Shown here piece after piece: positions 1 to 64,000 of a stretch of DNA of 64,000 nucleotides. A program made the position numbers and the translations under genes. Position 1 is the stretch's first letter, and every line of letters begins with the position of its first letter. The stretch is from Streptomyces sp. cg36. GTDB taxonomy: Bacteria; Actinomycetota; Actinomycetes; Streptomycetales; Streptomycetaceae. The stretch lies in assembly GCF_041080675.1 (NCBI RefSeq), contig NZ_CP163520.1, positions 4,712,001-4,776,000 of the forward strand. Reading direction: 5' to 3'. The notes beneath the pieces were generated by a model. That model was given only the letters and a program-made list of their open reading frames with translations, did no database searches and was not told the origin of the DNA.

Positions 1-1
1 G

Positions 2-2038
2 CCGGACAACGCAAGTGAGGTGACCGCCGCCGGAATCGCCCGGCTCGCCGGGGTCGGCCGCGCGGCCGTCAGCAACTGGCGGCGCCGCCACGCCGACTTC
101 CCCAAGCCCGTCGGCGGCACCGAGACCAGCCCCTCCTTCGCCCTGGGCGAGGTCGAGCAGTGGCTGCGCGACCAGGGCAAACTCGCCGAGGTCCCGCTGC
201 GCGAGCGGGTCTGGCAGCAGCTGTCGGGCCACCCCGCCGGGGCCGTGACCGCCCTGGTCCACGCGGGCCGCGTGCTCCTTCTCGTACGGGACGACCCGGA
301 GGGCTGGCGCCGGCTCGCCGCGCTGGGCGACGCCGAGCTGGCCGAGCGGCTGCCGAGGGCGCTGGACGAGTCCGTTCACAGCGGCCCTGTGAACACCCCC
401 GCCCCGGTGCCGGGTGAGCTCGCCGCGTCCGTGCCGCTGCTGCGCGGCGTCGGGGAGCTCGCCGCCGAGCTGGGCGCCCGGCAGACCTTCGAGTTCCTGC
501 TCGGCCGTCACCTCGACGCCAACCCGCGCCAGTACACGCTCACGCCCCCCGGCCCCGCCGAGCTGATGGCCGCGCTGGCGCTGGGGTCGCAGGCCGCCTC
601 GGTGCTGGACCCGGCGTGCGGCACCGGCACCCTGCTGCGGGCCGTCCCGCACGCCGAGTCGGTGTACGGGCAGGACACCGACCCCGAACTCGCGGCGCTC
701 GCCGGGCTGCGGCTCGCCCTGCACGGCGCGGCCGACGTGCGCACCGCCGCCGCCGACTCGCTGCGCGCCGACGCCTTCCCTGGCCTCGCCGTGGACGCGG
801 TGCTCTGCCACCCGCCGTTCAACGAGCGCAACTGGGGCCACGACGAACTGGGCTACGACCCGCGCTGGGAGTACGGGCTGCCCGCGCGCACCGAGTCCGA
901 ACTGGCCTGGGTGCAGCACGCCCTGGCCCGGCTGCGCGAGGGCGGCACCGCCGTCCTGCTGATGCCCCCGGCCGCCGCCTCCCGCCGCTCGGGCCGCCGC
1001 ATCCGCGCCGGGCTGCTGCGCCGGGGCGCGCTGCGGGCGGTGATCGCGCTGCCCGCCGGGGCCGCGCCCCCGTACGGCATCCCGCTCCAGCTGTGGGTGC
1101 TGCGCAAGCCCGGCGCGGGCGTCCAGGCGGCGCCCGAGCTGCTGGTGGTGGACGCGGCGGGGCTGCCCGGCGCCGCCGAGGCCGGGCGCGGCAAGCTGCC
1201 GTGGCAGAGCGTGCAGAGCGCGGTCCTCGACGCCTGGACGCCCTTCGACCGGGACGGCACCGCCGAGGAGCGGCCCGGGGTGAGCCGGTCGGTGCCGGTC
1301 ATCGAACTCCTCGACGACGACGTGGACCTGGCCCCCGCCCGCCATCTGCCGCCCCCGGCCGCCCCGGGCGGCGCCGACGCGCTGGACGCGGTGCGGGAGC
1401 GGCTCGGCGAGACCCTGCGCCGCACCGCCGAACTGACGCCCCCGCCCGCCGGGGACGTCCCGCATCCCGGCGCCCGGCTGCCGCTCACCACCGTCGGCGA
1501 ACTCGCCCGCGCGGGCGCCCTGGTGCTGCGCTCCGGCGGCGCGGGCACCTCGGCCTCGGGCACCCCGGTCCTGACCGAGCACGACGTGCTCACCGGCGCC
1601 GCGCCCTCCGCCACCCTGCCCGAGGGCCCCGCCGAGGAGCCGGTGCTGACCGAACCCGGCGATGTGGTGGTGCCGGTGCTGGGCGGCGCGGCGGCGGCGC
1701 GGGTGATCGACGCGGAGACGGCCGGGGCGGCGCTCGGGCGCAACCTCCAGCTGCTGCGGCCCGACCCGGCGGCCCTCGACCCCTGGTTCCTCGCCGGGTT
1801 CCTGCGCGGCACCGCCAACAACCGCCAGGCCAGCAGCTACGCCACCACCGCCTCCCGGCTCGATGTGCGCCGGCTCCAGCTGCCCCGCCTCCCGCTGGCC
1901 GAACAGGCGCGCTACGGCGAGCGGTTCCGGGCGCTGGCCGCGTTCGAGGACGCGCTGCGGCTGGCCGGACGGCTCGGCGAGCAGCTGGTGCGGGGGCTGC
2001 ACGACGGGCTGACCGACGGGGTGGTGCGGCCGGAGTAG
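2..2038 (+). CDS. N6-adenine DNA methylase-like protein (HsdM core with HsdS-like tail), 5' end just outside window
   Basis: A GTG at 20 can start the frame, but the frame stays open to the window edge (PDNASE then VTAAG). Base 1 is a G placed to be the last base of a start codon, so the true start is probably an ATG two bases outside the window. Counting from the GTG: residues 1-50 form a DNA-binding head (SNWRRRH, LGEVEQWL). A SAM-binding motif DPACGTG sits near residue 197. The catalytic motif IV reads HPPF near residue 264, where N6-methylases normally have N/D-PP-Y/F. The C-terminal 190 residues resemble one half of an HsdS specificity subunit (NRQASSYATT, LPLAEQARYGERF). No restriction subunit is adjacent. 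Methylase family is fairly certain; activity is doubtful because of the HPPF change. Confidence 0.8.
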   Translation, partial: PDNASEVTAAGIARLAGVGRAAVSNWRRRHADFPKPVGGTETSPSFALGEVEQWLRDQGKLAEVPLRERVWQQLSGHPAGAVTALVHAGRVLLLVRDDPEGWRRLAALGDAELAERLPRALDESVHSGPVNTPAPVPGELAASVPLLRGVGELAAELGARQTFEFLLGRHLDANPRQYTLTPPGPAELMAALALGSQAASVLDPACGTGTLLRAVPHAESVYGQDTDPELAALAGLRLALHGAADVRTAAADSLRADAFPGLAVDAVLCHPPFNERNWGHDELGYDPRWEYGLPARTESELAWVQHALARLREGGTAVLLMPPAAASRRSGRRIRAGLLRRGALRAVIALPAGAAPPYGIPLQLWVLRKPGAGVQAAPELLVVDAAGLPGAAEAGRGKLPWQSVQSAVLDAWTPFDRDGTAEERPGVSRSVPVIELLDDDVDLAPARHLPPPAAPGGADALDAVRERLGETLRRTAELTPPPAGDVPHPGARLPLTTVGELARAGALVLRSGGAGTSASGTPVLTEHDVLTGAAPSATLPEGPAEEPVLTEPGDVVVPVLGGAAAARVIDAETAGAALGRNLQLLRPDPAALDPWFLAGFLRGTANNRQASSYATTASRLDVRRLQLPRLPLAEQARYGERFRALAAFEDALRLAGRLGEQLVRGLHDGLTDGVVRPE

Positions 2039-2148
2039 ATCCGGACCAGCCGGTTCCGTCCCGACGCCCCTGACCTGGGTGGACCCTGACCGGGCGTCAC
2101 CTTTACGCTCTGGCCAGCGATGTACGTACCGCCTTGTCAGGAGCGCAG

Positions 2149-2562
2149 ATGCCGAGCCCCGCGAGCGTGAAGGTGATCACCGTTCGGGTGGTCTTCTCCG
2201 TGCTGGTGGTGCTCACGCTCGGGCTGCTGGCGTGGACGGCGATGCTGCGGCTCGCCATCGTCCGCCGCACCCGGCGCGACTGGCGGCTGTTCTGGGTCCA
2301 GTTGACGGTCAACCTCGGCTGTCTGTCGATGCTGCACACCCACTTCAAGGACACCTGGGTCTCCCACACCGGGATGGCGGTCCTGCTGGTGCAGGGCCTC
2401 GTGGTGGTCGTCCACTACCTGGTCGCCGACACCCACTTCCACCAGCGGAGCCTCCCGTCCCCGCCGCCCCGCCCCCCGGCCGCGCCGTCCCCGCGCATCC
2501 ACCAGGTGCGCGCCGAGCTCGACGAGCTGAGCAGTCTGCTGCGCGAGCAGGAGGGCCGGTGA
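2149..2562 (+). CDS. small membrane protein of unknown function
   Basis: I chose ATG 2149 because AGGAG lies at 2139-2143, five bases upstream. The in-frame TTG at 2134 has no such site. The 137-residue product has about three hydrophobic segments (around residues 8-32, 52-70 and 80-105), a proline-rich stretch (PPPRPPAAPSP) and a charged C-terminal helix (HQVRAELDELSSLLREQEG). I do not recognise the family. Its stop overlaps the start of the downstream Ser/Thr kinase by four bases (GTGA), so the two are probably translationally coupled, and the protein could be a membrane partner of the otherwise soluble-looking kinase. That link is inferred from the overlap alone. Confidence 0.7.
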   Translation: MPSPASVKVITVRVVFSVLVVLTLGLLAWTAMLRLAIVRRTRRDWRLFWVQLTVNLGCLSMLHTHFKDTWVSHTGMAVLLVQGLVVVVHYLVADTHFHQRSLPSPPPRPPAAPSPRIHQVRAELDELSSLLREQEGR

Positions 2563-4052
2563 GCGCCGGACGGGTCGTCGCCGGGCGCTACGAGCTGGCG
2601 GGGCTGCTCGGCCAGGGCGGCATGGGCCAGGTCTGGACGGCGTACGACCAGCGCCTGGACCGCCGGGTCGCGGTGAAGCTGCTCCGGCCCGACCTGGTGG
2701 CGGGCGCGGGGGCGGCCGACGAGACCCGCCGCCGGTTCGTGCGCGAGTGCCGGGTCACTGCGCAGGTCGACCACCGGGGTCTGGTCACCGTCCACGACGC
2801 GGGCAGCGACGGCGACGACCTGTATCTGGTGATGCAGCACGTCGAGGGCGCCGACCTGGCCGACCACCTCGCCGAGCACGAGCCCTACCCCTGGCCGTGG
2901 GCGGTGGCCGTGGCGGCGCAGCTGTGCGCGGTGCTCTCGGCCGTGCACGCGGTGCCGATCGTGCACCGCGACCTGAAGCCGCGCAATGTGATGGTGCGCC
3001 CCGACGGCACGGTCACCGTCCTGGACCTCGGCGTCGCCTCGGTCCTCGACCGCGACACCACCCGCCTCACCCGCACCGGCTCGCCCATCGGCTCCCCGGC
3101 GTACATGGCGCCCGAGCAGGCGATGGGCGGCGCGGTGGGCCCGTACACCGATCTGTACGCGCTCGGTGTGCTGCTGCACGAACTGCTCAGCGGGAACGTG
3201 CCCTTCGCCGGGTCCACCGCCCTCGGCGTGCTCCACCGCCACCTCTACGAGCCGCCGCTGCCGGTCCGCCAGGTCCGGCCGGAGGTGCCCGGGGCGCTGG
3301 AGGCGCTGGTGCTGCGGCTGCTCGCCAAGGACCCGGCGCACCGGCCCGGCTCGGCGCAGGAGGTGTACGAGGCGCTGGCCCCGCTGCTGCCGGGGCGCGG
3401 TGCGCCGTCCGGGCAGCCGCTCGACCCGACGCGTCCGTTCCTGCGCCCGCACGCCCCGTGGCCGGACCGCCCGCCCGCCGCACAGCCCTCCGCGCCGTCC
3501 CCGGCGCACCTGCCGCCCGCCCCTCCCGTCCCGGCCCGCGCCCCCGCACCCGTACCCGCGAACGCGCCGGTGTCCGGTGCCGGGCCGCAGCCCGATGTGG
3601 CGGGGGCGGTCGACGAGGCCAAGCGGCTGCTGGGGGAGGGCCGGATCACCCAGGCCGTGGACGTCCTGGGCGCGATCCTGCCGGCCGCCGCCGCCCGGCA
3701 CGGCGAGGCTTCCCCCGTCGTGCGCATCCTGCGCAAGCAGTACGCGGCGACGCTGCTGGACGACGGCCAGTACGGCCGGGCGCTGCCGGAGCTGCGCCGG
3801 CTCGCCGGGGAGCGGGCCGCCGAGGCGGGCCCGGCCGACGCGCAGGCCCTGGCGTTCCGTCAGGACGTGGCGCTCTGTCTGGAGCAGCTGGGGGACGCGG
3901 CGGCGGCGCTCGCCGAGTACCGCGCGGTGCTGTCCCACTTCGAGAGCCCCTACGGCGCCGGCGACCCGGCCCGCGCGGCGGAGGTCCGCGCCCGCGTCGA
4001 GGGGCTGCTGCGGCTGCCGGGCGGTCGCGGGACGGTCGTGGGGCGCTCTTGA
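2559..4052 (+). CDS. Hanks-type serine/threonine protein kinase with TPR-like C-terminus
   Basis: Starts at GTG 2559, overlapping the previous stop by 4 bp; 497 aa. The kinase domain fills residues 5-270: glycine loop GQGGMGQVW, VAVK lysine, catalytic HRDLKPRN, a DLG in place of the usual DFG magnesium motif, and YMAPEQ. A Pro/Ala-rich linker follows (about 285-345), then a helical region (about 350-490) reading like tetratricopeptide repeats (EAKRLLGEGRITQAVDVL; ALCLEQLGDAAAALAEYRAVL). There is no transmembrane segment and no PASTA domain, so it is probably cytosolic unless tethered by the upstream membrane protein. Kinase assignment is secure; the target is unknown. Confidence 0.9.
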   Translation: MSAGRVVAGRYELAGLLGQGGMGQVWTAYDQRLDRRVAVKLLRPDLVAGAGAADETRRRFVRECRVTAQVDHRGLVTVHDAGSDGDDLYLVMQHVEGADLADHLAEHEPYPWPWAVAVAAQLCAVLSAVHAVPIVHRDLKPRNVMVRPDGTVTVLDLGVASVLDRDTTRLTRTGSPIGSPAYMAPEQAMGGAVGPYTDLYALGVLLHELLSGNVPFAGSTALGVLHRHLYEPPLPVRQVRPEVPGALEALVLRLLAKDPAHRPGSAQEVYEALAPLLPGRGAPSGQPLDPTRPFLRPHAPWPDRPPAAQPSAPSPAHLPPAPPVPARAPAPVPANAPVSGAGPQPDVAGAVDEAKRLLGEGRITQAVDVLGAILPAAAARHGEASPVVRILRKQYAATLLDDGQYGRALPELRRLAGERAAEAGPADAQALAFRQDVALCLEQLGDAAAALAEYRAVLSHFESPYGAGDPARAAEVRARVEGLLRLPGGRGTVVGRS

Positions 4053-4286
4053 ACCGCGCCTGACGCCTGCGGGCCGGGGTATGGCGGCGGACTTCTTCTG
4101 GCAAAAGTCCAGGAAAGTCCGAATCGGACAGACGGAACAACTCCTTCCACTTAAGTAAGGGGTTGCTCAAGCAGCCACCAAGAAAAACCCTGCTGACTGT
4201 CATTTAGGTGCTCTTTACGGACAAGATCGGGCGCGTTTTGTCTCGCGCATATGTCTATACCTTTCTTTCCGTTGGGAGTCGCCCCC

Positions 4287-7200
4287 GTGCGTCCACGTCC
4301 ACCCGCCCGTCCCTCCCCGAGAAGACGGGCCTCGCACGTCCGCCGCAGACAGCGGCGGATCGCGATGTTCCTGCTCACCACCCTCGCGCTGATGCTGACC
4401 ACGCAGCAGGCCATGGCCGACGACGCGCACCTGACCCGGATATCCCTGCCGGGCCTCAGCTCGCTCACCTCCTGGTTCAAGGACCCGCACTGGGGCTCGC
4501 TCCCCAAGCAGCAGGGCGGCACCGCCGCCGGGCACGGCCACCACGCCAGTGCCGCCGCCACCAAGGCGAACAAGGGCAAGGGCCGCAAGCCGGGCAAGGG
4601 CCACGGTGAGCTCGACGCCTACCACCCGTACGCGAAGGCCACCAAGGGCGGCAAGAGCCGCTCGGCCCAGGGCTTCAACGCCCGGACCAGCCACCGCAAC
4701 CCGGGCAAGTCCTCCCGTACCGCCACGGTCTTCGACAACGCGGACGGCACGACGACCCGCCAGGTCGCCCTCACCCCGGTGAACTACCGGGACGACAAGG
4801 GCGACTGGCAGCCGATCGACGTGGACGTCAGAGCGGGCCCCGACCACCGCTGGCACGAGAGCGCCAACTCGCTCGACGTGGACTTCGCCGCCAAGGGCGC
4901 CGACTCCGCGCTGGCCTCCTTCGCCACCGACGGCTCGCACGCCCTCAGCTACGGCCTGAAGGGCGCCGCCGCCGTCACCGGCACGGCGCACGGCTCCAAG
5001 GTCAGCTACCCGAACGTGCTCCCCGACACCGACCTGGAGCTCGCGCCCACCGCGACCGGGCTCAAGGAAGCGATCGTCCTGCACTCCGCGAAGGCCGGGA
5101 ACACCTGGACCTTCCCCCTCGACCTCAAGGGCCTGACCGCCCGGCAGGCCGAGGACGGCTCCATCGGCCTGCTGGACTCGGCGGGCCGGACCGTCGAGCG
5201 CATCCCTTCCGCGTACGCCTACGACGCGAAGGTCGATCCGCGCTCCGGTGACCCCGCCACCACGCACGCCGTCGGCTACCAGCTGGTCCGCGACGGCAAG
5301 GGCACCGCGCTGAAGGTCACCCTCGACCCGCGCTGGCTCCACGACCGCGCCCGGGTCTTCCCGGTCACCGTCGACCCGACCGTCACCGACGGCTGGACCA
5401 CCACGTACGCGGAGTCGGGCGCCCCCGGCGACCACTCCTCCGAGCAGACCGTCAAGGTCGGCTCCTACGACTCCGGCCCGCACTCGGCGGCCTCGTACGT
5501 CAACCACTGGTACAACACGTGGGACGGCACCCACGCCACGGTCACCTCGGCGACCCTGCACCTCTTCGACACCTGGGCCTCCACCTGCACGCCCGAGCGG
5601 TTCGACGTCGCCCTGGTCACCAAGGCGTGGACGCCCACCTCGGTCACCGGCTACCCGGGCCCGTCCTACGGCGCCTCCATCGGCAACGCCACCCCCAGCG
5701 TGCCCAAGGCGTGCGCCAACACCGGCGCCGACCGGACCGTGGGCGACTGGGTCGACGTGCCGCTGAGCACCACCGCGCTCCAGGGCTGGTTCAACGGCAC
5801 CACCCCGGACTACGGCCTCGCGGTCTACGCGGCCACCAACGACGCCCTGCACTGGAAGCAGTTCGGCTCGTTCAACGACCCGGCGCTCGGCCCGTACATG
5901 TCGGTCACCTACACCGGCAACGCGGCCCCGCAGATCTACCAGCAGTACCCGAACAACAACGCGGTCGTCGGCACCACCACGCCCGAGCTGACCGCCTGGG
6001 CCGGTGACGACGTCACCACCACGCCGCAGTACGACTTCCAGGTCTACGACAACACCAACACCAAGGTCGCCGACTCCGGCCTGATCGCGAACGGCGACTG
6101 GACCGTCCCGGCGGGCAAGCTCAAGTGGGGCCAGACCTACTACTGGACGGTCCAGGGCTACGACGGCTCGCTCTACACCCCGGCCGCCGACTGGTACGCG
6201 CTGCAGATCCAGGTCCCCCAGCCGGTGATCACCTCGGGCCTGTCGCAGAACAGCAGCGACCACGGCTTCGACGCCTCCAGCGGCAACTACACCACCACCG
6301 ACACCGACGCCTCCATATCCACCGTCGGACCCAGCCTCGACGTGGTGCGCGACTACAACTCCCGCGACCCGCGCTGGACCGGCTCCTTCGGCGCCGGCTG
6401 GTCGGCCATCCTCGACACCCGCGCCACCGAGCAGTACGGCGCCTCCGGCGCGGTGACCGGCGCGGTCGTGTCCTACCCGAACGGTTCGCAGGTCGGCTTC
6501 GGCAAGAACGGCGACGGCAGCTTCTCCGCCGGCTCCGGCCGCTTCGCCACCTTCAAGTCGGTCACCGGCGGCTACTCGCTGACCGACAAGGACGACACCG
6601 TCTACGCCTTCACCCAGGCGCTGGGCTCCGGCGGCTACGGCCTCACCTCGGTGACCGACGCCAACGGCCGGTCCCTCACCCTCACCTGGAGCGGCGGCCA
6701 CGTCAGCAAGATGGCCTCGGCCGTCTCGGGGCGCGCCCTGAACGTCACCTGGTCCACCCCGTCCGGCGCGCTGGCCGCGCACGTGGCGACCGTGGTCACC
6801 GACCCGGTGGTCGCGGGCAACCAGTCCACCGCGCTGACCTGGACCTACGGCTACACCGGCGACCAGCTCGTCTCGGTCTGCCCGCCGTCCTCCACCACCG
6901 CGTGCACCAAGTACACCTACGCGGCGGGCTCGCAGTACCAGAACGCCTCGCTCGACCTCGGCCCGCGCGCCATGTGGCCGCTGTCGGACGCCTCCGGCAC
7001 GGTCGCCAAGGACGCGGTCCTCGGCAACGAGAACACCCTCGACGCCACCTACAAGAACGTCACCCTCGGCCAGGCGGGCCCGCCGAACGGCGGCACCGCG
7101 GCCGGGTTCAACGGCACCTCCTCCGCGGTGGCGCTGCCCAACGACACCGGCAACAACACCGACTCGGGCGCCCTGTCGCTCTGGTTCAAGACGTCGGCCG

Positions 7201-10200
7201 GGCCGGGCGTGCTCTACTCGTACGCCTCCCAGCCCATCGACGCGGGCAACGCGGCGGGCTACTACACCCCGTCGCTCTACGTCGGCGGCGACGGCAAGCT
7301 GAACGCCGAGTTCTGGTACAGCGGCGGCATCGCCCCGCTCACCACCTCCGCGTCGGTCGCCGACGGCAAGTGGCACCACGTGGTGCTCTCCGCCGCGGGC
7401 AACTCGCAGACGCTCTTCCTCGACAACGCCAAGGTCGGCTCGCTCTCGGGCACCGTCTCCATCAAGAGCGGCACCGCCTTCGGCAAGAACCAGCCGTTCA
7501 ACTACCTCGGCACCGGCTTCCTGGGCGGCAACTGGCCCGACCAGCCGCACCAGAGCAGCACCAGCAAGACCGGCTACGCCACCTACTTCAACGGCTCCAT
7601 CGCGGGCGCCGCCTGGTACGACCGCCCGCTGGTGGCCGCCGACGTCGACGCGCTCTACAGCTACGGCACCCACACCGCCAGCCTGCTGTCGTCCATCACC
7701 CGCCCGTCCGGCAAGACGTACGCGGCGATGGCCTACGACCCGGGCAGCGCGGCGCTCACCCAGCTCACCGACGAGAACGGCGGCGTCTGGAAGCTCGGCG
7801 CCCCCACGGTCACCGGCTCCAGCCAGACCTACCGGGGCGCGGTCCTCGGCGGCGCGCCCGCCACCTACTTCCGCCTCGGCGAGGCGGCCGGGGCGGGCGG
7901 CGCGGCCGACGAGACGCGCGGCGGCACCGGCACCTACAGCAACGTGACGCTGGGGGCCACCGGTCCCTTCGCCGACCAGAAGGCGGCGGCGTTCAACGGC
8001 ACCAGCTCCTGGGTGCGGGTCCCGGACGTCCAGACCGGCAGCACCGCCGCCTCGGCCGAGCTGTGGTTCGCCACCACGCACGGCGGCGCGATCCTGCTGA
8101 ACGCGCAGAACGGGCCGATCGGCGGCACGGTCACCTCGACCACCCCGCAGCTGTGGATCGGCACCGACAACAAGCTGTACGGCGGCTTCTACACCACCTC
8201 CGGCTCCGTCCAGATGGGCACCACCGGCACGGTCACCGACGGAAAGTGGCACCACGCGCTGCTCTCCGCGACCGGCACCGGCCAGACCCTCTACCTGGAC
8301 GGCACCCAGGCGGCGAGCAAGACCGGCACGGCGGCGCTGACCACCGGCGGACGCACCACCGACTACCTCGGCGGCGCCACCACCGGCTCCGGCTGGGCCG
8401 GACTGCCCTACCCGGCGACCGTGTACTTCAACGGCTCGCTGGCGGAGGCCGCCACCTACCGCACGGCGCTCACCGCGCAGGACGCGGCGGCGCACTTCCA
8501 GGCCGCCAAGAACTCCACGGGCCTGCTGCCGGTGTCGACCGTCAAGGTCACCTCGCCGGCCGACGCCACCCTCACCTACCAGTACGACGTCAACCACAAC
8601 AACCGCACGCTGACCGAGACCGACGGGCTGGGCAACACCACCAGCTTCGGCTACGACACCGGCGGCTTCGAGCACACCGTCACCAACCCCAACGGGGCGA
8701 CGACGGTCACCGGCCACGACGTCCGCGGCAACACGGTCTCCACGACCACCTGCCAGAACCAGGCGGCCAACGCCTGCTCCACGGAGTACTTCAGCTACTT
8801 CCCGGACGACACCACCGCGCAGCTCACCACCGCCGACCCGCGCAACGACATCCTGCTGACCCGCCGCGACGGGCGCTCCGCCTCGGAGACGGACAACACG
8901 TATCTGACCTCGTTCGGCTACGACAGCGCGGGCAACCAGACCACCATCACCGGTCCGGCCGTGGCGGGCTTCCCGGGCGGGCGCACCACCACGACCGTCT
9001 TCAGTGACGGCACCGCCACCTACCCGGCGGCCGACGGCGGCAACGTGCCCAAGGGCCTGCCGGTGAAGACCGTCAGCCCCGGTGGCGCGGTCAACTCCGT
9101 GGCGTACCTGAAGAACGGCGACGTGGCCTCGACCACCGACGCCGTCGGCCTCGTCACCTCGTACACCTACGACGGGGTCGGCCAGGTCCTCACCAAGAAG
9201 GTCGTCTCCGACACCTACCCGGCCGGGCTCACCACGTCGTACACGTACGACGCGGACGGCCAGGTCGTGCAGGAGAAGGACCCGCAGCTCACCGACCGGG
9301 TCACCGGCGCGGCGCACGCGGCGGTCTCCAGCACCGGGTACGACGTCGACGGCAACGTCACCTCGCAGTCCGTCGCGGACGCGAGCGGCGGCGACTCCAC
9401 ACGCACCGAGACGCAGACCTACGACGCCTACGACCACCTCGCCACCAAGAAGGACGCCAACGCCAACGCGGGCGCGCCCAACGGCAACACGGTCACCTAC
9501 ACCTACGACAGCCAGGGCAACAAGACCAAGGAGGTCTCCTCGGCGGGCACCGAGACCCGCTACACCTACGACGACAACGGGCAGCTGCTGACCCAGGGCG
9601 TCATGTACGGCGGCGACCCGGCCGACCCGCAGACGCCGTCGCTGCTCACCGAGTCCTCCCGGGCCTACGACCCGGCGGGCCGCCTCGCGTCGGTCACCGA
9701 CGCCATGGGCGCGACCACGTCGTACACCTACACCGACAACGGCCTGACGGCCACCGTCACCAAGAAGAGCGCGGACGGCAGCAGCTCCACCGTGCTCCAG
9801 TCCAACACCTACGACGCCGCCGGCAACGTGGTCTCCACGGCCAGCGACAACGGCGAGACCGTCGTCAACAACACGGTGGACGCGGCCTCCCGCAACACCT
9901 CCACCACCGTGGACCCGACCGGCGTCAACCGCGTCACCAGCGTGTCCTACACGCCGGACGACGAGGTCGCCACCGAGAACAGCCACGACGCCTCGGGCTG
10001 GGACCGCACGATCACCCACGCGTACGACGCGATGGGCAACAAGATCGCCGAGACGCTCTACGGGGACGCCGCCGGGCACCCCAGCGGCTGGTGGAAGCTG
10101 GACCAGTCGTCCGGCTCGACCGTGACCGACGCCTCCGGCTCCGGCAACACCGGCGCCGCGACCGGCGTGACGTGGGACGGCTCCGCCGCGAACTTCGCGG

Positions 10201-13200
10201 GCAACGGGGGCCAGCAGATCGCCACCAACGGCCCGGTGCTCGACACCGCGGCCTCCTACACGGTCTCCGCGTGGGTGAACATGGCGTCCCTGCCGACCCA
10301 CAACGCCACGGTGGTGGCCCAGACCGGCACCACCAACAGCGCGTTCATGCTCCAGTACAACTACGCGCACACCAACGCGCCGCTGTGGTCCATGGAGCAG
10401 ACCAGCACCGACGCGGCGGGCACCTCGTTCCCGGCCGCCTACTCCACCGCCAAGCCCGTCGCGGGCACCTGGACCCATGTCGTCGGCGTCTACAACGCCA
10501 CCAACGGCGCGGTGCAGGTGTACGTCAACGGCACGCTCTCCGGCAGCGCCACCAACAGCGCGCCCTGGAGCGCGCACGGCCCGCTGGTCATCGGCGGCGC
10601 CAAGTACGCGGGCACCCTGGGCGACGCACTGCCCGGCGGGGTCGCCAACGTGCAGGTCTACCAGCGCGCGTTCAGCTCCGCCGACGTCACCTCGCTGTAC
10701 GGCAAGGGGCGCACCGGCGGCACCGCCGCCTCCTCGGACGAGCAGAAGACCACGTACACCTACGACAAGCGCGGTCTGCGCACGTCCATGACGGACGCCA
10801 ACCAGAACACCACCACCTACGCCCACGACGAGGCCGGGAACCTGGCGGTCACCACCGCCCCGGCGGTCCAGGCGGAGGCGGACGGCACCGGCCCGGTGAC
10901 CGTGCGGCCCGTCACCACCAGCGGGTTCAACACCTTCGGCGAAGCCGTCGAGGAGCAGGGCCCGAACGGCGACGTGACCACCACGGCCTACGACGCCGGC
11001 GGCAACAAGGTCTCCGAGACCCTGCCGCGGTACACCCCGGCCGGGGAGAGCGCGCCGGTCACCGCCCCCGCCACCTGGACGTACGACAGCGAGGGCAACC
11101 AGACGTCGGCGACCACCCCGGGCGGGCGCACCACCAGCTACCTCTACGACCAGCTGGGCCGCGTCACCCGGGTCACCCGGCCCGACGGCGCGACCACGCG
11201 CAGCACCTACGACAACGCCGGCGACCCCCTCTCGGTGACCGACGGCACCGGTGCCAGCACCCAGGCGACCTATGACTACCTGGGCCGCCAGCTCACCTCG
11301 ACCACCCTGGAGCGCTTCCCGTCCACCCGGACGCTGACCAGCACCAACTCCTACGCGGTCACCTCCGGCAACCCGTACGGCACGCACGTGTCGTCGACCA
11401 CCACGCCGGGCGGGGTCACCACCTCGTACGGCTACGACCGCGCGGGCGAGACCACCTCGGTCACCGACGCGTCGGGCAACACCACCCGGTACACCTACGA
11501 CTTCCAGGGCAACCCCCAGAAGACGATCCTGCCGGACAACACCTGGACGGAGACCGACTACAACGCGGAGGGGCAGCCGACGTACAACAAGCAGTACGAC
11601 GCGTCGGACACCCTGCTCGCCCAGTCCTCGGTCAGCTACGACGCGGTGGGCAACGCGGTCGCCTCGACCGACGCCAACGGCCACACCTCCCGCTTCACCT
11701 ACGACGCGGCGGGCACGGTCACCCAGGAGGTCCAGCCGGTCTCCGCCACCGAGTCGATCACCACCAGCTTCGGCTACGACCAGGCGGGCCACCGCACCCG
11801 GTTCACCGACGGGCGGGGCAACTCCTGGCGCTACACCTACACCCCGTGGGGCCAGCAGGAGAAGGTGACCGAGCCGTCCACCGCGCAGTACACCTCGGCG
11901 GCGGACACCACCACCACCTACGGCTATGACGCCGACGGGCGGATGGTGAAGGCGGTCAAGCCGGGCGGCACGTCGACGTCCCTGACGTACGACAAGAACG
12001 ACCGGGTGCTGACCATGGACGGCCAGGGCGCGGACGCCGCGACCGCCAGCCGCTCCTTCAGCTACGACAAGTCGGGCCGGGTCCTCACGGCCGACACCGC
12101 CGAGGCGGGCATCACGGGCAACGCCGACCACCAGTCGGCCACCCACGAGGCGTTCGGCTACGACGACCGCGGGGACCTGCTCTCCGCGTCCGGCTCCGCC
12201 GGTGCGTCGAGCTTCACCTACAACGCCGACTCGGCCCCGCTGACCCGCACCGACGCGGCCGGTACGACGACGTACGGCTACGACACCGCGGGCCGGCTGT
12301 CCACCCTGGACGACGCGGCCACCGGCAACCGGCTCACCTACACGTACGGGAAGCTCAACGAGCTCTCCCAGATCAAGTACGGCGCCACCGGCCAGACCCG
12401 CACCTTCGGCTACGACTCCGCGCACCGGCTGACCAGCGACACCCTGATGCAGGGCGCCACCGGTCTCGCCTCCGTCGGCTACGGCTACGACAAGAACGGC
12501 AACCTGACGTCCAAGGCGACGACCGGGGTGCCGGGCGCGGCCAACCACACCTACACCTACGACTGGGCCAACCGGCTCACCTCGTGGAACAACGGCTCCA
12601 CGACGACCGCCTACGGCTACGACGCCTCCGGCAACCGCACCCGGGTCGGCGCGGACGTCTACACCTACGACGCCCGCGACCAGCTGACCTCGGACGGCAA
12701 CCACAGCTACAGCTACTCGGCCCGGGGCACCATGACCCAGCAGGCCGGGTCGGACGGCACCGTCGCCTTCACCACCGACGCGTTCGGCGCCCAGATCACC
12801 GCGGGCACCCACGCCTACAACCTGGACGCGGCCGGGCGGAACATCACCGACACCGACTCCGCGACCCAGGGCAGCCGCACCTTCCAGTACTCGGGCGCGA
12901 GCAACACCATCGCCTCCGACGGCAACTACACCTACACCTACGACCCGTCCGGCGGCGTGGTCGGCATCGGCAACGGCTCCTCCGGGAGCGCGCTCGCCCT
13001 CACCGACCAGCACGACGACGTCATCGGCACCTTCACGGCCGGCGCGACCGCGCTCTCCGGCTCGGCGAGCTACGACCCGCTGGGCAAGGGCGTCGGGACC
13101 AACACCGTCCTCGGCCACCTCGGCTTCCAGTCCGGCTGGACCGAGCCCGGCTCGGGCGACGTGGGCACGGCCTCGCGCTGGTACAACCCGGCGACCGGCC

Positions 13201-15164
13201 AGTTCCGCAACAAGGACTCCATCTCGCTGAACCCGGTCCCGAACTCGGTGTCCGCGAACCCGTTCGCGTACGTCAACGACAACCCGCTCGCGGGCACGGA
13301 CCAGTCCGGCAACTGCTCCTGGTACGACGTGGTGTGCGGCGCCAAGAAGGTGGTCCACAAGGCCGCCGCGGTCGTCCACCAGGTCGCGGCGCCGATCTAC
13401 CACGCCGCCGTCCAGGTGGTGCACCAGGTCGTCCAGGTCGCCAAGCACGTGGCGAAGAAGGTCGTCCACACGGTCCGTGACGTGTACCGCTCCACGGTCC
13501 GCGTGGTGCGCCGGGTCTACCACTACGCCGTACGCAAGGTGAAGCGGGTCTACCACGCGGCGGTGCACGCGGTGCACACCGCCTACCACAAGGTCACCAA
13601 GACGGTGAAGCGCGTGGTCACGGCGGTGAAGAAGACCGCCAAGGCGGCCGTCCACACCGTCGCCAAGGCGGCCCGCACGGCGTACCACGCCACGGTGACG
13701 GCGGCCAAGAGCACGGCCACCTTCGTCAAGAACCACGCCGCCGCGATCACCTCGTTCGTGGTCTCCACGGCGGTCTTCATGGGCTGCGAGGCGGTCACCG
13801 CGGGCGTCGGCTCCATCGGCTGCGCGGCGGTCGCCGGAGCGGTCGGCTCCCTGGTCACCCAGGGCTTCGCCTGCGCCCAGAAGGGCGGCGACCAGTGCAG
13901 CCTCGGGGCCTTCGCGGGCTCCGCGGTGGAGGGCGCGGCATCCGGCGCGCTCGGCGGCGTCCTCGGCAAGATCGGCGGCTCCCTGCTGGCGAAGGCCGCG
14001 CCCAAGGCGATGAAGGCCGTGGGCGGTCTGTTCGGCAAGGGGGCGGCGGCGGAGGAGACCGCGGCCCGCGACGCCACGGAGACGGCGGCGTCCAGGGCCG
14101 AGGCGGAAGGGGCCGGTGGCCGCAGCGAATCCGCCGCGAGCTGCACGCGTCCGCACAGCTTCACCGGCAACACCAAGGTGCTGATGGCCAACGGGTCGAC
14201 CAAGGCCATCGACAGGATCAAGGTCGGCGACACCGTCGCCAACGCGGTGCCGGGGGCTTCCGCCACCGAGTCGCACAAGGTCACCGCGGTGATCGTCACC
14301 AAGACGGACCACGACTTCGTGGACGTCACGGTGAAGGCGGCGAAGCGCGGCGCGACGGTCAAGAAGGCGGTCCGCAGGGCGGCGCTGGGCCTCGCGGCCT
14401 CGGCGGCGGTCCTCGGCGCGCTGACGGCGGCCCCGCAGAAGGCACAGGCGGCGGAGGTGACCGCCAAGGGCGACCACCTCACCACCACGTTCCACCACCC
14501 GTTCTACGACGCCACGCAGTCGGCGTTCGTGGAGGCGAAGGACCTCCACGAGGGCGACACCCTCCAGACCCCGACCGGCACGGCCGAGGTCACGGGCGTC
14601 CGCCTGTACCACGCGAACACGACGACGTACGACCTGACGATCGGGTCGCTGCACACGTACTTCGTGGAGGCGGGGGACACGCCGGTTCTCGTCCACAACT
14701 GCAACATCGGGCAGGACGAGGCCCACGGCATCATCGACAAGATCACCGACCCGCTGAAGGCGCACCGGCAGAAGGTCCTCGCCGATGCGGCCAAGCACGG
14801 TGTGGAGCCGCCGACCACCGTCTCCATCGCCTTCGACCGGGCAGCCGGCGAGGGCAGCGAGATCACGGGCGTCGGCTTCCGCGGCGAGGCGGCCACCATG
14901 GGTGGCCGGCACGGTCTCGACCACGAGATCACCGAGCACATGCCGAAGTCGTCCCTGGAGCCGTGGCCCGACGTGGAGGGCTGCGCGGAGATCGGAGCCT
15001 GTACGGGAGCGTTCGACGCCGGTGCGTCGGCACGTCCGAACCTGGCGTTCCTGACCGTCAACACGAAGACGGGTGCGCCGATGCCGTTCTGCAAGAATTG
15101 CGCGGCGACGTTCCACGATGCCGTGGACCTGTTCAAGCACTTGAGGCCGGGCGATGCATTCTGA
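4287..15164 (+). CDS. giant secreted RHS/YD-repeat polymorphic toxin with Hint domain and C-terminal deaminase-type toxin
   Basis: I prefer GTG 4287 (GGGAG at 4274-4278, 8 bases upstream) over ATG 4251, which has no ribosome site; 3,625 aa. In order: Arg-rich signal peptide with core 25-38 and probable cleavage after AMA (42-44); DNRLRE-like domain (about 365-545); start of the RHS shell (about 656); LamG-like domains at about 890-1120, 1190-1400 and 1930-2140; YD repeats at about 1420-1925 and 2150-2930; RHS core with RWYNPATGQF (about 2928-3008); a Lys/His/Val-rich helical tract (3010-3150) followed by hydrophobic stretches; Hint domain from Cys3286 to VLVHN/Cys3472; and a 154-residue toxin tip. 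The tip carries CAE (Cys3566, Glu3568) and CKNC (Cys3602, Cys3605), the two zinc motifs of the cytidine-deaminase fold, most like YwqJ-type toxins. The immunity gene overlaps the 3' end. Confidence 0.93.
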   Translation: MRPRPPARPSPRRRASHVRRRQRRIAMFLLTTLALMLTTQQAMADDAHLTRISLPGLSSLTSWFKDPHWGSLPKQQGGTAAGHGHHASAAATKANKGKGRKPGKGHGELDAYHPYAKATKGGKSRSAQGFNARTSHRNPGKSSRTATVFDNADGTTTRQVALTPVNYRDDKGDWQPIDVDVRAGPDHRWHESANSLDVDFAAKGADSALASFATDGSHALSYGLKGAAAVTGTAHGSKVSYPNVLPDTDLELAPTATGLKEAIVLHSAKAGNTWTFPLDLKGLTARQAEDGSIGLLDSAGRTVERIPSAYAYDAKVDPRSGDPATTHAVGYQLVRDGKGTALKVTLDPRWLHDRARVFPVTVDPTVTDGWTTTYAESGAPGDHSSEQTVKVGSYDSGPHSAASYVNHWYNTWDGTHATVTSATLHLFDTWASTCTPERFDVALVTKAWTPTSVTGYPGPSYGASIGNATPSVPKACANTGADRTVGDWVDVPLSTTALQGWFNGTTPDYGLAVYAATNDALHWKQFGSFNDPALGPYMSVTYTGNAAPQIYQQYPNNNAVVGTTTPELTAWAGDDVTTTPQYDFQVYDNTNTKVADSGLIANGDWTVPAGKLKWGQTYYWTVQGYDGSLYTPAADWYALQIQVPQPVITSGLSQNSSDHGFDASSGNYTTTDTDASISTVGPSLDVVRDYNSRDPRWTGSFGAGWSAILDTRATEQYGASGAVTGAVVSYPNGSQVGFGKNGDGSFSAGSGRFATFKSVTGGYSLTDKDDTVYAFTQALGSGGYGLTSVTDANGRSLTLTWSGGHVSKMASAVSGRALNVTWSTPSGALAAHVATVVTDPVVAGNQSTALTWTYGYTGDQLVSVCPPSSTTACTKYTYAAGSQYQNASLDLGPRAMWPLSDASGTVAKDAVLGNENTLDATYKNVTLGQAGPPNGGTAAGFNGTSSAVALPNDTGNNTDSGALSLWFKTSAGPGVLYSYASQPIDAGNAAGYYTPSLYVGGDGKLNAEFWYSGGIAPLTTSASVADGKWHHVVLSAAGNSQTLFLDNAKVGSLSGTVSIKSGTAFGKNQPFNYLGTGFLGGNWPDQPHQSSTSKTGYATYFNGSIAGAAWYDRPLVAADVDALYSYGTHTASLLSSITRPSGKTYAAMAYDPGSAALTQLTDENGGVWKLGAPTVTGSSQTYRGAVLGGAPATYFRLGEAAGAGGAADETRGGTGTYSNVTLGATGPFADQKAAAFNGTSSWVRVPDVQTGSTAASAELWFATTHGGAILLNAQNGPIGGTVTSTTPQLWIGTDNKLYGGFYTTSGSVQMGTTGTVTDGKWHHALLSATGTGQTLYLDGTQAASKTGTAALTTGGRTTDYLGGATTGSGWAGLPYPATVYFNGSLAEAATYRTALTAQDAAAHFQAAKNSTGLLPVSTVKVTSPADATLTYQYDVNHNNRTLTETDGLGNTTSFGYDTGGFEHTVTNPNGATTVTGHDVRGNTVSTTTCQNQAANACSTEYFSYFPDDTTAQLTTADPRNDILLTRRDGRSASETDNTYLTSFGYDSAGNQTTITGPAVAGFPGGRTTTTVFSDGTATYPAADGGNVPKGLPVKTVSPGGAVNSVAYLKNGDVASTTDAVGLVTSYTYDGVGQVLTKKVVSDTYPAGLTTSYTYDADGQVVQEKDPQLTDRVTGAAHAAVSSTGYDVDGNVTSQSVADASGGDSTRTETQTYDAYDHLATKKDANANAGAPNGNTVTYTYDSQGNKTKEVSSAGTETRYTYDDNGQLLTQGVMYGGDPADPQTPSLLTESSRAYDPAGRLASVTDAMGATTSYTYTDNGLTATVTKKSADGSSSTVLQSNTYDAAGNVVSTASDNGETVVNNTVDAASRNTSTTVDPTGVNRVTSVSYTPDDEVATENSHDASGWDRTITHAYDAMGNKIAETLYGDAAGHPSGWWKLDQSSGSTVTDASGSGNTGAATGVTWDGSAANFAGNGGQQIATNGPVLDTAASYTVSAWVNMASLPTHNATVVAQTGTTNSAFMLQYNYAHTNAPLWSMEQTSTDAAGTSFPAAYSTAKPVAGTWTHVVGVYNATNGAVQVYVNGTLSGSATNSAPWSAHGPLVIGGAKYAGTLGDALPGGVANVQVYQRAFSSADVTSLYGKGRTGGTAASSDEQKTTYTYDKRGLRTSMTDANQNTTTYAHDEAGNLAVTTAPAVQAEADGTGPVTVRPVTTSGFNTFGEAVEEQGPNGDVTTTAYDAGGNKVSETLPRYTPAGESAPVTAPATWTYDSEGNQTSATTPGGRTTSYLYDQLGRVTRVTRPDGATTRSTYDNAGDPLSVTDGTGASTQATYDYLGRQLTSTTLERFPSTRTLTSTNSYAVTSGNPYGTHVSSTTTPGGVTTSYGYDRAGETTSVTDASGNTTRYTYDFQGNPQKTILPDNTWTETDYNAEGQPTYNKQYDASDTLLAQSSVSYDAVGNAVASTDANGHTSRFTYDAAGTVTQEVQPVSATESITTSFGYDQAGHRTRFTDGRGNSWRYTYTPWGQQEKVTEPSTAQYTSAADTTTTYGYDADGRMVKAVKPGGTSTSLTYDKNDRVLTMDGQGADAATASRSFSYDKSGRVLTADTAEAGITGNADHQSATHEAFGYDDRGDLLSASGSAGASSFTYNADSAPLTRTDAAGTTTYGYDTAGRLSTLDDAATGNRLTYTYGKLNELSQIKYGATGQTRTFGYDSAHRLTSDTLMQGATGLASVGYGYDKNGNLTSKATTGVPGAANHTYTYDWANRLTSWNNGSTTTAYGYDASGNRTRVGADVYTYDARDQLTSDGNHSYSYSARGTMTQQAGSDGTVAFTTDAFGAQITAGTHAYNLDAAGRNITDTDSATQGSRTFQYSGASNTIASDGNYTYTYDPSGGVVGIGNGSSGSALALTDQHDDVIGTFTAGATALSGSASYDPLGKGVGTNTVLGHLGFQSGWTEPGSGDVGTASRWYNPATGQFRNKDSISLNPVPNSVSANPFAYVNDNPLAGTDQSGNCSWYDVVCGAKKVVHKAAAVVHQVAAPIYHAAVQVVHQVVQVAKHVAKKVVHTVRDVYRSTVRVVRRVYHYAVRKVKRVYHAAVHAVHTAYHKVTKTVKRVVTAVKKTAKAAVHTVAKAARTAYHATVTAAKSTATFVKNHAAAITSFVVSTAVFMGCEAVTAGVGSIGCAAVAGAVGSLVTQGFACAQKGGDQCSLGAFAGSAVEGAASGALGGVLGKIGGSLLAKAAPKAMKAVGGLFGKGAAAEETAARDATETAASRAEAEGAGGRSESAASCTRPHSFTGNTKVLMANGSTKAIDRIKVGDTVANAVPGASATESHKVTAVIVTKTDHDFVDVTVKAAKRGATVKKAVRRAALGLAASAAVLGALTAAPQKAQAAEVTAKGDHLTTTFHHPFYDATQSAFVEAKDLHEGDTLQTPTGTAEVTGVRLYHANTTTYDLTIGSLHTYFVEAGDTPVLVHNCNIGQDEAHGIIDKITDPLKAHRQKVLADAAKHGVEPPTTVSIAFDRAAGEGSEITGVGFRGEAATMGGRHGLDHEITEHMPKSSLEPWPDVEGCAEIGACTGAFDAGASARPNLAFLTVNTKTGAPMPFCKNCAATFHDAVDLFKHLRPGDAF

Positions 15165-15657
15165 CGCTTCTGACGTTGGCGAAGAGCGGTACGAGGACGC
15201 GGCCCGCCGCGTCCTGCGGACCGCGGGGTGGGTGCCGGGCCGTGCGTCCGGCACCGCCCCGGCGGCCGGACTGGTCGCCGAGTACGGACCCGCTCCCCGG
15301 GCGGCCCTGGCGTTCCTCGACGAGTTCGGCGGGCTGCGCCTGGTCTTCACCGATCCCCGGGACAGCGCGTCCGAGTCGGACGTGGAGATCATCACCCCGG
15401 AGATCACCGGGTGGGTGACCACCTGGAGCCGGGCGGCGGGTGAACCCGTGTACCCGGTAGGTGTGTTCGGCGGTCGAAACTGCGTCCTGCTGGTCGGCGA
15501 GAGCGGCGCCCTGTACGGGGCCTTCGACGCCGTCCTGGGCAGGCTGGGCGCGGACGCGCTGGAGGGCCTGGGTAGGCTCGTGCTCGATACGAGCCCGCTG
15601 GAGCCGCGCCTTCCGGTGCCGCCGGAGGCCGTGTACCGGCATGAGTTCCTCGAGTAG
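15154..15657 (+). CDS. SUKH-3-like immunity protein for the RHS toxin
   Basis: 167 aa. The ATG at 15154 lies inside the toxin gene's last codons (11-bp overlap, different frame), with GAGG just upstream. The pattern is that of SUKH immunity proteins: an N-terminal helix with RVLRTAGW, then FLDEFGGLRLVF, then a compact alpha/beta body ending in a short helix. SUKH proteins are known antidotes of nuclease and deaminase tips in polymorphic toxin systems, and SUKH-3 often accompanies YwqJ-type deaminases. Position, overlap and family all agree that it neutralises the C-terminal domain of the preceding protein in the cytoplasm. Pairing with this specific toxin is inferred. Confidence 0.85.
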   Translation: MHSDASDVGEERYEDAARRVLRTAGWVPGRASGTAPAAGLVAEYGPAPRAALAFLDEFGGLRLVFTDPRDSASESDVEIITPEITGWVTTWSRAAGEPVYPVGVFGGRNCVLLVGESGALYGAFDAVLGRLGADALEGLGRLVLDTSPLEPRLPVPPEAVYRHEFLE

Positions 15658-15684
15658 CGCCTGACAAGTCGCGGTACCACGAGG

Positions 15685-15717
15685 GGGGAGGGAGCGTGCT
15701 CGGCGCGCTCCCTCCCC
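15685..15717 (+). terminator. hairpin terminator after the toxin/immunity pair
   Basis: GGGGAGGGAGCG (15685-15696) pairs perfectly with CGCTCCCTCCCC (15706-15717) across a 9-base loop, followed by TCTTTACTT. It separates the toxin/immunity genes from the DUF1906 gene. Confidence 0.8.
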
Positions 15718-15764
15718 TCTTTACTTCGCTATTGCCCCTTCCCTGTGACCAGTTGAGGATCGAC

Positions 15765-16634
15765 GTGGCCCGTCACCGCCTGTCCAAGAAGCACCGCACC
15801 ATAGCCATGGCCCTCGGCGGCGCGGCCCTGCTCGTCGGTGGGGCCATCACCGCCGAGGCCGCTTCCTCCGGGAGCGGGAGTGCGGCCACCGGCGGCATCG
15901 CCGCCCGGCCCGTTTCGCTGTCCAAGCCCGCCACCTTCACCGGCCGCGCCTTCGACACCTGCACCGCCCCCACCCTCGCCCAGATGAAGGCGTGGAAGAC
16001 GGCCTCCCCGTACGGCGCCGCCGCCGTCTACATCGGGGGCAAGAACCGGGGGTGTGCCCAGCCGCAGCTCACCGCCTCCTGGGTGACGTCGGTCAGCGCC
16101 GTCGGGTGGAAGCTGATCCCCCTCTACGTCGGCGCGCAGCCCCCGTGCCGTTCCGGGAGCAACCCGGAGAAGATGACGGCCGCCAACGCCGCCTCGCTGG
16201 GCGCCACCGACGGCGCCGACGCCGGGGCGAAGGCCGCCGCGCTCGGGATGCGGCCGGGCAGCGCGGTCTATCTGGACGTGGAGGGGTTCGACCTGAAGAA
16301 CACCTCCTGCAAGGACACCGTCCTCAGCTACACCCGCGCCTGGAACCGCGCCGCCCACGCCAAGGGCTACCGCACCGGTTTCTACGGCTTCGCCACCTCC
16401 GGCGCCGCCGCCGTGGCCGCCGTCTCGCCGGGCACGGACATGCCGGACGCGATCTGGTACGCGGCCTACGACGGCGTGGCGTCGACCACCACCGGCTACC
16501 CGTTCGGCGCCAAGTGGCCGGTCCACCGCCGGGGCCACCAGTACGCCATCGAGAAGAAGGAGACGTACGGCGGTGTGACGCTGACGGTGGACCAGAACGC
16601 CTGGGACTCCATGGTCGCGGTCGTCGCCAAGTAG
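15765..16634 (+). CDS. secreted DUF1906 (Rv2525c-like, glycoside-hydrolase-like fold) protein
   Basis: Start is GTG 15765, with GAGGA at 15755-15759; an upstream extension to 15696 would run through the terminator and is rejected. 289 aa. A signal peptide (RTIAMALGGAALLVGG, then AEAASS) is followed by a single TIM-barrel-like domain: GRAFDTCTAPTLAQMKAW, AAVYIGG, YLDVEGFD (the acidic site typical of the family), YRTGFYGF, and DQNAWD near the end. DUF1906 proteins resemble lysozyme-like glycosidases and are exported, but substrates are unproven. It is preceded by a terminator and converges on yfhO with only 25 bp between. Confidence 0.85.
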   Translation: MARHRLSKKHRTIAMALGGAALLVGGAITAEAASSGSGSAATGGIAARPVSLSKPATFTGRAFDTCTAPTLAQMKAWKTASPYGAAAVYIGGKNRGCAQPQLTASWVTSVSAVGWKLIPLYVGAQPPCRSGSNPEKMTAANAASLGATDGADAGAKAAALGMRPGSAVYLDVEGFDLKNTSCKDTVLSYTRAWNRAAHAKGYRTGFYGFATSGAAAVAAVSPGTDMPDAIWYAAYDGVASTTTGYPFGAKWPVHRRGHQYAIEKKETYGGVTLTVDQNAWDSMVAVVAK

Positions 16635-16659
16635 CGGCCGGACGCGACCGCGCGGCGGG

Positions 16660-19119
16660 TCAGGGGCGCACCGGCGCCCCGGCCCGCCGTCGGCGTACCG
16701 CCAGCAGCGCACCCGTTCCGGCCAGCCCGGCGAGTCCCGCCGCGCCTGCCGCCGCCCCGGCCTTCAGACCCGGCGGGCGGAACGTGCAGGAGACCGGGGT
16801 CGGGGAGCCGGAGCCGGGCAGCTCCACCGAGACCAGGCCCAGGTACGAGCCCGCGGGCCGGGCCGCGCCGCCGTCCACCGCGCACCTCCAGCCCGCGATG
16901 CGCGGCATCGCGAACACCGCGGTCCGCCGTGCCCCGGCGGGCAGCACCGCCCGTACCCCGCTGTCGGTGACGTGGACGTCCGTCGCCCCGGTGGTACGCA
17001 GGTGGCCGACCGCCGCCGTCAGCGCGGCCCGGTCCAGACAGCCCAGTTGGGCCTTGCGGTACGCGGGGCGCAGCTCCACCCGCGAGGACGGGCCCGCCGA
17101 GATCCCCAGCGGGGCCAGCGCCGCCCGCCGCTTGGGCGCGCCGCCCCGGAACTCCACCCACTTCCCGGTCGTGCCGAGCCGCGCCCAGCCCGTGTACTCG
17201 GGCGCCCACAAGAACGCCTCCCGCCCGGCCGGGCACCCCTCGGCGACCGTGCGGGGCACGGTGTAGACCCGCGCCCCGAGCAGGGCCTCCTGGTTGCGGA
17301 AGGGGGACTTCCCGTACGCCGGGGCGCCCGCCCCGCCCCGTACCGTCACCAGCGGCGGCACCGGGGCCCGGGTGACGGTCACCGCGCCGCTCTTCTCCGC
17401 GTGCACGCGCGCGCCGACCGCGAACACCGCGTCGGTGACCGGGTTGTCGAGGCTCTGCAGGGACCGGCCGCGCGAGGTCCAGCCGCCGCCCAGCGCCGTC
17501 AGGGTCCTGGTGAGGACGTCCGGGGTGAGGCTGCTGTAGTAGGAGGCGCCCTCGCCGCCGATCAGCAGCGGGTCGTTGCCGGTGAGCTGGCGCCGACCGG
17601 GGTCGGTGCGGTACGCGGGCCAGCCGTCCGCCCCGCTCACCGCCGCCTCGCGCGCGTCGTGCGCCGCGCCCCACGCGGGGTAGCTGTCGAGCCGGTGCAG
17701 CCGTTCCCGGTCGCCGTAGGCCACCGTCACCGCCGCCTGCGCGGTCTGCGCCCCCGCCAGCAGGGCCACCGCGAGCAGCACGACGCCCCGGCGCCCGGCG
17801 GAGCGCGAGGCGGCGAAGAGCCCGGCGAGGACGGCCGCGAGGCCGCCGAGGAAGAGGGGGTAGGACCACGGCGAGACCAGTGAGCTGAAGGCCGCGCCGA
17901 CGCCGATGACGCCCAGCACCCCGCCGCCGCCGAGCAGCGCGCGCCGGTCCGGCAGGCCGTCCGCCACGCAGATCCACGCGGCGATCACCAGGATGCCGCT
18001 GAGCACGAACGTCTGGCGGTAGGGGCTGCCGTTGGGCGTCTGGAAGGCGTGCCACGCCAGATGCGTCGGCTTCCACTGGAAGGAGAGGGCGACGAGCAGG
18101 GCCAGGCCCGTCCAGGCGTACCGCTCGCGGCCCGGCACCGCCCGGTTGAACGCCAGCGCCCCCGCGAGCAGCAGCGCGCCGGTGCCCAGGAACAGCGCCG
18201 GGCTGGAGAAGCTGTACGTGGCCGGGAGCCAGCGGGCCAGGAAGTCGCTCCACGGGACCGGCGCGAACTCCTTGCTCCAGCCCGGGTAGGCGTGCTTGGT
18301 GCCGAGGAAGACGGTGAAGAGGACGGGCGCGCAGAGGCCGATGCCGAGCGCGGTGGTCCAGGCCGCGCGGGCCAGCGCCCACACCCGTTCGCGCGGCGCG
18401 TCCTGCGCCAGGAAGAGCCGCAGCAGCAGGACCAGCGCGGCCCCGATGGTCGCCATGTACGCGGTGTAGAAGTTCGCGGTCCAGGCGAGGGCCACCACGA
18501 CCGGGCCGACGAGCAGGTGCCTGCGCTCCCGCGCCCACTCGCCGACCAGGCAGAGCATCGGGAAGGCGATCAGACCGTCCAGCCACATCGTGTTGTAGGT
18601 GGCCTCGATGACCGACCAGCCGCACAGCGCGTACGCCGCCCCCAGCACCCCGGCCGCCCAGCGCCGTCCCGCCCCCGGGCGCAGGGTGAGCAGCAGCACG
18701 GTCATGGCGACGGCCGCCGAAGCCATCTTCAGGACGGTGACCACGTACACCGCGAGGTCGATCTCGTCGCGCGGGAACACCCCGACCAGCAGGGCGAACG
18801 GGCTGCCCAGATACGTACCGATGTCGGGCAGGAACGAAGTGCCGTACCCGGACTGCCAGTTGACCAGGGCGCCGCCGTGGGCGCGGCCGTGCAGCAGGTC
18901 CCACAGGTGGGCGTGGAACGGGACGAACTGGTTGCCCAGGTCGTTGACGCCGCGGGTGTGCCGCCCGAAGGGGAAGGTCCGGGCGACGGCGTCGGCGGCG
19001 CACACGGCGACGACCGTGATCAGCGCGGCGAGGGCGGACGCCCGCGCGCGGGGGCGGCCGGTCCCGGTGCGCACGGCCGGGGCGGCGGGGGGAAGCTGGA
19101 CGGCTTCGAGAGTCGGCAT
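16660..19119 (-). CDS. yfhO: YfhO-family polytopic membrane glycosyltransferase (GT-C type)
   Basis: I chose the ATG at 19119 (AGAGGA six bases upstream) over the in-frame start at 19167; 819 aa. About a dozen hydrophobic segments follow a short cytoplasmic N-terminus. Conserved stretches include FPFGRHTRGVNDLGNQFVPF, LVNWQSGYGTSF and PYRQTFVLSG. A large C-terminal extracytoplasmic domain (about 480-770) precedes a last membrane segment. In Firmicutes, YfhO moves a sugar from an undecaprenyl carrier to teichoic acid on the outer face, with the carrier made by CsbB and handled by GtcA. The divergent GT2 and GtrA genes here would supply those roles, so a cell-envelope glycosylation set is likely. 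The acceptor is unknown. Confidence 0.87.
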   Translation of the reverse strand: MPTLEAVQLPPAAPAVRTGTGRPRARASALAALITVVAVCAADAVARTFPFGRHTRGVNDLGNQFVPFHAHLWDLLHGRAHGGALVNWQSGYGTSFLPDIGTYLGSPFALLVGVFPRDEIDLAVYVVTVLKMASAAVAMTVLLLTLRPGAGRRWAAGVLGAAYALCGWSVIEATYNTMWLDGLIAFPMLCLVGEWARERRHLLVGPVVVALAWTANFYTAYMATIGAALVLLLRLFLAQDAPRERVWALARAAWTTALGIGLCAPVLFTVFLGTKHAYPGWSKEFAPVPWSDFLARWLPATYSFSSPALFLGTGALLLAGALAFNRAVPGRERYAWTGLALLVALSFQWKPTHLAWHAFQTPNGSPYRQTFVLSGILVIAAWICVADGLPDRRALLGGGGVLGVIGVGAAFSSLVSPWSYPLFLGGLAAVLAGLFAASRSAGRRGVVLLAVALLAGAQTAQAAVTVAYGDRERLHRLDSYPAWGAAHDAREAAVSGADGWPAYRTDPGRRQLTGNDPLLIGGEGASYYSSLTPDVLTRTLTALGGGWTSRGRSLQSLDNPVTDAVFAVGARVHAEKSGAVTVTRAPVPPLVTVRGGAGAPAYGKSPFRNQEALLGARVYTVPRTVAEGCPAGREAFLWAPEYTGWARLGTTGKWVEFRGGAPKRRAALAPLGISAGPSSRVELRPAYRKAQLGCLDRAALTAAVGHLRTTGATDVHVTDSGVRAVLPAGARRTAVFAMPRIAGWRCAVDGGAARPAGSYLGLVSVELPGSGSPTPVSCTFRPPGLKAGAAAGAAGLAGLAGTGALLAVRRRRAGAPVRP

Positions 19120-19308
19120 GGGGATCCTCTGCTGTTCGCTGCCGTCGAATATGCCGGACCCGTGCACGTAAATCAGCGGCCCGGGCGTTCAGTTCACTTA
19201 ATCGACGCCCCGCCGTCATTCGGTGAATCCGCCCGCGACGTCTGGCCCGGCTGTTCTTCGTTGACTGCCACAGCCGTACTCCGCACTCCGCGTCGACGGG
19301 GGAGAACC

Positions 19309-20334
19309 GTGCTCATCTCGATTGTCGTGCCCTGCTTCAACGAAGAGGAGATCATCGGCCGCTTCCATGATCAGGTGACCAAGGAAATCTCCCGGCTGGA
19401 CGCCGAATTCGAACTCCTCTATGTCGACGACGGCAGCAAGGACCGCACGTTCGCGCTGCTCCAGGAGATCGCCGCCCGCGACCCGCGCGCCCGCTACGTC
19501 TCCTTCAGCCGCAACTTCGGCAAGGAGGCGGCGATGCTCGCCGGGCTGCGGCACGCCGCCGGGGACGCCGTGGTGATCATGGACGCCGACCTCCAGCACC
19601 CGCCGGAGCTCATCGCGCGCATGATGGAGCTGCACGCCCAGGGCAACGACCAGGTGATCGCCCAGCGCACCCGCAAGGGCGACCGGGTCACCCGCACCCT
19701 CACCGCGCGCCTCTACTACCGCCTGATCAACCGCCTCGTGGATGTGGAACTGGTCGACGGCGTGGGAGACTTCCGCATGCTCTCGCGCAGGACGGTCGAC
19801 GCGGTGCTCGAACTGACCGAGTACAACCGCTTCTCCAAGGGGCTCTTCTCCTGGGTCGGATTCCCGACCGCCACGTTCGGTTACGAGAATGCGGTGCGTG
19901 AGCAGGGGCGTTCCGCCTGGACGTTCGGAAAACTGCTGAACTACGGCCTGGACGGGGTCATCTCGTTCAACAACAAGCCGTTGCGGGCCGCCGTCTATCT
20001 GGGCATGCTGCTGCTCGGGATCGCCATGGCGTATTCCGCGTGGATCGTCGGTGTCGCGATGGTGAACGGCGTGGACACCCCCGGATATGTCACCCTGATC
20101 GTGGTGGTGACCGCGCTGGCCGGAGTGCAGATGGTGATGCTGGGAGTGGTCGGCGAATATGTCGGCCGCATCTATTACGAGGTCAAGCGCCGCCCGCACT
20201 TTCTGGTGCAGTCGACGAATGTTTCCGGCCAGGACGGCGGAGTGCCCCGCCAGCCGGGCCGCGCCGGCCGGAACAGCGGCGACCGCGAGAACAGCGACCG
20301 TGGGAACAGCGACCGGGAGTTCGCCCGCCGATGA
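19309..20334 (+). CDS. GtrB/CsbB-type family 2 glycosyltransferase (undecaprenyl-phosphate sugar synthase)
   Basis: GTG 19309 follows GGGGGAG; 341 aa. The catalytic GT-A domain (1-230) begins ISIVVPCFNEEE and contains YVDDGSKDRT, FSRNFGKEAAM, IMDADLQHPPE (DxD) and VDGVGDFRML. Two transmembrane helices lie at about 225-290, as in GtrB, CsbB and DPM1-like enzymes that make polyprenyl-phosphate sugars. The tail carries a short repeat (NSGDRENSDRGNSDRE). The stop overlaps the gtrA start (ATGA), and yfhO is divergent upstream. A sugar-carrier synthase feeding YfhO is the simplest reading; the sugar is unknown. Confidence 0.9.
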   Translation: MLISIVVPCFNEEEIIGRFHDQVTKEISRLDAEFELLYVDDGSKDRTFALLQEIAARDPRARYVSFSRNFGKEAAMLAGLRHAAGDAVVIMDADLQHPPELIARMMELHAQGNDQVIAQRTRKGDRVTRTLTARLYYRLINRLVDVELVDGVGDFRMLSRRTVDAVLELTEYNRFSKGLFSWVGFPTATFGYENAVREQGRSAWTFGKLLNYGLDGVISFNNKPLRAAVYLGMLLLGIAMAYSAWIVGVAMVNGVDTPGYVTLIVVVTALAGVQMVMLGVVGEYVGRIYYEVKRRPHFLVQSTNVSGQDGGVPRQPGRAGRNSGDRENSDRGNSDREFARR

Positions 20335-20765
20335 AGTCCGGAACCGCCGCCCAGATCGTGCGCTTCGCCCTGGTGGGCGTGGTGAACACGGGCACCTACT
20401 ACGGCCTCTACCTGCTCTTCCTGCCCTGGGTGCCGTATGTGGTCGCGCACGTCACGGCCTTCCTGCTGGCCATGGTCGGCTCCTTCTTCCTCACCTCGTA
20501 CTTCACCTACCGCACCCGCCCCACCTGGCGGAAGTTCCTGCTGTTCCCGCTGACCAACGCGGCCAACTTCGTGATCACCACGACCGGGATGTACGTCCTG
20601 GTGGACCTGCTCGGGCAGAGCAGCACCTGGGCCCCGCTGATCGCCGCGGCGGCGGCCATTCCGGTCACCTTCGTCCTCTCCCGGACGATCATGCTGCGGC
20701 CCGAGACCCCCGGGGCGGCCGAATCGTTGGGCGAATCAGTGGCCCGGGCCACTCCGACTGCCTAA
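20331..20765 (+). CDS. gtrA: GtrA-like membrane protein (lipid-linked sugar translocation)
   Basis: 144 aa, ATG overlapping the GT2 stop by four bases. Four hydrophobic helices with the family pattern: RFALVGVVNTGTYYGLY at the start, FFLTSYFTYR after helix 3, and RKFLLFPLTNAANF. GtrA/GtcA proteins are thought to help flip or present undecaprenyl-linked sugars made by GtrB-type enzymes. Coupling to the GT2 gene and proximity to yfhO complete a three-part glycosylation set. Confidence 0.88.
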   Translation: MKSGTAAQIVRFALVGVVNTGTYYGLYLLFLPWVPYVVAHVTAFLLAMVGSFFLTSYFTYRTRPTWRKFLLFPLTNAANFVITTTGMYVLVDLLGQSSTWAPLIAAAAAIPVTFVLSRTIMLRPETPGAAESLGESVARATPTA

Positions 20766-20826
20766 CATCGATCACCGCAAGGTCATCAGGTCGCTGCACT
20801 GTCGCACGATCCGCCGGGAGGCTCCT

Positions 20827-21486
20827 TTGCACCGCCGCCGTCGCACCGCACTCGCCCTCTCCGCCGCGCTCCTGGGCGCGGGACCACTCCTGGCCGCCTG
20901 CGGCAGCGAGGCCCATCCGGGCGCCGCGGCCGTCGTCGGGGGCGACCGCATCCCCGTCTCCGCGCTCCAGGCCCAGGTCAAGGACGTCCGCACGGCGCAG
21001 CAGGACTCGCCGCAGGCCGCCCAGCTGATCAAGAACACCGTGCAGCTCAGCCGCGCCAAGCTGCACGGGCTGATCTTCGACCGGGTCCTGGACCGGGCCG
21101 CCGCCGACGCGGGGGTGAGCGTCAGCCGCAAGGAGCTCCAGGACGCGCGGGCCGCGATGGCCCAGCAGTCGGGCGGCGCGAAGGCGTTCGCCGACATGCT
21201 GCTCCAGCAGCGCGGGGTCGCCCCGGACCAGATCGACGACGCGGTGCGCGAGCAGGTGCAGCTGACCAAGCTGGCCGCCGCGACCGGCGCCGACCTGTCC
21301 ACGCCCGCCGGGCAGGCCGCCGTGACCAAGACCCTCACCGAGGCGTCGAAGAAGCTGAAGATCGACGTGAACCCCCGGTACGGCACCTGGGACGACAAGG
21401 CGATCCAGCTGACCGACCGGAAGACGCCGTGGATCGCCCAGCACACCAAGACCGGCCCCCAGCAGGACGCCGCGGTCACCGGCTGA
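20827..21486 (+). CDS. SurA N-terminal domain lipoprotein (putative extracytoplasmic chaperone)
   Basis: TTG 20827 is the start, supported by GGGAGG at 20816-20821. The 219-residue product has a lipoprotein signal peptide: RRRR, a hydrophobic core and the lipobox LAAC, so it should be anchored outside the membrane. The rest is helical and resembles the SurA N-terminal chaperone region (VVGGDRIPVSALQAQVKDV; DRVLDRAAADAGVSVSRKEL), without a visible PPIase domain. It lies 22 bp before mazG. Confidence 0.82.
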   Translation: MHRRRRTALALSAALLGAGPLLAACGSEAHPGAAAVVGGDRIPVSALQAQVKDVRTAQQDSPQAAQLIKNTVQLSRAKLHGLIFDRVLDRAAADAGVSVSRKELQDARAAMAQQSGGAKAFADMLLQQRGVAPDQIDDAVREQVQLTKLAAATGADLSTPAGQAAVTKTLTEASKKLKIDVNPRYGTWDDKAIQLTDRKTPWIAQHTKTGPQQDAAVTG

Positions 21487-21496
21487 CGGGTCGGGG

Positions 21497-21502
21497 TAGG
21501 TT
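21497..21502 (+). promoter_or_regulatory. possible -10 box (TAGGTT) giving a leaderless mazG mRNA
   Basis: TAGGTT ends six bases before the GTG at 21509, the spacing of a -10 element to a transcription start on the start codon. No clear -35 is seen. The same arrangement occurs before the genes at 41879 and 61749. Confidence 0.4.
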
Positions 21503-21508
21503 CGGGAG

Positions 21509-22498
21509 GTGACTCTCGAAGAACCCGGCCGCGTCGTCCTGCTCACCGCCAGCCACCGAGTGGCGCCCGGACTGCTGTCCTGGCCCGCCTGGCAGGCGCT
21601 GCGCGCCGCCGACCGGGTGCTCTGCGCCGACCCCGCCCACCCGCAGCTGCCCTATCTGCGGGAGGCGGGCGTCGAGGTCGTCACGGCCGCGCCGGACGCC
21701 CGGGAGCTGGTCGAGGCGTGCGCCGGGGGCCGCACGGTGATCGTGCTGGCCGCAGGCGAGGGCGACCGGCGGCTCACCGACGGGCTGGCCCGGCTCGCGG
21801 GCTCGGGCCGGGTCGCCATGCCGGACCTGGAGCTGCTGCCCGGCTCCTACGACCTGCCGGGCGCCCGCCTCCTCGACCTCGTCCAGGTCATGGACCGGAT
21901 CCGGCGCGAGTGCCCGTGGTCGGCCCAGCAGACCCACAAGGGGCTCGCCAAGTACGCGCTCGAAGAGGCGTATGAGCTGGTGGAGGCGGTGGAGGAGGGC
22001 GACCGCGAGGAGCTGCGCGAGGAGCTCGGCGACGTCCTGCTCCAGGTCGTCTTCCACGCCCGGATCGCCGAGGAGGGCGACCCGGCGGACGGCTCGGAGC
22101 CGTTCTCGGTGGACGACGTGGCCGCGACGATCGTGGAGAAGCTGATCCACCGCCATCCGCACGTCTTCGGCGAGGAGCGGGCCGAGACGCCGGAGGAGGT
22201 CAGGGAGCACTGGCTGCGGCAGAAGGCGGCGGAGAAGCGGCGCGAGTCGGTGACCGACGGCGTCCCGCTCGGCCAGCCCGCCCTGGCGCTGGCGGCCAAG
22301 CTCGCCTCCCGCGCCCGCATCGGGGAGCTGGCGGTGCCGCTGCCCGCCGGGGAGGGCGCCGGCTACCGCCTCCTCGCCCTGGCGGTCGCCGCCGAGGCCG
22401 AGGGCGTGGACCCGGAGGCGGCCCTGCGGGCGGCGGCGCGCGCCTACCGCGACGCGATCCGCGCGGCGGAGGCGGCCCGCACGGCGGGGACGAGCTGA
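21509..22498 (+). CDS. mazG: MazG-type nucleoside triphosphate pyrophosphohydrolase with degenerate N-terminal domain
   Basis: 329 aa from GTG 21509. Residues 1-115 look like a decayed tetrapyrrole-methylase-type domain (as in YabN). Residues 125-230 are a MazG domain: ECPWSAQQTHKGL, ALEEAYELVEAVEEG (EExxE metal site) and EELGDVLLQVVFHA (ExxD). MazG enzymes hydrolyse (d)NTPs to NMP and pyrophosphate as house-cleaning. The second MazG half is reduced to a helical tail (ALRAAARAYRDAIRAAE). It is followed three bases later by the P450 start. Confidence 0.9.
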   Translation: MTLEEPGRVVLLTASHRVAPGLLSWPAWQALRAADRVLCADPAHPQLPYLREAGVEVVTAAPDARELVEACAGGRTVIVLAAGEGDRRLTDGLARLAGSGRVAMPDLELLPGSYDLPGARLLDLVQVMDRIRRECPWSAQQTHKGLAKYALEEAYELVEAVEEGDREELREELGDVLLQVVFHARIAEEGDPADGSEPFSVDDVAATIVEKLIHRHPHVFGEERAETPEEVREHWLRQKAAEKRRESVTDGVPLGQPALALAAKLASRARIGELAVPLPAGEGAGYRLLALAVAAEAEGVDPEAALRAAARAYRDAIRAAEAARTAGTS

Positions 22499-22501
22499 GC
22501 G

Positions 22502-23776
22502 ATGTCCTGCCCCATGGAGCCCTCCGGGCCGGTTCCCGCCATGTTCACCTGGGAGTTCGCCACCGATCCGTACCCCGCGTACGGATGGCTGCGGGAGAAC
22601 TCGCCGGTGCACTGGACCACGTTGCCCAGCGGCGTGGAGGCGTGGCTGGTGACGCGGTACGGCGACGCCCGGCAGGCGCTCGCCGACCAGCGGCTGTCGA
22701 AGAACCCGGCGCACCACGACGAGCGCGCGCACGCCAAGGGCAAGACGGGCATCCCGGGCGAGCGCAAGGCCGAGCTGATGACGCATCTGCTCAACATCGA
22801 CCCGCCGGACCACACCCGGCTGCGGCGGCTGGTCACCAAGGCGTTCACCCCCCGTACGGTGGCCGAATTCGCGCCCCGGGTGCAGGAGTTGACGGACGCG
22901 CTGATCGACCGGTTCGCGGCGGGCGGCGAGGCCGACCTCATCCACGAGTTCGCCTTCCCGCTGCCCATCTACGCCATCTGCGACCTGCTCGGCGTCCCGC
23001 GCGAGGACCAGGACGACTTCCGCGACTGGGCCGGGATGATGATCCGGCACGGCGGCGGCCCGCGCGGCGGGGTCGCCCGGTCGGTGAAGAAGATGCGCGG
23101 CTATCTGCTCGAACTCATCCACCGCAAGCGGGAGGAGCCGGGCGAGGACCTCATCTCGGGGCTGATCCGGGCCAGCGACCACGGCGAGCACCTCAGCGAG
23201 AACGAGGCGGCGGCGATGGCCTTCATCCTGCTGTTCGCCGGTTTCGAGACGACCGTGAACCTCATCGGCAACGGGATGTACGCGCTGCTGCGCCACCCGG
23301 AGCAGCGGGCGCGCCTGGCCGCCTCGCTCGTGGCGGGGGAGACGGAGCTCCTGGACACCGCGGTGGAGGAACTCCTGCGCTACGACGGCCCGGTGGAGCT
23401 GGCCACCTGGCGGTTCGCCACCCGGCCGCTGAGCATCGGCGGCCAGGACATCGCCGCGGGCGACCCGGTGCTGGTGGTGCTCGCCTCCGCCGACCGCGAC
23501 CCGGACCGCTTCCCCGACCCCGATGTGCTCGACCTCGGCCGCCGCGACAACCAGCACCTGGGCTACGGGCACGGCATCCACTACTGCCTGGGCGCGCCCC
23601 TGGCCCGGCTGGAGGCCAGGACGGCGCTGGCGACCCTGCTGCGACGCCTTCCTGACCTGCGGTTGGCGGTGGATCCTGCTGATTTGCGCTGGCGCGGCGG
23701 GCTCATCATGCGTGGACTGCGCACCCTTCCGGTCGAGTTCACGCCCGCCGTAACTGACGGTACGTCAAAACTGTGA
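22502..23776 (+). CDS. cytochrome P450, CYP107-like
   Basis: 424 aa; ATG 22502 (ATG 22514 is an alternative). All P450 landmarks are present: I-helix FAGFETT (oxygen-activating Thr), EELLR (ExxR, K-helix), and the heme loop LGYGHGIHYCLGAPLARLE with the ligand Cys. The first residue of the heme signature is Leu instead of the usual Phe. It is a soluble class-I enzyme needing separate ferredoxin and reductase, neither of which is nearby. Placement between mazG and rpfC matches a conserved Streptomyces CYP107 (CYP107U-type). The substrate cannot be read from sequence. Confidence 0.92.
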   Translation: MSCPMEPSGPVPAMFTWEFATDPYPAYGWLRENSPVHWTTLPSGVEAWLVTRYGDARQALADQRLSKNPAHHDERAHAKGKTGIPGERKAELMTHLLNIDPPDHTRLRRLVTKAFTPRTVAEFAPRVQELTDALIDRFAAGGEADLIHEFAFPLPIYAICDLLGVPREDQDDFRDWAGMMIRHGGGPRGGVARSVKKMRGYLLELIHRKREEPGEDLISGLIRASDHGEHLSENEAAAMAFILLFAGFETTVNLIGNGMYALLRHPEQRARLAASLVAGETELLDTAVEELLRYDGPVELATWRFATRPLSIGGQDIAAGDPVLVVLASADRDPDRFPDPDVLDLGRRDNQHLGYGHGIHYCLGAPLARLEARTALATLLRRLPDLRLAVDPADLRWRGGLIMRGLRTLPVEFTPAVTDGTSKL

Positions 23777-23804
23777 CTTTCGCGTTATCGCGGGTCCATC
23801 GACT

Positions 23805-23833
23805 TGTGACAAGCGTTCGAGTACGGCTACGTT
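23805..23833 (+). promoter_or_regulatory. sigma-70-type promoter of rpfC
   Basis: TGTGAC (23805-23810), a 17-base spacer, then TACGTT (23828-23833), about 60 bases before the rpfC start. This fits HrdB-type promoters. Confidence 0.5.
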
Positions 23834-23896
23834 CACCCCTCGACTCGACGGCTCCGCCTCAGCAGTCACAGACGTAGTCACACGGAAGGCCACAGC

Positions 23897-24877
23897 ATGC
23901 GCTCCGGGAACGGACGGCACCGCCGACCCCGCCAGGCTCCCGCACTCGTCGTAGCGGCGGGGGTGACCGGCTCGGCCCTCGCCCTTCCGCTCTTCGCGGC
24001 GAGCGGCGCGAACGCCGCCTCCGCGACCACCTGGGACCGGGTGGCCGAGTGCGAGAGCGGCGGCTCCTGGAGCGCCGACTTCGGCAACGGCCTCTACGGC
24101 GGCCTCCAGCTCTCCCAGGAGACCTGGGAGACCTACGGCGGCACGGCGTACGCCGCCCGCCCCGACCTGGCCAGCCGCGCCCAGCAGATCGCCGTCGCCG
24201 AGAAGGTGCTCGCGGCGAAGGGCCCCCAGGCGTTCACCAGCTGCTCGGGGATCTCCGGGCTCACCCGGGGCGGCGGCGCGCCCGCCGTCGACCCCGGCGC
24301 CCAGCCCTCGCCCGCCGCCACGGCCTCCGAGGGGGCGGACACCTCCGCGACCCCCTCGGCGCCCGCCAAGGACACCGAGGCGCCCGCCGGGTCCGCCCCG
24401 GCCGCCTCCAAGCCGCCGACGGCCCCGGCCGCGCCCTCCGCGGGCAAGGACGCCCCGGCCGGGCCGAAGACCCCGGCCAAGCCGAAGGACGGGGCTCCGC
24501 GGACCGGGACCGGCGGCAAGCACCGGGGCACGCCCGACCCGGCCGAGAGCGGCACGCCCGCGGCCGGCGGCACCGGAGGCGCGACCGGCGACTCCGGCAA
24601 TACGGACAGCGGTCGTGAAGCCGGACAGCACCCCTCGCGGGGCGACGCCGCCTCGCGCGAGTCGGACGAGGTGCTGAGCGGTCCGGGCGACTACACCGTC
24701 CGCCCCGGCGACAACCTGTGGGACATCTCGCGCTCGCACAAGGTCGAGGGCGGCTGGTCGGCGCTCTACAAGGCGAACGAGAAGACCATCGGCTCGGATC
24801 CCGATCTGATCCTGCCCGGTCAGAGCCTTGATCTGAACCTGGCAAAGACGGACAACCCGGCCCCGCCCAAGGGGTAG
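23897..24877 (+). CDS. rpfC: resuscitation-promoting factor with LysM domain (RpfC type)
   Basis: ATG 23897 with GGAAGG seven bases ahead; 326 aa. Signal peptide 1-40 (ending ANAAS), then the lysozyme-like Rpf domain at about 42-120 with the catalytic Glu in CESGG, GLYGGLQLSQETW and two cysteines. A long Pro/Ala/Gly/Thr-rich linker (125-255) leads to a C-terminal LysM domain (YTVRPGDNLWDIS ... LILPGQSLDL). Rpfs cleave peptidoglycan during spore germination and growth, and the LysM binds the wall. It lies immediately before its paralogue rpfA. The rpfC/rpfA naming follows S. coelicolor from memory. Confidence 0.9.
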   Translation: MRSGNGRHRRPRQAPALVVAAGVTGSALALPLFAASGANAASATTWDRVAECESGGSWSADFGNGLYGGLQLSQETWETYGGTAYAARPDLASRAQQIAVAEKVLAAKGPQAFTSCSGISGLTRGGGAPAVDPGAQPSPAATASEGADTSATPSAPAKDTEAPAGSAPAASKPPTAPAAPSAGKDAPAGPKTPAKPKDGAPRTGTGGKHRGTPDPAESGTPAAGGTGGATGDSGNTDSGREAGQHPSRGDAASRESDEVLSGPGDYTVRPGDNLWDISRSHKVEGGWSALYKANEKTIGSDPDLILPGQSLDLNLAKTDNPAPPKG

Positions 24878-24966
24878 TTCAGGGGCCTATGTCCGCTTCT
24901 GCGCAAGTGAGACATGGGTCTCTTTCCGTCAACTGGCCTGCCCCGTCTGCCCGGTCCGTACGACAC

Positions 24967-25019
24967 GCCCCCGACCTGCGGAAACAGGGGATACGGAGGG
25001 GTGGGCGGGGGCGATTTTT
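24967..25019 (+). terminator. possible rpfC terminator
   Basis: GCCCCCG (24967-24973) can pair with CGGGGGC (25006-25012), directly followed by GATTTTT, an unusual T-run for this DNA. The 32-base loop is long, so this is only probable. Confidence 0.45.
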
Positions 25020-25034
25020 CCTTGATGGGCCCCT

Positions 25035-27628
<2,594 letters not shown>

Positions 27629-27646
27629 CCGCCCTGTCGTACGTCC

Positions 27647-27681
27647 GTCCCCGGCCACGGTCCCGTACCGTGTCCGGGGAC
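27647..27681 (+). terminator. hairpin after eno
   Basis: GTCCCCGG + CACGGT (27647-27661) pairs with ACCGTG + CCGGGGAC (27667-27681) around a five-base loop with one internal mismatch. No T-run follows. Confidence 0.6.
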
Positions 27682-27711
27682 GTTGTACGTACGTGAGGGG
27701 AGCGGGGCGAC

Positions 27712-28188
27712 ATGGCCAAGGGAAACCGTGACCGGTTCTCCACCGCGGCCCGGCTCAAGGTGCTCGGCGAGCAGACCGCCGCCCGCGTCTACCGCTCCCA
27801 GACCCGGCGCCAGGCCCGCCGCTCCCGGCTGACCGGCCGGGCCGCGCTGCTCGCGCTGGTGATGTGCTCCCTGGTGGTGGCGCTCGCGTACCCGATGCGC
27901 CAGTACGTGTCGCAGCGCGGTGACATCGCCGAGCAGCGCCGCAAGGAGCGCGAGGCGGCGGCCCAGGTCGAGCGGCTGCGGGACGAGAAGGCCCGGCTCC
28001 AGGACGACGCGTACATCAAGCGGCTGGCCCGGGAGCACCTGCACATGCAGTTCCCGGGCGAGACCGGCTACACCGTGACCGACCCGGCGGCGGGCAAGGA
28101 CCACCGCGACGGGAAGGCCGCCACCGGCCGGCCGTGGCACTCGAACCTCTGGGACGGCGTGGACAAGGCCGACCGCCCGGGCAACTGA
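27712..28188 (+). CDS. divIC: FtsB/DivIC-family septum formation initiator
   Basis: 158 aa, ATG with GGGGAG ahead. A basic cytoplasmic N-terminus (about 1-42), one transmembrane helix (ALLALVMCSLVVALAY), then a coiled coil (QRGDIAEQRRKEREAAAQVERL) and the family's YIKRLAREHLHMQFPGETGY segment, ending in a polar tail. DivIC/FtsB bridges FtsL and FtsQ in the divisome. Linkage downstream of eno is conserved in actinomycetes. Confidence 0.92.
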   Translation: MAKGNRDRFSTAARLKVLGEQTAARVYRSQTRRQARRSRLTGRAALLALVMCSLVVALAYPMRQYVSQRGDIAEQRRKEREAAAQVERLRDEKARLQDDAYIKRLAREHLHMQFPGETGYTVTDPAAGKDHRDGKAATGRPWHSNLWDGVDKADRPGN

Positions 28189-28229
28189 CGACGTGACCCC
28201 CAGCGATAGATAGAGACAAGAAACCCACG

Positions 28230-28766
28230 ATGGAAACCCCTCCGCCCCAGACTCCCCGCACCGAGCCCACCGACCTGGACATCGCCGCCTTCCAGGAGCA
28301 GCTGGGCCGTCCGCCGCGCGGGCTGCGCGCGATCGCCCACCGCTGCCCGTGCGGCAACCCGGACGTGGTCGAGACGGCGCCCCGGCTGCCCGACGGCACG
28401 CCGTTCCCGACGACGTACTACCTGACCTGCCCGCGTGCGGCGTCGGCGATCGGGACCCTGGAGGCCAACGGGGTCATGAAGGAGATGTCGGAGCGGCTGG
28501 CGGCCGACCCGGAGCTGGCCGCCGCCTACCGCGCCGCCCACGAGGACTACATCGCCCGCCGGGACGCCATCGAGGTCCTGGAGGGCTTCCCGAGCGCGGG
28601 CGGCATGCCGGACCGGGTCAAGTGCCTGCACGTGCTGGTCGGCCACTCGCTGGCGGCCGGTCCCGGGGTGAACCCGCTCGGCGACGAGGCGATCGCCATG
28701 CTGCCCGAGTGGTGGGCGAAGGGCCCGTGCGTCACGCCCTGCGCGCCCGGCGGGGACGAGAAGTGA
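28230..28766 (+). CDS. DUF501 family protein
   Basis: 178 aa. The DUF501 pattern is clear: FQEQLGRPPRGLRAIAHRCPCG, PFPTTYYLTCPR, ANGVMKEM, then a helix, GMPDRVKCLHVLVGHSLAAGPGVNPLGDE split over residues 130-158, and CVTPCAPG at the end. Paired Cys/His residues suggest a metal site. Function is unknown; the family is nearly always located between divIC and ppx in actinobacteria. Its stop overlaps the ppx GTG (GTGA). Confidence 0.92.
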   Translation: METPPPQTPRTEPTDLDIAAFQEQLGRPPRGLRAIAHRCPCGNPDVVETAPRLPDGTPFPTTYYLTCPRAASAIGTLEANGVMKEMSERLAADPELAAAYRAAHEDYIARRDAIEVLEGFPSAGGMPDRVKCLHVLVGHSLAAGPGVNPLGDEAIAMLPEWWAKGPCVTPCAPGGDEK

Positions 28767-29677
28767 CCCGGGTCGCCGCCGTCGACTGCGGCACCAACTC
28801 GATCCGGCTGCTGGTCGCCGACGCCGACCCGGAGACGGGCGAACTCGTCGACCTGGACCGCCGGATGACGATCGTCCGGCTCGGCCAGGGCGTCGACCGC
28901 ACCGGCCGGCTCGCCCCCGAGGCGCTGGAGCGCACCTTCGCGGCCTGCCGCGAGTACGCGGCGGTCATCCGGGAGCTGGGCGCCGAGCGCGTCCGCTTCG
29001 TGGCCACCTCCGCCTCCCGCGACGCGGAGAACCGGGACGACTTCGTGCGGGGCGTCGTGGACATCCTGGGCGTCGAGCCCGAGGTGATCACCGGCGACCA
29101 GGAGGCCGAGTTCTCCTTCACCGGCGCCACCCGGGAGCTGCACGCCGACGGCGACTACCTGGTCGTCGACATCGGCGGCGGCTCGACCGAGTTCGTCGTC
29201 GGCTCCCACCAGGTGCGCGCGGCGCGCTCGGTGGACGTGGGCTGCGTCCGCCTCACCGAACGCCACCAGCCGGGCGACCCGGCGGGCGCGGAGCAGATCG
29301 CGGCGATACGGCGGGACGTCGAGGCGGCCCTGGACCTCGCCGAGGAGACCGTGCCGCTGCGCGAGCCGCGCACGCTGGTGGGCCTGGCCGGTTCGGTGAC
29401 CACGGTGGCCGCGATCGCGCTGGAGCTTCCCGCGTACGACTCGGCGGCGATCCACCACTCCCGCATCTCCCACGAGCGGGTCCGCGCGGTCACCGAGCGG
29501 CTGCTGGCCTCGACCCACGAGGAGCGCACGGCGATCCCGGTGCTCCACCCGGGCCGCATCGACGTGATCGCGGCGGGCGCGCTGGTCCTGCTGGGCGTCA
29601 TGGAGCGCACCGGCGCCGCCGAGGTCGTGGTCAGCGAGCACGACATCCTCGACGGAATCGCCTGGTCGATCGCCTGA
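28763..29677 (+). CDS. ppx: Ppx/GppA-type exopolyphosphatase
   Basis: 304 aa from GTG 28763, overlapping the previous stop. ASKHA-fold phosphatase: phosphate loop 1 AVDCGTNSIRLLVAD, FVATSASRDAENRDDF, GDQEAEFSFTGA, VVDIGGGSTEFVVG (loop 2) and GLAGSVTTVAA. The length matches the short actinobacterial form, which lacks the C-terminal HD-like half of E. coli Ppx. It removes terminal phosphates from polyphosphate or hydrolyses pppGpp; sequence alone does not decide. Confidence 0.93.
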   Translation: MTRVAAVDCGTNSIRLLVADADPETGELVDLDRRMTIVRLGQGVDRTGRLAPEALERTFAACREYAAVIRELGAERVRFVATSASRDAENRDDFVRGVVDILGVEPEVITGDQEAEFSFTGATRELHADGDYLVVDIGGGSTEFVVGSHQVRAARSVDVGCVRLTERHQPGDPAGAEQIAAIRRDVEAALDLAEETVPLREPRTLVGLAGSVTTVAAIALELPAYDSAAIHHSRISHERVRAVTERLLASTHEERTAIPVLHPGRIDVIAAGALVLLGVMERTGAAEVVVSEHDILDGIAWSIA

Positions 29678-29684
29678 GACGGCT

Positions 29685-29712
29685 CCGGAAGGGCCCCGCG
29701 GGGCCCTTCCGG
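29685..29712. terminator. perfect 28-nt palindrome after ppx
   Basis: CCGGAAGGGCCCCG (29685-29698) is followed at once by its exact reverse complement (29699-29712). As RNA it makes a very stable hairpin; no T-run. Confidence 0.65.
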
Positions 29713-29731
29713 GTACCCCTCCGCAAGAAAG

Positions 29732-29750
29732 TTCGTGAAGTTCTTCACAA
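29732..29750. promoter_or_regulatory. Rex-type (NADH/NAD+ redox) operator upstream of ndh
   Basis: TTCGTGAA-GTTC-TTCACAA matches the Rex consensus TTGTGAA-N4-TTCACAA with one mismatch. It lies about 310 bases before ndh. Rex represses respiratory genes until NADH rises, and ndh is a logical target. The rest of the 29678-30057 gap has no believable gene; a -10-like GATACT at 30045-30050 lies seven bases before the ndh ATG. Confidence 0.65.
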
Positions 29751-30057
29751 GGAAAACCCGCCGGTCGGCCACTTTGCGGGGTCCTGGGCCTCACTTCTGT
29801 AGGTGTGAGGGCTCAACGGGGCGCGATTCAGGGGGTGGCCGGTGTGTTACGCGCATGTTTCGCGGTCCAGTGGTCTAGGCCCCGCGAGGCTGTGCGGGCC
29901 AGTTCAGAAGGGGTGGAGAACGTTCTCCCCGGGCGCTTGGTTCCCCCGCACCGCCATGACCTGGGTCACGTGGGCCGCGGAGTGTAGCAGAGGCCCTGTA
30001 GGACCTTGTGAAGGGGCGCACGAGCGGGGGTCAAGAGGGGGGTGGATACTCGATGGC

Positions 30058-31437
30058 ATGAGCACCACGGAGCGTCCCCGAATCCTCGTTGTAGGCGGTG
30101 GGTACGTAGGTTTGTACGCGGCACGGCGCATTCTCAAGAAGATGCGCTACGCCGAGGCGACCGTCACGGTCGTCGACCCGCGGTCGTACATGACGTACCA
30201 GCCCTTCCTCCCCGAAGCCGCCGCAGGCAGCATCTCCCCGCGCCACGTCGTCGTCCCGCTGCGACGCGTCGTGCGCGGAGCCGAGGTGCTCACCGGCCGT
30301 GTCACCAGCATCGACCAGGACCGCAAGGTCGCCACGGTCGCGCCGCTCGTCGGCGAGGCGTACGAGCTGCCCTTCGACTACCTGGTCGTCGCGCTCGGCG
30401 CGGTCTCCCGCACCTTCCCGATCCCCGGCCTCGCCGAGCAGGGCATCGGCATGAAGGGCGTCGAGGAGGCCATCGGCCTGCGCAACCACGTCCTGGAGCA
30501 GCTGGACAAGGCCGACTCCACGACCGATGAGGAAGTCCGCCGCAAGGCGCTGACCTTCGTCTTCGTCGGCGGTGGCTTCGCCGGTGCCGAGACGATCGGC
30601 GAGGTCGAGGACATGGCCCGCGACGCGGCCAAGTACTACACCAACGTGAAGCGCGAGGACATGCGCTTCATCCTGGTGGACGCCGCCGACAAGATCCTCC
30701 CCGAGGTCGGGCCGCAGCTCGGCACCTGGGGCAAGGAGCACCTCGAGGGCCGCGGCGTCGAGATCTACCTCTCGACCTCCATGGACTCCTGCGTCGACGG
30801 CCACGTCGTGCTGAAGAACGGCCTCGAGGTCGACTCCAACACCATCGTGTGGACCGCGGGCGTCAAGCCCAACCCGGCGCTGGCCCGCTTCGGCCTGCCG
30901 CTCGGCCCGCGCGGCCACGTCGACACCGCCCCGACCCTCCAGGTCCAGGGCACCGACTACATCTGGGCCGCGGGCGACAACGCCCAGGTCCCGGACCTCG
31001 TCGGCCGCAAGGCGGGCAACGAGAACGCCTGGTGCCCGCCGAACGCCCAGCACGCGCTGCGCCAGGCCAAGGTCCTCGGCGACAACGTGGTCTCCGGCAT
31101 GCGGGGCTTCCCGCAGAAGGAGTACAGCCACGCCAACAAGGGCGCGGTGGCGGGCCTCGGCCTGCACAAGGGCGTCGCGATGATCGTCATGGGCAAGATG
31201 AAGATCAAGCTCAAGGGCCGTCTCGCCTGGTACATGCACCGTGGCTACCACGGTCTGGCCGTGCCCACCTGGAACCGCAAGATCCGCGTCTTCGCCGACT
31301 GGACCCTCGCGATGTTCCTCAAGCGCGAGGTCGTCTCGCTCGGCGCCATGGAGACGCCGCGCGAGGAGTTCTACGAGGCCGCCAAGCCCGCCCCCGCCCC
31401 GGCCGCCAAGGTCGAGGAGAAGGCCAAGGCATCCTGA
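30058..31437 (+). CDS. ndh: type II NADH dehydrogenase (NDH-2)
   Basis: 459 aa. ATG 30058 gives the standard N-terminus RPRILVVGGGYVGLYAARR (FAD Rossmann motif). The second nucleotide site is FVFVGGGFAGAETIGE, and DYIWAAGDNAQVPD binds the flavin. A C-terminal amphipathic region (MKIKLKGRLAWYMHRGYHG) should bind the membrane face. The last 20 residues are Ala/Pro/Lys-rich. It passes electrons from NADH to menaquinone without pumping protons. A Rex-like site upstream fits redox control. Confidence 0.95.
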   Translation: MSTTERPRILVVGGGYVGLYAARRILKKMRYAEATVTVVDPRSYMTYQPFLPEAAAGSISPRHVVVPLRRVVRGAEVLTGRVTSIDQDRKVATVAPLVGEAYELPFDYLVVALGAVSRTFPIPGLAEQGIGMKGVEEAIGLRNHVLEQLDKADSTTDEEVRRKALTFVFVGGGFAGAETIGEVEDMARDAAKYYTNVKREDMRFILVDAADKILPEVGPQLGTWGKEHLEGRGVEIYLSTSMDSCVDGHVVLKNGLEVDSNTIVWTAGVKPNPALARFGLPLGPRGHVDTAPTLQVQGTDYIWAAGDNAQVPDLVGRKAGNENAWCPPNAQHALRQAKVLGDNVVSGMRGFPQKEYSHANKGAVAGLGLHKGVAMIVMGKMKIKLKGRLAWYMHRGYHGLAVPTWNRKIRVFADWTLAMFLKREVVSLGAMETPREEFYEAAKPAPAPAAKVEEKAKAS

Positions 31438-31446
31438 CTGTGCGGC

Positions 31447-31536
31447 GGGCCCCGCGGGGCCCCCGGCAGTAGGCCCGTCAGGGCCGAGCACGTCCCGAAG
31501 GGGCCGTCCGCCATCCGTGGTGCGGGCGGCCCCTTC
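31447..31536 (+). terminator. two hairpins between ndh and cfa
   Basis: GGGCCCCGCGGGGCCC (31447-31462) is a perfect palindrome. Next, GAAGGGGCCGTCCGC (31497-31511) pairs with GCGGGCGGCCCCTTC (31522-31536) with one wobble around a 10-base loop. Either can end ndh transcription. Confidence 0.6.
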
Positions 31537-31682
31537 GGCGTGCGCGGGACCGGGCCGGGCGCGCCGTCCCTCCCGCGCCGCCGATGTACGCCCGTGGCGC
31601 TGTAGCGGTACGGGCGGTGGCCGGGGCACTGTTGTCCGAGATGCCGGACGAAGGTGTGGGGGCCGACTTCACGGAGGTAGAC

Positions 31683-32987
31683 ATGGCCGACGCCGCGACG
31701 CGGCTGACCGCGCTGGCGGGGCGGCTCCTGGGCGAGGAGCTGCCGGTCCGGGTCCGCGCCTGGGACGGCAGCGAGGCGGGCCCGCCGGGCGCCCCGGTGG
31801 TGGTGCTGCGGCGGCGCCGCGCCCTGCGGAGGCTGCTGTGGGCGCCGGGCGAACTCGGCCTGGCCCGCGCCTGGGTGGCCGGCGAGCTGGACATCGAGGG
31901 GGACCTCTACCAGGCCCTCGACCTGCTGGCCGGGCTGGCCTGGGAGCGCGGCGACCGGGCCCCGGGCGGCGTCCGTCCGGTGCGGGACCCGCGGCTGCGG
32001 GCCGCCGCCGTGGAGCTGGTCAGGCTCGCCCGGCCGCTGCCGCCGCCCGCCCCGCCCGCCGAGGAGCTGCGCCGCCGCACCGGCCGCCTGCACACCAGAC
32101 GCCGTGACAGGCGGGCCATCAGCCACCACTACGACGTCGGCAACGCCTTCTACGAGCTGCTGCTCGGCCCGTCGATGGTCTACTCGTGCGCCTACTGGGA
32201 GCACCCCGGCGCCACCCTGGAGGAGGCCCAGCGCGACAAGCTGGACCTGGTCTGCCGCAAACTGGCGCTGGCCGAGGGGGAGCGGCTGCTGGACGTGGGG
32301 TGCGGCTGGGGCTCGCTGGTGCTGCACGCGGCCCGCCACTACGGGGTCCGGGCCGTCGGCATCACGCTCAGCGCCGAGCAGGCCGCCCACGCGCGCAAGC
32401 GCGTCGCCGAGGAGGGTCTCGCCGACCGGATCGAGATCCGGGTGCAGGACTACCGGGACGTGCGGGACGGGCCGTACGACGCGATCGCCTCGATCGGGAT
32501 GGCCGAGCACGTCGGCTCGGTGCGCTACCGGGAGTACGCCGACGACCTGTTCGCCCTGCTGAAGGAGGGCGGGCGGCTGCTCAACCACCAGATCGCGCGG
32601 CGCCCGGAGCGGGACGAGTCGGCGTACCGGGTGGACGAGTTCATCGACGCGTACGTCTTCCCCGACGGGGAGCTGATGCCGCTGGGGAAGACGCTGGCGG
32701 TCCTGGAGGACGCCGGGTTCGAGGCGCGGGACGTGGAGGCGCTGCGCGAGCACTACGCCCTGACACTGCGTCGGTGGGTGGCCAACCTGGAGGCGGGCCG
32801 GGAGCGCGCGGCACGGCTGGCCGGCGCCGGGCGGGCCCGGGTGTGGCGGCTCTACATGGCCGCCTCCGCGCTCTCCTTCGAGCGCAACCGCATCGGGATC
32901 AACCAGGTCCTGGCGGTGCGCGCCGAGCCGGGCGGCGCCTCGGGGATGCCGCTGCGCGCGCGTACCTGGGGGAGCCCGGGCCACTGA
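31683..32987 (+). CDS. cfa: cyclopropane-fatty-acyl-phospholipid synthase family methyltransferase
   Basis: 434 aa. ATG 31683 has GGAGG five bases upstream; longer starts lack one. An N-terminal lipid-binding region (1-130) precedes the SAM methyltransferase domain: ISHHYDVGNAFYELLLG, SMVYSCAYW, LLDVGCGWGSLVLHAA (SAM loop), GITLSAEQAAHA, SIGMAEHVG and YVFPDGELMPLG. It adds methylene from SAM across double bonds of membrane acyl chains. No glycine-rich linker or partner methylase is nearby. Confidence 0.93.
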   Translation: MADAATRLTALAGRLLGEELPVRVRAWDGSEAGPPGAPVVVLRRRRALRRLLWAPGELGLARAWVAGELDIEGDLYQALDLLAGLAWERGDRAPGGVRPVRDPRLRAAAVELVRLARPLPPPAPPAEELRRRTGRLHTRRRDRRAISHHYDVGNAFYELLLGPSMVYSCAYWEHPGATLEEAQRDKLDLVCRKLALAEGERLLDVGCGWGSLVLHAARHYGVRAVGITLSAEQAAHARKRVAEEGLADRIEIRVQDYRDVRDGPYDAIASIGMAEHVGSVRYREYADDLFALLKEGGRLLNHQIARRPERDESAYRVDEFIDAYVFPDGELMPLGKTLAVLEDAGFEARDVEALREHYALTLRRWVANLEAGRERAARLAGAGRARVWRLYMAASALSFERNRIGINQVLAVRAEPGGASGMPLRARTWGSPGH

Positions 32988-33076
32988 CGCCCCGGCCGCG
33001 TTGATAGCTTCGGGCCTTCGGGCGGAACCATGGCGTCCGATTTGTCATGTACGCGCTATTTATGCAGGAGGCCGGT

Positions 33077-34345
33077 GTGCACCGCCACCGCAGAACCTGG
33101 CTCCTCGGCATGGCCGTCGCCGTGCTGTCCGTCCTCACCGGGCCCGCAGCCGCCTCGGCCGACCCGGTCACGGTCACCACCGGGGCCCTCTTCAACGACC
33201 CGGCCGGCACCACCGCCGAGCAGGACCGCATCCGCGACCACGTCGTCTCGCTGGTCGACGACGCCCCCGCGGGCAGCACCGTGCAGATGTCCATGTACAC
33301 CTTCACCGACGACGTCCTGCGCACCGCGCTGATCGCGGCCAAGGACCGGGGCGTGGCGGTGCGGGTGGTCGTCGACTACAAGTCGCACAACTTCAAGCCG
33401 GACGGCACCGAGCTGACCAAGGGCGGCGAGTACGAGAACCTGGCCGCGGCCCTCGGCACCGACCGCACCAGGCCCTCCTGGATCCTCTCCTGCCCGCAGG
33501 GCCGCGCCTGCATCGCCAACCGCAAGCTGAACTCCGGCGACGACGGCTCGATCAACCACAACAAGTTCTTCCTCTTCTCCCACACGGGAGGCGCGGACGA
33601 CGTGGTGGTGCAGACCTCGGCCAACATGTCGGGCACCCAGCGCACCGACCTGTTCAACAACGCCGTCACCCTGGTCGACGCCGGTCTCTACGCCAACTAC
33701 CAGGCGTACTTCGACGACCAGGTGGCGAACGGCTCCTCGGGCACGAGCGACAACGGCTACTACGCGACGCCGACCAGCGCGACCAACCCGAACTACAAGA
33801 ACTACTTCTTCCCGCGCAAGGAGTCGGCGGGCACCACCTATTCGACGGACCCGGCCACCGACACCGTCAAGCTGATCCTCGACAAGGTCACCTGCTCCTC
33901 GACCCAGCACTCCGAGGTCCGCATGGCGGCCAACCTCTTCTACCGCGACCAGATCGCCACCAAGCTGGTGGCGATGGTGAACGCGGGCTGCAAGGTGTAC
34001 CTGGCGGCCGACGCCAACCCCGACGGCGGCGGCAGCGGCGTCCCCTCGATGGGCAAGACGGTCGAGTCCATCCTCTACGGCAAGCTCACCCAGCGCGTGG
34101 AGTGCTTCGAGACCCCGCCCGCCGGCCACACCGTCAACATCGGCATCCACTCCAAGTACCTGCTGGTGAAGGGGACGTACGAGGGCGTCGCCAACGAGAA
34201 GGTCGTCTGGACCGGCAGCCACAACTACTCGTGGCAGGCCCTGCGCTCCAACGACGAGACCATCCTCAAGATCAACGACGATGCGGTCTACGACCAGTTC
34301 AAGGCCAACCACGACCGGCTGATGGCGTACTGCGCCGGAAGCTGA
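33077..34345 (+). CDS. secreted phospholipase D-like (HKD superfamily) protein
   Basis: GTG 33077, with AGGAGG at 33066-33071; 422 aa. Signal peptide 1-32 (HRHRRTWLLGMAVAVLSVL ... ASA). Two half-sites are visible: SINHNKFFLF (about residue 158) and GIHSKYLLV (about 357), giving two H-x-K pairs. The Asp of H-x-K-x4-D is absent in both (Ser and Lys instead), which occurs in some divergent PLD-like hydrolases. Probable extracellular phosphodiesterase; the substrate (lipid or nucleic acid) is undetermined. Confidence 0.87.
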   Translation: MHRHRRTWLLGMAVAVLSVLTGPAAASADPVTVTTGALFNDPAGTTAEQDRIRDHVVSLVDDAPAGSTVQMSMYTFTDDVLRTALIAAKDRGVAVRVVVDYKSHNFKPDGTELTKGGEYENLAAALGTDRTRPSWILSCPQGRACIANRKLNSGDDGSINHNKFFLFSHTGGADDVVVQTSANMSGTQRTDLFNNAVTLVDAGLYANYQAYFDDQVANGSSGTSDNGYYATPTSATNPNYKNYFFPRKESAGTTYSTDPATDTVKLILDKVTCSSTQHSEVRMAANLFYRDQIATKLVAMVNAGCKVYLAADANPDGGGSGVPSMGKTVESILYGKLTQRVECFETPPAGHTVNIGIHSKYLLVKGTYEGVANEKVVWTGSHNYSWQALRSNDETILKINDDAVYDQFKANHDRLMAYCAGS

Positions 34346-34359
34346 GCCACGGACGGCGC

Positions 34360-34398
34360 GAGGGGCCCGGGACGGCGTCCGCCGTCCCGGCCCCCCTC
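34360..34398. terminator. bidirectional hairpin between PLD-like and permease genes
   Basis: The arm at 34360-34376 pairs with 34381-34398 (17 bp with one imperfection, 4-base loop) between two convergent genes. Confidence 0.7.
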
Positions 34399-34419
34399 GC
34401 TCCCCTCGCTTCCCGGCCG

Positions 34420-36948
34420 CTACTCCGTCTTGATCGCGGTCAGCATGTTCAGCCGGGCGGCGCTGCGGGCCGGCCACAGTGCGGCCAGCACGCCCACCAG
34501 GCCCGCGAGCGCCAGGAACAGCGCGATCCGGTCCCACGGGATGACCAGCGCGTACGCCGGGATCGAGCCCTTGATGGTCTGGCCGATCGCCCAGGCCAGG
34601 AAGGTGCCGAGGCCGGTGCCGATCACCGCGCCGAAGACCGAGATGACGACGGCCTCCAGCCGGATCATGCGCTTGACCCGGGAGCGGTCCAGCCCGATCG
34701 CCCGCAGCATGCCGATCTCCTGCTGGCGCTCGAAGACCGACATGGCCAGGGTGTTGATGACGCCCAGGACCGCGATCAGCAGGGCCATGGCGAGCAGCCC
34801 GTACATGATGTTCAGCAGCGTGTTGATCATGCCGCCGAAGGTGTCGCGGATGTCCTGCTGGTCCATGAAGCTGATCGCCGGGTTGTCGCCCAGCGCGTTG
34901 ACCAGCGCCTGCTCATTGGCCTTGGTGGCGCCGCCGTCCATCGTCACGAACACCGACTCGATGTGCGGCCGGGTCTCGTGCGGGTCCAGCAGCGCGGTCG
35001 AGGCGAGCACCGGCGCCAGGAACTCCTGCTCCTTGAAGACCGCGCCGACCGTGAGGGTCGCCTTCTTCTTGTCGTCGAACTCGACCGGCAGCCGCGAGCC
35101 CGGCTTCCAGCCGTGCTTCTTCGCCGTCTCGTCGTCGACCGCCAGCTGCCCCTTGCCGAGGGCGGCGAGCGAGCCGGAGACCGTCTCGACGTTCAGCACC
35201 TTCTCGACGTCGCCCGGCGTGACCCCGGCGACCGAGCGGTAGTCGCCGTCGACCTTGAGGTACGAAGCCTGCTTGGGCGAGACGGCGGTGACGCCCGGGG
35301 CCTTGCGCAGCTCCGGCACGACGGACTTGTCCAGCCGCTCCCCGCTGGCCATCGCGACCATGTAGTCGGCCTTGATGTTGTCCGTGGTCGTCTTGTCGAT
35401 CGCCTTGCCGATCGTGATGCCGAGCACCGAGAGCGCGGTGACCAGGGTCAGACCGATGGCGAGCGCGGAGGCGGTGGCGCCGGTGCGGCGCGGGTTGCGG
35501 ACCGCGTTCTGGCTGGCGAGCTTGCCGGAGACACCGAACGCGCGGGTCAGCAGCGGACGCATCACGGCGATCACCGGCCGCGACAGCAGCGGGATCAGGA
35601 CGATGATGCCGACCAGGGAGAGGAAGGCGCCGAAACCGATCAGGGTCTTGCCGTCCCGCCCGGCGCCCGCGCCGGCCAGGATCGAGGCGAAGCCGCCCAG
35701 GGTGATGATCGCGCCGATGGTGTTCCGGACGACCAGCGACTTGGTGGTAGCGGCGGCGTGCACGCTGTTCATCGCGGCGACCGGCGGGATCTTCGCGGCG
35801 CGCCAGGCGGGCAGCAGGGCGGCGATCAGGGTGACCACCACACCGACCGCGAGCGCGGCGACGACCGGGGTGGAGGAGACGATCAGCGAACCGGCCGGCA
35901 GCTTCACACCGAAGGAGTCCATCGCCGCGCGCAGCCCCACCGCGAGCCCGAGGCCGAGCCCGAAGCCGACCACCGAGGCGACCGTGCCGACGACCAGCGC
36001 CTCGGTGAGCACCGAGCGCCGCACCTGGGCGCGGGAGGCGCCCACGGCCCGCATCAGGGCCAGTTCCTTGGTGCGCTGGGCGACCAGCATGGTGAAGGTG
36101 TTGGAGATCAGGAAGATGCCGACGAAGAGCGCGATGGCCGCGAAGGCCAGCAGCGTCTGGCTGAGCGCGCTCAGCCCCTTCTCGATGTCGTCCGCCTCCT
36201 GCGCGGCGAGCGCCTTGCCGCTGCGGGCCGTGGCGTGCTCCGGCAGCAGCGGCGTGACCTGGTCGAGGATCTTCTGGTCACTCGCGCCGGGCTTCGCCGA
36301 GACGTTGGCCTTCTGGAAGAACCCGGGCTTGAGGTAGAGCTGCTGGGCGACCTTGGTGTCGAACAGGACGAGGCTGCCGCCCGCGTTGACCGAGCCGTCC
36401 TCGGTGGTGAACACACCGGCGAGCGTGTAGGTCTTCACCGGCCCGTTGGTGGCCACCCGGATGCGGTCGCCGACCTTGTAGCCGCCCTTGTCGGCGGTGT
36501 CCTCGTCGAGGGCGATCTGCTCGTCCCGGACCGGCCCGGAGCCCTGGGTGAAGGTGTACGCGGGGTCCTTGCCGTCCCGGCTCGGCGAGAAGTTCCCGCC
36601 CTTGTTGGCCCAGCCCTGGCCGATCAGCTTGCCGTGCTTGTCGGCCACCCCGGCGAAGCCGTCGACGCGCCCGTTGACCGAGGTCACGCCGTCCAGCGCG
36701 GCGATCTTGGTGAGGGTCCGGGCCGGGATGCCCGGGTCCTGCTTGTCGTCGTCGCGGCTGCCGTACGACTCGACGGCCACGGCCACGTTGTCGTAGCTCT
36801 TGGCCGACTGGTTCTTGAAGGCGCTCTTGAGGGTGTCGGTGAAGACCAGCGTGCCGGAGACGAAGGCCACGCCGAGCATCACGGCGAGGACGGTCATCAG
36901 CAGCCTGGCCTTGTGCGCGAGCACATTGCGCAGGGCGGTTTTGAACAT
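34420..36948 (-). CDS. FtsX/MacB-type ABC transporter permease
   Basis: 842 aa. The N-terminus MFKTALRNVLAHKARLLMT is typical. There are two FtsX modules: one membrane helix, an extracytoplasmic MacB-like domain (about 45-235), three helices (about 255-390), then a second set from about 480 (ASQNAVRNPRRTGATASALA) ending with three helices near the C-terminus. It pairs with the ATPase 61 bp upstream. Such exporters usually move lipoproteins, peptides or antibiotics out of the membrane; the cargo is unknown. Confidence 0.93.
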   Translation of the reverse strand: MFKTALRNVLAHKARLLMTVLAVMLGVAFVSGTLVFTDTLKSAFKNQSAKSYDNVAVAVESYGSRDDDKQDPGIPARTLTKIAALDGVTSVNGRVDGFAGVADKHGKLIGQGWANKGGNFSPSRDGKDPAYTFTQGSGPVRDEQIALDEDTADKGGYKVGDRIRVATNGPVKTYTLAGVFTTEDGSVNAGGSLVLFDTKVAQQLYLKPGFFQKANVSAKPGASDQKILDQVTPLLPEHATARSGKALAAQEADDIEKGLSALSQTLLAFAAIALFVGIFLISNTFTMLVAQRTKELALMRAVGASRAQVRRSVLTEALVVGTVASVVGFGLGLGLAVGLRAAMDSFGVKLPAGSLIVSSTPVVAALAVGVVVTLIAALLPAWRAAKIPPVAAMNSVHAAATTKSLVVRNTIGAIITLGGFASILAGAGAGRDGKTLIGFGAFLSLVGIIVLIPLLSRPVIAVMRPLLTRAFGVSGKLASQNAVRNPRRTGATASALAIGLTLVTALSVLGITIGKAIDKTTTDNIKADYMVAMASGERLDKSVVPELRKAPGVTAVSPKQASYLKVDGDYRSVAGVTPGDVEKVLNVETVSGSLAALGKGQLAVDDETAKKHGWKPGSRLPVEFDDKKKATLTVGAVFKEQEFLAPVLASTALLDPHETRPHIESVFVTMDGGATKANEQALVNALGDNPAISFMDQQDIRDTFGGMINTLLNIMYGLLAMALLIAVLGVINTLAMSVFERQQEIGMLRAIGLDRSRVKRMIRLEAVVISVFGAVIGTGLGTFLAWAIGQTIKGSIPAYALVIPWDRIALFLALAGLVGVLAALWPARSAARLNMLTAIKTE

Positions 36949-37009
36949 GGGCTTTCTCAGTCCTGGGGGAGTTCGATCGGGGGGTCGCCGGGGCCGGTGG
37001 CCCGCGGGG

Positions 37010-37780
37010 TCAGCTCGTACGCCCCTTGGCGTCGAACTCCTTCATCCGGTCGAGCACGCCGTCGGCGCTCGGGTGGAGCATCTCGTCGACCACCCGGCCG
37101 TCGGCCAGGAAGATCACCCGGTCCGCGTAGGAGGCGGCGACCGGGTCGTGGGTGACCATGACGACGGTCTGGCCGAGCTCGCGCACCGAGTTGCGCAGGA
37201 AGCCGAGGACCTCGGCGCCGGAGCGGGAGTCCAGGTTTCCGGTCGGCTCGTCGCCGAAGATGATCTCGGGCTGGGAGGCCAGGGCGCGGGCCACCGCCAC
37301 GCGCTGCTGCTGGCCGCCGGAGAGCTGGGTCGGGCGGTGCGAGAGCCGGCCGGAGAGGCCGACCATGTCGATGACCTTGGCCACCCACTCCTTGTTGGGC
37401 TTGCGGCCCGCGATGTCCATGGGGAGCGTGATGTTCTCGGCCGCGGTCAGCGTCGGCAGCAGGTTGAACGCCTGGAAGATGAAGCCGATCTTGTCCCGGC
37501 GCAACTGCGTGAGCTGCTTGTCCTTGAGCGAGCCGAGCTCGGTGTCGCCGATGCGGACCGACCCGGAGCTGAACGAGTCCAGCCCGGCCACGCAGTGCAT
37601 CAGCGTGGACTTGCCGGAGCCCGAGGGGCCCATGATCGCCGTGAACTCGCCCTGCCGGAAGTCGACCGTGACCCGGTCGAGCGCGACCACCTGGGTCTCG
37701 CCCGAGCCGTAGACCTTCGACAGCTCGGTGGCGCGGGCGGCCACCGCGGTGGCGCGGTGTGCGGTGGGGATGGTGGTCAC
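37010..37780 (-). CDS. ABC transporter ATP-binding protein (MacB/LolD type)
   Basis: 256 aa from GTG 37780, preceded by GAGGAG. Walker A GPSGSGKST, Q-loop IFQAFNLLPTLTA, signature LSGGQQQRVAVARALA, Walker B IIFGDEPTGNLDS, H-loop VTHD. It powers the permease encoded next. The pair sits next to bldA, as in other streptomycetes. Confidence 0.95.
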   Translation of the reverse strand: MTTIPTAHRATAVAARATELSKVYGSGETQVVALDRVTVDFRQGEFTAIMGPSGSGKSTLMHCVAGLDSFSSGSVRIGDTELGSLKDKQLTQLRRDKIGFIFQAFNLLPTLTAAENITLPMDIAGRKPNKEWVAKVIDMVGLSGRLSHRPTQLSGGQQQRVAVARALASQPEIIFGDEPTGNLDSRSGAEVLGFLRNSVRELGQTVVMVTHDPVAASYADRVIFLADGRVVDEMLHPSADGVLDRMKEFDAKGRTS

Positions 37781-38189
37781 GGAGGTGCTCCTCGGAACGC
37801 GGTGCTGGGGACCCCTCCATCGTCGCTGGCGCCCTGCCCCCGGATCGTCAGTCCCTGTGCCCGTTCCCCGGCCCCCTTGAGTCTTATACGGGCGGTGGTC
37901 GCCTCCTCCTGCGGTATGACACCGCCCCTGAGACGTCCCCCGCCGCGCCCGGCCCGCCCGGGGCGCGGGAAGCGGCCGGGAGCGGGCGTCGAATTCGCGT
38001 CATTCCGTTACGTACGGTCCGGCTGACCGGTATGCCTGCCAACCGCCGCTGGCATGTGCCGCAGGGGATCGGGGGCGTGCTGACGCGCCCTCAGACGCCA
38101 ATAAAATAAGACAACATCCGCCATCGTTCCGCCGTGTGAGGGACGGGTCCCGATAGGCTCGTCGGGCGAACGTAGGAACCGCGCGACCA
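37781..38189. other. ABC exporter-bldA intergenic region with bldA -10 box
   Basis: No gene seen. A short A+T-rich run (AATAAAATAAGACAAC, 38099-38114) stands out. TAGGCT at 38154-38159 is a good -10 element about 30 bases before the tRNA; no consensus -35 lies at the right distance. Confidence 0.5.
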
Positions 38190-38271
38190 GCCCGGATGGT
38201 GGAAAGCAGACACGGCGAGCTTAAACCTCGCTGGCCCTCGGGCCGTGCCGGTTCAAGTCCGGCTCCGGGCA
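38190..38271 (+). tRNA. bldA: tRNA-Leu(UAA), bldA
   Basis: A complete type-II cloverleaf. Acceptor arm GCCCGGA (38190-38196) with TCCGGGC (38264-38270); anticodon stem GCGAG/CTCGC enclosing CTTAAAC, anticodon TAA at 38222-38224; long variable arm GGCCC/GGGCC (38233-38244); T arm GCCGG-TTCAAGT-CCGGC (38247-38263). The terminal CCA is not encoded (ACCT follows). It is the only tRNA reading UUA codons in Streptomyces and controls development and antibiotic genes translationally. Sequence and position next to this ABC exporter match bldA. Confidence 0.97.
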
Positions 38272-38610
38272 CCTCACGCCCCTCCTCGCGAGGCGCAGGA
38301 AGAACCGTTAATTCGGTGAGCGGAACGACCGGGCGGCACCGCCGGGGGCCGTAATGGCGGCGAAAAGGTGACCCCCGGGTGAACACGCGCCCGGCCGGTC
38401 CCCGCCACCCCCGGCGGCCCGCCCGTCCCGCCCGGCGCACCCGCCGCGCCGGGCACCTCCGCCACGCTCCGTGGCACTCTTGTGACCGTGCACCCCCTGG
38501 TGTACGGATCCGGGGACGAGGAAAGATCCTCCCAGAGCATTAGGGTGATTGCTTTGCGTTCCCATTACCCTTGACGTCAAGGCCGCGCACGGCGGCCATG
38601 GAGGAGTGAG
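38272..38610. other. bldA-BI-1 intergenic region
   Basis: I see no gene. TAGGGT (38541-38546) is -10-like. CTTGACGTCAAG at 38570-38581 is a perfect 12-bp palindrome, 29 bases before the BI-1 gene, and could be an operator. Confidence 0.4.
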
Positions 38611-39483
38611 ATGAGGAGCAGCAACCCGGTCTTCTCGCGACGGGGGTTCAGCCGCGACAACGGCTACGCGGGCTTCAACACCGCGCCGCAGGCCGGGGGC
38701 AACCCGTACGCGCAGGCACCGACCAACCCCTACGCGACGAACCCGTACGCGACCAACCCCTACGCCCAGCAGGACACGCAGTACGGCGCCCCCCAGGCCC
38801 CGGCGCGCGGCAACGTGATGACGATGGACGACGTCGTCTCGCGCACCGCGATCACGCTCGGCGTGGTGGCCGCGGGCGCGGCCCTCGCCTGGGCCCTGCT
38901 GCCGGTCTCCTCGACCAGCTACGGGCTGGCGATCGGTGCCGCCCTGGTGGCGTTCGTCCTCGCGATGGTCCAGAACTTCAAGGCCAAGCCGGTCCCGGCC
39001 CTGATCATCGGGTACGCGGCGTTCGAGGGCGTCTTCCTCGGCGTGATCAGCGAGATGTACAACGAGCGCTGGTCCGGCGCGCCCTTCCAGGCCGTGCTCG
39101 GCACCCTGGCGGTCTCCGGCGCCACGCTCTTCGCGTACAAGCAGCGCTGGATCCGCGTGACCGCGCGCTACGCCCGCATCGGCATGACCATCGCGATCGC
39201 CTTCGTCCTGGTGACGATGGTCAACCTGCTGGTGGTCGCCTTCGGCGGCGCCGACGGCGGCGGTCTGCGCAGCTTCGGCCCGCTCGGCTTCGCGGTCGGC
39301 GTGCTCGCCATCCTGATCGGCTGCTTCTTCCTGACGCTGGACTTCAAGCAGATCGAGGACGGCATCACCTACGGCGCCCCGCGCGAGGAGTCCTGGCTGG
39401 CCGCCTTCGGCCTGACCATGTCGCTCGTGTGGATCTACCTGGAGATGCTGCGGCTGGTGGCGATCCTCCAGGGCGACGACTGA
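38611..39483 (+). CDS. Bax inhibitor-1 / YccA-family membrane protein
   Basis: 290 aa; ATG with GGAGGAG four bases ahead. A disordered N-terminus (1-68) carries repeats of [10 protein letters not shown], then [11 protein letters not shown] opens a seven-helix BI-1 core (about 80-290) with the family segment [16 protein letters not shown] and a final [13 protein letters not shown] acidic stretch before the last helix. BI-1 proteins are pH-sensitive calcium-leak channels; the bacterial physiology is unclear. Confidence 0.9.
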
Positions 39484-39499
39484 CGCCCGTGACGCACCA

Positions 39500-39537
39500 G
39501 GAGGGGCCCGCCCGGCAGCAGCCGGGCGGGCCCCTCC
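39500..39537. terminator. bidirectional terminator, 17-bp perfect stem
   Basis: The arm 39500-39516 pairs exactly with 39521-39537 around AGCA. It lies between convergent BI-1 and GH16 genes. Confidence 0.85.
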
Positions 39538-39574
39538 GCGTGTACGGGACCCCTGGCGACAGGGCCTCGTGGCC

Positions 39575-40981
39575 CTAGTGGCCGAAGCCGAACCAGTTCA
39601 CATTGACGAAGTCGGCGCCCTGGCCGCTGGTGAACGTCAGATACACGTCATGGGTGCCGGTCACCGGGGCGATGTTCGCCGGCACGGTCCGCCAGCTCTG
39701 CCAGCCGCCCGTGCCCGCGATCGCGAAGCTGCCCACCGGCGCGCTGCCCGGGTTGTCCAGCCGCACCTCCACCAGCCCGCTCACCCCGTCGGCCGCGCCG
39801 CTCGCCACCCGCGCGGAGAACTGCCGGGCCGCGTTCGCACCGAAGTCGACGCCCCGGTAGAGCGCCCAGTCGCCGTTGGCGGCCCAGCCCACGTCCTGGC
39901 CGCCGCCGGTGTCCGCGCACGCCTCCGTGGCCAGCCCGCTCTGCCGGTCGTAGGACTCCGCCTGGATCGTGCCGTACGCGTCCCGGTGGCCGGAGGGGGG
40001 AGTGGTGGGCGGGTCGGTGGGGCCCGAGCCCGCCGACTGCTGGACCGTCACGTAGTCGACCACCAGCGGATGGCCCGGCTCGGTGCCGCCGTCCGGGCCG
40101 CCGCCGAAGGCGCCCGGGAAGCCGCCGCCCATGGCCACGTTCAGGATCAGGAAGTACCCGTGGTCGGTGGCGTTGGCCCAGGTCGCGGCGTCCATCTGGT
40201 TCTGGCTCACGGTGTGGAAGGTGACGCCGTCCAGCTGGAAGCGGATCTGCTGCGGGGAGACCGACCGGTCCCACTCCACCGCGTACGTGTGGAAGCCCGC
40301 CTGGCAGCTGGTGCCGGGGCAGACCTGCTGGCCGCCGATGCCCGTCGTCTCGTTGCAGGGGCCGCCCGGGCTGGTGCCGCAGTGCATGGTGGCCCACTCG
40401 TTGTCGATGCCCTGCACGTTCTCCATGACGTCGAGCTCGCCGATGCCCGGCCAGTTCCACCAGTTGCCGCGGAAGGGCGCGCCCAGCATCCAGAACGCGG
40501 GCCAGTACCCCTTGGCCGCGGCCCCCGTCACGTTCGGCATCTGAAGGCGGGCCTCGACCCGCAGCTTGCCGCCGGCCGGGGGCTGGAAGTCGGTGCGGCG
40601 GGTCTCCACGCGGCCGGAGGTCCAGTTCCCGGCGCTGTCGCGGCGCGGGGTGATCCGCAGGTTCCCGGCCCCGTCGAGGGCGACGTTGGAGGTGCTCGAC
40701 GTCATCGTCTCGACCTCGCCGGTGCCGAAGGCGGCGGGGCCGCCGGGGTAGGAGGTGCCGGTTGTGTACTGCCAGTCGGCCGTGTTCACCCCGGCCCCGG
40801 CCGGGCCGTCGAAGTCGTCGGCGAAGACCGTGGTCCAGCCGGACGGGGGCGGCGGCACGGAGGCGCCGGCCGGCGCCGGGACGGCCGTGGCGGCGCCGGC
40901 CAGACCGAGCACGGCGACCGCGGCGACCAGCGCGGCGCGCAGGGGGCGGCTTCTCTGGGGCACGGGACGTGTGCGACGCAT
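39575..40981 (-). CDS. secreted GH16 endo-beta-glucanase with C-terminal CBM6
   Basis: 468 aa. Signal peptide 1-40 (ending AGASV). The GH16 domain (about 45-305) has GELDVMENV with nucleophile and acid/base Glu, KGYWPAFWMLG, and a C-terminal beta-sandwich strand PLVVDYVTV. A Gly/Pro/Thr linker (TDPPTTPPSG) leads to CBM6 (335-468): IQAESYDRQSG, GWAANGDWALYRGVDFG. It is likely a laminarinase (beta-1,3-glucan), acting outside the cell. A perfect palindrome upstream suggests LacI-family control by its product sugar. Confidence 0.92.
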   Translation of the reverse strand: MRRTRPVPQRSRPLRAALVAAVAVLGLAGAATAVPAPAGASVPPPPSGWTTVFADDFDGPAGAGVNTADWQYTTGTSYPGGPAAFGTGEVETMTSSTSNVALDGAGNLRITPRRDSAGNWTSGRVETRRTDFQPPAGGKLRVEARLQMPNVTGAAAKGYWPAFWMLGAPFRGNWWNWPGIGELDVMENVQGIDNEWATMHCGTSPGGPCNETTGIGGQQVCPGTSCQAGFHTYAVEWDRSVSPQQIRFQLDGVTFHTVSQNQMDAATWANATDHGYFLILNVAMGGGFPGAFGGGPDGGTEPGHPLVVDYVTVQQSAGSGPTDPPTTPPSGHRDAYGTIQAESYDRQSGLATEACADTGGGQDVGWAANGDWALYRGVDFGANAARQFSARVASGAADGVSGLVEVRLDNPGSAPVGSFAIAGTGGWQSWRTVPANIAPVTGTHDVYLTFTSGQGADFVNVNWFGFGH

Positions 40982-41043
40982 GGGGGAGCCTCTCGTGACG
41001 GTGGGGACCGGGACGTACGGGAGGTGCCGGCGGGGAGCGCCCT

Positions 41044-41055
41044 GAGAGCGCTCTC
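41044..41055. promoter_or_regulatory. LacI/CebR-like palindromic operator of the GH16 gene
   Basis: GAGAGCGCTCTC is a perfect 12-bp palindrome about 63 bases before the GH16 start. It resembles the streptomycete CebR operator (TGGGAGCGCTCCCA) in centre and symmetry. The cognate regulator is not in this window. Confidence 0.6.
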
Positions 41056-41187
41056 TTGCGGCGGCTGCGCCGACACTGTGCTCCCCGGTGCGGGGGCCGT
41101 CAAGAGGTAAAGCGGGGAAAGCCCTTGTGGGGGGTGGGGGTTCAGGTAATGAAGGGGGTGGGGTGCGCGGGTGGTGGTCCGGGCAGC

Positions 41188-41450
41188 GTTCCGCCCGGAG
41201 GGCGCGCTGGCCGGACGGCGTTCCGGCGGGGCAGGGCTTTGTCCGGACGGTGTTCTGCCTGGGCGGGCTCCGCCCGGATGGTGTTCTGCTCGGGTGGTGC
41301 TTCGTCCGGATGGCGTTCTGCCTGGGCAGGGCTCCGCTCGGATGGTGTTCTGCTCGGGCAGGGCTTCGCCCGGACGCGTTCTGCTCGGGCGTCGCTTCGT
41401 CAGGACGGCGATCCGTGCGGACAGCGCTCCGCCCCGCCGGGGGTCGTCGG
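41188..41450. repeat. degenerate tandem array of about 32-bp hairpin units
   Basis: About eight imperfect copies of a 31-32-bp unit such as GTGTTCTGCTCGGGCAGGGC followed by TTCGCCCGGACG. Unit starts are near 41188, 41218, 41250, 41281, 41313, 41345, 41376 and 41408. Most units contain a small hairpin (CGGGCAG...TTCGCCCG). It ends in a larger hairpin around 41436-41460. There are no unique spacers, so it is not CRISPR. No believable gene lies in 40982-41509. Confidence 0.7.
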
Positions 41451-41509
41451 CGGGGCGGAGGGAGTTCCTGCCTTTCCTGGAGCGGTCCTCGCCGGGGGCG
41501 GACGCCTGC

Positions 41510-41740
41510 CTAGAGCAGGCGGCGCGCGGCCCGCCGCAGGTCGTACTCGTGGATGATCGCCTTGGCGTGCCCGTAGGCGAGATCGTGCTCGCTCCGGAGC
41601 CAGCTGACCTTCTCCTCGAAGCGGACGAGGGAAGGGCCTTCGTCGACGGTGCGGAGCCAGTCGGAGACTTCACGACCGGTGCAATGGGGGATGCGGGAGA
41701 GCAGGTTGCGATGGGTTTCTTCGGAGAAGAGTTGGGACAT
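41510..41740 (-). CDS. small DUF4287-like protein
   Basis: 76 aa from ATG 41740, with GGAGG five bases upstream; the longer form to 41758 lacks a site. All-helical: MSQLFSEETHRNLLSRIP, then GREVSDWLRTV, EEKVSWLRSEHDLAYGHAKAI and a basic tail (RRAARRL). The WL...HxxxYGHAKAI pattern fits DUF4287, a short domain of unknown function found alone or next to DUF5655. Confidence 0.75.
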   Translation of the reverse strand: MSQLFSEETHRNLLSRIPHCTGREVSDWLRTVDEGPSLVRFEEKVSWLRSEHDLAYGHAKAIIHEYDLRRAARRLL

Positions 41741-41841
41741 CGGCGCCTCCGGACGCATTGCCTGGGGGTCCCCCGCCGTCCGGGCGGAGCCGGGGCGGCG
41801 GGGGAGGGTCCTTCACGTCACCGTGCCTGAGCGTTCGCGTA

Positions 41842-41872
41842 TTGGCAACAGTCCCGGGGCGGCGCGTAGGGT
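41842..41872 (+). promoter_or_regulatory. promoter of the 105-aa gene, likely leaderless
   Basis: TTGGCA (41842-41847), 19 bases, TAGGGT (41867-41872), then six bases to the GTG at 41879. Transcription would begin at the start codon. Confidence 0.5.
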
Positions 41873-41878
41873 CGCGGC

Positions 41879-42196
41879 GTGCTAGATGTGACCCCGCTCC
41901 TCGCCGCCGTCGACCGCTTCGCCGACCGGCTGCGTGCCGCGCCCGAGAGCCGGCTGCGGCGTGGTGCCGCGGCCGAAGGGCTGGCGCTGGCCAGGGAATT
42001 GTCCGCTCGGGCCCAGCGCGTCGAGGCCCCGGAACGGGAGCCCCGCGTGATGCCCGACGCGGGGGCGTTCGCGGTCGCCGACCAAGTGGCCGTGGCGGGC
42101 CGCGATTTGGCCGAGGCGCTGCGGGGGGTGGCCGAGGGGGCTGTCGCCGGGGCGGTGGAGTTGGTGGAGGGGGCGGAGGGGCGGGCGTTCAGCTGA
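41879..42196 (+). CDS. small helical protein of unknown function
   Basis: 105 aa, GTG start with a -10 box six bases upstream and no ribosome site, as expected for a leaderless message. The product is Ala/Glu/Arg-rich and helical (VDRFADRLRAAPESRLRRGA; DLAEALRGVAEGAVAGAVEL). No signal peptide, membrane helix or recognised domain. Real-gene status rests on frame, promoter and start, so confidence is moderate. Confidence 0.6.
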   Translation: MLDVTPLLAAVDRFADRLRAAPESRLRRGAAAEGLALARELSARAQRVEAPEREPRVMPDAGAFAVADQVAVAGRDLAEALRGVAEGAVAGAVELVEGAEGRAFS

Positions 42197-42260
42197 GTGG
42201 CGCGGGGCGCGGGCGACGGGGGTTCGGCGGCACTTCGCGTGCGGGCGCTCTGTGGCTGCT

Positions 42261-43080
42261 CGCGCAGTTCCCCGCGCCCCTGCTGGGCCCGGCCTTTGTC
42301 TGCGGACCGGTGGGTGGCCGGGCGCGCAGTTCCCCGCGCCCCTGTTGGGCAGGGACTTTGCGTGCGGGGTGGCGGTGGCTGGCCGCGCGGTTCCCGGCGC
42401 CCCTGGAAACCCTGGTTCGTCTGCGGACCGTGCTGGCTTGCTGGCGCAGTTCCCCGCGCCCCTGTTGGGCAGGGACTTTGCGTGCGGGGTGGCGGTGGCT
42501 GGCCGCGCGGTTCCCCGCGCCCCTAGAAACCCTGGTTCGTCTGCGGACCGTGCTGGCTTGCTCGCGCAGTTCCCCGCGCCCCTGAGAAACCCGCCTTCGT
42601 CTGCGGACCGTGCCCGCTTCTCGCGCAGTTCCCCGCGCCCCCAAAACCCGCTGCCGTCCGCGACCGTGCCCGCGCGGCAGAGCCGCACAGCGCCCCTAAA
42701 GGCCCGGGGCTGAGCCAGGTTCTCCGGCCGCCGGGGACCCCCCGGGGGCGCGGGGCAGCCGAAAGGGCGGGCTCAGCCACCAGCTTTTAAGGGGCGCGGG
42801 GAACTGCGCGACCAGCCCTCACCGGCCCGCAGACGAAGGCGGGTTTAGGGGCGCGGGGAACTGCGCGACCAGCCCTCACCGGCCCGCAGGTGCAGTCGAG
42901 GCCGTGCCCGTGCCGCGCTGTGCCAGCACCGGCCGTACCCCCCCAGGGGTGCGGGGAACTGCGCGACCAGCCCCCACCGGCCGGCAGGTGCAGTCGAGCC
43001 CGTGCCCGTGCCGCGCTGTGCCAGCACCGGCCGTACCCCCAGGGGCGCGACCAGCCACCCACCGGCCCGCAGGTGAGCGA
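42261..43080. repeat. composite array of dispersed intergenic repeats in two facing orientations
   Basis: The 42197-43256 gap holds no credible gene. Its left part has seven copies of the core GCGCAGTTCCCCGCGCCCC or close variants (near 42264, 42324, 42384, 42444, 42504, 42564, 42623), about 60 bp apart. Bases 42324-42443 and 42444-42563 are a near-identical 120-bp direct duplication. The right part carries the reverse complement (near 42791, 42848, 42950) with a second tandem unit of about 98 bp (42863-42960, 42961-43044) containing TGCCGCGCTGTGCCAGCACC. The whole is an imperfect inverted repeat several hundred bases long. Confidence 0.85.
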
Positions 43081-43256
43081 ACCGCCCCCGCAACTCCCCG
43101 CCAGCCACAGACAATCCGCATCCCCCCGCCGCCCGCGCTGAGCGCCCGCTTAGAAAAGAGGTCCGCATCACACGCGTCGGCCGATGACCAATTCCGTACG
43201 TACGGGTAACTTCCCAGGGAGTCCCTGAGTCGCCACCGCCGCCCCCTGGAGCCGTG

Positions 43257-44477
43257 ATGCCCGAAGCCGTGATCGTTTCGACTGCTCGTTCCCCCATCGG
43301 CCGCGCCTTCAAGGGCTCGCTCAAGGATCTGCGGCCGGACGACCTCACCGCCACGATCATTCAGGCCGCCCTCGCCAAGATCCCCGAGCTCGACCCGCGC
43401 GACATCGACGACCTGATGCTCGGCTGCGGTCTGCCCGGCGGTGAGCAGGGCCACAACCTGGGCCGGATCGTGGCCGTGCAGATGGGCATGGACCACCTGC
43501 CGGGCTGCACGATCACCCGGTACTGCTCCTCCTCCCTCCAGACCTCCCGCATGGCGCTGCACGCCATCAAGGCGGGCGAGGGCGACGTCTTCATCTCGGC
43601 CGGCGTCGAGATGGTGTCCCGCTCGGTCAAGGGCAGCTCCGACGGCATGCCCGACACCCACAACCCGTTCTTCGCCGACGCCGAGGCCCGTACGGCCGCC
43701 GTCGCGGAGTCCACCGGCGCCTCCTGGCACGACCCGCGCGAGGACGGCCTGGTCCCGGACGCGTACATCGCGATGGGCCAGACCGCCGAGAACCTGGCCC
43801 GCGCCAAGGGCGTCACCCGCGCGGACATGGACGAGTTCGGCGTGCGCTCGCAGAACCTCGCCGAGGAAGCCATCAAGAACGGCTTCTGGGAGCGCGAGAT
43901 CACCCCGGTGACCACCCCGGACGGCACCGTCGTCAGCAAGGACGACGGCCCGCGCGCGGGCGTCACGGTGGAGGGCGTCCAGGGCCTGAAGCCGGTCTTC
44001 CGCCCCGACGGCCTGGTCACCGCGGGCAACTGCTGCCCGCTCAACGACGGCGCCGCCGCGCTGGTCGTCATGAGCGACACCAAGGCCCGCGAGCTCGGCC
44101 TGACCCCGCTCGCGCGGATCGTGTCGACCGGTGTCACGGGCCTGTCGCCCGAGATCATGGGCCTGGGCCCGGTGGAGGCGTCCCGGCAGGCGCTCAGGCG
44201 CGCGGGGCTGACCGTCGGCGACATCGACCTCTTCGAGATCAACGAGGCGTTCGCCGCCCAGGTCATCCCGTCCTACCGCGACCTGGAGATCCCGCTGGAG
44301 AAGCTGAACGTGAACGGCGGCGCCATCGCGGTCGGCCACCCCTTCGGCATGACCGGCGCCCGGATCACCGGCACGCTGATCAACAGCCTCCAGTTCCACG
44401 ACAAGCAGTTCGGTCTGGAGACGATGTGCGTGGGCGGCGGCCAGGGCATGGCGATGGTCATCGAGCGCCTGAGCTGA
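43257..44477 (+). CDS. acetyl-CoA acyltransferase (thiolase)
   Basis: 406 aa; ATG 43257, seven bases after GGAG. Thiolase fold: N-terminal EAVIVSTARSPIG, nucleophile Cys in TRYCSSSLQTS (usually C-S-S-G), NEAFAAQV, GGAIAVGHPFGMTGAR (catalytic His) and CVGGGQGMA (second Cys). It makes or cleaves 3-ketoacyl-CoA in fatty-acid degradation. The dehydrogenase/hydratase partner is not in the window. Confidence 0.95.
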   Translation: MPEAVIVSTARSPIGRAFKGSLKDLRPDDLTATIIQAALAKIPELDPRDIDDLMLGCGLPGGEQGHNLGRIVAVQMGMDHLPGCTITRYCSSSLQTSRMALHAIKAGEGDVFISAGVEMVSRSVKGSSDGMPDTHNPFFADAEARTAAVAESTGASWHDPREDGLVPDAYIAMGQTAENLARAKGVTRADMDEFGVRSQNLAEEAIKNGFWEREITPVTTPDGTVVSKDDGPRAGVTVEGVQGLKPVFRPDGLVTAGNCCPLNDGAAALVVMSDTKARELGLTPLARIVSTGVTGLSPEIMGLGPVEASRQALRRAGLTVGDIDLFEINEAFAAQVIPSYRDLEIPLEKLNVNGGAIAVGHPFGMTGARITGTLINSLQFHDKQFGLETMCVGGGQGMAMVIERLS

Positions 44478-44579
44478 CCGCGCGGGCCGTCCGGCACCGC
44501 TCTGACGACGCCCTTGTCACGCGGGGGTACCGGGTGGTGACACCTTTCAACCCCGCCGCGTCCGGTTCGTGACCGAATC

Positions 44580-44610
44580 TCCCCCAGGATGTGACGTACA
44601 TCCCGGGGGA
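44580..44610. terminator. hairpin after the thiolase gene
   Basis: TCCCCCAGGATGT (44580-44592) pairs with ACATCCCGGGGGA (44598-44610) with one mismatch and a GACGT loop. It may be a terminator or an operator of the next gene. A TATAAA lies further on at about 44656. Confidence 0.5.
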
Positions 44611-44761
44611 GAGGCGTAACCGCAGGTCAGGATGGTTCCGGGACTAAACCCCAGGTATAAAGACCTGTCCAATTCGTGACGTAATGCACTGACACGGAGC
44701 GCGGGTCCACGACAAGCTGATGTAGGAAGTCGGGGAATCGTTTGAATCCGGGAGTAAGTCA

Positions 44762-45562
44762 GTGAGCGCCATGTCTCTTGCCCTGCTGCTGACCACGGCC
44801 GCTGCCACGGCCGTGGGCGCCGCTGCCCTGCATGCCGCCCACGGGCTGCGCAAGCAGGTCGTGGCGCTCCGCGCGGACCTCGCGGTCACCCGCGCCGGGC
44901 ACCCCGCGACCGTGCCCCACCAGGCGCGCGGCGGCGAACCGCACCTCGCCGAGATACGCGCGGCCGTCGCCGAGGCGCTCGCCGAGGAGCGGGAGCGCGA
45001 GCTGGCCGAGGCGCGCGCCTTCTGGGCGGCGCAGGAGGCGCGGGACGCGGCGGACACGCCGTCGCTCCTGGGCGGCCTCACGGGCCTGGGCGACGACGCC
45101 GCGCTGTTCCTCCCCCGGCAGTCCGACTTCGCCGGTCTGGAGGGCATGGAGGCGCTCTCCGAGCCCTACGAGGAGTTCCCCGAGGACTCCCCGGAGCTGG
45201 CCGCCGCGCGCCGCCGCCACCCCTCGCACCCCGACTTCGTCCCGGTGCAGACCCCGGTCATGGCCGACCACGAGTCGACGGTCGCGCGGCTGGAGCAGCT
45301 CGCCGAGGCCCGTACCGCGCTCGCGGACGTGCGCCCGGGGCCGCTCGGCACGCTCGACGTGTACGTGTTCGCCGACGGCACCACGCTCTGCATGACCCCG
45401 GGCCACCGCGAGACCTCCGAGCGGCTCGCCGAGGCGCTGCGCGAGGGCGACACCCCGGTGCTGCTGGGCGGCTCCGGCATCTCAGGCGCGTACGCCCTGA
45501 CGTTCTCGTGCGGCGAGGAGAGCGTCTACATCCTGGCCGACCGGGTCATCGCCTCGCTGTAG
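44762..45562 (+). CDS. membrane-anchored protein of unknown function
   Basis: 266 aa. GTG 44762 follows GGGAG by seven bases (ATG 44771 is too far). One N-terminal transmembrane helix (SLALLLTTAAATAVGAAA), a long Ala/Glu/Arg helix (60-95), an acidic linker (EPYEEFPEDSPE), and a C-terminal domain from about 180: GTLDVYVFADGTTLCMTPGH, VLLGGSGISGAYALTF, VYILADRVIASL. The last segment is strand-rich and looks like a defined domain, but I do not recognise it. Confidence 0.78.
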   Translation: MSAMSLALLLTTAAATAVGAAALHAAHGLRKQVVALRADLAVTRAGHPATVPHQARGGEPHLAEIRAAVAEALAEERERELAEARAFWAAQEARDAADTPSLLGGLTGLGDDAALFLPRQSDFAGLEGMEALSEPYEEFPEDSPELAAARRRHPSHPDFVPVQTPVMADHESTVARLEQLAEARTALADVRPGPLGTLDVYVFADGTTLCMTPGHRETSERLAEALREGDTPVLLGGSGISGAYALTFSCGEESVYILADRVIASL

Positions 45563-45563
45563 T

Positions 45564-45593
45564 CCACGGCCACGGCCACGGCCACGGCCACGG
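45564..45593. repeat. hexamer microsatellite CCACGG x5
   Basis: Five perfect tandem copies of CCACGG directly after the stop codon of the preceding gene. Shorter runs recur near 48656. Confidence 0.8.
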
Positions 45594-45632
45594 TCATGAC
45601 TGCGGCCATGACCGCGACCGCTTCGCGGACGA

Positions 45633-45674
45633 CGAGGGCGCCCCCTCCCGTACGTACGGGAAGGGGCGCCCTCG
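45633..45674. terminator. 42-nt near-perfect palindrome, bidirectional terminator
   Basis: The 21 bases at 45633-45653 are the reverse complement of 45654-45674 with one mismatch; the centre is GTACGTAC. It lies between convergent genes. Confidence 0.8.
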
Positions 45675-45687
45675 CGCTGTCGCGGTC

Positions 45688-47076
45688 CTACTTGGCCGTG
45701 TCGCGGGCCAGGAACGCCAGCAGGTCCTGACGGCTGACCACACCGGTGGGCTTGCCCTCGACCAGCACGATCGCCGCGTCCGCCTTGCCCAGGACCGCCA
45801 TCAGGTCCGAGACCGGCTCGCCGGAGCCGACCTGCGGCAGCGGGGCCGACATGTGCTTCTCCAGCGGGTCGTCCAGCGAGGCGCGCTGGGTGAAGAGCGC
45901 GTCGAGCAGCTCGCGCTCCACGACCGAGCCGATGACCTCGGCGGCCATCACGTCGGGGTGGCCCGCGCCGGGCTTGACGATCGGCATCTGCGAGACGCCG
46001 TACTCGCGCAGCACCTCGATCGCCTCGCCGACCGTCTCCTCCGGGTGCATGTGGACGAGCGAGGGCAGCGCGCCCTCCTTGTCGGCGAGCACCTGGCCGA
46101 TGCGGGCGGAGGGCCCGGCCTCCTCCAGGAAGCCGTGGCCGGCCATCCACTCGTCCGAGAAGATCTTGGAGAGGTAGCCGCGGCCGGAGTCGGGCAGCAG
46201 GACGACCACCACGTCGTCCGGGCCGAGGCCCTCGGCCACCCGCAGCGCCGCCACGACCGCCATCCCGCAGGAGCCGCCGACCAGCAGGCCCTCCTCCTTG
46301 GCGAGGCGGCGGGTCATCTGGAACGAGTCCTTGTCGGAGACCGCGACGATCTCGTCCGTGACCTCACGGTCGTACGCGGTCGGCCAGAAGTCCTCGCCGA
46401 CGCCCTCGACCAGGTACGGACGGCCGGAGCCGCCGCTGTAGACCGAGCCCTCGGGGTCCGCGCCGACCACCTTCACGGAGCCGCCGGAGACCTCCTTCAG
46501 GTACCCGCCGGTGCCGGAGATCGTGCCGCCGGTGCCGACGCCCGCCACGAAGTGCGTGATCTTCCCGTCGGTCTGCTCCCACAGCTCCGGACCGGTGGTC
46601 TCGTAGTGCGAGCGCGGGTTGTTCGGGTTGCTGTACTGGTCCGGCTTCCAGGCGCCGGGCGTCTCGCGCACCAGGCGGTCGGAGACGTTGTAGTACGAGT
46701 CCGGGTGCTCCGGGTCGACCGCCGTCGGGCAGACGACGACCTCGGCCCCGTAGGCCCGCAGTACGTTGATCTTGTCGAGCGACACCTTGTCCGGGCAGAC
46801 GAAGATGCACTTGTAGCCCTTCTGCTGGGCCACGATCGCCAGGCCGACGCCCGTGTTGCCCGAGGTGGGCTCCACGATCGTGCCGCCGGGCTGGAGCGCA
46901 CCGCTCTGCTCGGCCGCTTCGATCATGCGGACGGCGATCCGGTCCTTGACCGAGCCGCCGGGGTTGAAGTACTCGACCTTGGCCAGGACGGTCGCCTGGA
47001 TGCCCGCGGTCACACTGTTGAGCTTCACCAGCGGGGTATTGCCGACGAGGCTGATCATCGAGTCGTGGAATTGCAC
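45688..47076 (-). CDS. cbs: cystathionine beta-synthase
   Basis: 462 aa; GTG 47076 follows GGAG by about seven bases. The PLP fold-type II domain (1-320) has NPGGSVKDR (PLP Lys), PTSGNTGVGLA, GVGTGGTISGTG and GGSCGMAVVAAL. Two CBS domains follow (about 335-395 and 405-460). There is no N-terminal heme-binding extension. It condenses serine with homocysteine to cystathionine in transsulfuration. The CBS pair suggests adenosyl-ligand control. Confidence 0.95.
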   Translation of the reverse strand: MQFHDSMISLVGNTPLVKLNSVTAGIQATVLAKVEYFNPGGSVKDRIAVRMIEAAEQSGALQPGGTIVEPTSGNTGVGLAIVAQQKGYKCIFVCPDKVSLDKINVLRAYGAEVVVCPTAVDPEHPDSYYNVSDRLVRETPGAWKPDQYSNPNNPRSHYETTGPELWEQTDGKITHFVAGVGTGGTISGTGGYLKEVSGGSVKVVGADPEGSVYSGGSGRPYLVEGVGEDFWPTAYDREVTDEIVAVSDKDSFQMTRRLAKEEGLLVGGSCGMAVVAALRVAEGLGPDDVVVVLLPDSGRGYLSKIFSDEWMAGHGFLEEAGPSARIGQVLADKEGALPSLVHMHPEETVGEAIEVLREYGVSQMPIVKPGAGHPDVMAAEVIGSVVERELLDALFTQRASLDDPLEKHMSAPLPQVGSGEPVSDLMAVLGKADAAIVLVEGKPTGVVSRQDLLAFLARDTAK

Positions 47077-47207
47077 CGTTGTCTCCGGGGTCTCCGTGAT
47101 GGTCCCGCCAGCGTATGCGCAGAGCGAGCGCCCGTTCACCTCACGGCGGGATTGAGCGGCACCCGTCACCGGGCAGTTAGCTGGTGTGGAGCTCCAAGGA
47201 GGTGGCG

Positions 47208-48257
47208 GTGGCTGGGAGTGTGTCGGCCGTTTCGGCCGGGATGGCGGCCGGTTCGCGGGCGCGGGCGGCTCGCCGCATCGCGGCGGGCGCGGCATTCGGG
47301 GGCGGCGGGATCGGGCTGCTCGGGGCCGCTGCGGTCGGTGTGCTGCTCGCCGAGGCGGCGCTGGCCAGGCGGTCGGTGGGCGGCGGCACGGCCCCGCACC
47401 CGCCGAGCGCCGACGGGCTGTACGGGGTGGCGTTCGCCAACGGCACGCCCCCGCTGCGCCTGGGCATGCTGGGTGATTCCACGGCCGCGGGCCAGGGCGT
47501 GCGCCGGGCCGGGCAGACCCCGGGCGCGCTGCTCGCCTCGGGCCTGGCGGCGGTGGCCGAACGGATGGTCACGCTGCGCAACGTGGCGCAGCCGGGCGCC
47601 CAGTCGGACGACCTGGACCGCCAGGTCTCGCTGATGCTCGGCGACCCGGCCCGGGTGCCGGACGTCTGCGTGATCATGATCGGGGCCAATGACGTCACCC
47701 ACCGGATGCCGCCGACCACGTCGGTGCGCCATCTGTCGGGCGCGGTGCGGCGGCTGCGCACGGCGGGCGCCGAGGTCGTCGTCGGCACCTGCCCCGACCT
47801 CGGCTCGGTCGAGCCGGTCTACCAGCCGCTGCGCTGGCTGGCCCGCCGCGTCTCCAGACAGCTGGCCGCCGCCCAGACGATCGTGGTGGTCGAGCAGGGC
47901 GGGCGGACGGTGTCGCTGGGGCACCTGCTGGGACCCGAGTTCGAGGCGAACCCGCGCGAGCTGTTCGGCCCGGACAACTTCCACCCCTCCGCCGAGGGGT
48001 ACGCGACGGCGGCGATGGCCGTCCTGCCCACGCTCTGCGCCTCGCTCGGGCTCTGGCCGGACGCCGACCGGCTGGACGCGGACCGGGCCGAGGACATCCT
48101 GCCGGTCGCCAAGGCGGCGGCCGAGGCGGCGGCGGAGCCCGGCACCGAGGTCAGCGGGGCCCGGGCGCCCTGGGCGCTGCTCAAGCACCGGCGCAGGCGG
48201 CGGCTGACGGCCACCGAGCCCTCCACGGCCCACCCGGCGCATCCGGCCCACCCGTGA
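47208..48257 (+). CDS. membrane-anchored SGNH/GDSL hydrolase
   Basis: 349 aa. GTG 47208 lies five bases after AAGGAGG (47196-47202). An N-terminal hydrophobic anchor (about 25-52) is followed by the SGNH domain (about 75-285): block I LGMLGDSTAAGQG, block III MIGANDV, block V DNFHPSAEGY. A hydrolytic tail of low complexity ends in repeated AHP. Probable extracytoplasmic esterase or lipase, divergent from cbs. Confidence 0.9.
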   Translation: MAGSVSAVSAGMAAGSRARAARRIAAGAAFGGGGIGLLGAAAVGVLLAEAALARRSVGGGTAPHPPSADGLYGVAFANGTPPLRLGMLGDSTAAGQGVRRAGQTPGALLASGLAAVAERMVTLRNVAQPGAQSDDLDRQVSLMLGDPARVPDVCVIMIGANDVTHRMPPTTSVRHLSGAVRRLRTAGAEVVVGTCPDLGSVEPVYQPLRWLARRVSRQLAAAQTIVVVEQGGRTVSLGHLLGPEFEANPRELFGPDNFHPSAEGYATAAMAVLPTLCASLGLWPDADRLDADRAEDILPVAKAAAEAAAEPGTEVSGARAPWALLKHRRRRRLTATEPSTAHPAHPAHP

Positions 48258-48618
48258 CCGACGCCCCGTCAGCACCCCTGGCCCCGCGGGGTGATGGGGT
48301 GCCGCGCGGCGCGGGGGCGTTGGACGCGGAACCAATACAAGCGCGACATGTCCGCGCAGCACGTCCTTAACACGCGTGCGGCACATTGGTGGATGTCGGC
48401 GGGGAGACCCGGCCGGCACACCAGCGGTGTCGAGGACCTCCGGAGCGGCTCCCGGACCTCCCGGCGCCCAGGACGCGGCGACCGGCCCTGACCCGGGACC
48501 GTGTCCCTCGCGGGGACCGCCGTCGTCCCGCCCCCCGGGCGACCGGGGGTGCGGCGGTCCCCGCGATCAACCTCCCCGGCCCGCCGGTCGGACTTGTTTT
48601 CCCGGCCCGCAGGTCCGC
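48258..48618. other. intergenic region without visible gene
   Basis: I see G+C-rich hairpin-forming stretches (for example GGTCCCCGC near 48565) and no convincing start, promoter or domain-bearing frame. Confidence 0.4.
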
Positions 48619-49035
48619 TCAGTCCGTGTCGGCCTTGGCCCGGTCCCGGCGCGGCCACGGCCACGGGCGGGCGGCGTGCACGGCGTTGACGCCGAGGATG
48701 CCGAACCAGGTGACGAAGAGCCCGCTCAGGCCCGCGTTCACGGCGCCGATCGCGGACAGCGGGATGGCCAGGATCAGCGAGATCATGCCGAACCCGAAGC
48801 GCTCGCCGAAGCTCACGTCGTCCCCCGTCGCGGGCGGGCGGCCACCCCGGGCCACCACCATCTGCTGTTCGGCGAGCTGGCGCCGCACCCGGCGGTCGAT
48901 CGCCGGATCGAGGCGCTGCTCCACCTTCTCCAGGAACGAGTCGACGAGCGCGGGCTCGTACTCCTGGCCGAGCTCACTGCGGGCGTGCAGCGTGGCGTCG
49001 AGTTCTTTTCTCAGCTCAGCGTCGCGGGCTTCCAT
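48619..49035 (-). CDS. small integral membrane protein
   Basis: 138 aa from ATG 49035, five bases after GGTGG. The N-terminal half is an acidic helix (LRKELDATLHARSELGQEYEPALVDSFLEKVEQRLD), listed here in two halves at residues 9-26 and 27-44. Two membrane helices follow (FGMISLILAIPLSAIGAV; LFVTWFGILGVNAVHAA) and a basic tail. It resembles actinobacterial 2TM-domain proteins of unknown role. Confidence 0.78.
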   Translation of the reverse strand: MEARDAELRKELDATLHARSELGQEYEPALVDSFLEKVEQRLDPAIDRRVRRQLAEQQMVVARGGRPPATGDDVSFGERFGFGMISLILAIPLSAIGAVNAGLSGLFVTWFGILGVNAVHAARPWPWPRRDRAKADTD

Positions 49036-49097
49036 GCTTTCCACCGTACGGACGCGGCGCCCCGGGCACAGTGGGGGTAGCCCCCGTACTTGCTCGC

Positions 49098-49115
49098 CTG
49101 CATATGGTCATGCAG
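49098..49115. promoter_or_regulatory. inverted repeat upstream of the RpiR-type gene
   Basis: CTGCAT-ATGGTC-ATGCAG: two perfect 6-bp arms, six-base spacer, about 55 bases before the start. A possible autoregulatory operator. TGAATATC follows at 49128-49135. Confidence 0.45.
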
Positions 49116-49168
49116 AGTGCAGGGCGACTGAATATCGTGGAGGTCTCGCGCGTGAGAAGGGGGACGGC

Positions 49169-50008
49169 ATGAGCGACAGCCCTGCCGCACGGCTGCAACA
49201 GCTCTTCGAGGGGCGCCGGCTCACCCCGACCCAGCGCCGGATCGCCCACTCGATGGTGCGCCGCGCCGCCGACGTGCCGTTCCTCTCCAGCGTGGAGCTG
49301 GCCGAGCTCGCCGGGGTCAGCCAGCCCTCGGTCACCCGCTTCGCGGTCGCCCTCGGCTTCGACGGCTACCCGGCGCTCCGCCGCCATCTGCGCGAGGTGG
49401 CCCCGGCGGGCGAGCCGCCCAAGGGCGAGGACGAGTACAACGAGTACCAGCAGGCCGTCCAGGCGGAGATCGAGAACCTGCGCCACCTCGCGGGCCTGCT
49501 CGCCGACCCGGGGCCGGTCGAGGAGGCCGGGCGCCTGCTCGCCGCCTCCCGTCCGCTGGCGGTCCTCGGCCTGCGGGCGGCCTCCTCGCAGGCGCGCGGG
49601 TTCGCCTACTTCGCCGCCAAGGTCCACCCGGACGTACGGCTGCTCGACGAGGGCGGCACCATGCTCGCGGACCGGATCGACGCGGCCGTGCGGGCCGGGG
49701 CGTCCGCGCTGCTCTGCTTCGCGCTGCCGCGCCACCCGCGCGAGGTGGTGGAGGCGCTGGCGTACGCCCGCTCGCGGTCGCTGACCGTGGTCACCGTCGC
49801 CGATTCCGCCTTCGCCCCCGTCGCCCGCCACAGCGACCTGCTGATCCCGGCGGCGGTCGGCACCGGCCTCGCCTTCGACACGGCCTGCGCCCCGATGCTG
49901 CTGGGCCGGGTGCTGCTGGAGGCCATGTGCGACGGCCTGCCGGACGCCCAGGCGCGGCTGGAGGAGTTCGACGCGGGAGCGGCGGCGCGCGGTCTGTTCG
50001 TGGAGTGA
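49169..50008 (+). CDS. MurR/RpiR-family transcriptional regulator
   Basis: 279 aa; ATG 49169 with AAGGGGG ahead. The N-terminal RpiR helix-turn-helix (1-80) reads LTPTQRRIAHSMVRRA, SVELAELAGVSQPSVTRFAVALGF. The SIS sugar-phosphate-binding fold (about 115-250) has LGLRAASSQARGFAYFAA and ALPRHPREVVEALAYARS. RpiR proteins sense phosphosugars or catabolites. In Streptomyces and pseudomonads, relatives sit near hut genes, so control of the histidine cluster at 53.6 kb is possible but unproven. Confidence 0.9.
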   Translation: MSDSPAARLQQLFEGRRLTPTQRRIAHSMVRRAADVPFLSSVELAELAGVSQPSVTRFAVALGFDGYPALRRHLREVAPAGEPPKGEDEYNEYQQAVQAEIENLRHLAGLLADPGPVEEAGRLLAASRPLAVLGLRAASSQARGFAYFAAKVHPDVRLLDEGGTMLADRIDAAVRAGASALLCFALPRHPREVVEALAYARSRSLTVVTVADSAFAPVARHSDLLIPAAVGTGLAFDTACAPMLLGRVLLEAMCDGLPDAQARLEEFDAGAAARGLFVE

Positions 50009-50024
50009 CCGCGCCCCGGGCGGA

Positions 50025-50059
50025 CACGGCGCCGCACCCGGAGCGGGCGCGGCGCCGTG
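50025..50059. terminator. hairpin between convergent regulator and Roadblock operon
   Basis: CACGGCGCCGC (50025-50035) pairs perfectly with GCGGCGCCGTG (50049-50059), 13-base loop. Confidence 0.7.
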
Positions 50060-50073
50060 CGGGGAGGAGCCGT

Positions 50074-50448
50074 TCACACCTCCAGTTCCGCCTCCACCTT
50101 CTTGAGCTGGTGGCGGGCCATGGCGAGGTTGGCGCGGACGCGGTCCAGGGCCAGGTAGAGGAAGAGCCCGCTGTGGTTGCGCCCGCGCAGGATCCGGATG
50201 AGGTGGTACTGGCCGCCCAGGGTGATCAGGATGTCCTCGATCTCGTCCTTGAGGCCGAGCATCTCCATCGTGCGCACCTTGGCGCGGACCACGTCGGTGT
50301 TGCCCGCGGCGGCGACGCTCAGGTCCAGGTCCTTGCCGCCGCCCAGCGTGCCGAGGGCCATGCCGCTGCCGTAGTCGACGAGTGCCACTCCGAGCGTGCC
50401 CTCGATGGTGGTCATCGCTTCCTTGAGCGTGGTTTCGGTGTTCGCCAT
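50074..50448 (-). CDS. Roadblock/LC7-like small protein (operon gene 4)
   Basis: 124 aa from ATG 50448 (AAGGAAA about 11 bases upstream). Single alpha/beta domain: MANTETTLKEAMTTIEGTLG, VALVDYGSGMALGTLGG, then ILITLGGQYHLIRILRG and SGLFLYLALDRVRANLAMAR. It is visibly a paralogue of the gene at 51643-52041, sharing V/ALVD-x-x-SG-x-ALG and FLYL-x-LDR-x-x-x-NLA-x-AR. Roadblock proteins usually regulate small GTPases such as MglA or CvnD, but none is encoded here. The last gene of a four-gene minus-strand operon. Confidence 0.75.
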   Translation of the reverse strand: MANTETTLKEAMTTIEGTLGVALVDYGSGMALGTLGGGKDLDLSVAAAGNTDVVRAKVRTMEMLGLKDEIEDILITLGGQYHLIRILRGRNHSGLFLYLALDRVRANLAMARHQLKKVEAELEV

Positions 50449-50522
50449 GCGTTTCGCACTTTCCTTCCGGTGTGTGCCGTTCGCGGTGCTCCGGGGCCGG
50501 TCGGCCCGGGATCCGGTGGGGG

Positions 50523-50954
50523 TCATGGGTTCTCCGGCCTGTCGAGCGCGCCGTCCACCAGCTCGCCTATCCGGGCCGAGGCCCGGCGGCCTTCCAGGTG
50601 CAGCCGGCCCACGTTGACGCGCGGCTGGGCGAGCAGGGTCAGCAGCGCGCCGGTGCCCGCCGCGTAGGTCGCGGCGTAGCCCTCCTCGCCGCGCAGGAGG
50701 AGTTCGTGGAGGCCGCCGAGGCCGCTGTGCTCGGCGAACCGGCGGGCAGCGCCCACGGCGGAGGCGGTCAGCACGGCGACGGCGTCGGCCCCGGCCCCGG
50801 CGTCCTGGGCCAGCACCCGGCCGTCGTAGCCCGCCGCCAGCGCGCCGGTGACCTGCGGCAGCCGCACCCGCAGCCGGCGCAGCTCGGCGAGGATCTCCGT
50901 CTCGGCCGCCACCAGCTGCCGGCGCCCGGCGCGCTGGCGCAGCACCCGGATCAC
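50523..50954 (-). CDS. Roadblock/LC7-like small protein (operon gene 3)
   Basis: 143 aa. GTG 50954 overlaps the DUF4388 stop (GTGA). An N-terminal helix (ETEILAELRRLRVRLPQ) precedes a Roadblock-like body: VTGALAAGYDGRVLAQDAG, AVAVLTASAVGAARRFAEH, LHELLLRGEEGYAATYAAG, and ALLTLLAQPRVNVGRLHLEG. This is closer to the classic Roadblock layout (CvnB-like) than its two neighbours. Seventy-four bases separate it from gene 4. Confidence 0.78.
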   Translation of the reverse strand: MIRVLRQRAGRRQLVAAETEILAELRRLRVRLPQVTGALAAGYDGRVLAQDAGAGADAVAVLTASAVGAARRFAEHSGLGGLHELLLRGEEGYAATYAAGTGALLTLLAQPRVNVGRLHLEGRRASARIGELVDGALDRPENP

Positions 50955-51646
50955 CACGCCGCCTCGACCGCGCCCGCCACGGCCAGGCGGCGGACGTCGA
51001 CCAGGGTGTGGAAGGCCGGGCGGCCGAGCAGCCGGGCGAGTTCGCGCGGGGTGCGCTCGCCGTCCGCGAGCGTCAGCAGCGCGCGCTGGCGGGCGGTCAG
51101 CCGCAGCCCCTCGCGCGGGCGCGCGGGCACCACGGGGGCGGTGTCGATGCCGGGGTCCGGCCAGAGCCGGTTGAGCAGCTCCCGGCGCCGCGCGGCCTCC
51201 CGGGCCACCACCCGTACCGGTACGGGGCGCACGTCGCCGATCCAGTGCGCCGTCCCGTACCGGAAGCGGGTGGGGCTGCTGCCGGGCGCCAGGGCGAAGA
51301 AGGCGGCGTCGTGCAGGGCGCCGGTGTGGCACAGCTCCAGCTCGCCGGTGCTGACCTGGCCGCTCTCGACCAGGAAGCGGCCGACCCCGAGCGGGCCCGC
51401 CACGTCGACGGTCTGCTGCCAGTCCCGGCCGCGCAGCCGCCCGGCGACGGCGAGCAGGACGTCCAGGCCGGGGGCGGCCGGGCTCTCGGCGTGCACCACC
51501 GAGCCCTCGGCGAGGTAGAGGGTGCCGCAGTCGCGCAGCAGCGCGCCGGTGGCCCGTTCGGCGACCAGCCGGACCAGCATGGGCGACAGCGGCGCCCCGG
51601 CCGTGCTGCCGGCCGTGCTCTGCGTCGTGCTCCCGGCCGCGCTCAC
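50951..51646 (-). CDS. DUF4388 (PATAN)-like protein (operon gene 2)
   Basis: 231 aa from GTG 51646, overlapping the previous stop by four bases. The first 110 residues match the DUF4388 pattern: LVRLVAERATGALLRDCGTL, YLAEGSVVHAESPAAPGLDV and QVSTGELELCHTG. The C-terminal half ends in a winged-helix-like segment (LTARQRALLTLADGERTPRE, LARLLGRPAFHTLVDVRRL). PATAN domains occur in bacterial signalling proteins often paired with Roadblock or GTPase modules. Role unknown. Confidence 0.7.
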   Translation of the reverse strand: MSAAGSTTQSTAGSTAGAPLSPMLVRLVAERATGALLRDCGTLYLAEGSVVHAESPAAPGLDVLLAVAGRLRGRDWQQTVDVAGPLGVGRFLVESGQVSTGELELCHTGALHDAAFFALAPGSSPTRFRYGTAHWIGDVRPVPVRVVAREAARRRELLNRLWPDPGIDTAPVVPARPREGLRLTARQRALLTLADGERTPRELARLLGRPAFHTLVDVRRLAVAGAVEAAW

Positions 51647-52041
51647 GCCGGCACCAGCTGTCCGGCGAGGTCGCGCAGGCACCGCCGGGCCAGGGCCAGG
51701 TTGCCCTGGTCGCGGTCGAGCCACAGATAGAGGAAGACGCTGCTGTCGAAGGCCGTCGCCACGAAGTGGAGCAGGTGGTAGCCGGTGCCGGTGGTGACGA
51801 GGACGTCCTCGACGGGCGGGGCGGCGCCCGCGGGTTCCGCGTCGGGGCCGGGGGCGAAGGACGGGTGCTCGGCGGCGGCCCGGGCGAACTCGGCGGTCTC
51901 GGCCGCGGTGGCCTCGTGGTCGCCGCCCGGGGTGTCCCCGACGGCGCCGAGGGCGAGTCCGCTGGTCCAGTCGACCAGGGCCGCCCCGCGCGCGCCGGGC
52001 ACCCGCATCGTCTCCAGCAGGCACTCGTCGATTCCGGGCAC
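51643..52041 (-). CDS. Roadblock-like small protein (operon gene 1)
   Basis: 132 aa. GTG 52041 follows GAGAGGAG. First gene of the operon: PGIDECLLETMRVPGARGA, ALVDWTSGLALGAVGD, an acidic insert (ATAAETAEFARAAAEH), then VEDVLVTTGTGYHLLHFVA and SVFLYLWLDRDQGNLALARR. Paralogous to gene 4 but with a longer middle loop. The stop overlaps the next start (GTGA). Confidence 0.75.
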   Translation of the reverse strand: MPGIDECLLETMRVPGARGAALVDWTSGLALGAVGDTPGGDHEATAAETAEFARAAAEHPSFAPGPDAEPAGAAPPVEDVLVTTGTGYHLLHFVATAFDSSVFLYLWLDRDQGNLALARRCLRDLAGQLVPA

Positions 52042-52221
52042 GCCGCACTCCTCTCCCTGGAGCCGTGGACGGACAGGTCCCGCCGCACGGTCCCCGCGCG
52101 GTGGTGACGGAGAAGTTACGCAGCGTGCGGCCCGATGGGGTGAGTTGAGGCATTTTCCAGCGGAACGTGCCCGTCGCTGGCTAGGGTTCGGCCTTCCTCT
52201 GTGCCCGGCGCGGGGCGGGCG

Positions 52222-53553
52222 TCAGCCGTCGCCGAGGAGCGCGTCGGGCCGGTCGCCGCCCGACTCCGCGACCACCTGGGCGAGGGTCTGCGGCGCCCGT
52301 ACGACGGTGAACCGCACCCCGTCCGGGCCCTCCCGGAAGCCGTACACCCCGGGCCGGGCCAGGCTGTTGTAGGCGTAGTGGTGGGCGAAGCCGTACGCGC
52401 CGGTGTCCAGGGCCGCCACGTGGTCGCCCTGTTCCAGTGCGGGCAGGGCGCGGCCCCGGGCCAGCAGGTCGCCCGCGAAGCAGGCGGGGCCCGCCACGTC
52501 CTGGACGAGCACGGGCCCCCGCTTGGGGCGGCCCTCACGGTCGTACGCGGCGATGCGCAGCGGCCAGTCGTCCGGCGCGTACACCGTCCGGGTCGCGAGC
52601 TGGACGCCCGCGTGGGTGACGGCGATGGGGCGCCCGCCGGAGCGCTTCACGTACTCCACCCGCGCCAGCACCGTGCCGTGCTTGGCCAGCAGGGCCCGGC
52701 CGAACTCGGTGACCAGGGCGAAGGTGCCGTCCAGCAGCCCGGGCGCCTCGGCCCTGAGCAGCCGCGCGTACGCCTCGAAGGCGGGCTCCGCCTCGTCCGA
52801 GGTGAAGTCGACCGGCAGACCGCCGCCGATGTCGACCGTGTCGACCTGCCGGCGGCCCGCGCGCGCGTTGATCTCCCGCGCCAGCTCGTACGTCACCCGC
52901 ACCCCTTCGGCCATCAGGGCCACCGGCACCCCCTGCGAGCCGGAGTGGACGTGCAGCCGGGTGAGCCAGGGGCGGGCCGCGTACGCGTCGAGCACCCAGG
53001 CGCGCGCCCCCTCGTCGCGCAGCGCCACCCCGAACTTGGAGGTCGCGGTCGCCGTGGAGAGCGCGCCGATGGTCCCGGCGCCCAGCTGCGGGTTGATCCG
53101 CAGGCCGAGCGGGGAGGCGGTCGGGGCCGAGGCGGTCAGCGCGTCGAGCCGGTCCAGTTCCTGCGGGTTGTCGGCGTTGACGGCGATGCCGAGCGCCAGT
53201 GCCTCGCGCAGCTCGGCGGGCGTCTTGGCGGGCGAGTCCAGGACGGTGGCGGCGGGCCCGACCCCGGCCGCCCGGGACAGCGCCAGCTCGCCGGGGCTGG
53301 CCACCTCCGCGCCGAGGCCCGCGTCGGCCAGCAGCCGCACCACGGGGACCAGCGGGCACGCCTTGACGGCGAAGGTGTGCAGCACGGGGGCGTCGGTGAC
53401 GGCCGCGAAGGCGGCGCGCAGCCGGGCCGCGCCCGCCCGGACGCCGTGCACGTCCAGGAGCGCGGCCAGCGGGAGGCCGGGGCCGAGCAGCCCCTGGGTG
53501 ACGGCCGCCCGCACGGCCCGGTCGCGGCGCGTCGCCGCCGATGTCGCGGTCAT
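52222..53553 (-). CDS. PLP-dependent decarboxylase, diaminopimelate/ornithine decarboxylase family
   Basis: 443 aa from ATG 53553. Alanine-racemase-like barrel with PLP Lys in HTFAVKACP (usually AVKAN), HVHSGSQG, VDTVDIGGGLPVDF and EFGRALLAKHG, then the C-terminal beta domain ending DTGAYGFAHHYAYNSLARPG. It resembles DAP decarboxylase, yet this is unlikely to be the housekeeping lysA because of the altered PLP motif and location. It could act on another diamino acid. Divergent from hutU. Confidence 0.82.
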   Translation of the reverse strand: MTATSAATRRDRAVRAAVTQGLLGPGLPLAALLDVHGVRAGAARLRAAFAAVTDAPVLHTFAVKACPLVPVVRLLADAGLGAEVASPGELALSRAAGVGPAATVLDSPAKTPAELREALALGIAVNADNPQELDRLDALTASAPTASPLGLRINPQLGAGTIGALSTATATSKFGVALRDEGARAWVLDAYAARPWLTRLHVHSGSQGVPVALMAEGVRVTYELAREINARAGRRQVDTVDIGGGLPVDFTSDEAEPAFEAYARLLRAEAPGLLDGTFALVTEFGRALLAKHGTVLARVEYVKRSGGRPIAVTHAGVQLATRTVYAPDDWPLRIAAYDREGRPKRGPVLVQDVAGPACFAGDLLARGRALPALEQGDHVAALDTGAYGFAHHYAYNSLARPGVYGFREGPDGVRFTVVRAPQTLAQVVAESGGDRPDALLGDG

Positions 53554-53611
53554 GGCCGCCAGCCAAGCACCGGGCGGCGCGGCGCGGGGGCGGACCGGGC
53601 GTCCCGGTGTA

Positions 53612-53640
53612 TTGACTAGTTCTATTCATAGCGCCAGGAT
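53612..53640 (+). promoter_or_regulatory. promoter of hutU
   Basis: TTGACT (53612-53617), 17 bases, CAGGAT (53635-53640): an almost ideal HrdB-type promoter. The spacer holds CTAGTTCTATTCATAG, a possible repressor site. TGAATATC follows at 53642-53649, the same octamer found in front of the RpiR gene. Confidence 0.65.
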
Positions 53641-53675
53641 GTGAATATCCGAGTCACGTCGTGAGGAGCCTCGCC

Positions 53676-55337
53676 ATGTCAGGACCCCGCCCCGTACGGG
53701 CACCGCGCGGTACGGAACTGAGCGCCCTGGGATGGCAGCAGGAAGCCGCCCTCCGGATGCTCCAGAACAACCTCGACCCCGAGGTCGCCGAGCACCCCGA
53801 CAAGCTCGTCGTCTACGGCGGCACCGGCAAGGCCGCCCGCGACTGGCGCTCCTTCGACGCGATGGTGCGCACCCTGCGCACCCTCAAGCAGGACGAGACC
53901 ATGCTGGTCCAGTCCGGCCGCCCGGTCGGCGTCATGCAGACCCACGAGTGGGCCCCGCGCGTCCTGATCGCCAACTCCAACCTGGTGGGCGACTGGGCGA
54001 ACTGGGAGGAGTTCCGGCGCCTGGAGGCCCTCGGCCTCACCATGTACGGCCAGATGACCGCCGGTTCCTGGATCTACATCGGCACCCAGGGCATCCTCCA
54101 GGGCACCTACGAGACGTTCTCGGCCGTCGCCGCGAAGAAGTTCAACGGCACGCTGGCCGGGACCATCACCCTCACCGCCGGGCTCGGCGGCATGGGCGGC
54201 GCCCAGCCGCTCGCCGTCACCATGAACGACGGCGTCGCGATCTGCGTCGACGTCGACCCGCGCGCCATCGAGCGCCGCATCGAGCACCGCTACCTCGACG
54301 TGAAGGCCGACAACCTGCGGCACGCCCTGGAGCTCGCCGTCGAGGCCCGCGACGCCCGCCGCCCGCTCTCCATCGGCCTGCTCGGCAACGCGGCGGAGCT
54401 GCTGCCGCAGATGCTCGCCGAGGGCGCGCCCATCGACATCGTGACCGACCAGACCTCGGCGCACGACCCGCTGGCGTACCTGCCGGTCGGCGTCGACTTC
54501 GACGACATGGCCTCGTACGCGGCCAAGGACCCGGCGGGCTTCACCACCCGCGCCCGCGAGTCCATGGCCCGGCACGTCGAGGCGATGGTCGGCTTCATGG
54601 ACGCGGGCGCCGAGGTCTTCGACTACGGCAACTCGATCCGCGGCGAGGCCCAACTGGCCGGATACGACCGGGCGTTCGCCTTCCCCGGCTTCGTCCCCGC
54701 CTACATCCGCCCGCTCTTCTGCGAGGGCAAGGGCCCGTTCCGCTGGGCGGCGCTCTCCGGCGAGGCGTCCGACATCGCCAAGACCGACAGGGCGATCCTC
54801 GACCTGTTCCCGGAGAACGAGTCGCTGCACCGCTGGATCAAGATGGCGGGCGAGCGCGTCCACTTCCAGGGGCTGCCCGCGCGCATCTGCTGGCTCGGCT
54901 ACGGCGAGCGGGACAAGGCGGGCGAGCGCTTCAACGACATGGTCGCCTCCGGTGAGCTGGCCGCCCCGCTGGCCATCGGCCGCGACCACCTCGACTGCGG
55001 CTCGGTGGCCTCCCCGTACCGCGAGACCGAGGCGATGCTCGACGGCTCGGACGCGATCGCCGACTGGCCGCTCCTGAACGCCATGGTCAACGTCGCCTCC
55101 GGCGCGTCCTGGGTCTCCCTGCACCACGGCGGCGGCGTCGGCATGGGCCGCTCCATCCACGCGGGCCAGGTCACGGTCGCGGACGGTACGGCGCTGGCGG
55201 GCGAGAAGATCCGCCGCGTGCTGACGAACGACCCCGGGATGGGCGTCATCCGGCACGTCGACGCGGGCTACGACATCGCGGAGTCGGTCGCCGACGAGCG
55301 GGGTGTGCGGGTGCCGATGCGGGAGGGGTCCGCGTGA
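53676..55337 (+). CDS. hutU: urocanate hydratase
   Basis: 553 aa, ATG 53676 seven bases after GAGGAG. Landmarks: [45 protein letters not shown], the NAD-binding region [14 protein letters not shown], and [18 protein letters not shown]. It converts urocanate to imidazolone propionate using tightly bound NAD, the second step of histidine breakdown. hutH is not in the window. Confidence 0.97.
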
Positions 55338-55975
55338 CGGGGGGAACCCCGTCGGCCCCTGACGCGCCGAACCACTCCGGCCCGTGGGCCTCTGGCGCGG
55401 TTGACCGCTCTGGGCCGTCGGCCTCTGGTGTGGCGGACTGCTCTGGCCCGTCGGCCTCTGGTGTGGCTGACCGCATTGGCCCGTCGGCCTCTGGCGCGGT
55501 TGACCACTCCGGGCCGTCGGCCCCTGGTGTGGCGGACCGCTCCGGGCCGTCGGTCGGCTCCCCGCCGGTGGGGGCTGATCGCGCAGTTCCCCGCGCCCCT
55601 GAGAAAACTGGGTCTGCGGCTCCGGTTTCCCCGGCCGGTGGAGGGCCGGGGCCTGCGGCTTCTGTTTCCCGCGTGCCTGAAGGGGCGGCGTCTGCGGCCC
55701 CGGGTTCCCCGGCTGGTGAAGGGGCGGGTTCTACGGCCCCGGTTCCCTCCGCGCCTGACGGGGCAGGGCCCGCGGCCCCTGTTTCCTCCGCCTCGGAAGG
55801 GGCGCAGCCCCGTGGCGGGGTGCAGGGGGCGCGGCCCCCGCTCGGGGGGTCGGGGGCGGAGCCCCCGGGGGGTCAGTCGGCCTCCACTGTTCCCCCCGCC
55901 CCTGGCGGGGCGCAGCCCCCGGGTGGTCGGGCCCTTGCCCACCCCCGCCCGCGGAGCGTTTCGGGAAGGGGCGGG
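55338..55975. repeat. 33-bp tandem array and palindromes between hutU and the M20 gene
   Basis: Five full copies and one partial copy of a 33-bp unit run from 55372 to 55560 (units at 55372, 55405, 55438, 55471, 55504, partial 55537). Next comes one copy of the dispersed repeat core (GCGCAGTTCCCCGCGCCCC, about 55571), then G+C-rich palindromes (GGGGCGCAGCCCC, GGGGGCGCGGCCCCC, GGGGGCGGAGCCCCC). The plus-strand frame from GTG 55334, overlapping the hutU stop, runs through everything into the M20 gene, reading an 11-residue repeat of the type SGVADRSGPSA. Most likely noncoding, but see findings. Confidence 0.8.
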
Positions 55976-57193
55976 GTGGGGGAGTCCCCCTCGTTCCACA
56001 CCATGTGGCACGACCTCGCCCCCATCGGCCGCGACAGCGGCACCCGCGGCTACCGCCGTTTCGCCTGGACGCCCGCCGACGCCGAGTGCCGCGCGTGGTT
56101 CCGGGCGCAGGCCGAGACCCGGGGGCTGACCTACGAGGTCGACCGGAACGGCAACCAGTGGGCCTGGCACGGCGACCCCACCGCCGGGGACGCCGTCGTG
56201 ACGGGCTCGCACCTGGACTCCGTCCCGGACGGCGGCGCCTTCGACGGCCCCCTCGGTGTCGTCTCCGCCTTCGCCGCGCTCGACGAACTGCGCGCGCGCG
56301 GCGCCGTACCGACCCGCCCCCTCGCCCTCGTCAACTTCGGCGACGAGGAGGGCGCCCGCTTCGGCCTGGCCTGCGTCGGCTCCCGGCTCGCCGCCGGGCA
56401 GCTGACGGTCGAGGCCGCGCACCGGCTGCGCGACGGCGACGGCGTCAGCCTGCCGCAGGCGATGGAGCGGGCGGGGTACGACCCGGACGCCATCGGCCCG
56501 GACCCCGAACGCCTCGCCCGCATCGGCGCGTTCGTCGAGCTGCACGTGGAACAGGGCCGCGCCCTGGACCTCAGCGGCGACGCGATCGGCATCGCCTCGG
56601 CGATCTGGCCGCACGGCCGCTGGCGGTTCGACTTCGCGGGCGAGGCCAACCACGCGGGCACCACCCGCCTGGTGGACCGCCGCGACCCGATGCTGACCTA
56701 CGCCGAGACGGTCCTGGCCGCCCGCCGCGAGGCCGAACTCGCGGGCGCGGTCGCCACCTTCGGCAAGATCTCCTGCGAGCCCAACGGCGTCAACGCCATC
56801 CCGTCGCTGGTGCGCGGCTGGCTGGACTCGCGCGCCGCCGACCAGGCGACCCTGGACACCGTCGTCACGGCGATCCACCGGGCCGCCGAGGAGCGCGCCG
56901 AGCGGGACGGCGTGGACCTCACCGTCGTACGGGAGTCGTTCACCCCGGTCGTCGAGTTCGAGCACGCCCTGCGCGACGAGCTCGGCAAGATCCTCGGCGG
57001 CCACACCCCCGTCCTGGGCACCGGCGCCGGACACGACGCCGGGATCCTGTCGGGGACGGTCCCGACCGCCATGCTGTTCGTGCGCAACCCCACCGGCGTC
57101 TCGCACTCCCCGGCCGAGCACGCGGGCGAGGACGACTGCGTGGCCGGGGTGCTCGCACTCGCCGACGTACTGGAGGGACTGGCGTGCAGGTGA
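55976..57193 (+). CDS. M20-family amidohydrolase, allantoate-amidohydrolase-like (possible HutG substitute)
   Basis: I use GTG 55976 (GGAAGG six bases ahead), 405 aa; ATG 56003 and the coupled GTG 55334 are alternatives. M20 metal sites: GSHLDSVPDGGAFDG, NFGDEEGARFG, ELHVEQG, and the C-terminal His in GVSHSPAEHA; a lid/dimerisation domain lies at about 215-330 (FDFAGEANHAGTT). The family splits ureido or N-carbamoyl/formyl amides. Placed inside hutU-hutF-hutI with no HutG present, it probably hydrolyses N-formylglutamate; this is inference. Confidence 0.87.
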   Translation: MGESPSFHTMWHDLAPIGRDSGTRGYRRFAWTPADAECRAWFRAQAETRGLTYEVDRNGNQWAWHGDPTAGDAVVTGSHLDSVPDGGAFDGPLGVVSAFAALDELRARGAVPTRPLALVNFGDEEGARFGLACVGSRLAAGQLTVEAAHRLRDGDGVSLPQAMERAGYDPDAIGPDPERLARIGAFVELHVEQGRALDLSGDAIGIASAIWPHGRWRFDFAGEANHAGTTRLVDRRDPMLTYAETVLAARREAELAGAVATFGKISCEPNGVNAIPSLVRGWLDSRAADQATLDTVVTAIHRAAEERAERDGVDLTVVRESFTPVVEFEHALRDELGKILGGHTPVLGTGAGHDAGILSGTVPTAMLFVRNPTGVSHSPAEHAGEDDCVAGVLALADVLEGLACR

Positions 57194-58521
57194 CGTCGTA
57201 CTGGCTGGAGCACGCCTGGCTCGACCCCGAGGTGGAGCCGGGCGTGCTGGTGGAGGTCGCGGACGGGCGGATCGCCGCCCTCCGCACGGGAGTCGAGGCG
57301 CCGCCCCCCGGCGCCGTCGCCCTGCGCGGCCTCACCCTGCCCGGCCTGGCCAACGCCCACAGCCACGCCTTCCACCGGGCCCTGCGCGGCACGGTCCAGG
57401 TGGGCTCGGGCACCTTCTGGACCTGGCGCGAGACGATGTACGCGGTCGCGGCGCGCCTCACCCCCGACTCGTACTTCGCGCTGGCGCGGGCGGTGTACGC
57501 GGAGATGGCGCTGGCCGGGGTGACGGCGGTGGGCGAGTTCCACTACCTCCACCACGCGCCCGGCGGCACGCCGTACGCCGACCCGAACGCGATGGGCGAG
57601 GCGCTGATCGCCGCCGCCGCCGACGCCGGGATCCGGATCACCCTGCTCGACACGGCGTACCTGTCGGCCGGCTTCGGCGAGCCGCCCAACAGCCACCAGC
57701 GGCGGTTCTCCGACGGCACCGCCGGGGCGTGGGCGGAACGGGTCTCGCTGCTCAAGCCGCGCGAGGGCGTACGGATCGGGGCGGCCGTCCACTCCGTACG
57801 GGCCGTACCGGCCGGCCAGTTGCGCGAGGTGGCGGCCTGGGCGCAGGAGCGGGAGGCGCCGCTCCACGTCCACCTCTCCGAGCAGGTCGCCGAGAACGAG
57901 GCGTGTCTGGCGGCCCACGGCTGCACGCCGACGCGGCTGCTCGCCGACCACGGGGTGCTGGGGCCGCGGACCACCGGCGTCCACAACACGCATCTGACCG
58001 ACGAGGACATCGCGCTGCTCGGCGGGTCGGCAACGGGCACCTGCATGTGCCCCACCACCGAACGCGACCTCGCCGACGGCATCGGCCCGGCGGTCGCCCT
58101 CCAGCGCGCCGGGTCCCCGCTCTCGCTGGGCAGCGACAGCCACGCCGTGATCGACCTCCTGGAAGAGGCGCGGGCGATGGAGCTCAACGAGCGGCTGCGG
58201 ACGCGGACGCGGGGGCACTGGACGGCCGCGGCGCTGCTGCGGGCGGCGTCCGCCGACGGGCACGCGGCGCTGGGCTGGGACGACGCGGGGCGGCTCGCGC
58301 CGGGCGCCCGCGCCGACTTCGCCACGCTGGCGCTGGACTCGGTCCGTACGGCGGGGCCGGTGGCGCGGCTGGGGGCGGAGACGGCGGTGTTCGCGGGGGC
58401 GGCGGCGGATGTGCGGGACGTGGTGGTGGGGGGCCGGGTCGTGGTGCGGGACGGTTGCCACGCGACGGTCCCGGACACGGGCGCGGCCCTGGCGTCGGCC
58501 ATCGCCTCCCTACGGGAGTGA
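57184..58521 (+). CDS. hutF: formimidoylglutamate deiminase
   Basis: 445 aa; GTG 57184 overlaps the M20 gene by 10 bp and has GGAGGG six bases ahead. Amidohydrolase fold: LPGLANAHSHAFHRALRG (HxH metal site), EFHYLHH, HVHLSEQ, NTHLTDEDI and SLGSDSHAVIDL (metal Asp). The family members closest to HutF deiminate N-formimidoyl-L-glutamate to N-formylglutamate and ammonia, so this organism uses the five-step histidine route. Confidence 0.93.
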   Translation: MQVTSYWLEHAWLDPEVEPGVLVEVADGRIAALRTGVEAPPPGAVALRGLTLPGLANAHSHAFHRALRGTVQVGSGTFWTWRETMYAVAARLTPDSYFALARAVYAEMALAGVTAVGEFHYLHHAPGGTPYADPNAMGEALIAAAADAGIRITLLDTAYLSAGFGEPPNSHQRRFSDGTAGAWAERVSLLKPREGVRIGAAVHSVRAVPAGQLREVAAWAQEREAPLHVHLSEQVAENEACLAAHGCTPTRLLADHGVLGPRTTGVHNTHLTDEDIALLGGSATGTCMCPTTERDLADGIGPAVALQRAGSPLSLGSDSHAVIDLLEEARAMELNERLRTRTRGHWTAAALLRAASADGHAALGWDDAGRLAPGARADFATLALDSVRTAGPVARLGAETAVFAGAAADVRDVVVGGRVVVRDGCHATVPDTGAALASAIASLRE

Positions 58522-58564
58522 GCCCCGCACCCCTTTTGGGCCCGGGGTTCGTCCGCGGCCCGGC

Positions 58565-58830
58565 GCTGGGTCGCTCGCGCAGTTCCCCGCGCCCCTTGAA
58601 ACCCGCCTTCGTCCGCGGGCCGTGCTCGCTTCTCGCGCAGTTCCCCGCGCCCCTGAAGACTGGTGGCTGAGCTGGCTTCTCCGGCGGCCGGGTACCCCCT
58701 AGGGGCGCGGGGAACTGCGCGACCAGCCACCTACGGTCCGCAGACGGGCACCGGGCCCAAAAAGGGGCGCGGGGAACTGCGCGAGGAGCGACCGCCGGGC
58801 CGCAGGCGACCGACCACCCAGGGGCGCGGG
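58565..58830. repeat. dispersed intergenic repeats in inverted orientation before hutI
   Basis: The 58522-58854 gap has two forward copies of GCGCAGTTCCCCGCGCCCC (about 58576 and 58636) and two reverse copies (about 58701 and 58765), plus a truncated reverse copy near 58821. The facing copies can fold into a long hairpin. No gene. Confidence 0.8.
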
Positions 58831-58854
58831 GGGAACAACCATCGAGAGGAACCC

Positions 58855-60024
58855 ATGACCACCACCCTCATCACCAACCTCACCACCCTCACCACCAACG
58901 ACCCCACCCTCGGCCCCACCCCCCTCGGCCTCATCGAGAACGCCGCCCTCGTCATCGACGGCGACACCATCGCCTGGGTCGGCCGCGCCGAGGACGCCCC
59001 GGCGGCCGACACCGTCCACGACGCCACCGGCCACACCGCGATCCCCGGCTTCGTCGACTCCCACTCGCACCTCGTCTTCGCGGGCGACCGCACCGCCGAG
59101 TTCAACGCCCGGATGTCGGGGCAGGCGTACCGGGCGGGCGGGATCCGCACCACCGTGGCCGCCACCCGCGCCGCCACCGACGCCGAGCTCGGCGCGAACA
59201 TCGCCCGCTACCTCGGCGAGGCCCTGCGCCAGGGGACGACGACCTTCGAGACCAAGTCCGGCTACGGCCTCACCGTCGAGGACGAGGCCCGCGCGCTGCG
59301 CATCGCCGCCGAGCACACGGACGAGGTCACGTACCTGGGGGCGCACATCGTGGCCCCGGAGTACGCCGACGACCCCGCCGCCTACGTGGCGCTCGTCACC
59401 GGCGAGATGCTGGACGCCTGCGCCCCGCACGCCCGCTGGGTCGACGTGTTCTGCGAGAAGGGCGCCTTCGACGGCGACCAGGCCCGCGCGATCCTGACGG
59501 CGGGCAGGGCCAAGGGGCTGACCCCCCGGGTGCACGCCAACCAGCTCTCGTACGGCCCGGGCGTCCAGCTCGCCGTCGAGCTCGACGCGGCCAGCGCCGA
59601 CCACTGCACCCACCTCACCGACGCCGACGTGGACGCGCTGGCGAGCGGGAACACGGTCGCGACCCTGCTGCCCGGCGCCGAGTTCTCCACCCGCGCCCAG
59701 TGGCCCGACGCGCGGCGGCTGCTGGACGCGGGCGTGACGGTCGCGCTGTCCACGGACTGCAACCCGGGGTCGTCGTTCACGTCCTCGATGCCGTTCTGCG
59801 TCGCCCTGGCCGTACGGGACATGGGGATGACGCCGGACGAGGCCGTGTGGGCGGCCACCGCCGGGGGCGCCGCCGCGCTGCGCCGCACCGACGTCGGCCG
59901 TCTCGCCCCGGGCGCCCGCGCGGACCTGGCGCTGCTGGACGCGCCGAGCCACGTCCACCTGGCCTACCGGCCGGGTGTGCCGCTGGTGCGCGACGTGTGG
60001 CGTCAGGGCATCAAGTGCGCGTAG
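58855..60024 (+). CDS. hutI: imidazolonepropionase
   Basis: 389 aa; ATG 58855 after GAGAGGA. The N-terminus is threonine-rich ([15 protein letters not shown]). Amidohydrolase motifs: [16 protein letters not shown] (metal His pair), [32 protein letters not shown] and STDCNPGSS (metal Asp). It opens imidazolone propionate to formimidoylglutamate, between HutU and HutF in the pathway. Its last 22 bases overlap the convergent NmrA gene. Confidence 0.96.
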
Positions 60025-60878
60025 GCGCGCGGATGGGTGTCGAGGTACTCGGCGAAGGAGCGCGCCCGGTGCCCCGTCAGCCGGGGCACGGTGTCGCCGA
60101 CCGCCGCCATCTCCCCGGTGGCGATCGCCTCGTACGAGCTCACCCAGCCGGTGACCTCCCACTCCTCGGCGCCGTACCCGGCCCGTGAGGCGAACGCCTC
60201 CTCGCGGGTCTCGGCCACATAGCCGATCGTGCGGCCCGTCACCCGGCTCAGCTCCGCCGCCACCTCGGTGAGGGTCAGCGCCTCGGGGCCGGTGACGTCG
60301 TAGGCGGCGCCGTCGTGCTCACCGGCCCCGGCCAGCAGCACGGCCGTCGCCACGTCCGCGATGTCCGCGTGCGCCACGCCCGAGACCCGGCCGTCCCCGG
60401 CGGGCCCCCGGATCACCCCGTCCGGGCCCGCCATCGCGGCCAGCCCGGACAGATAGAGGCTGTCGCGCAGGAACGTGTGCGCCAGGCCGGTGCCCCGGAT
60501 GTGCTGCTCGGTGTGCCAGTGGTCGCGCGCGAAGGTGAACGCGGCGTCGGGCGCGGCGCCGAGGAACGACACGTACACGATCCGCTCCACCCCCGCCGCG
60601 ACGGCCGCGTCCACGGCGGTGGTGTGCTCCCGCACCCGGTCGGGGGCCTCGTGGGCCGACACCATCAGCAGCGTGCGGGCCCCGGCCAGCGCCTCCCGCA
60701 TCGCGTCCGCGTCCCCGAACGCGGCGGGCGGCGCCTTGACCGCGCCCGGCAGGTCCGGCAGCCGGCCGGGGCTGCGGCCCACCAGGCGGGTCGCCGCACC
60801 CCGTTCGGCGAGGCGCCGGGCCACCCGCCCGCCGATGGCTCCACTGGCTCCGGTGACGGCGATGACCGGCTCGGTCAT
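60003..60878 (-). CDS. NmrA-like / QorB-type NAD(P)-binding protein (atypical SDR)
   Basis: 291 aa. Rossmann start [64 protein letters not shown]; and [19 protein letters not shown]. These match quinone-reductase-2 / NmrA-type proteins, which bind NADP(H) and act as reductases or redox sensors. It ends inside the hutI 3' end on the opposite strand. Confidence 0.9.
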
Positions 60879-61038
60879 GAGGGCCTCCTGTCGCTGCTCC
60901 TGGTCAAACTCCCCGACTGTGGGCCATCGTGCCGCCGCAGCGGCCCGGCAAGGCCCACCGGCACGCGGGCCCGCACCGCCCGGCGCGGCCCGCCCGTCCC
61001 GGCCCGCGCCGTCCGCACCTCTCCTCGGCCCTTCCGTC

Positions 61039-61695
61039 TCACCCCGCGTCCAGCGCGTTCCCCAGCGCCCGCGCCTCCCAGCCGTCCGCCACCAGTCCGG
61101 CCGCCGCGCAGCCGGGCTTGCGTGCGGCCTGGTCGCGGAAGAGGTCCACGAACGTCTCCGCGAAGCCCAGCCGGGGGTAGGCCGCCAGCAGCTCCGCCCG
61201 GAACGCCGGGTCGAAGGCGTCCAGTCCGCCGCCCGAGACGTCCGCCGTCGTCCCCACCTGCAGCAGCCGGCTCTCGATGTCGTCCTGCGGCGACACGTCG
61301 TCCCGCATGTGCAGCACGATCAGCTCGGCCGCCCGGTCGCGCCGCTCCACGGGCCAGCCCAGGCCCGCCGTGAAGACCCGCGCCAGATGGCCGCCCGCCT
61401 CCTCGAAGGGCAGCGAGTGGCTGTCGAAGGGCGGGGTCAGGGAGAGGTCGTGCAGGAGCGCGGAGACGAAGAACAGCTCGTCGTCGTAGGCGTATCCGTG
61501 CTCCCGGGCCCAGGCCGCGCCGAAGAAGTACGAGCGCAGCGAATGGTGGCGCAGCGCCGGGTCCGCGTACTCCGCGCAGACCAGCAGCGCGGCCCCGGCC
61601 GCCCGGCCCCCGGGCACCTCGATGCCCGCGACCCCGGGCACCCCGACCCCGGACACCCCGACCCCCGCGACCCCGCTCACCTCGTGCTCGCTCAT
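61039..61695 (-). CDS. HD-domain metal-dependent phosphohydrolase-like protein
   Basis: 218 aa from ATG 61695. A glycine/valine-rich head (GVAGVGVSGVGVPGVAG) is encoded by three 15-bp tandem repeats (61630-61674). The HD domain follows: RHHSLRSYFFGAAWA, FFVSALLHDLSLTPPF (HD pair), EEAGGHLARVF, and AAELIVLHMRDDVSP. This subgroup resembles cyanamide-hydratase-like HD proteins. Substrate unknown. Confidence 0.85.
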   Translation of the reverse strand: MSEHEVSGVAGVGVSGVGVPGVAGIEVPGGRAAGAALLVCAEYADPALRHHSLRSYFFGAAWAREHGYAYDDELFFVSALLHDLSLTPPFDSHSLPFEEAGGHLARVFTAGLGWPVERRDRAAELIVLHMRDDVSPQDDIESRLLQVGTTADVSGGGLDAFDPAFRAELLAAYPRLGFAETFVDLFRDQAARKPGCAAAGLVADGWEARALGNALDAG

Positions 61696-61748
61696 GGCCC
61701 CACCCCTCGTCCAGACGAATGATCTTGGGCAAAGCCTAGAGTGGTGCG

Positions 61749-62441
61749 ATGAGGACCATCGGCCTGATCGGCGGCATGAGCTGGGAGTCCAGCGCGGAGT
61801 ACTACCGGCTCCTCAACGAGCTCGTGCGCGAGCGGCTCGGCGGGCTGCACTCGGCCCGCTGCCTCCTGCACTCGGTGGACTTCGCCGAGATCGAGGAGTT
61901 CCAGCGCGCCGGTGAGTGGGAGCGCGCGGGCGAGGTGCTCGCGGCGGCGGCGAAGGGCCTGGAGGCGGCCGGTGCCGACCTCGTGCTGATCTGCACCAAC
62001 ACCATGCACAAGGTGGCCGGACAGGTCTCCGCCGCCGTCTCCGTGCCGCTGCTGCACCTGGGCGACGCGACCGCCGGGGCGGTACGGGCGCGGGGCGTGC
62101 GGCGCGTCGGTCTGCTCGGCACCGCCTTCACCATGGAGCAGGACTTCTACCGCGACCGGCTCCGCTCGCACGGCCTGGACGTCCTCACCCCGGCCGCCGC
62201 CGACCGCGCCCTGGTCCACCGGGTCATCTACGAGGAGCTGTGCCTGGGCGTGGTGCGCGAGGAGTCCCGGGCCGCCTACCGGGAGGTGATCGCCCGGCTG
62301 GTCGCCGAGGGGGCCGGGGGAGTGATCCTCGGCTGCACCGAGATCGAACTGCTGATCCGTCAGGAGCACGTCTCCGTACCGGTGTTCCCCACCACGCGCC
62401 TGCACGCGGAGGCGGCGGTGACGGCCGCGCTCGCGCCCTAG
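61749..62441 (+). CDS. aspartate/glutamate racemase family protein
   Basis: 230 aa; ATG 61749 with TAGAGT (61737-61742) six bases upstream, so probably a leaderless message. IGLIGGMSWESSAEYYRLLN is the family opening. Catalytic cysteines lie in ICTNTMH and LGCTEIEL, and the partner LLGTAFTMEQDFY is present. PLP-independent racemase, most like aspartate racemase; divergent from the HD gene. Confidence 0.93.
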   Translation: MRTIGLIGGMSWESSAEYYRLLNELVRERLGGLHSARCLLHSVDFAEIEEFQRAGEWERAGEVLAAAAKGLEAAGADLVLICTNTMHKVAGQVSAAVSVPLLHLGDATAGAVRARGVRRVGLLGTAFTMEQDFYRDRLRSHGLDVLTPAAADRALVHRVIYEELCLGVVREESRAAYREVIARLVAEGAGGVILGCTEIELLIRQEHVSVPVFPTTRLHAEAAVTAALAP

Positions 62442-62550
62442 CCGGTCCTACTTTCACCGTCCGGTCACAGACCGGCCGTTCTGCTACCGTCCCGACATTT
62501 CGCCCGGTACCGTCCTTGCCACGCGTTCGGGGCGAGGCCGGGAGGTCGGG

Positions 62551-63645
62551 TTGAGCAGGGGACGAGGTGCGCGGATCCAGGTGGTCGGGCCCGGTGAGCT
62601 GAACGCCGGCGAGCTGGACGTCTGGCGCGAGATCCGGGTGAAGTCGGGCTCGCCCGCCAACCCCTTCATGGAGCCGGAGTTCACCCTCGCCGTCGCCCGG
62701 GTGCGGCCCTCGGCACGGGTCGCGGTGGTCCGGGAGGGCGGCGACCCCGTCGCGTTCCTGCCCTTCGAGGCGGGCCGCTTCGGGCGCGGGCGGGCCATCG
62801 GGCACGGCGTCTCCGACTGCCAGGGGATCATCGCCCGCCCCGACGCCCGGGTGGACGCGCGGGAGCTGCTGGCCGCCTGCGGGCTATCCGCCTGGGAGTT
62901 CGACAACCTGGAGGCCGGGCAGGACCTGTTCGTGCCGGGCGCGGCCGGAACGTTCCCCTCCTTCGTCGTCGACGTGGGCGCGGGGTACGAGGCGTACGAG
63001 AGCGCGCTGCGCGAGCGCTCGCCCAAGTTCTTCCGCACCACCGCCGCCAAGGAGCGCAAGCTGGCGCGGCGGGCCGGTGAGGTGCGGTTCGTCTTCGACG
63101 AGCGCGACCCGGCGGTGCTGCGGCAGCTGATGGCGTGGAAGTCCGCGCAGTACCGGCGCACCGGCCGCCGCGACCGGTTCGCCCAGGAGTGGATCAGCAG
63201 CCTGGTGCGCTCTCTGGCGCGGACCGGCGCGCCCGGCTGCTCCGGCGTGCTGTCCGTGCTGCGGGTGGCCGGGCGGCCCGTCGCCGCCCACTTCGGGCTG
63301 CGCTCGCGCACCCAGCTCTCCTGCTGGTTCCCCGCCTACGACCCGGAGTTCGCCACGTACTCGCCCGGCCTCGTCCTGCACCTGCGGATGGCCGAGGCGG
63401 CGGCTGCCGCCGGGATCGGGACGCTCGACCTGGGGCGCGGCGCCGCCGAGTACAAGGACGCCCTGAAGACCGGCGAGATCCCGGTGTACGAGGGCGCCGC
63501 GCTGCGCCCGGGGGCCGGGGCCGCGCTGTACTGGCTGCGCCGCGAGCCGTCCCGCCGCGCGCACCGGTTCGTACGGGAGCGGCCCGCCCTCACCGCCTTC
63601 GCCCGGCGCGCCCTCAAACAGGCGGGCCGGCTGCGCGGGCGCTGA
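62551..63645 (+). CDS. GNAT-fold acyltransferase, CelD/BcsL type
   Basis: 364 aa; TTG 62551 lies five bases after GGGAGG (62540-62545). A double-GNAT layout with KFFRTTAAKERKLARRAGEV, MAWKSAQYRRTGRRDRF, CSGVLSVLRVAGRPVAAHFG and LDLGRGAAEYKDALKTGE. CelD/BcsL-type proteins are linked to exopolysaccharide or cellulose production. The downstream partial gene may be part of such a locus. Confidence 0.87.
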   Translation: MSRGRGARIQVVGPGELNAGELDVWREIRVKSGSPANPFMEPEFTLAVARVRPSARVAVVREGGDPVAFLPFEAGRFGRGRAIGHGVSDCQGIIARPDARVDARELLAACGLSAWEFDNLEAGQDLFVPGAAGTFPSFVVDVGAGYEAYESALRERSPKFFRTTAAKERKLARRAGEVRFVFDERDPAVLRQLMAWKSAQYRRTGRRDRFAQEWISSLVRSLARTGAPGCSGVLSVLRVAGRPVAAHFGLRSRTQLSCWFPAYDPEFATYSPGLVLHLRMAEAAAAAGIGTLDLGRGAAEYKDALKTGEIPVYEGAALRPGAGAALYWLRREPSRRAHRFVRERPALTAFARRALKQAGRLRGR

Positions 63646-63688
63646 GCCCAGCACCACCCCAACCGTCCCGGAACGCGGGGGGATCCGC

Positions 63689-64000
63689 ATGTCACGACGT
63701 AGGGAACACGCACACAGAACCCGGCCGCGCGAAGCCCCGGCCGCCGCCCTGCCGGAGGCCGAGGGGCTGGTCCGGGAGCAGGGCGTGCGCGGCGGCATCG
63801 GCGTCGGCCAGCTCGACCTCGACGGGCTCGACGGCGCGGTGCTCTCGCTGGCCCCCGCGCCCGGCGGGCCGCCGGTGGCGCGGGGCGAGGTGTACGTCCT
63901 GGTCCGGCTGCGGGGGCGCCCCGTCGGCACGGTGCTCGGCCGGGTGGGGCCCGGCGAGGACGCCGCCGAGGTGCTGGCGGCGGCGGCCCGCAAGCAGCTC
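63689..64000 (+). CDS. partial protein, cut by window end; possible glycosyltransferase N-terminus
   Basis: ATG 63689 after a G-rich ribosome site; 104 residues remain. A basic, Arg-rich start (MSRRREHAHRTRPREAP) is followed by GEVYVLVRLRGRPVGTVLG, a segment I associate with N-terminal domains of some actinomycete family 2 glycosyltransferases. The catalytic region would lie outside the window, so the assignment is weak. It lies 43 bp after the CelD/BcsL-type gene on the same strand. Confidence 0.55.
   Translation, partial: MSRRREHAHRTRPREAPAAALPEAEGLVREQGVRGGIGVGQLDLDGLDGAVLSLAPAPGGPPVARGEVYVLVRLRGRPVGTVLGRVGPGEDAAEVLAAAARKQL

Follow-up and report, generated by a model that had tools for sequence, protein, structure and literature searches.

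In the 64,000-nucleotide stretch of Streptomyces sp. cg36 DNA analysed here (the window; positions 4,712,001 to 4,776,000 of contig NZ_CP163520.1), one gene encodes an RHS toxin of 3625 residues that is a real, open-framed and rare member of a well-described toxin kind. The locus as a whole is very probably explained by an RHS toxin whose zinc-deaminase tip harms a recipient cell and whose SUKH-3 neighbour is protective.

Architecture of the RHS gene and its SUKH-3 neighbour

The RHS gene begins with a GTG at 4287, and GGGAG at 4274-4278 lies 8 bases ahead of it; a ribosome site comparable to this one is absent from the alternative in-frame ATG at 4251, which would add 12 residues. The protein is ordered into a signal-like N-terminus, three laminin-G-like domains, RHS repeats, a Hint domain, and a tip of 154 residues. 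The features are listed below in window coordinates.

4287..15164, + strand: RHS toxin gene, GTG start, TGA at 15162-15164, 3625 aa
4287..4418, + strand: signal-peptide-like N-terminus, arginine-rich, hydrophobic at residues 25-43, ending AMA; Kyte-Doolittle peak 1.45
6948..7667, + strand: laminin-G-like domain 1 (Laminin_G_2, residues 967-1106; outer bounds by reading)
7830..8510, + strand: laminin-G-like domain 2 (among the three Laminin_G_3 stretches; position and bounds by reading)
10077..10709, + strand: laminin-G-like domain 3 (Laminin_G_3, residues 1974-2134; outer bounds by reading)
13113..13310, + strand: RHS-associated core, end of the shell (TIGR03696, 6.9e-9; bounds by reading)
13740..13856, + strand: hydrophobic stretch in the interval between shell and Hint (hydropathy peaks at residues 3152 and 3172)
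14142..14699, + strand: Hint domain, starting with Cys and ending VLVHN (PT-HINT PF07591, 8.3e-13; bounds by reading)
14373..14450, + strand: hydrophobic signal-like helix inserted in the Hint domain (hydropathy and reading)
14700..15161, + strand: toxin tip, residues 3472-3625, 154 aa; YwqJ-like deaminase superfamily, assigned via relatives
14979..15002, + strand: putative first zinc/catalytic motif GCAEIGAC with Cys3566 and Glu3568 (tip alignment and reading)
15090..15101, + strand: putative second zinc motif CKNC with Cys3602 and Cys3605 (tip alignment and reading)
15154..15657, + strand: SUKH-3 immunity gene, 167 aa (PF14433, 5.8e-15; 11-bp overlap with the toxin stop)
15696-16634: Rv2525c-like gene (PF08924) following the toxin-immunity pair

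Pfam found three Laminin_G_3 stretches in the RHS protein (E 1.3e-41) and RHS_repeat PF05593 at E 6.2e-83, with 25 stretches at E<=1 and 10 at E<=1e-3. The RHS/YD repeats and the RHS-associated core precede a variable C-terminus, the layout of an RHS polymorphic toxin, and the junction between Hint and tip reads VLVHN/C, with HN directly ahead of the tip as in Hint-processed toxins. The adjoining SUKH-3 protein scores 56.2 bits against a PF14433 cut-off of 23, which places it in an immunity family. On recheck, the coordinates and anatomy that the sequence-only reading had given for the toxin (shell, Hint, tip, and SUKH gene) were correct: Pfam recovers its three LamG-like domains, PF07591 its Hint domain and PF14433 its 167-residue SUKH-3-like gene, the 11-bp overlap with the stop was verified, and the 154-residue tip contains CAE (residues 3566-3568) and CKNC (residues 3602-3605) as described. 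The same reading had called the protein secreted; the signal-like N-terminus, present by sequence and by hydropathy, is the sole basis of that claim, and on it the RHS protein is probably secreted.

The same arrangement occurs in Streptomyces sp. ERV7, which has its own SUKH-3 gene overlapping the toxin stop. Over the ∼1820 C-terminal residues compared, the two proteins are 86-98% identical in each full 100-residue block, and the tips are 91% identical. This conservation argues against a chance arrangement. Third-position GC is 0.896 in the tip and 0.874 in the SUKH gene, compared with 0.985 in the shell; the low values were considered as a sign of a foreign cassette, but they are no proof, as the upstream kinase gene is lower still (0.839).

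The helix inserted in the Hint domain was also seen by eye in L048, L078, L101, L102, and L086 and, less alike, in L085; it is absent from the Hint domains of L002, L005, and L067. Such a helix may help the tip to translocate or to insert into a membrane. The interval at 20-4052, immediately ahead of the RHS gene on its upstream side, holds a type I-like N6 DNA methylase gene and then a PknB-like kinase gene, and PADLOC matched it to methyltransferase and PD-T4-6/mad6-type kinase models. These are possible defence genes, and the matches are possibly generic. Further RHS-repeat frames of 2145-3581 aa are found near 2.50, 3.45, 7.55, 8.26, and 8.53 Mb of the same contig (G000:C1).

Relatives of the tip

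In the family sample of 394 genomes, the tip matched 17 places spread over 15 genomes; after the frames had been read, 8 of these places (window included) were judged true and 9 chance (L003, L004, L006, L008, L009, L010, L013, L014, and L015; response-regulator, kinase, or other frames). The E-values of the two groups overlap (3.7e-5 to 9.3e-4 for the chance matches, 3.2e-4 to 7.5e-4 for four true relatives), and the two motifs together with a SUKH gene served to tell them apart. A profile of seven aligned tips, including that of the window and all with CAE and CxxC (A1), found matches in 17 of the 392 genus-sample genomes, own genome counted; one of these matches, L075, is without the motif. 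In the phylum sample the profile matched 3 of 396 genomes, namely the window's own, G056 of the same genus, and, weakly, G958.

Fourteen tips, including the window's, were brought together in a larger alignment (A5). Its invariant positions are two glycines, CAE, a threonine, a further glycine, and both CxxC cysteines; the invariance of CAE is partly a matter of selection, as six rows were extracted by a CAE-type pattern and the four relatives omitted for this motif have CGE. These four (L064, L066, L071, and L074, the last tested apart) show that the first motif is variable at its middle position. Also omitted were copies (L016, a copy of L002; L061, from a genome of the same genus, whose tip DNA equals that of L048; L069 and L070, both near L068), L072, a genus-sample match of A1 whose tip could not be made out, L073, a fragment with CAG, and L075 and L076; L001 and L059 are the window itself.

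Among GTDB-r220 genome contigs, 1 of 57 pattern matches encodes a tip relative, that of Streptomyces sp. ERV7 (91%), in a scan that used two short patterns, can miss relatives and may have passed over the record of the window itself or ones very close to it. After ERV7, the next closest tip is 49% identical (G105, two copies). The viral contigs and phages scanned held no tip relatives; among plasmids the window tip found none and the L005 tip two Streptomyces records. Judged from these sequence scans, close relatives of the window tip are few, and the earlier suggestion that this exact pair may be uncharacterised is probably right, with one near relative in the GTDB-r220 scan.

Assignment of the tip to the YwqJ-like deaminases

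The tip contains the CxE and CxxC zinc motifs that mark YwqJ-like deaminases (PF14431). With the window tip alone, a Pfam search returned no family even at E<=10 and the curated cut-off of PF14431 was not reached; sequence comparison with the PDB gave zinc fingers and a synthase, the best being PRDM9 at E 0.0041. An AlphaFold2 model of the tip, computed from an input of two sequences, had a mean pLDDT of 46.9, too low for use of the fold, and PADLOC models matched neither the tip nor the SUKH protein at E<=0.01.

PF14431 matches 9 of the 14 A5 tips at E<=1 (best 1.8e-5), all below the cut-off among the matches listed (best 25.4 vs 25.9 bits), and L074, found by the A1 profile at 3.9e-7, exceeds the cut-off (1.2e-11, 45.4 bits). 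When the A5 profile was compared with the PDB, 11 of the 23 chains at E<=10 were cytidine deaminases, including the top six; the best, 6kw6_A (E=0.0025), aligns CAE on CAE and CxxC on CxxC, and the other 12 chains (Runt, zinc-finger, xylanase, and TATA-binding) have E 0.54 or worse. All six chains matched by the A1 profile are cytidine deaminases (best 0.058). The E-value of PRDM9 for the single tip is nearly as low as that of the cytidine deaminase for the A5 profile. Aligned by hhalign with a conserved Streptomyces YwqJ set, A5 gave a probability of 12.5% and a score reached by 2 of 200 column shuffles. Against 29 TadA-type sequences no match was obtained and 34 of 200 shuffles were as good, a test that says little, as even the true YwqJ set reached a probability of just 1.3% with TadA. 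Some shuffles had odd high scores of up to 133, which makes the shuffle counts rough.

Taken via its relatives, the comparison supports the tip as a YwqJ-type deaminase-superfamily domain. The sequence-only reading had named a deaminase-type tip and had proposed a search with YwqJ and deaminase HMMs; its claim is supported by the PF14431 matches of the relatives, L074 included, and by the cytidine deaminase match of the profile, whereas a direct match of the window tip is absent. Compared with YwqJ-like deaminases such as B. subtilis YwqJ, the window tip has the same order of CxE and then CxxC and the same place as a toxin tip, it has a relative that passes the family cut-off, and the family has SUKH partners on record in PMC3482391. 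Differently from that family, the window tip itself is unmatched at E<=10, and B. subtilis YwqJ is borne on an LXG protein whereas the window tip is borne on an RHS-Hint shell.

A stand-alone YwqJ deaminase of 193 aa with CPE and CRSC is encoded ∼23 kb before the window begins (G000:C1:4688054-4688969; L116 5022-6105), and its adjoining SUKH-3 gene scores 190 bits. Of the 197 genomes in the order sample, 180 have PF14431, mostly once per genome among the matches listed, which suggests that the stand-alone gene is domesticated and non-polymorphic.

A SUKH-3 gene adjoins every aligned tip

In each of the 14 A5 loci, the toxin gene is directly followed by a gene that scores over the SUKH-3 cut-off, which makes SUKH-3 a constant partner of these tips. 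SUKH is also listed alongside the YwqJ, XOO2897, and BURPS668_1122 deaminases in PMC3482391. The distance matrices of tips and SUKH-3 proteins are correlated with r=0.89 over the 14 pairs and 0.88 without ERV7, values that none of 9999 permutations reached; in such a mirror-tree correlation, binding and shared history give the same signal. The correlation fits evolution of tip and SUKH-3 as a unit, and common descent would look alike. The window protein resembles the SUKH-3 family (PF14433) in its score over the cut-off, its overlapping downstream position and its pairing with every A5 tip; it differs in its low identity of 15-31% with its SUKH-3 counterparts elsewhere in A5, except that of ERV7 (88%).

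Different tips on one shell

A probe of 548 aa, comprising the shell end and the Hint domain, was used to scan 150 genomes and matched 20 of them at E<=1e-20, own genome counted. Four genomes of the same genus carry shells that are 76% (G009), 71% (G418), 77% (G293), and 71% (G457) identical, each followed by another tip after VLVHN. By BLAST, these four tips showed no similarity to the window tip or to each other (best E 0.66), and in three of the four an open frame of at least 90 codons lies close behind the tip. The earlier description of the tips as polymorphic and variable was therefore well founded, the same shell (71-77%) bearing unrelated tips.

In the three genomes whose flanks were compared, the Rv2525c-like gene is also found downstream in two, G009 and G293 (73-74% DNA identity), and the flanks of G418 have no match beyond the shell. 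The methylase and kinase genes upstream of the window's RHS gene are unmatched in all three; by tblastx, only short scattered pieces of the upstream flanks matched among the matches listed. In G009 and G293 the shell and the Rv2525c-like gene are thus kept while both tip and immunity differ, so that tip and immunity genes are swapped on a shell that persists.

G009 also has a second Hint copy (L117), with no tip that can be recognised, located after its tip and ahead of the Rv2525c-like gene; it looks like what is left of an earlier tip cassette. L078, the tip borne by the shell of G009, has, by eye, HAE and a later cysteine pair, and may be a deaminase of another family.

RHS toxins with Hint and laminin-G domains as described in PMC3482391 share with the window protein a signal-like start, laminin-G domains, an RHS core, a Hint domain, a variable tip, and an immunity gene. 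The Hint domain of the window's shell lineage may differ from theirs in its inserted hydrophobic helix.

Proposed mechanism and substrate

The repeats of RHS proteins build a shell around the tip. In the proposed mechanism, the signal-like N-terminus would export the protein, the laminin-G domains would attach it to the cell wall or to a target surface, and the RHS repeats would enclose the tip here as well. The Hint domain, judged from the HN/C junction, would cleave itself off after Asn3471 and release the tip, whose probable destination is a rival bacterium. By homology, Cys3566, Cys3602, and Cys3605 would hold zinc and Glu3568 would be the catalytic acid of a deaminase that acts on a base in nucleic acid or on a free nucleoside or nucleotide and thereby harms the recipient. 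The SUKH-3 protein, constantly paired with the tip, would bind it and shield the producer and its kin. In PMC3482391, laminin-G domains are taken as likely anchors in such toxins.

The substrate is the point at which the readings part. We give an even chance to deamination of cytosine in the DNA or RNA of the recipient, similar to the action of DddA and SsdA on DNA and in line with the nucleic acid editing proposed in the sequence-only reading, and about one third to deamination of free nucleosides, nucleotides or another small molecule that would starve or poison it; these weights follow from the mutation of DNA by other families and from the lack of a visible effect of YwqJ on DNA and rRNA. 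Editing of nucleic acid is favoured by the deaminase-superfamily assignment via relatives and by three other toxin deaminase families whose representatives mutate DNA (PMC7901873), but YwqJ is not among them. In B. subtilis, YwqJ halts growth and left DNA and rRNA without visible effect on agarose gels, an assay blind to deamination, and the authors of that study propose small molecules as the target (PMC8321402). A small-molecule target also accords with the best profile-matched solved chains, since these cytidine deaminases have both CAE and CxxC; against this, the motifs leave the substrate unfixed, as predicted nucleic-acid deaminase toxins share [HCD]xE and CxxC (PMC3482391). The window system resembles DddA and SsdA (BaDTF1-3, PMC7901873) in combining a deaminase-superfamily toxin tip with a dedicated immunity protein, although they are of other families and, in the literature consulted, it is they and not the YwqJ-like tips that have been shown to edit DNA.

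That the tip is no deaminase, but a different enzyme or a domain that binds zinc in a structural role, agrees with the weakly matched zinc-finger and Runt chains, with PRDM9 as the best chain for the tip alone, and with the weak hhalign result for the Streptomyces YwqJ set and the negative one for TadA; it is nevertheless very improbable, since CxE is followed by CxxC in the tip and PF14431 is found in its relatives, with L074 over the cut-off. Very improbable, too, is that the gene is no weapon but a remnant, or encodes a surface protein with a role in development. Secretion and competition are both deduced from sequence, and the genome has another YwqJ/SUKH-3 pair that is nearly universal in the order sample and apparently domesticated; but the open 3625-aa frame, the conservation of the tip in ERV7 and the exchange of tips on the shell all argue against decay or a developmental role. 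The preferred reading remains a toxin with a deaminase tip. It is conceivable, if unlikely, that the tip represents a divergent Streptomyces subclade beside YwqJ and outside Pfam, with a substrate unlike that of the DNA-editing toxins, such as free nucleotides or one particular RNA, and that the Hint helix aids its crossing of the recipient membrane.

The open-access papers searched yielded no mention of PF14431, although YwqJ together with deaminase does occur there. In the literature consulted, YwqJ-like tips are toxic in the case of B. subtilis YwqJ and are without a known substrate. A compact tip with its own SUKH-3 protein, and with relatives on different shells, offers a clean pair for finding one. 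If the tip edits nucleic acid, it would add to the sources of small deaminases; should it act on nucleotides instead, the known killing modes of deaminase toxins would be widened.
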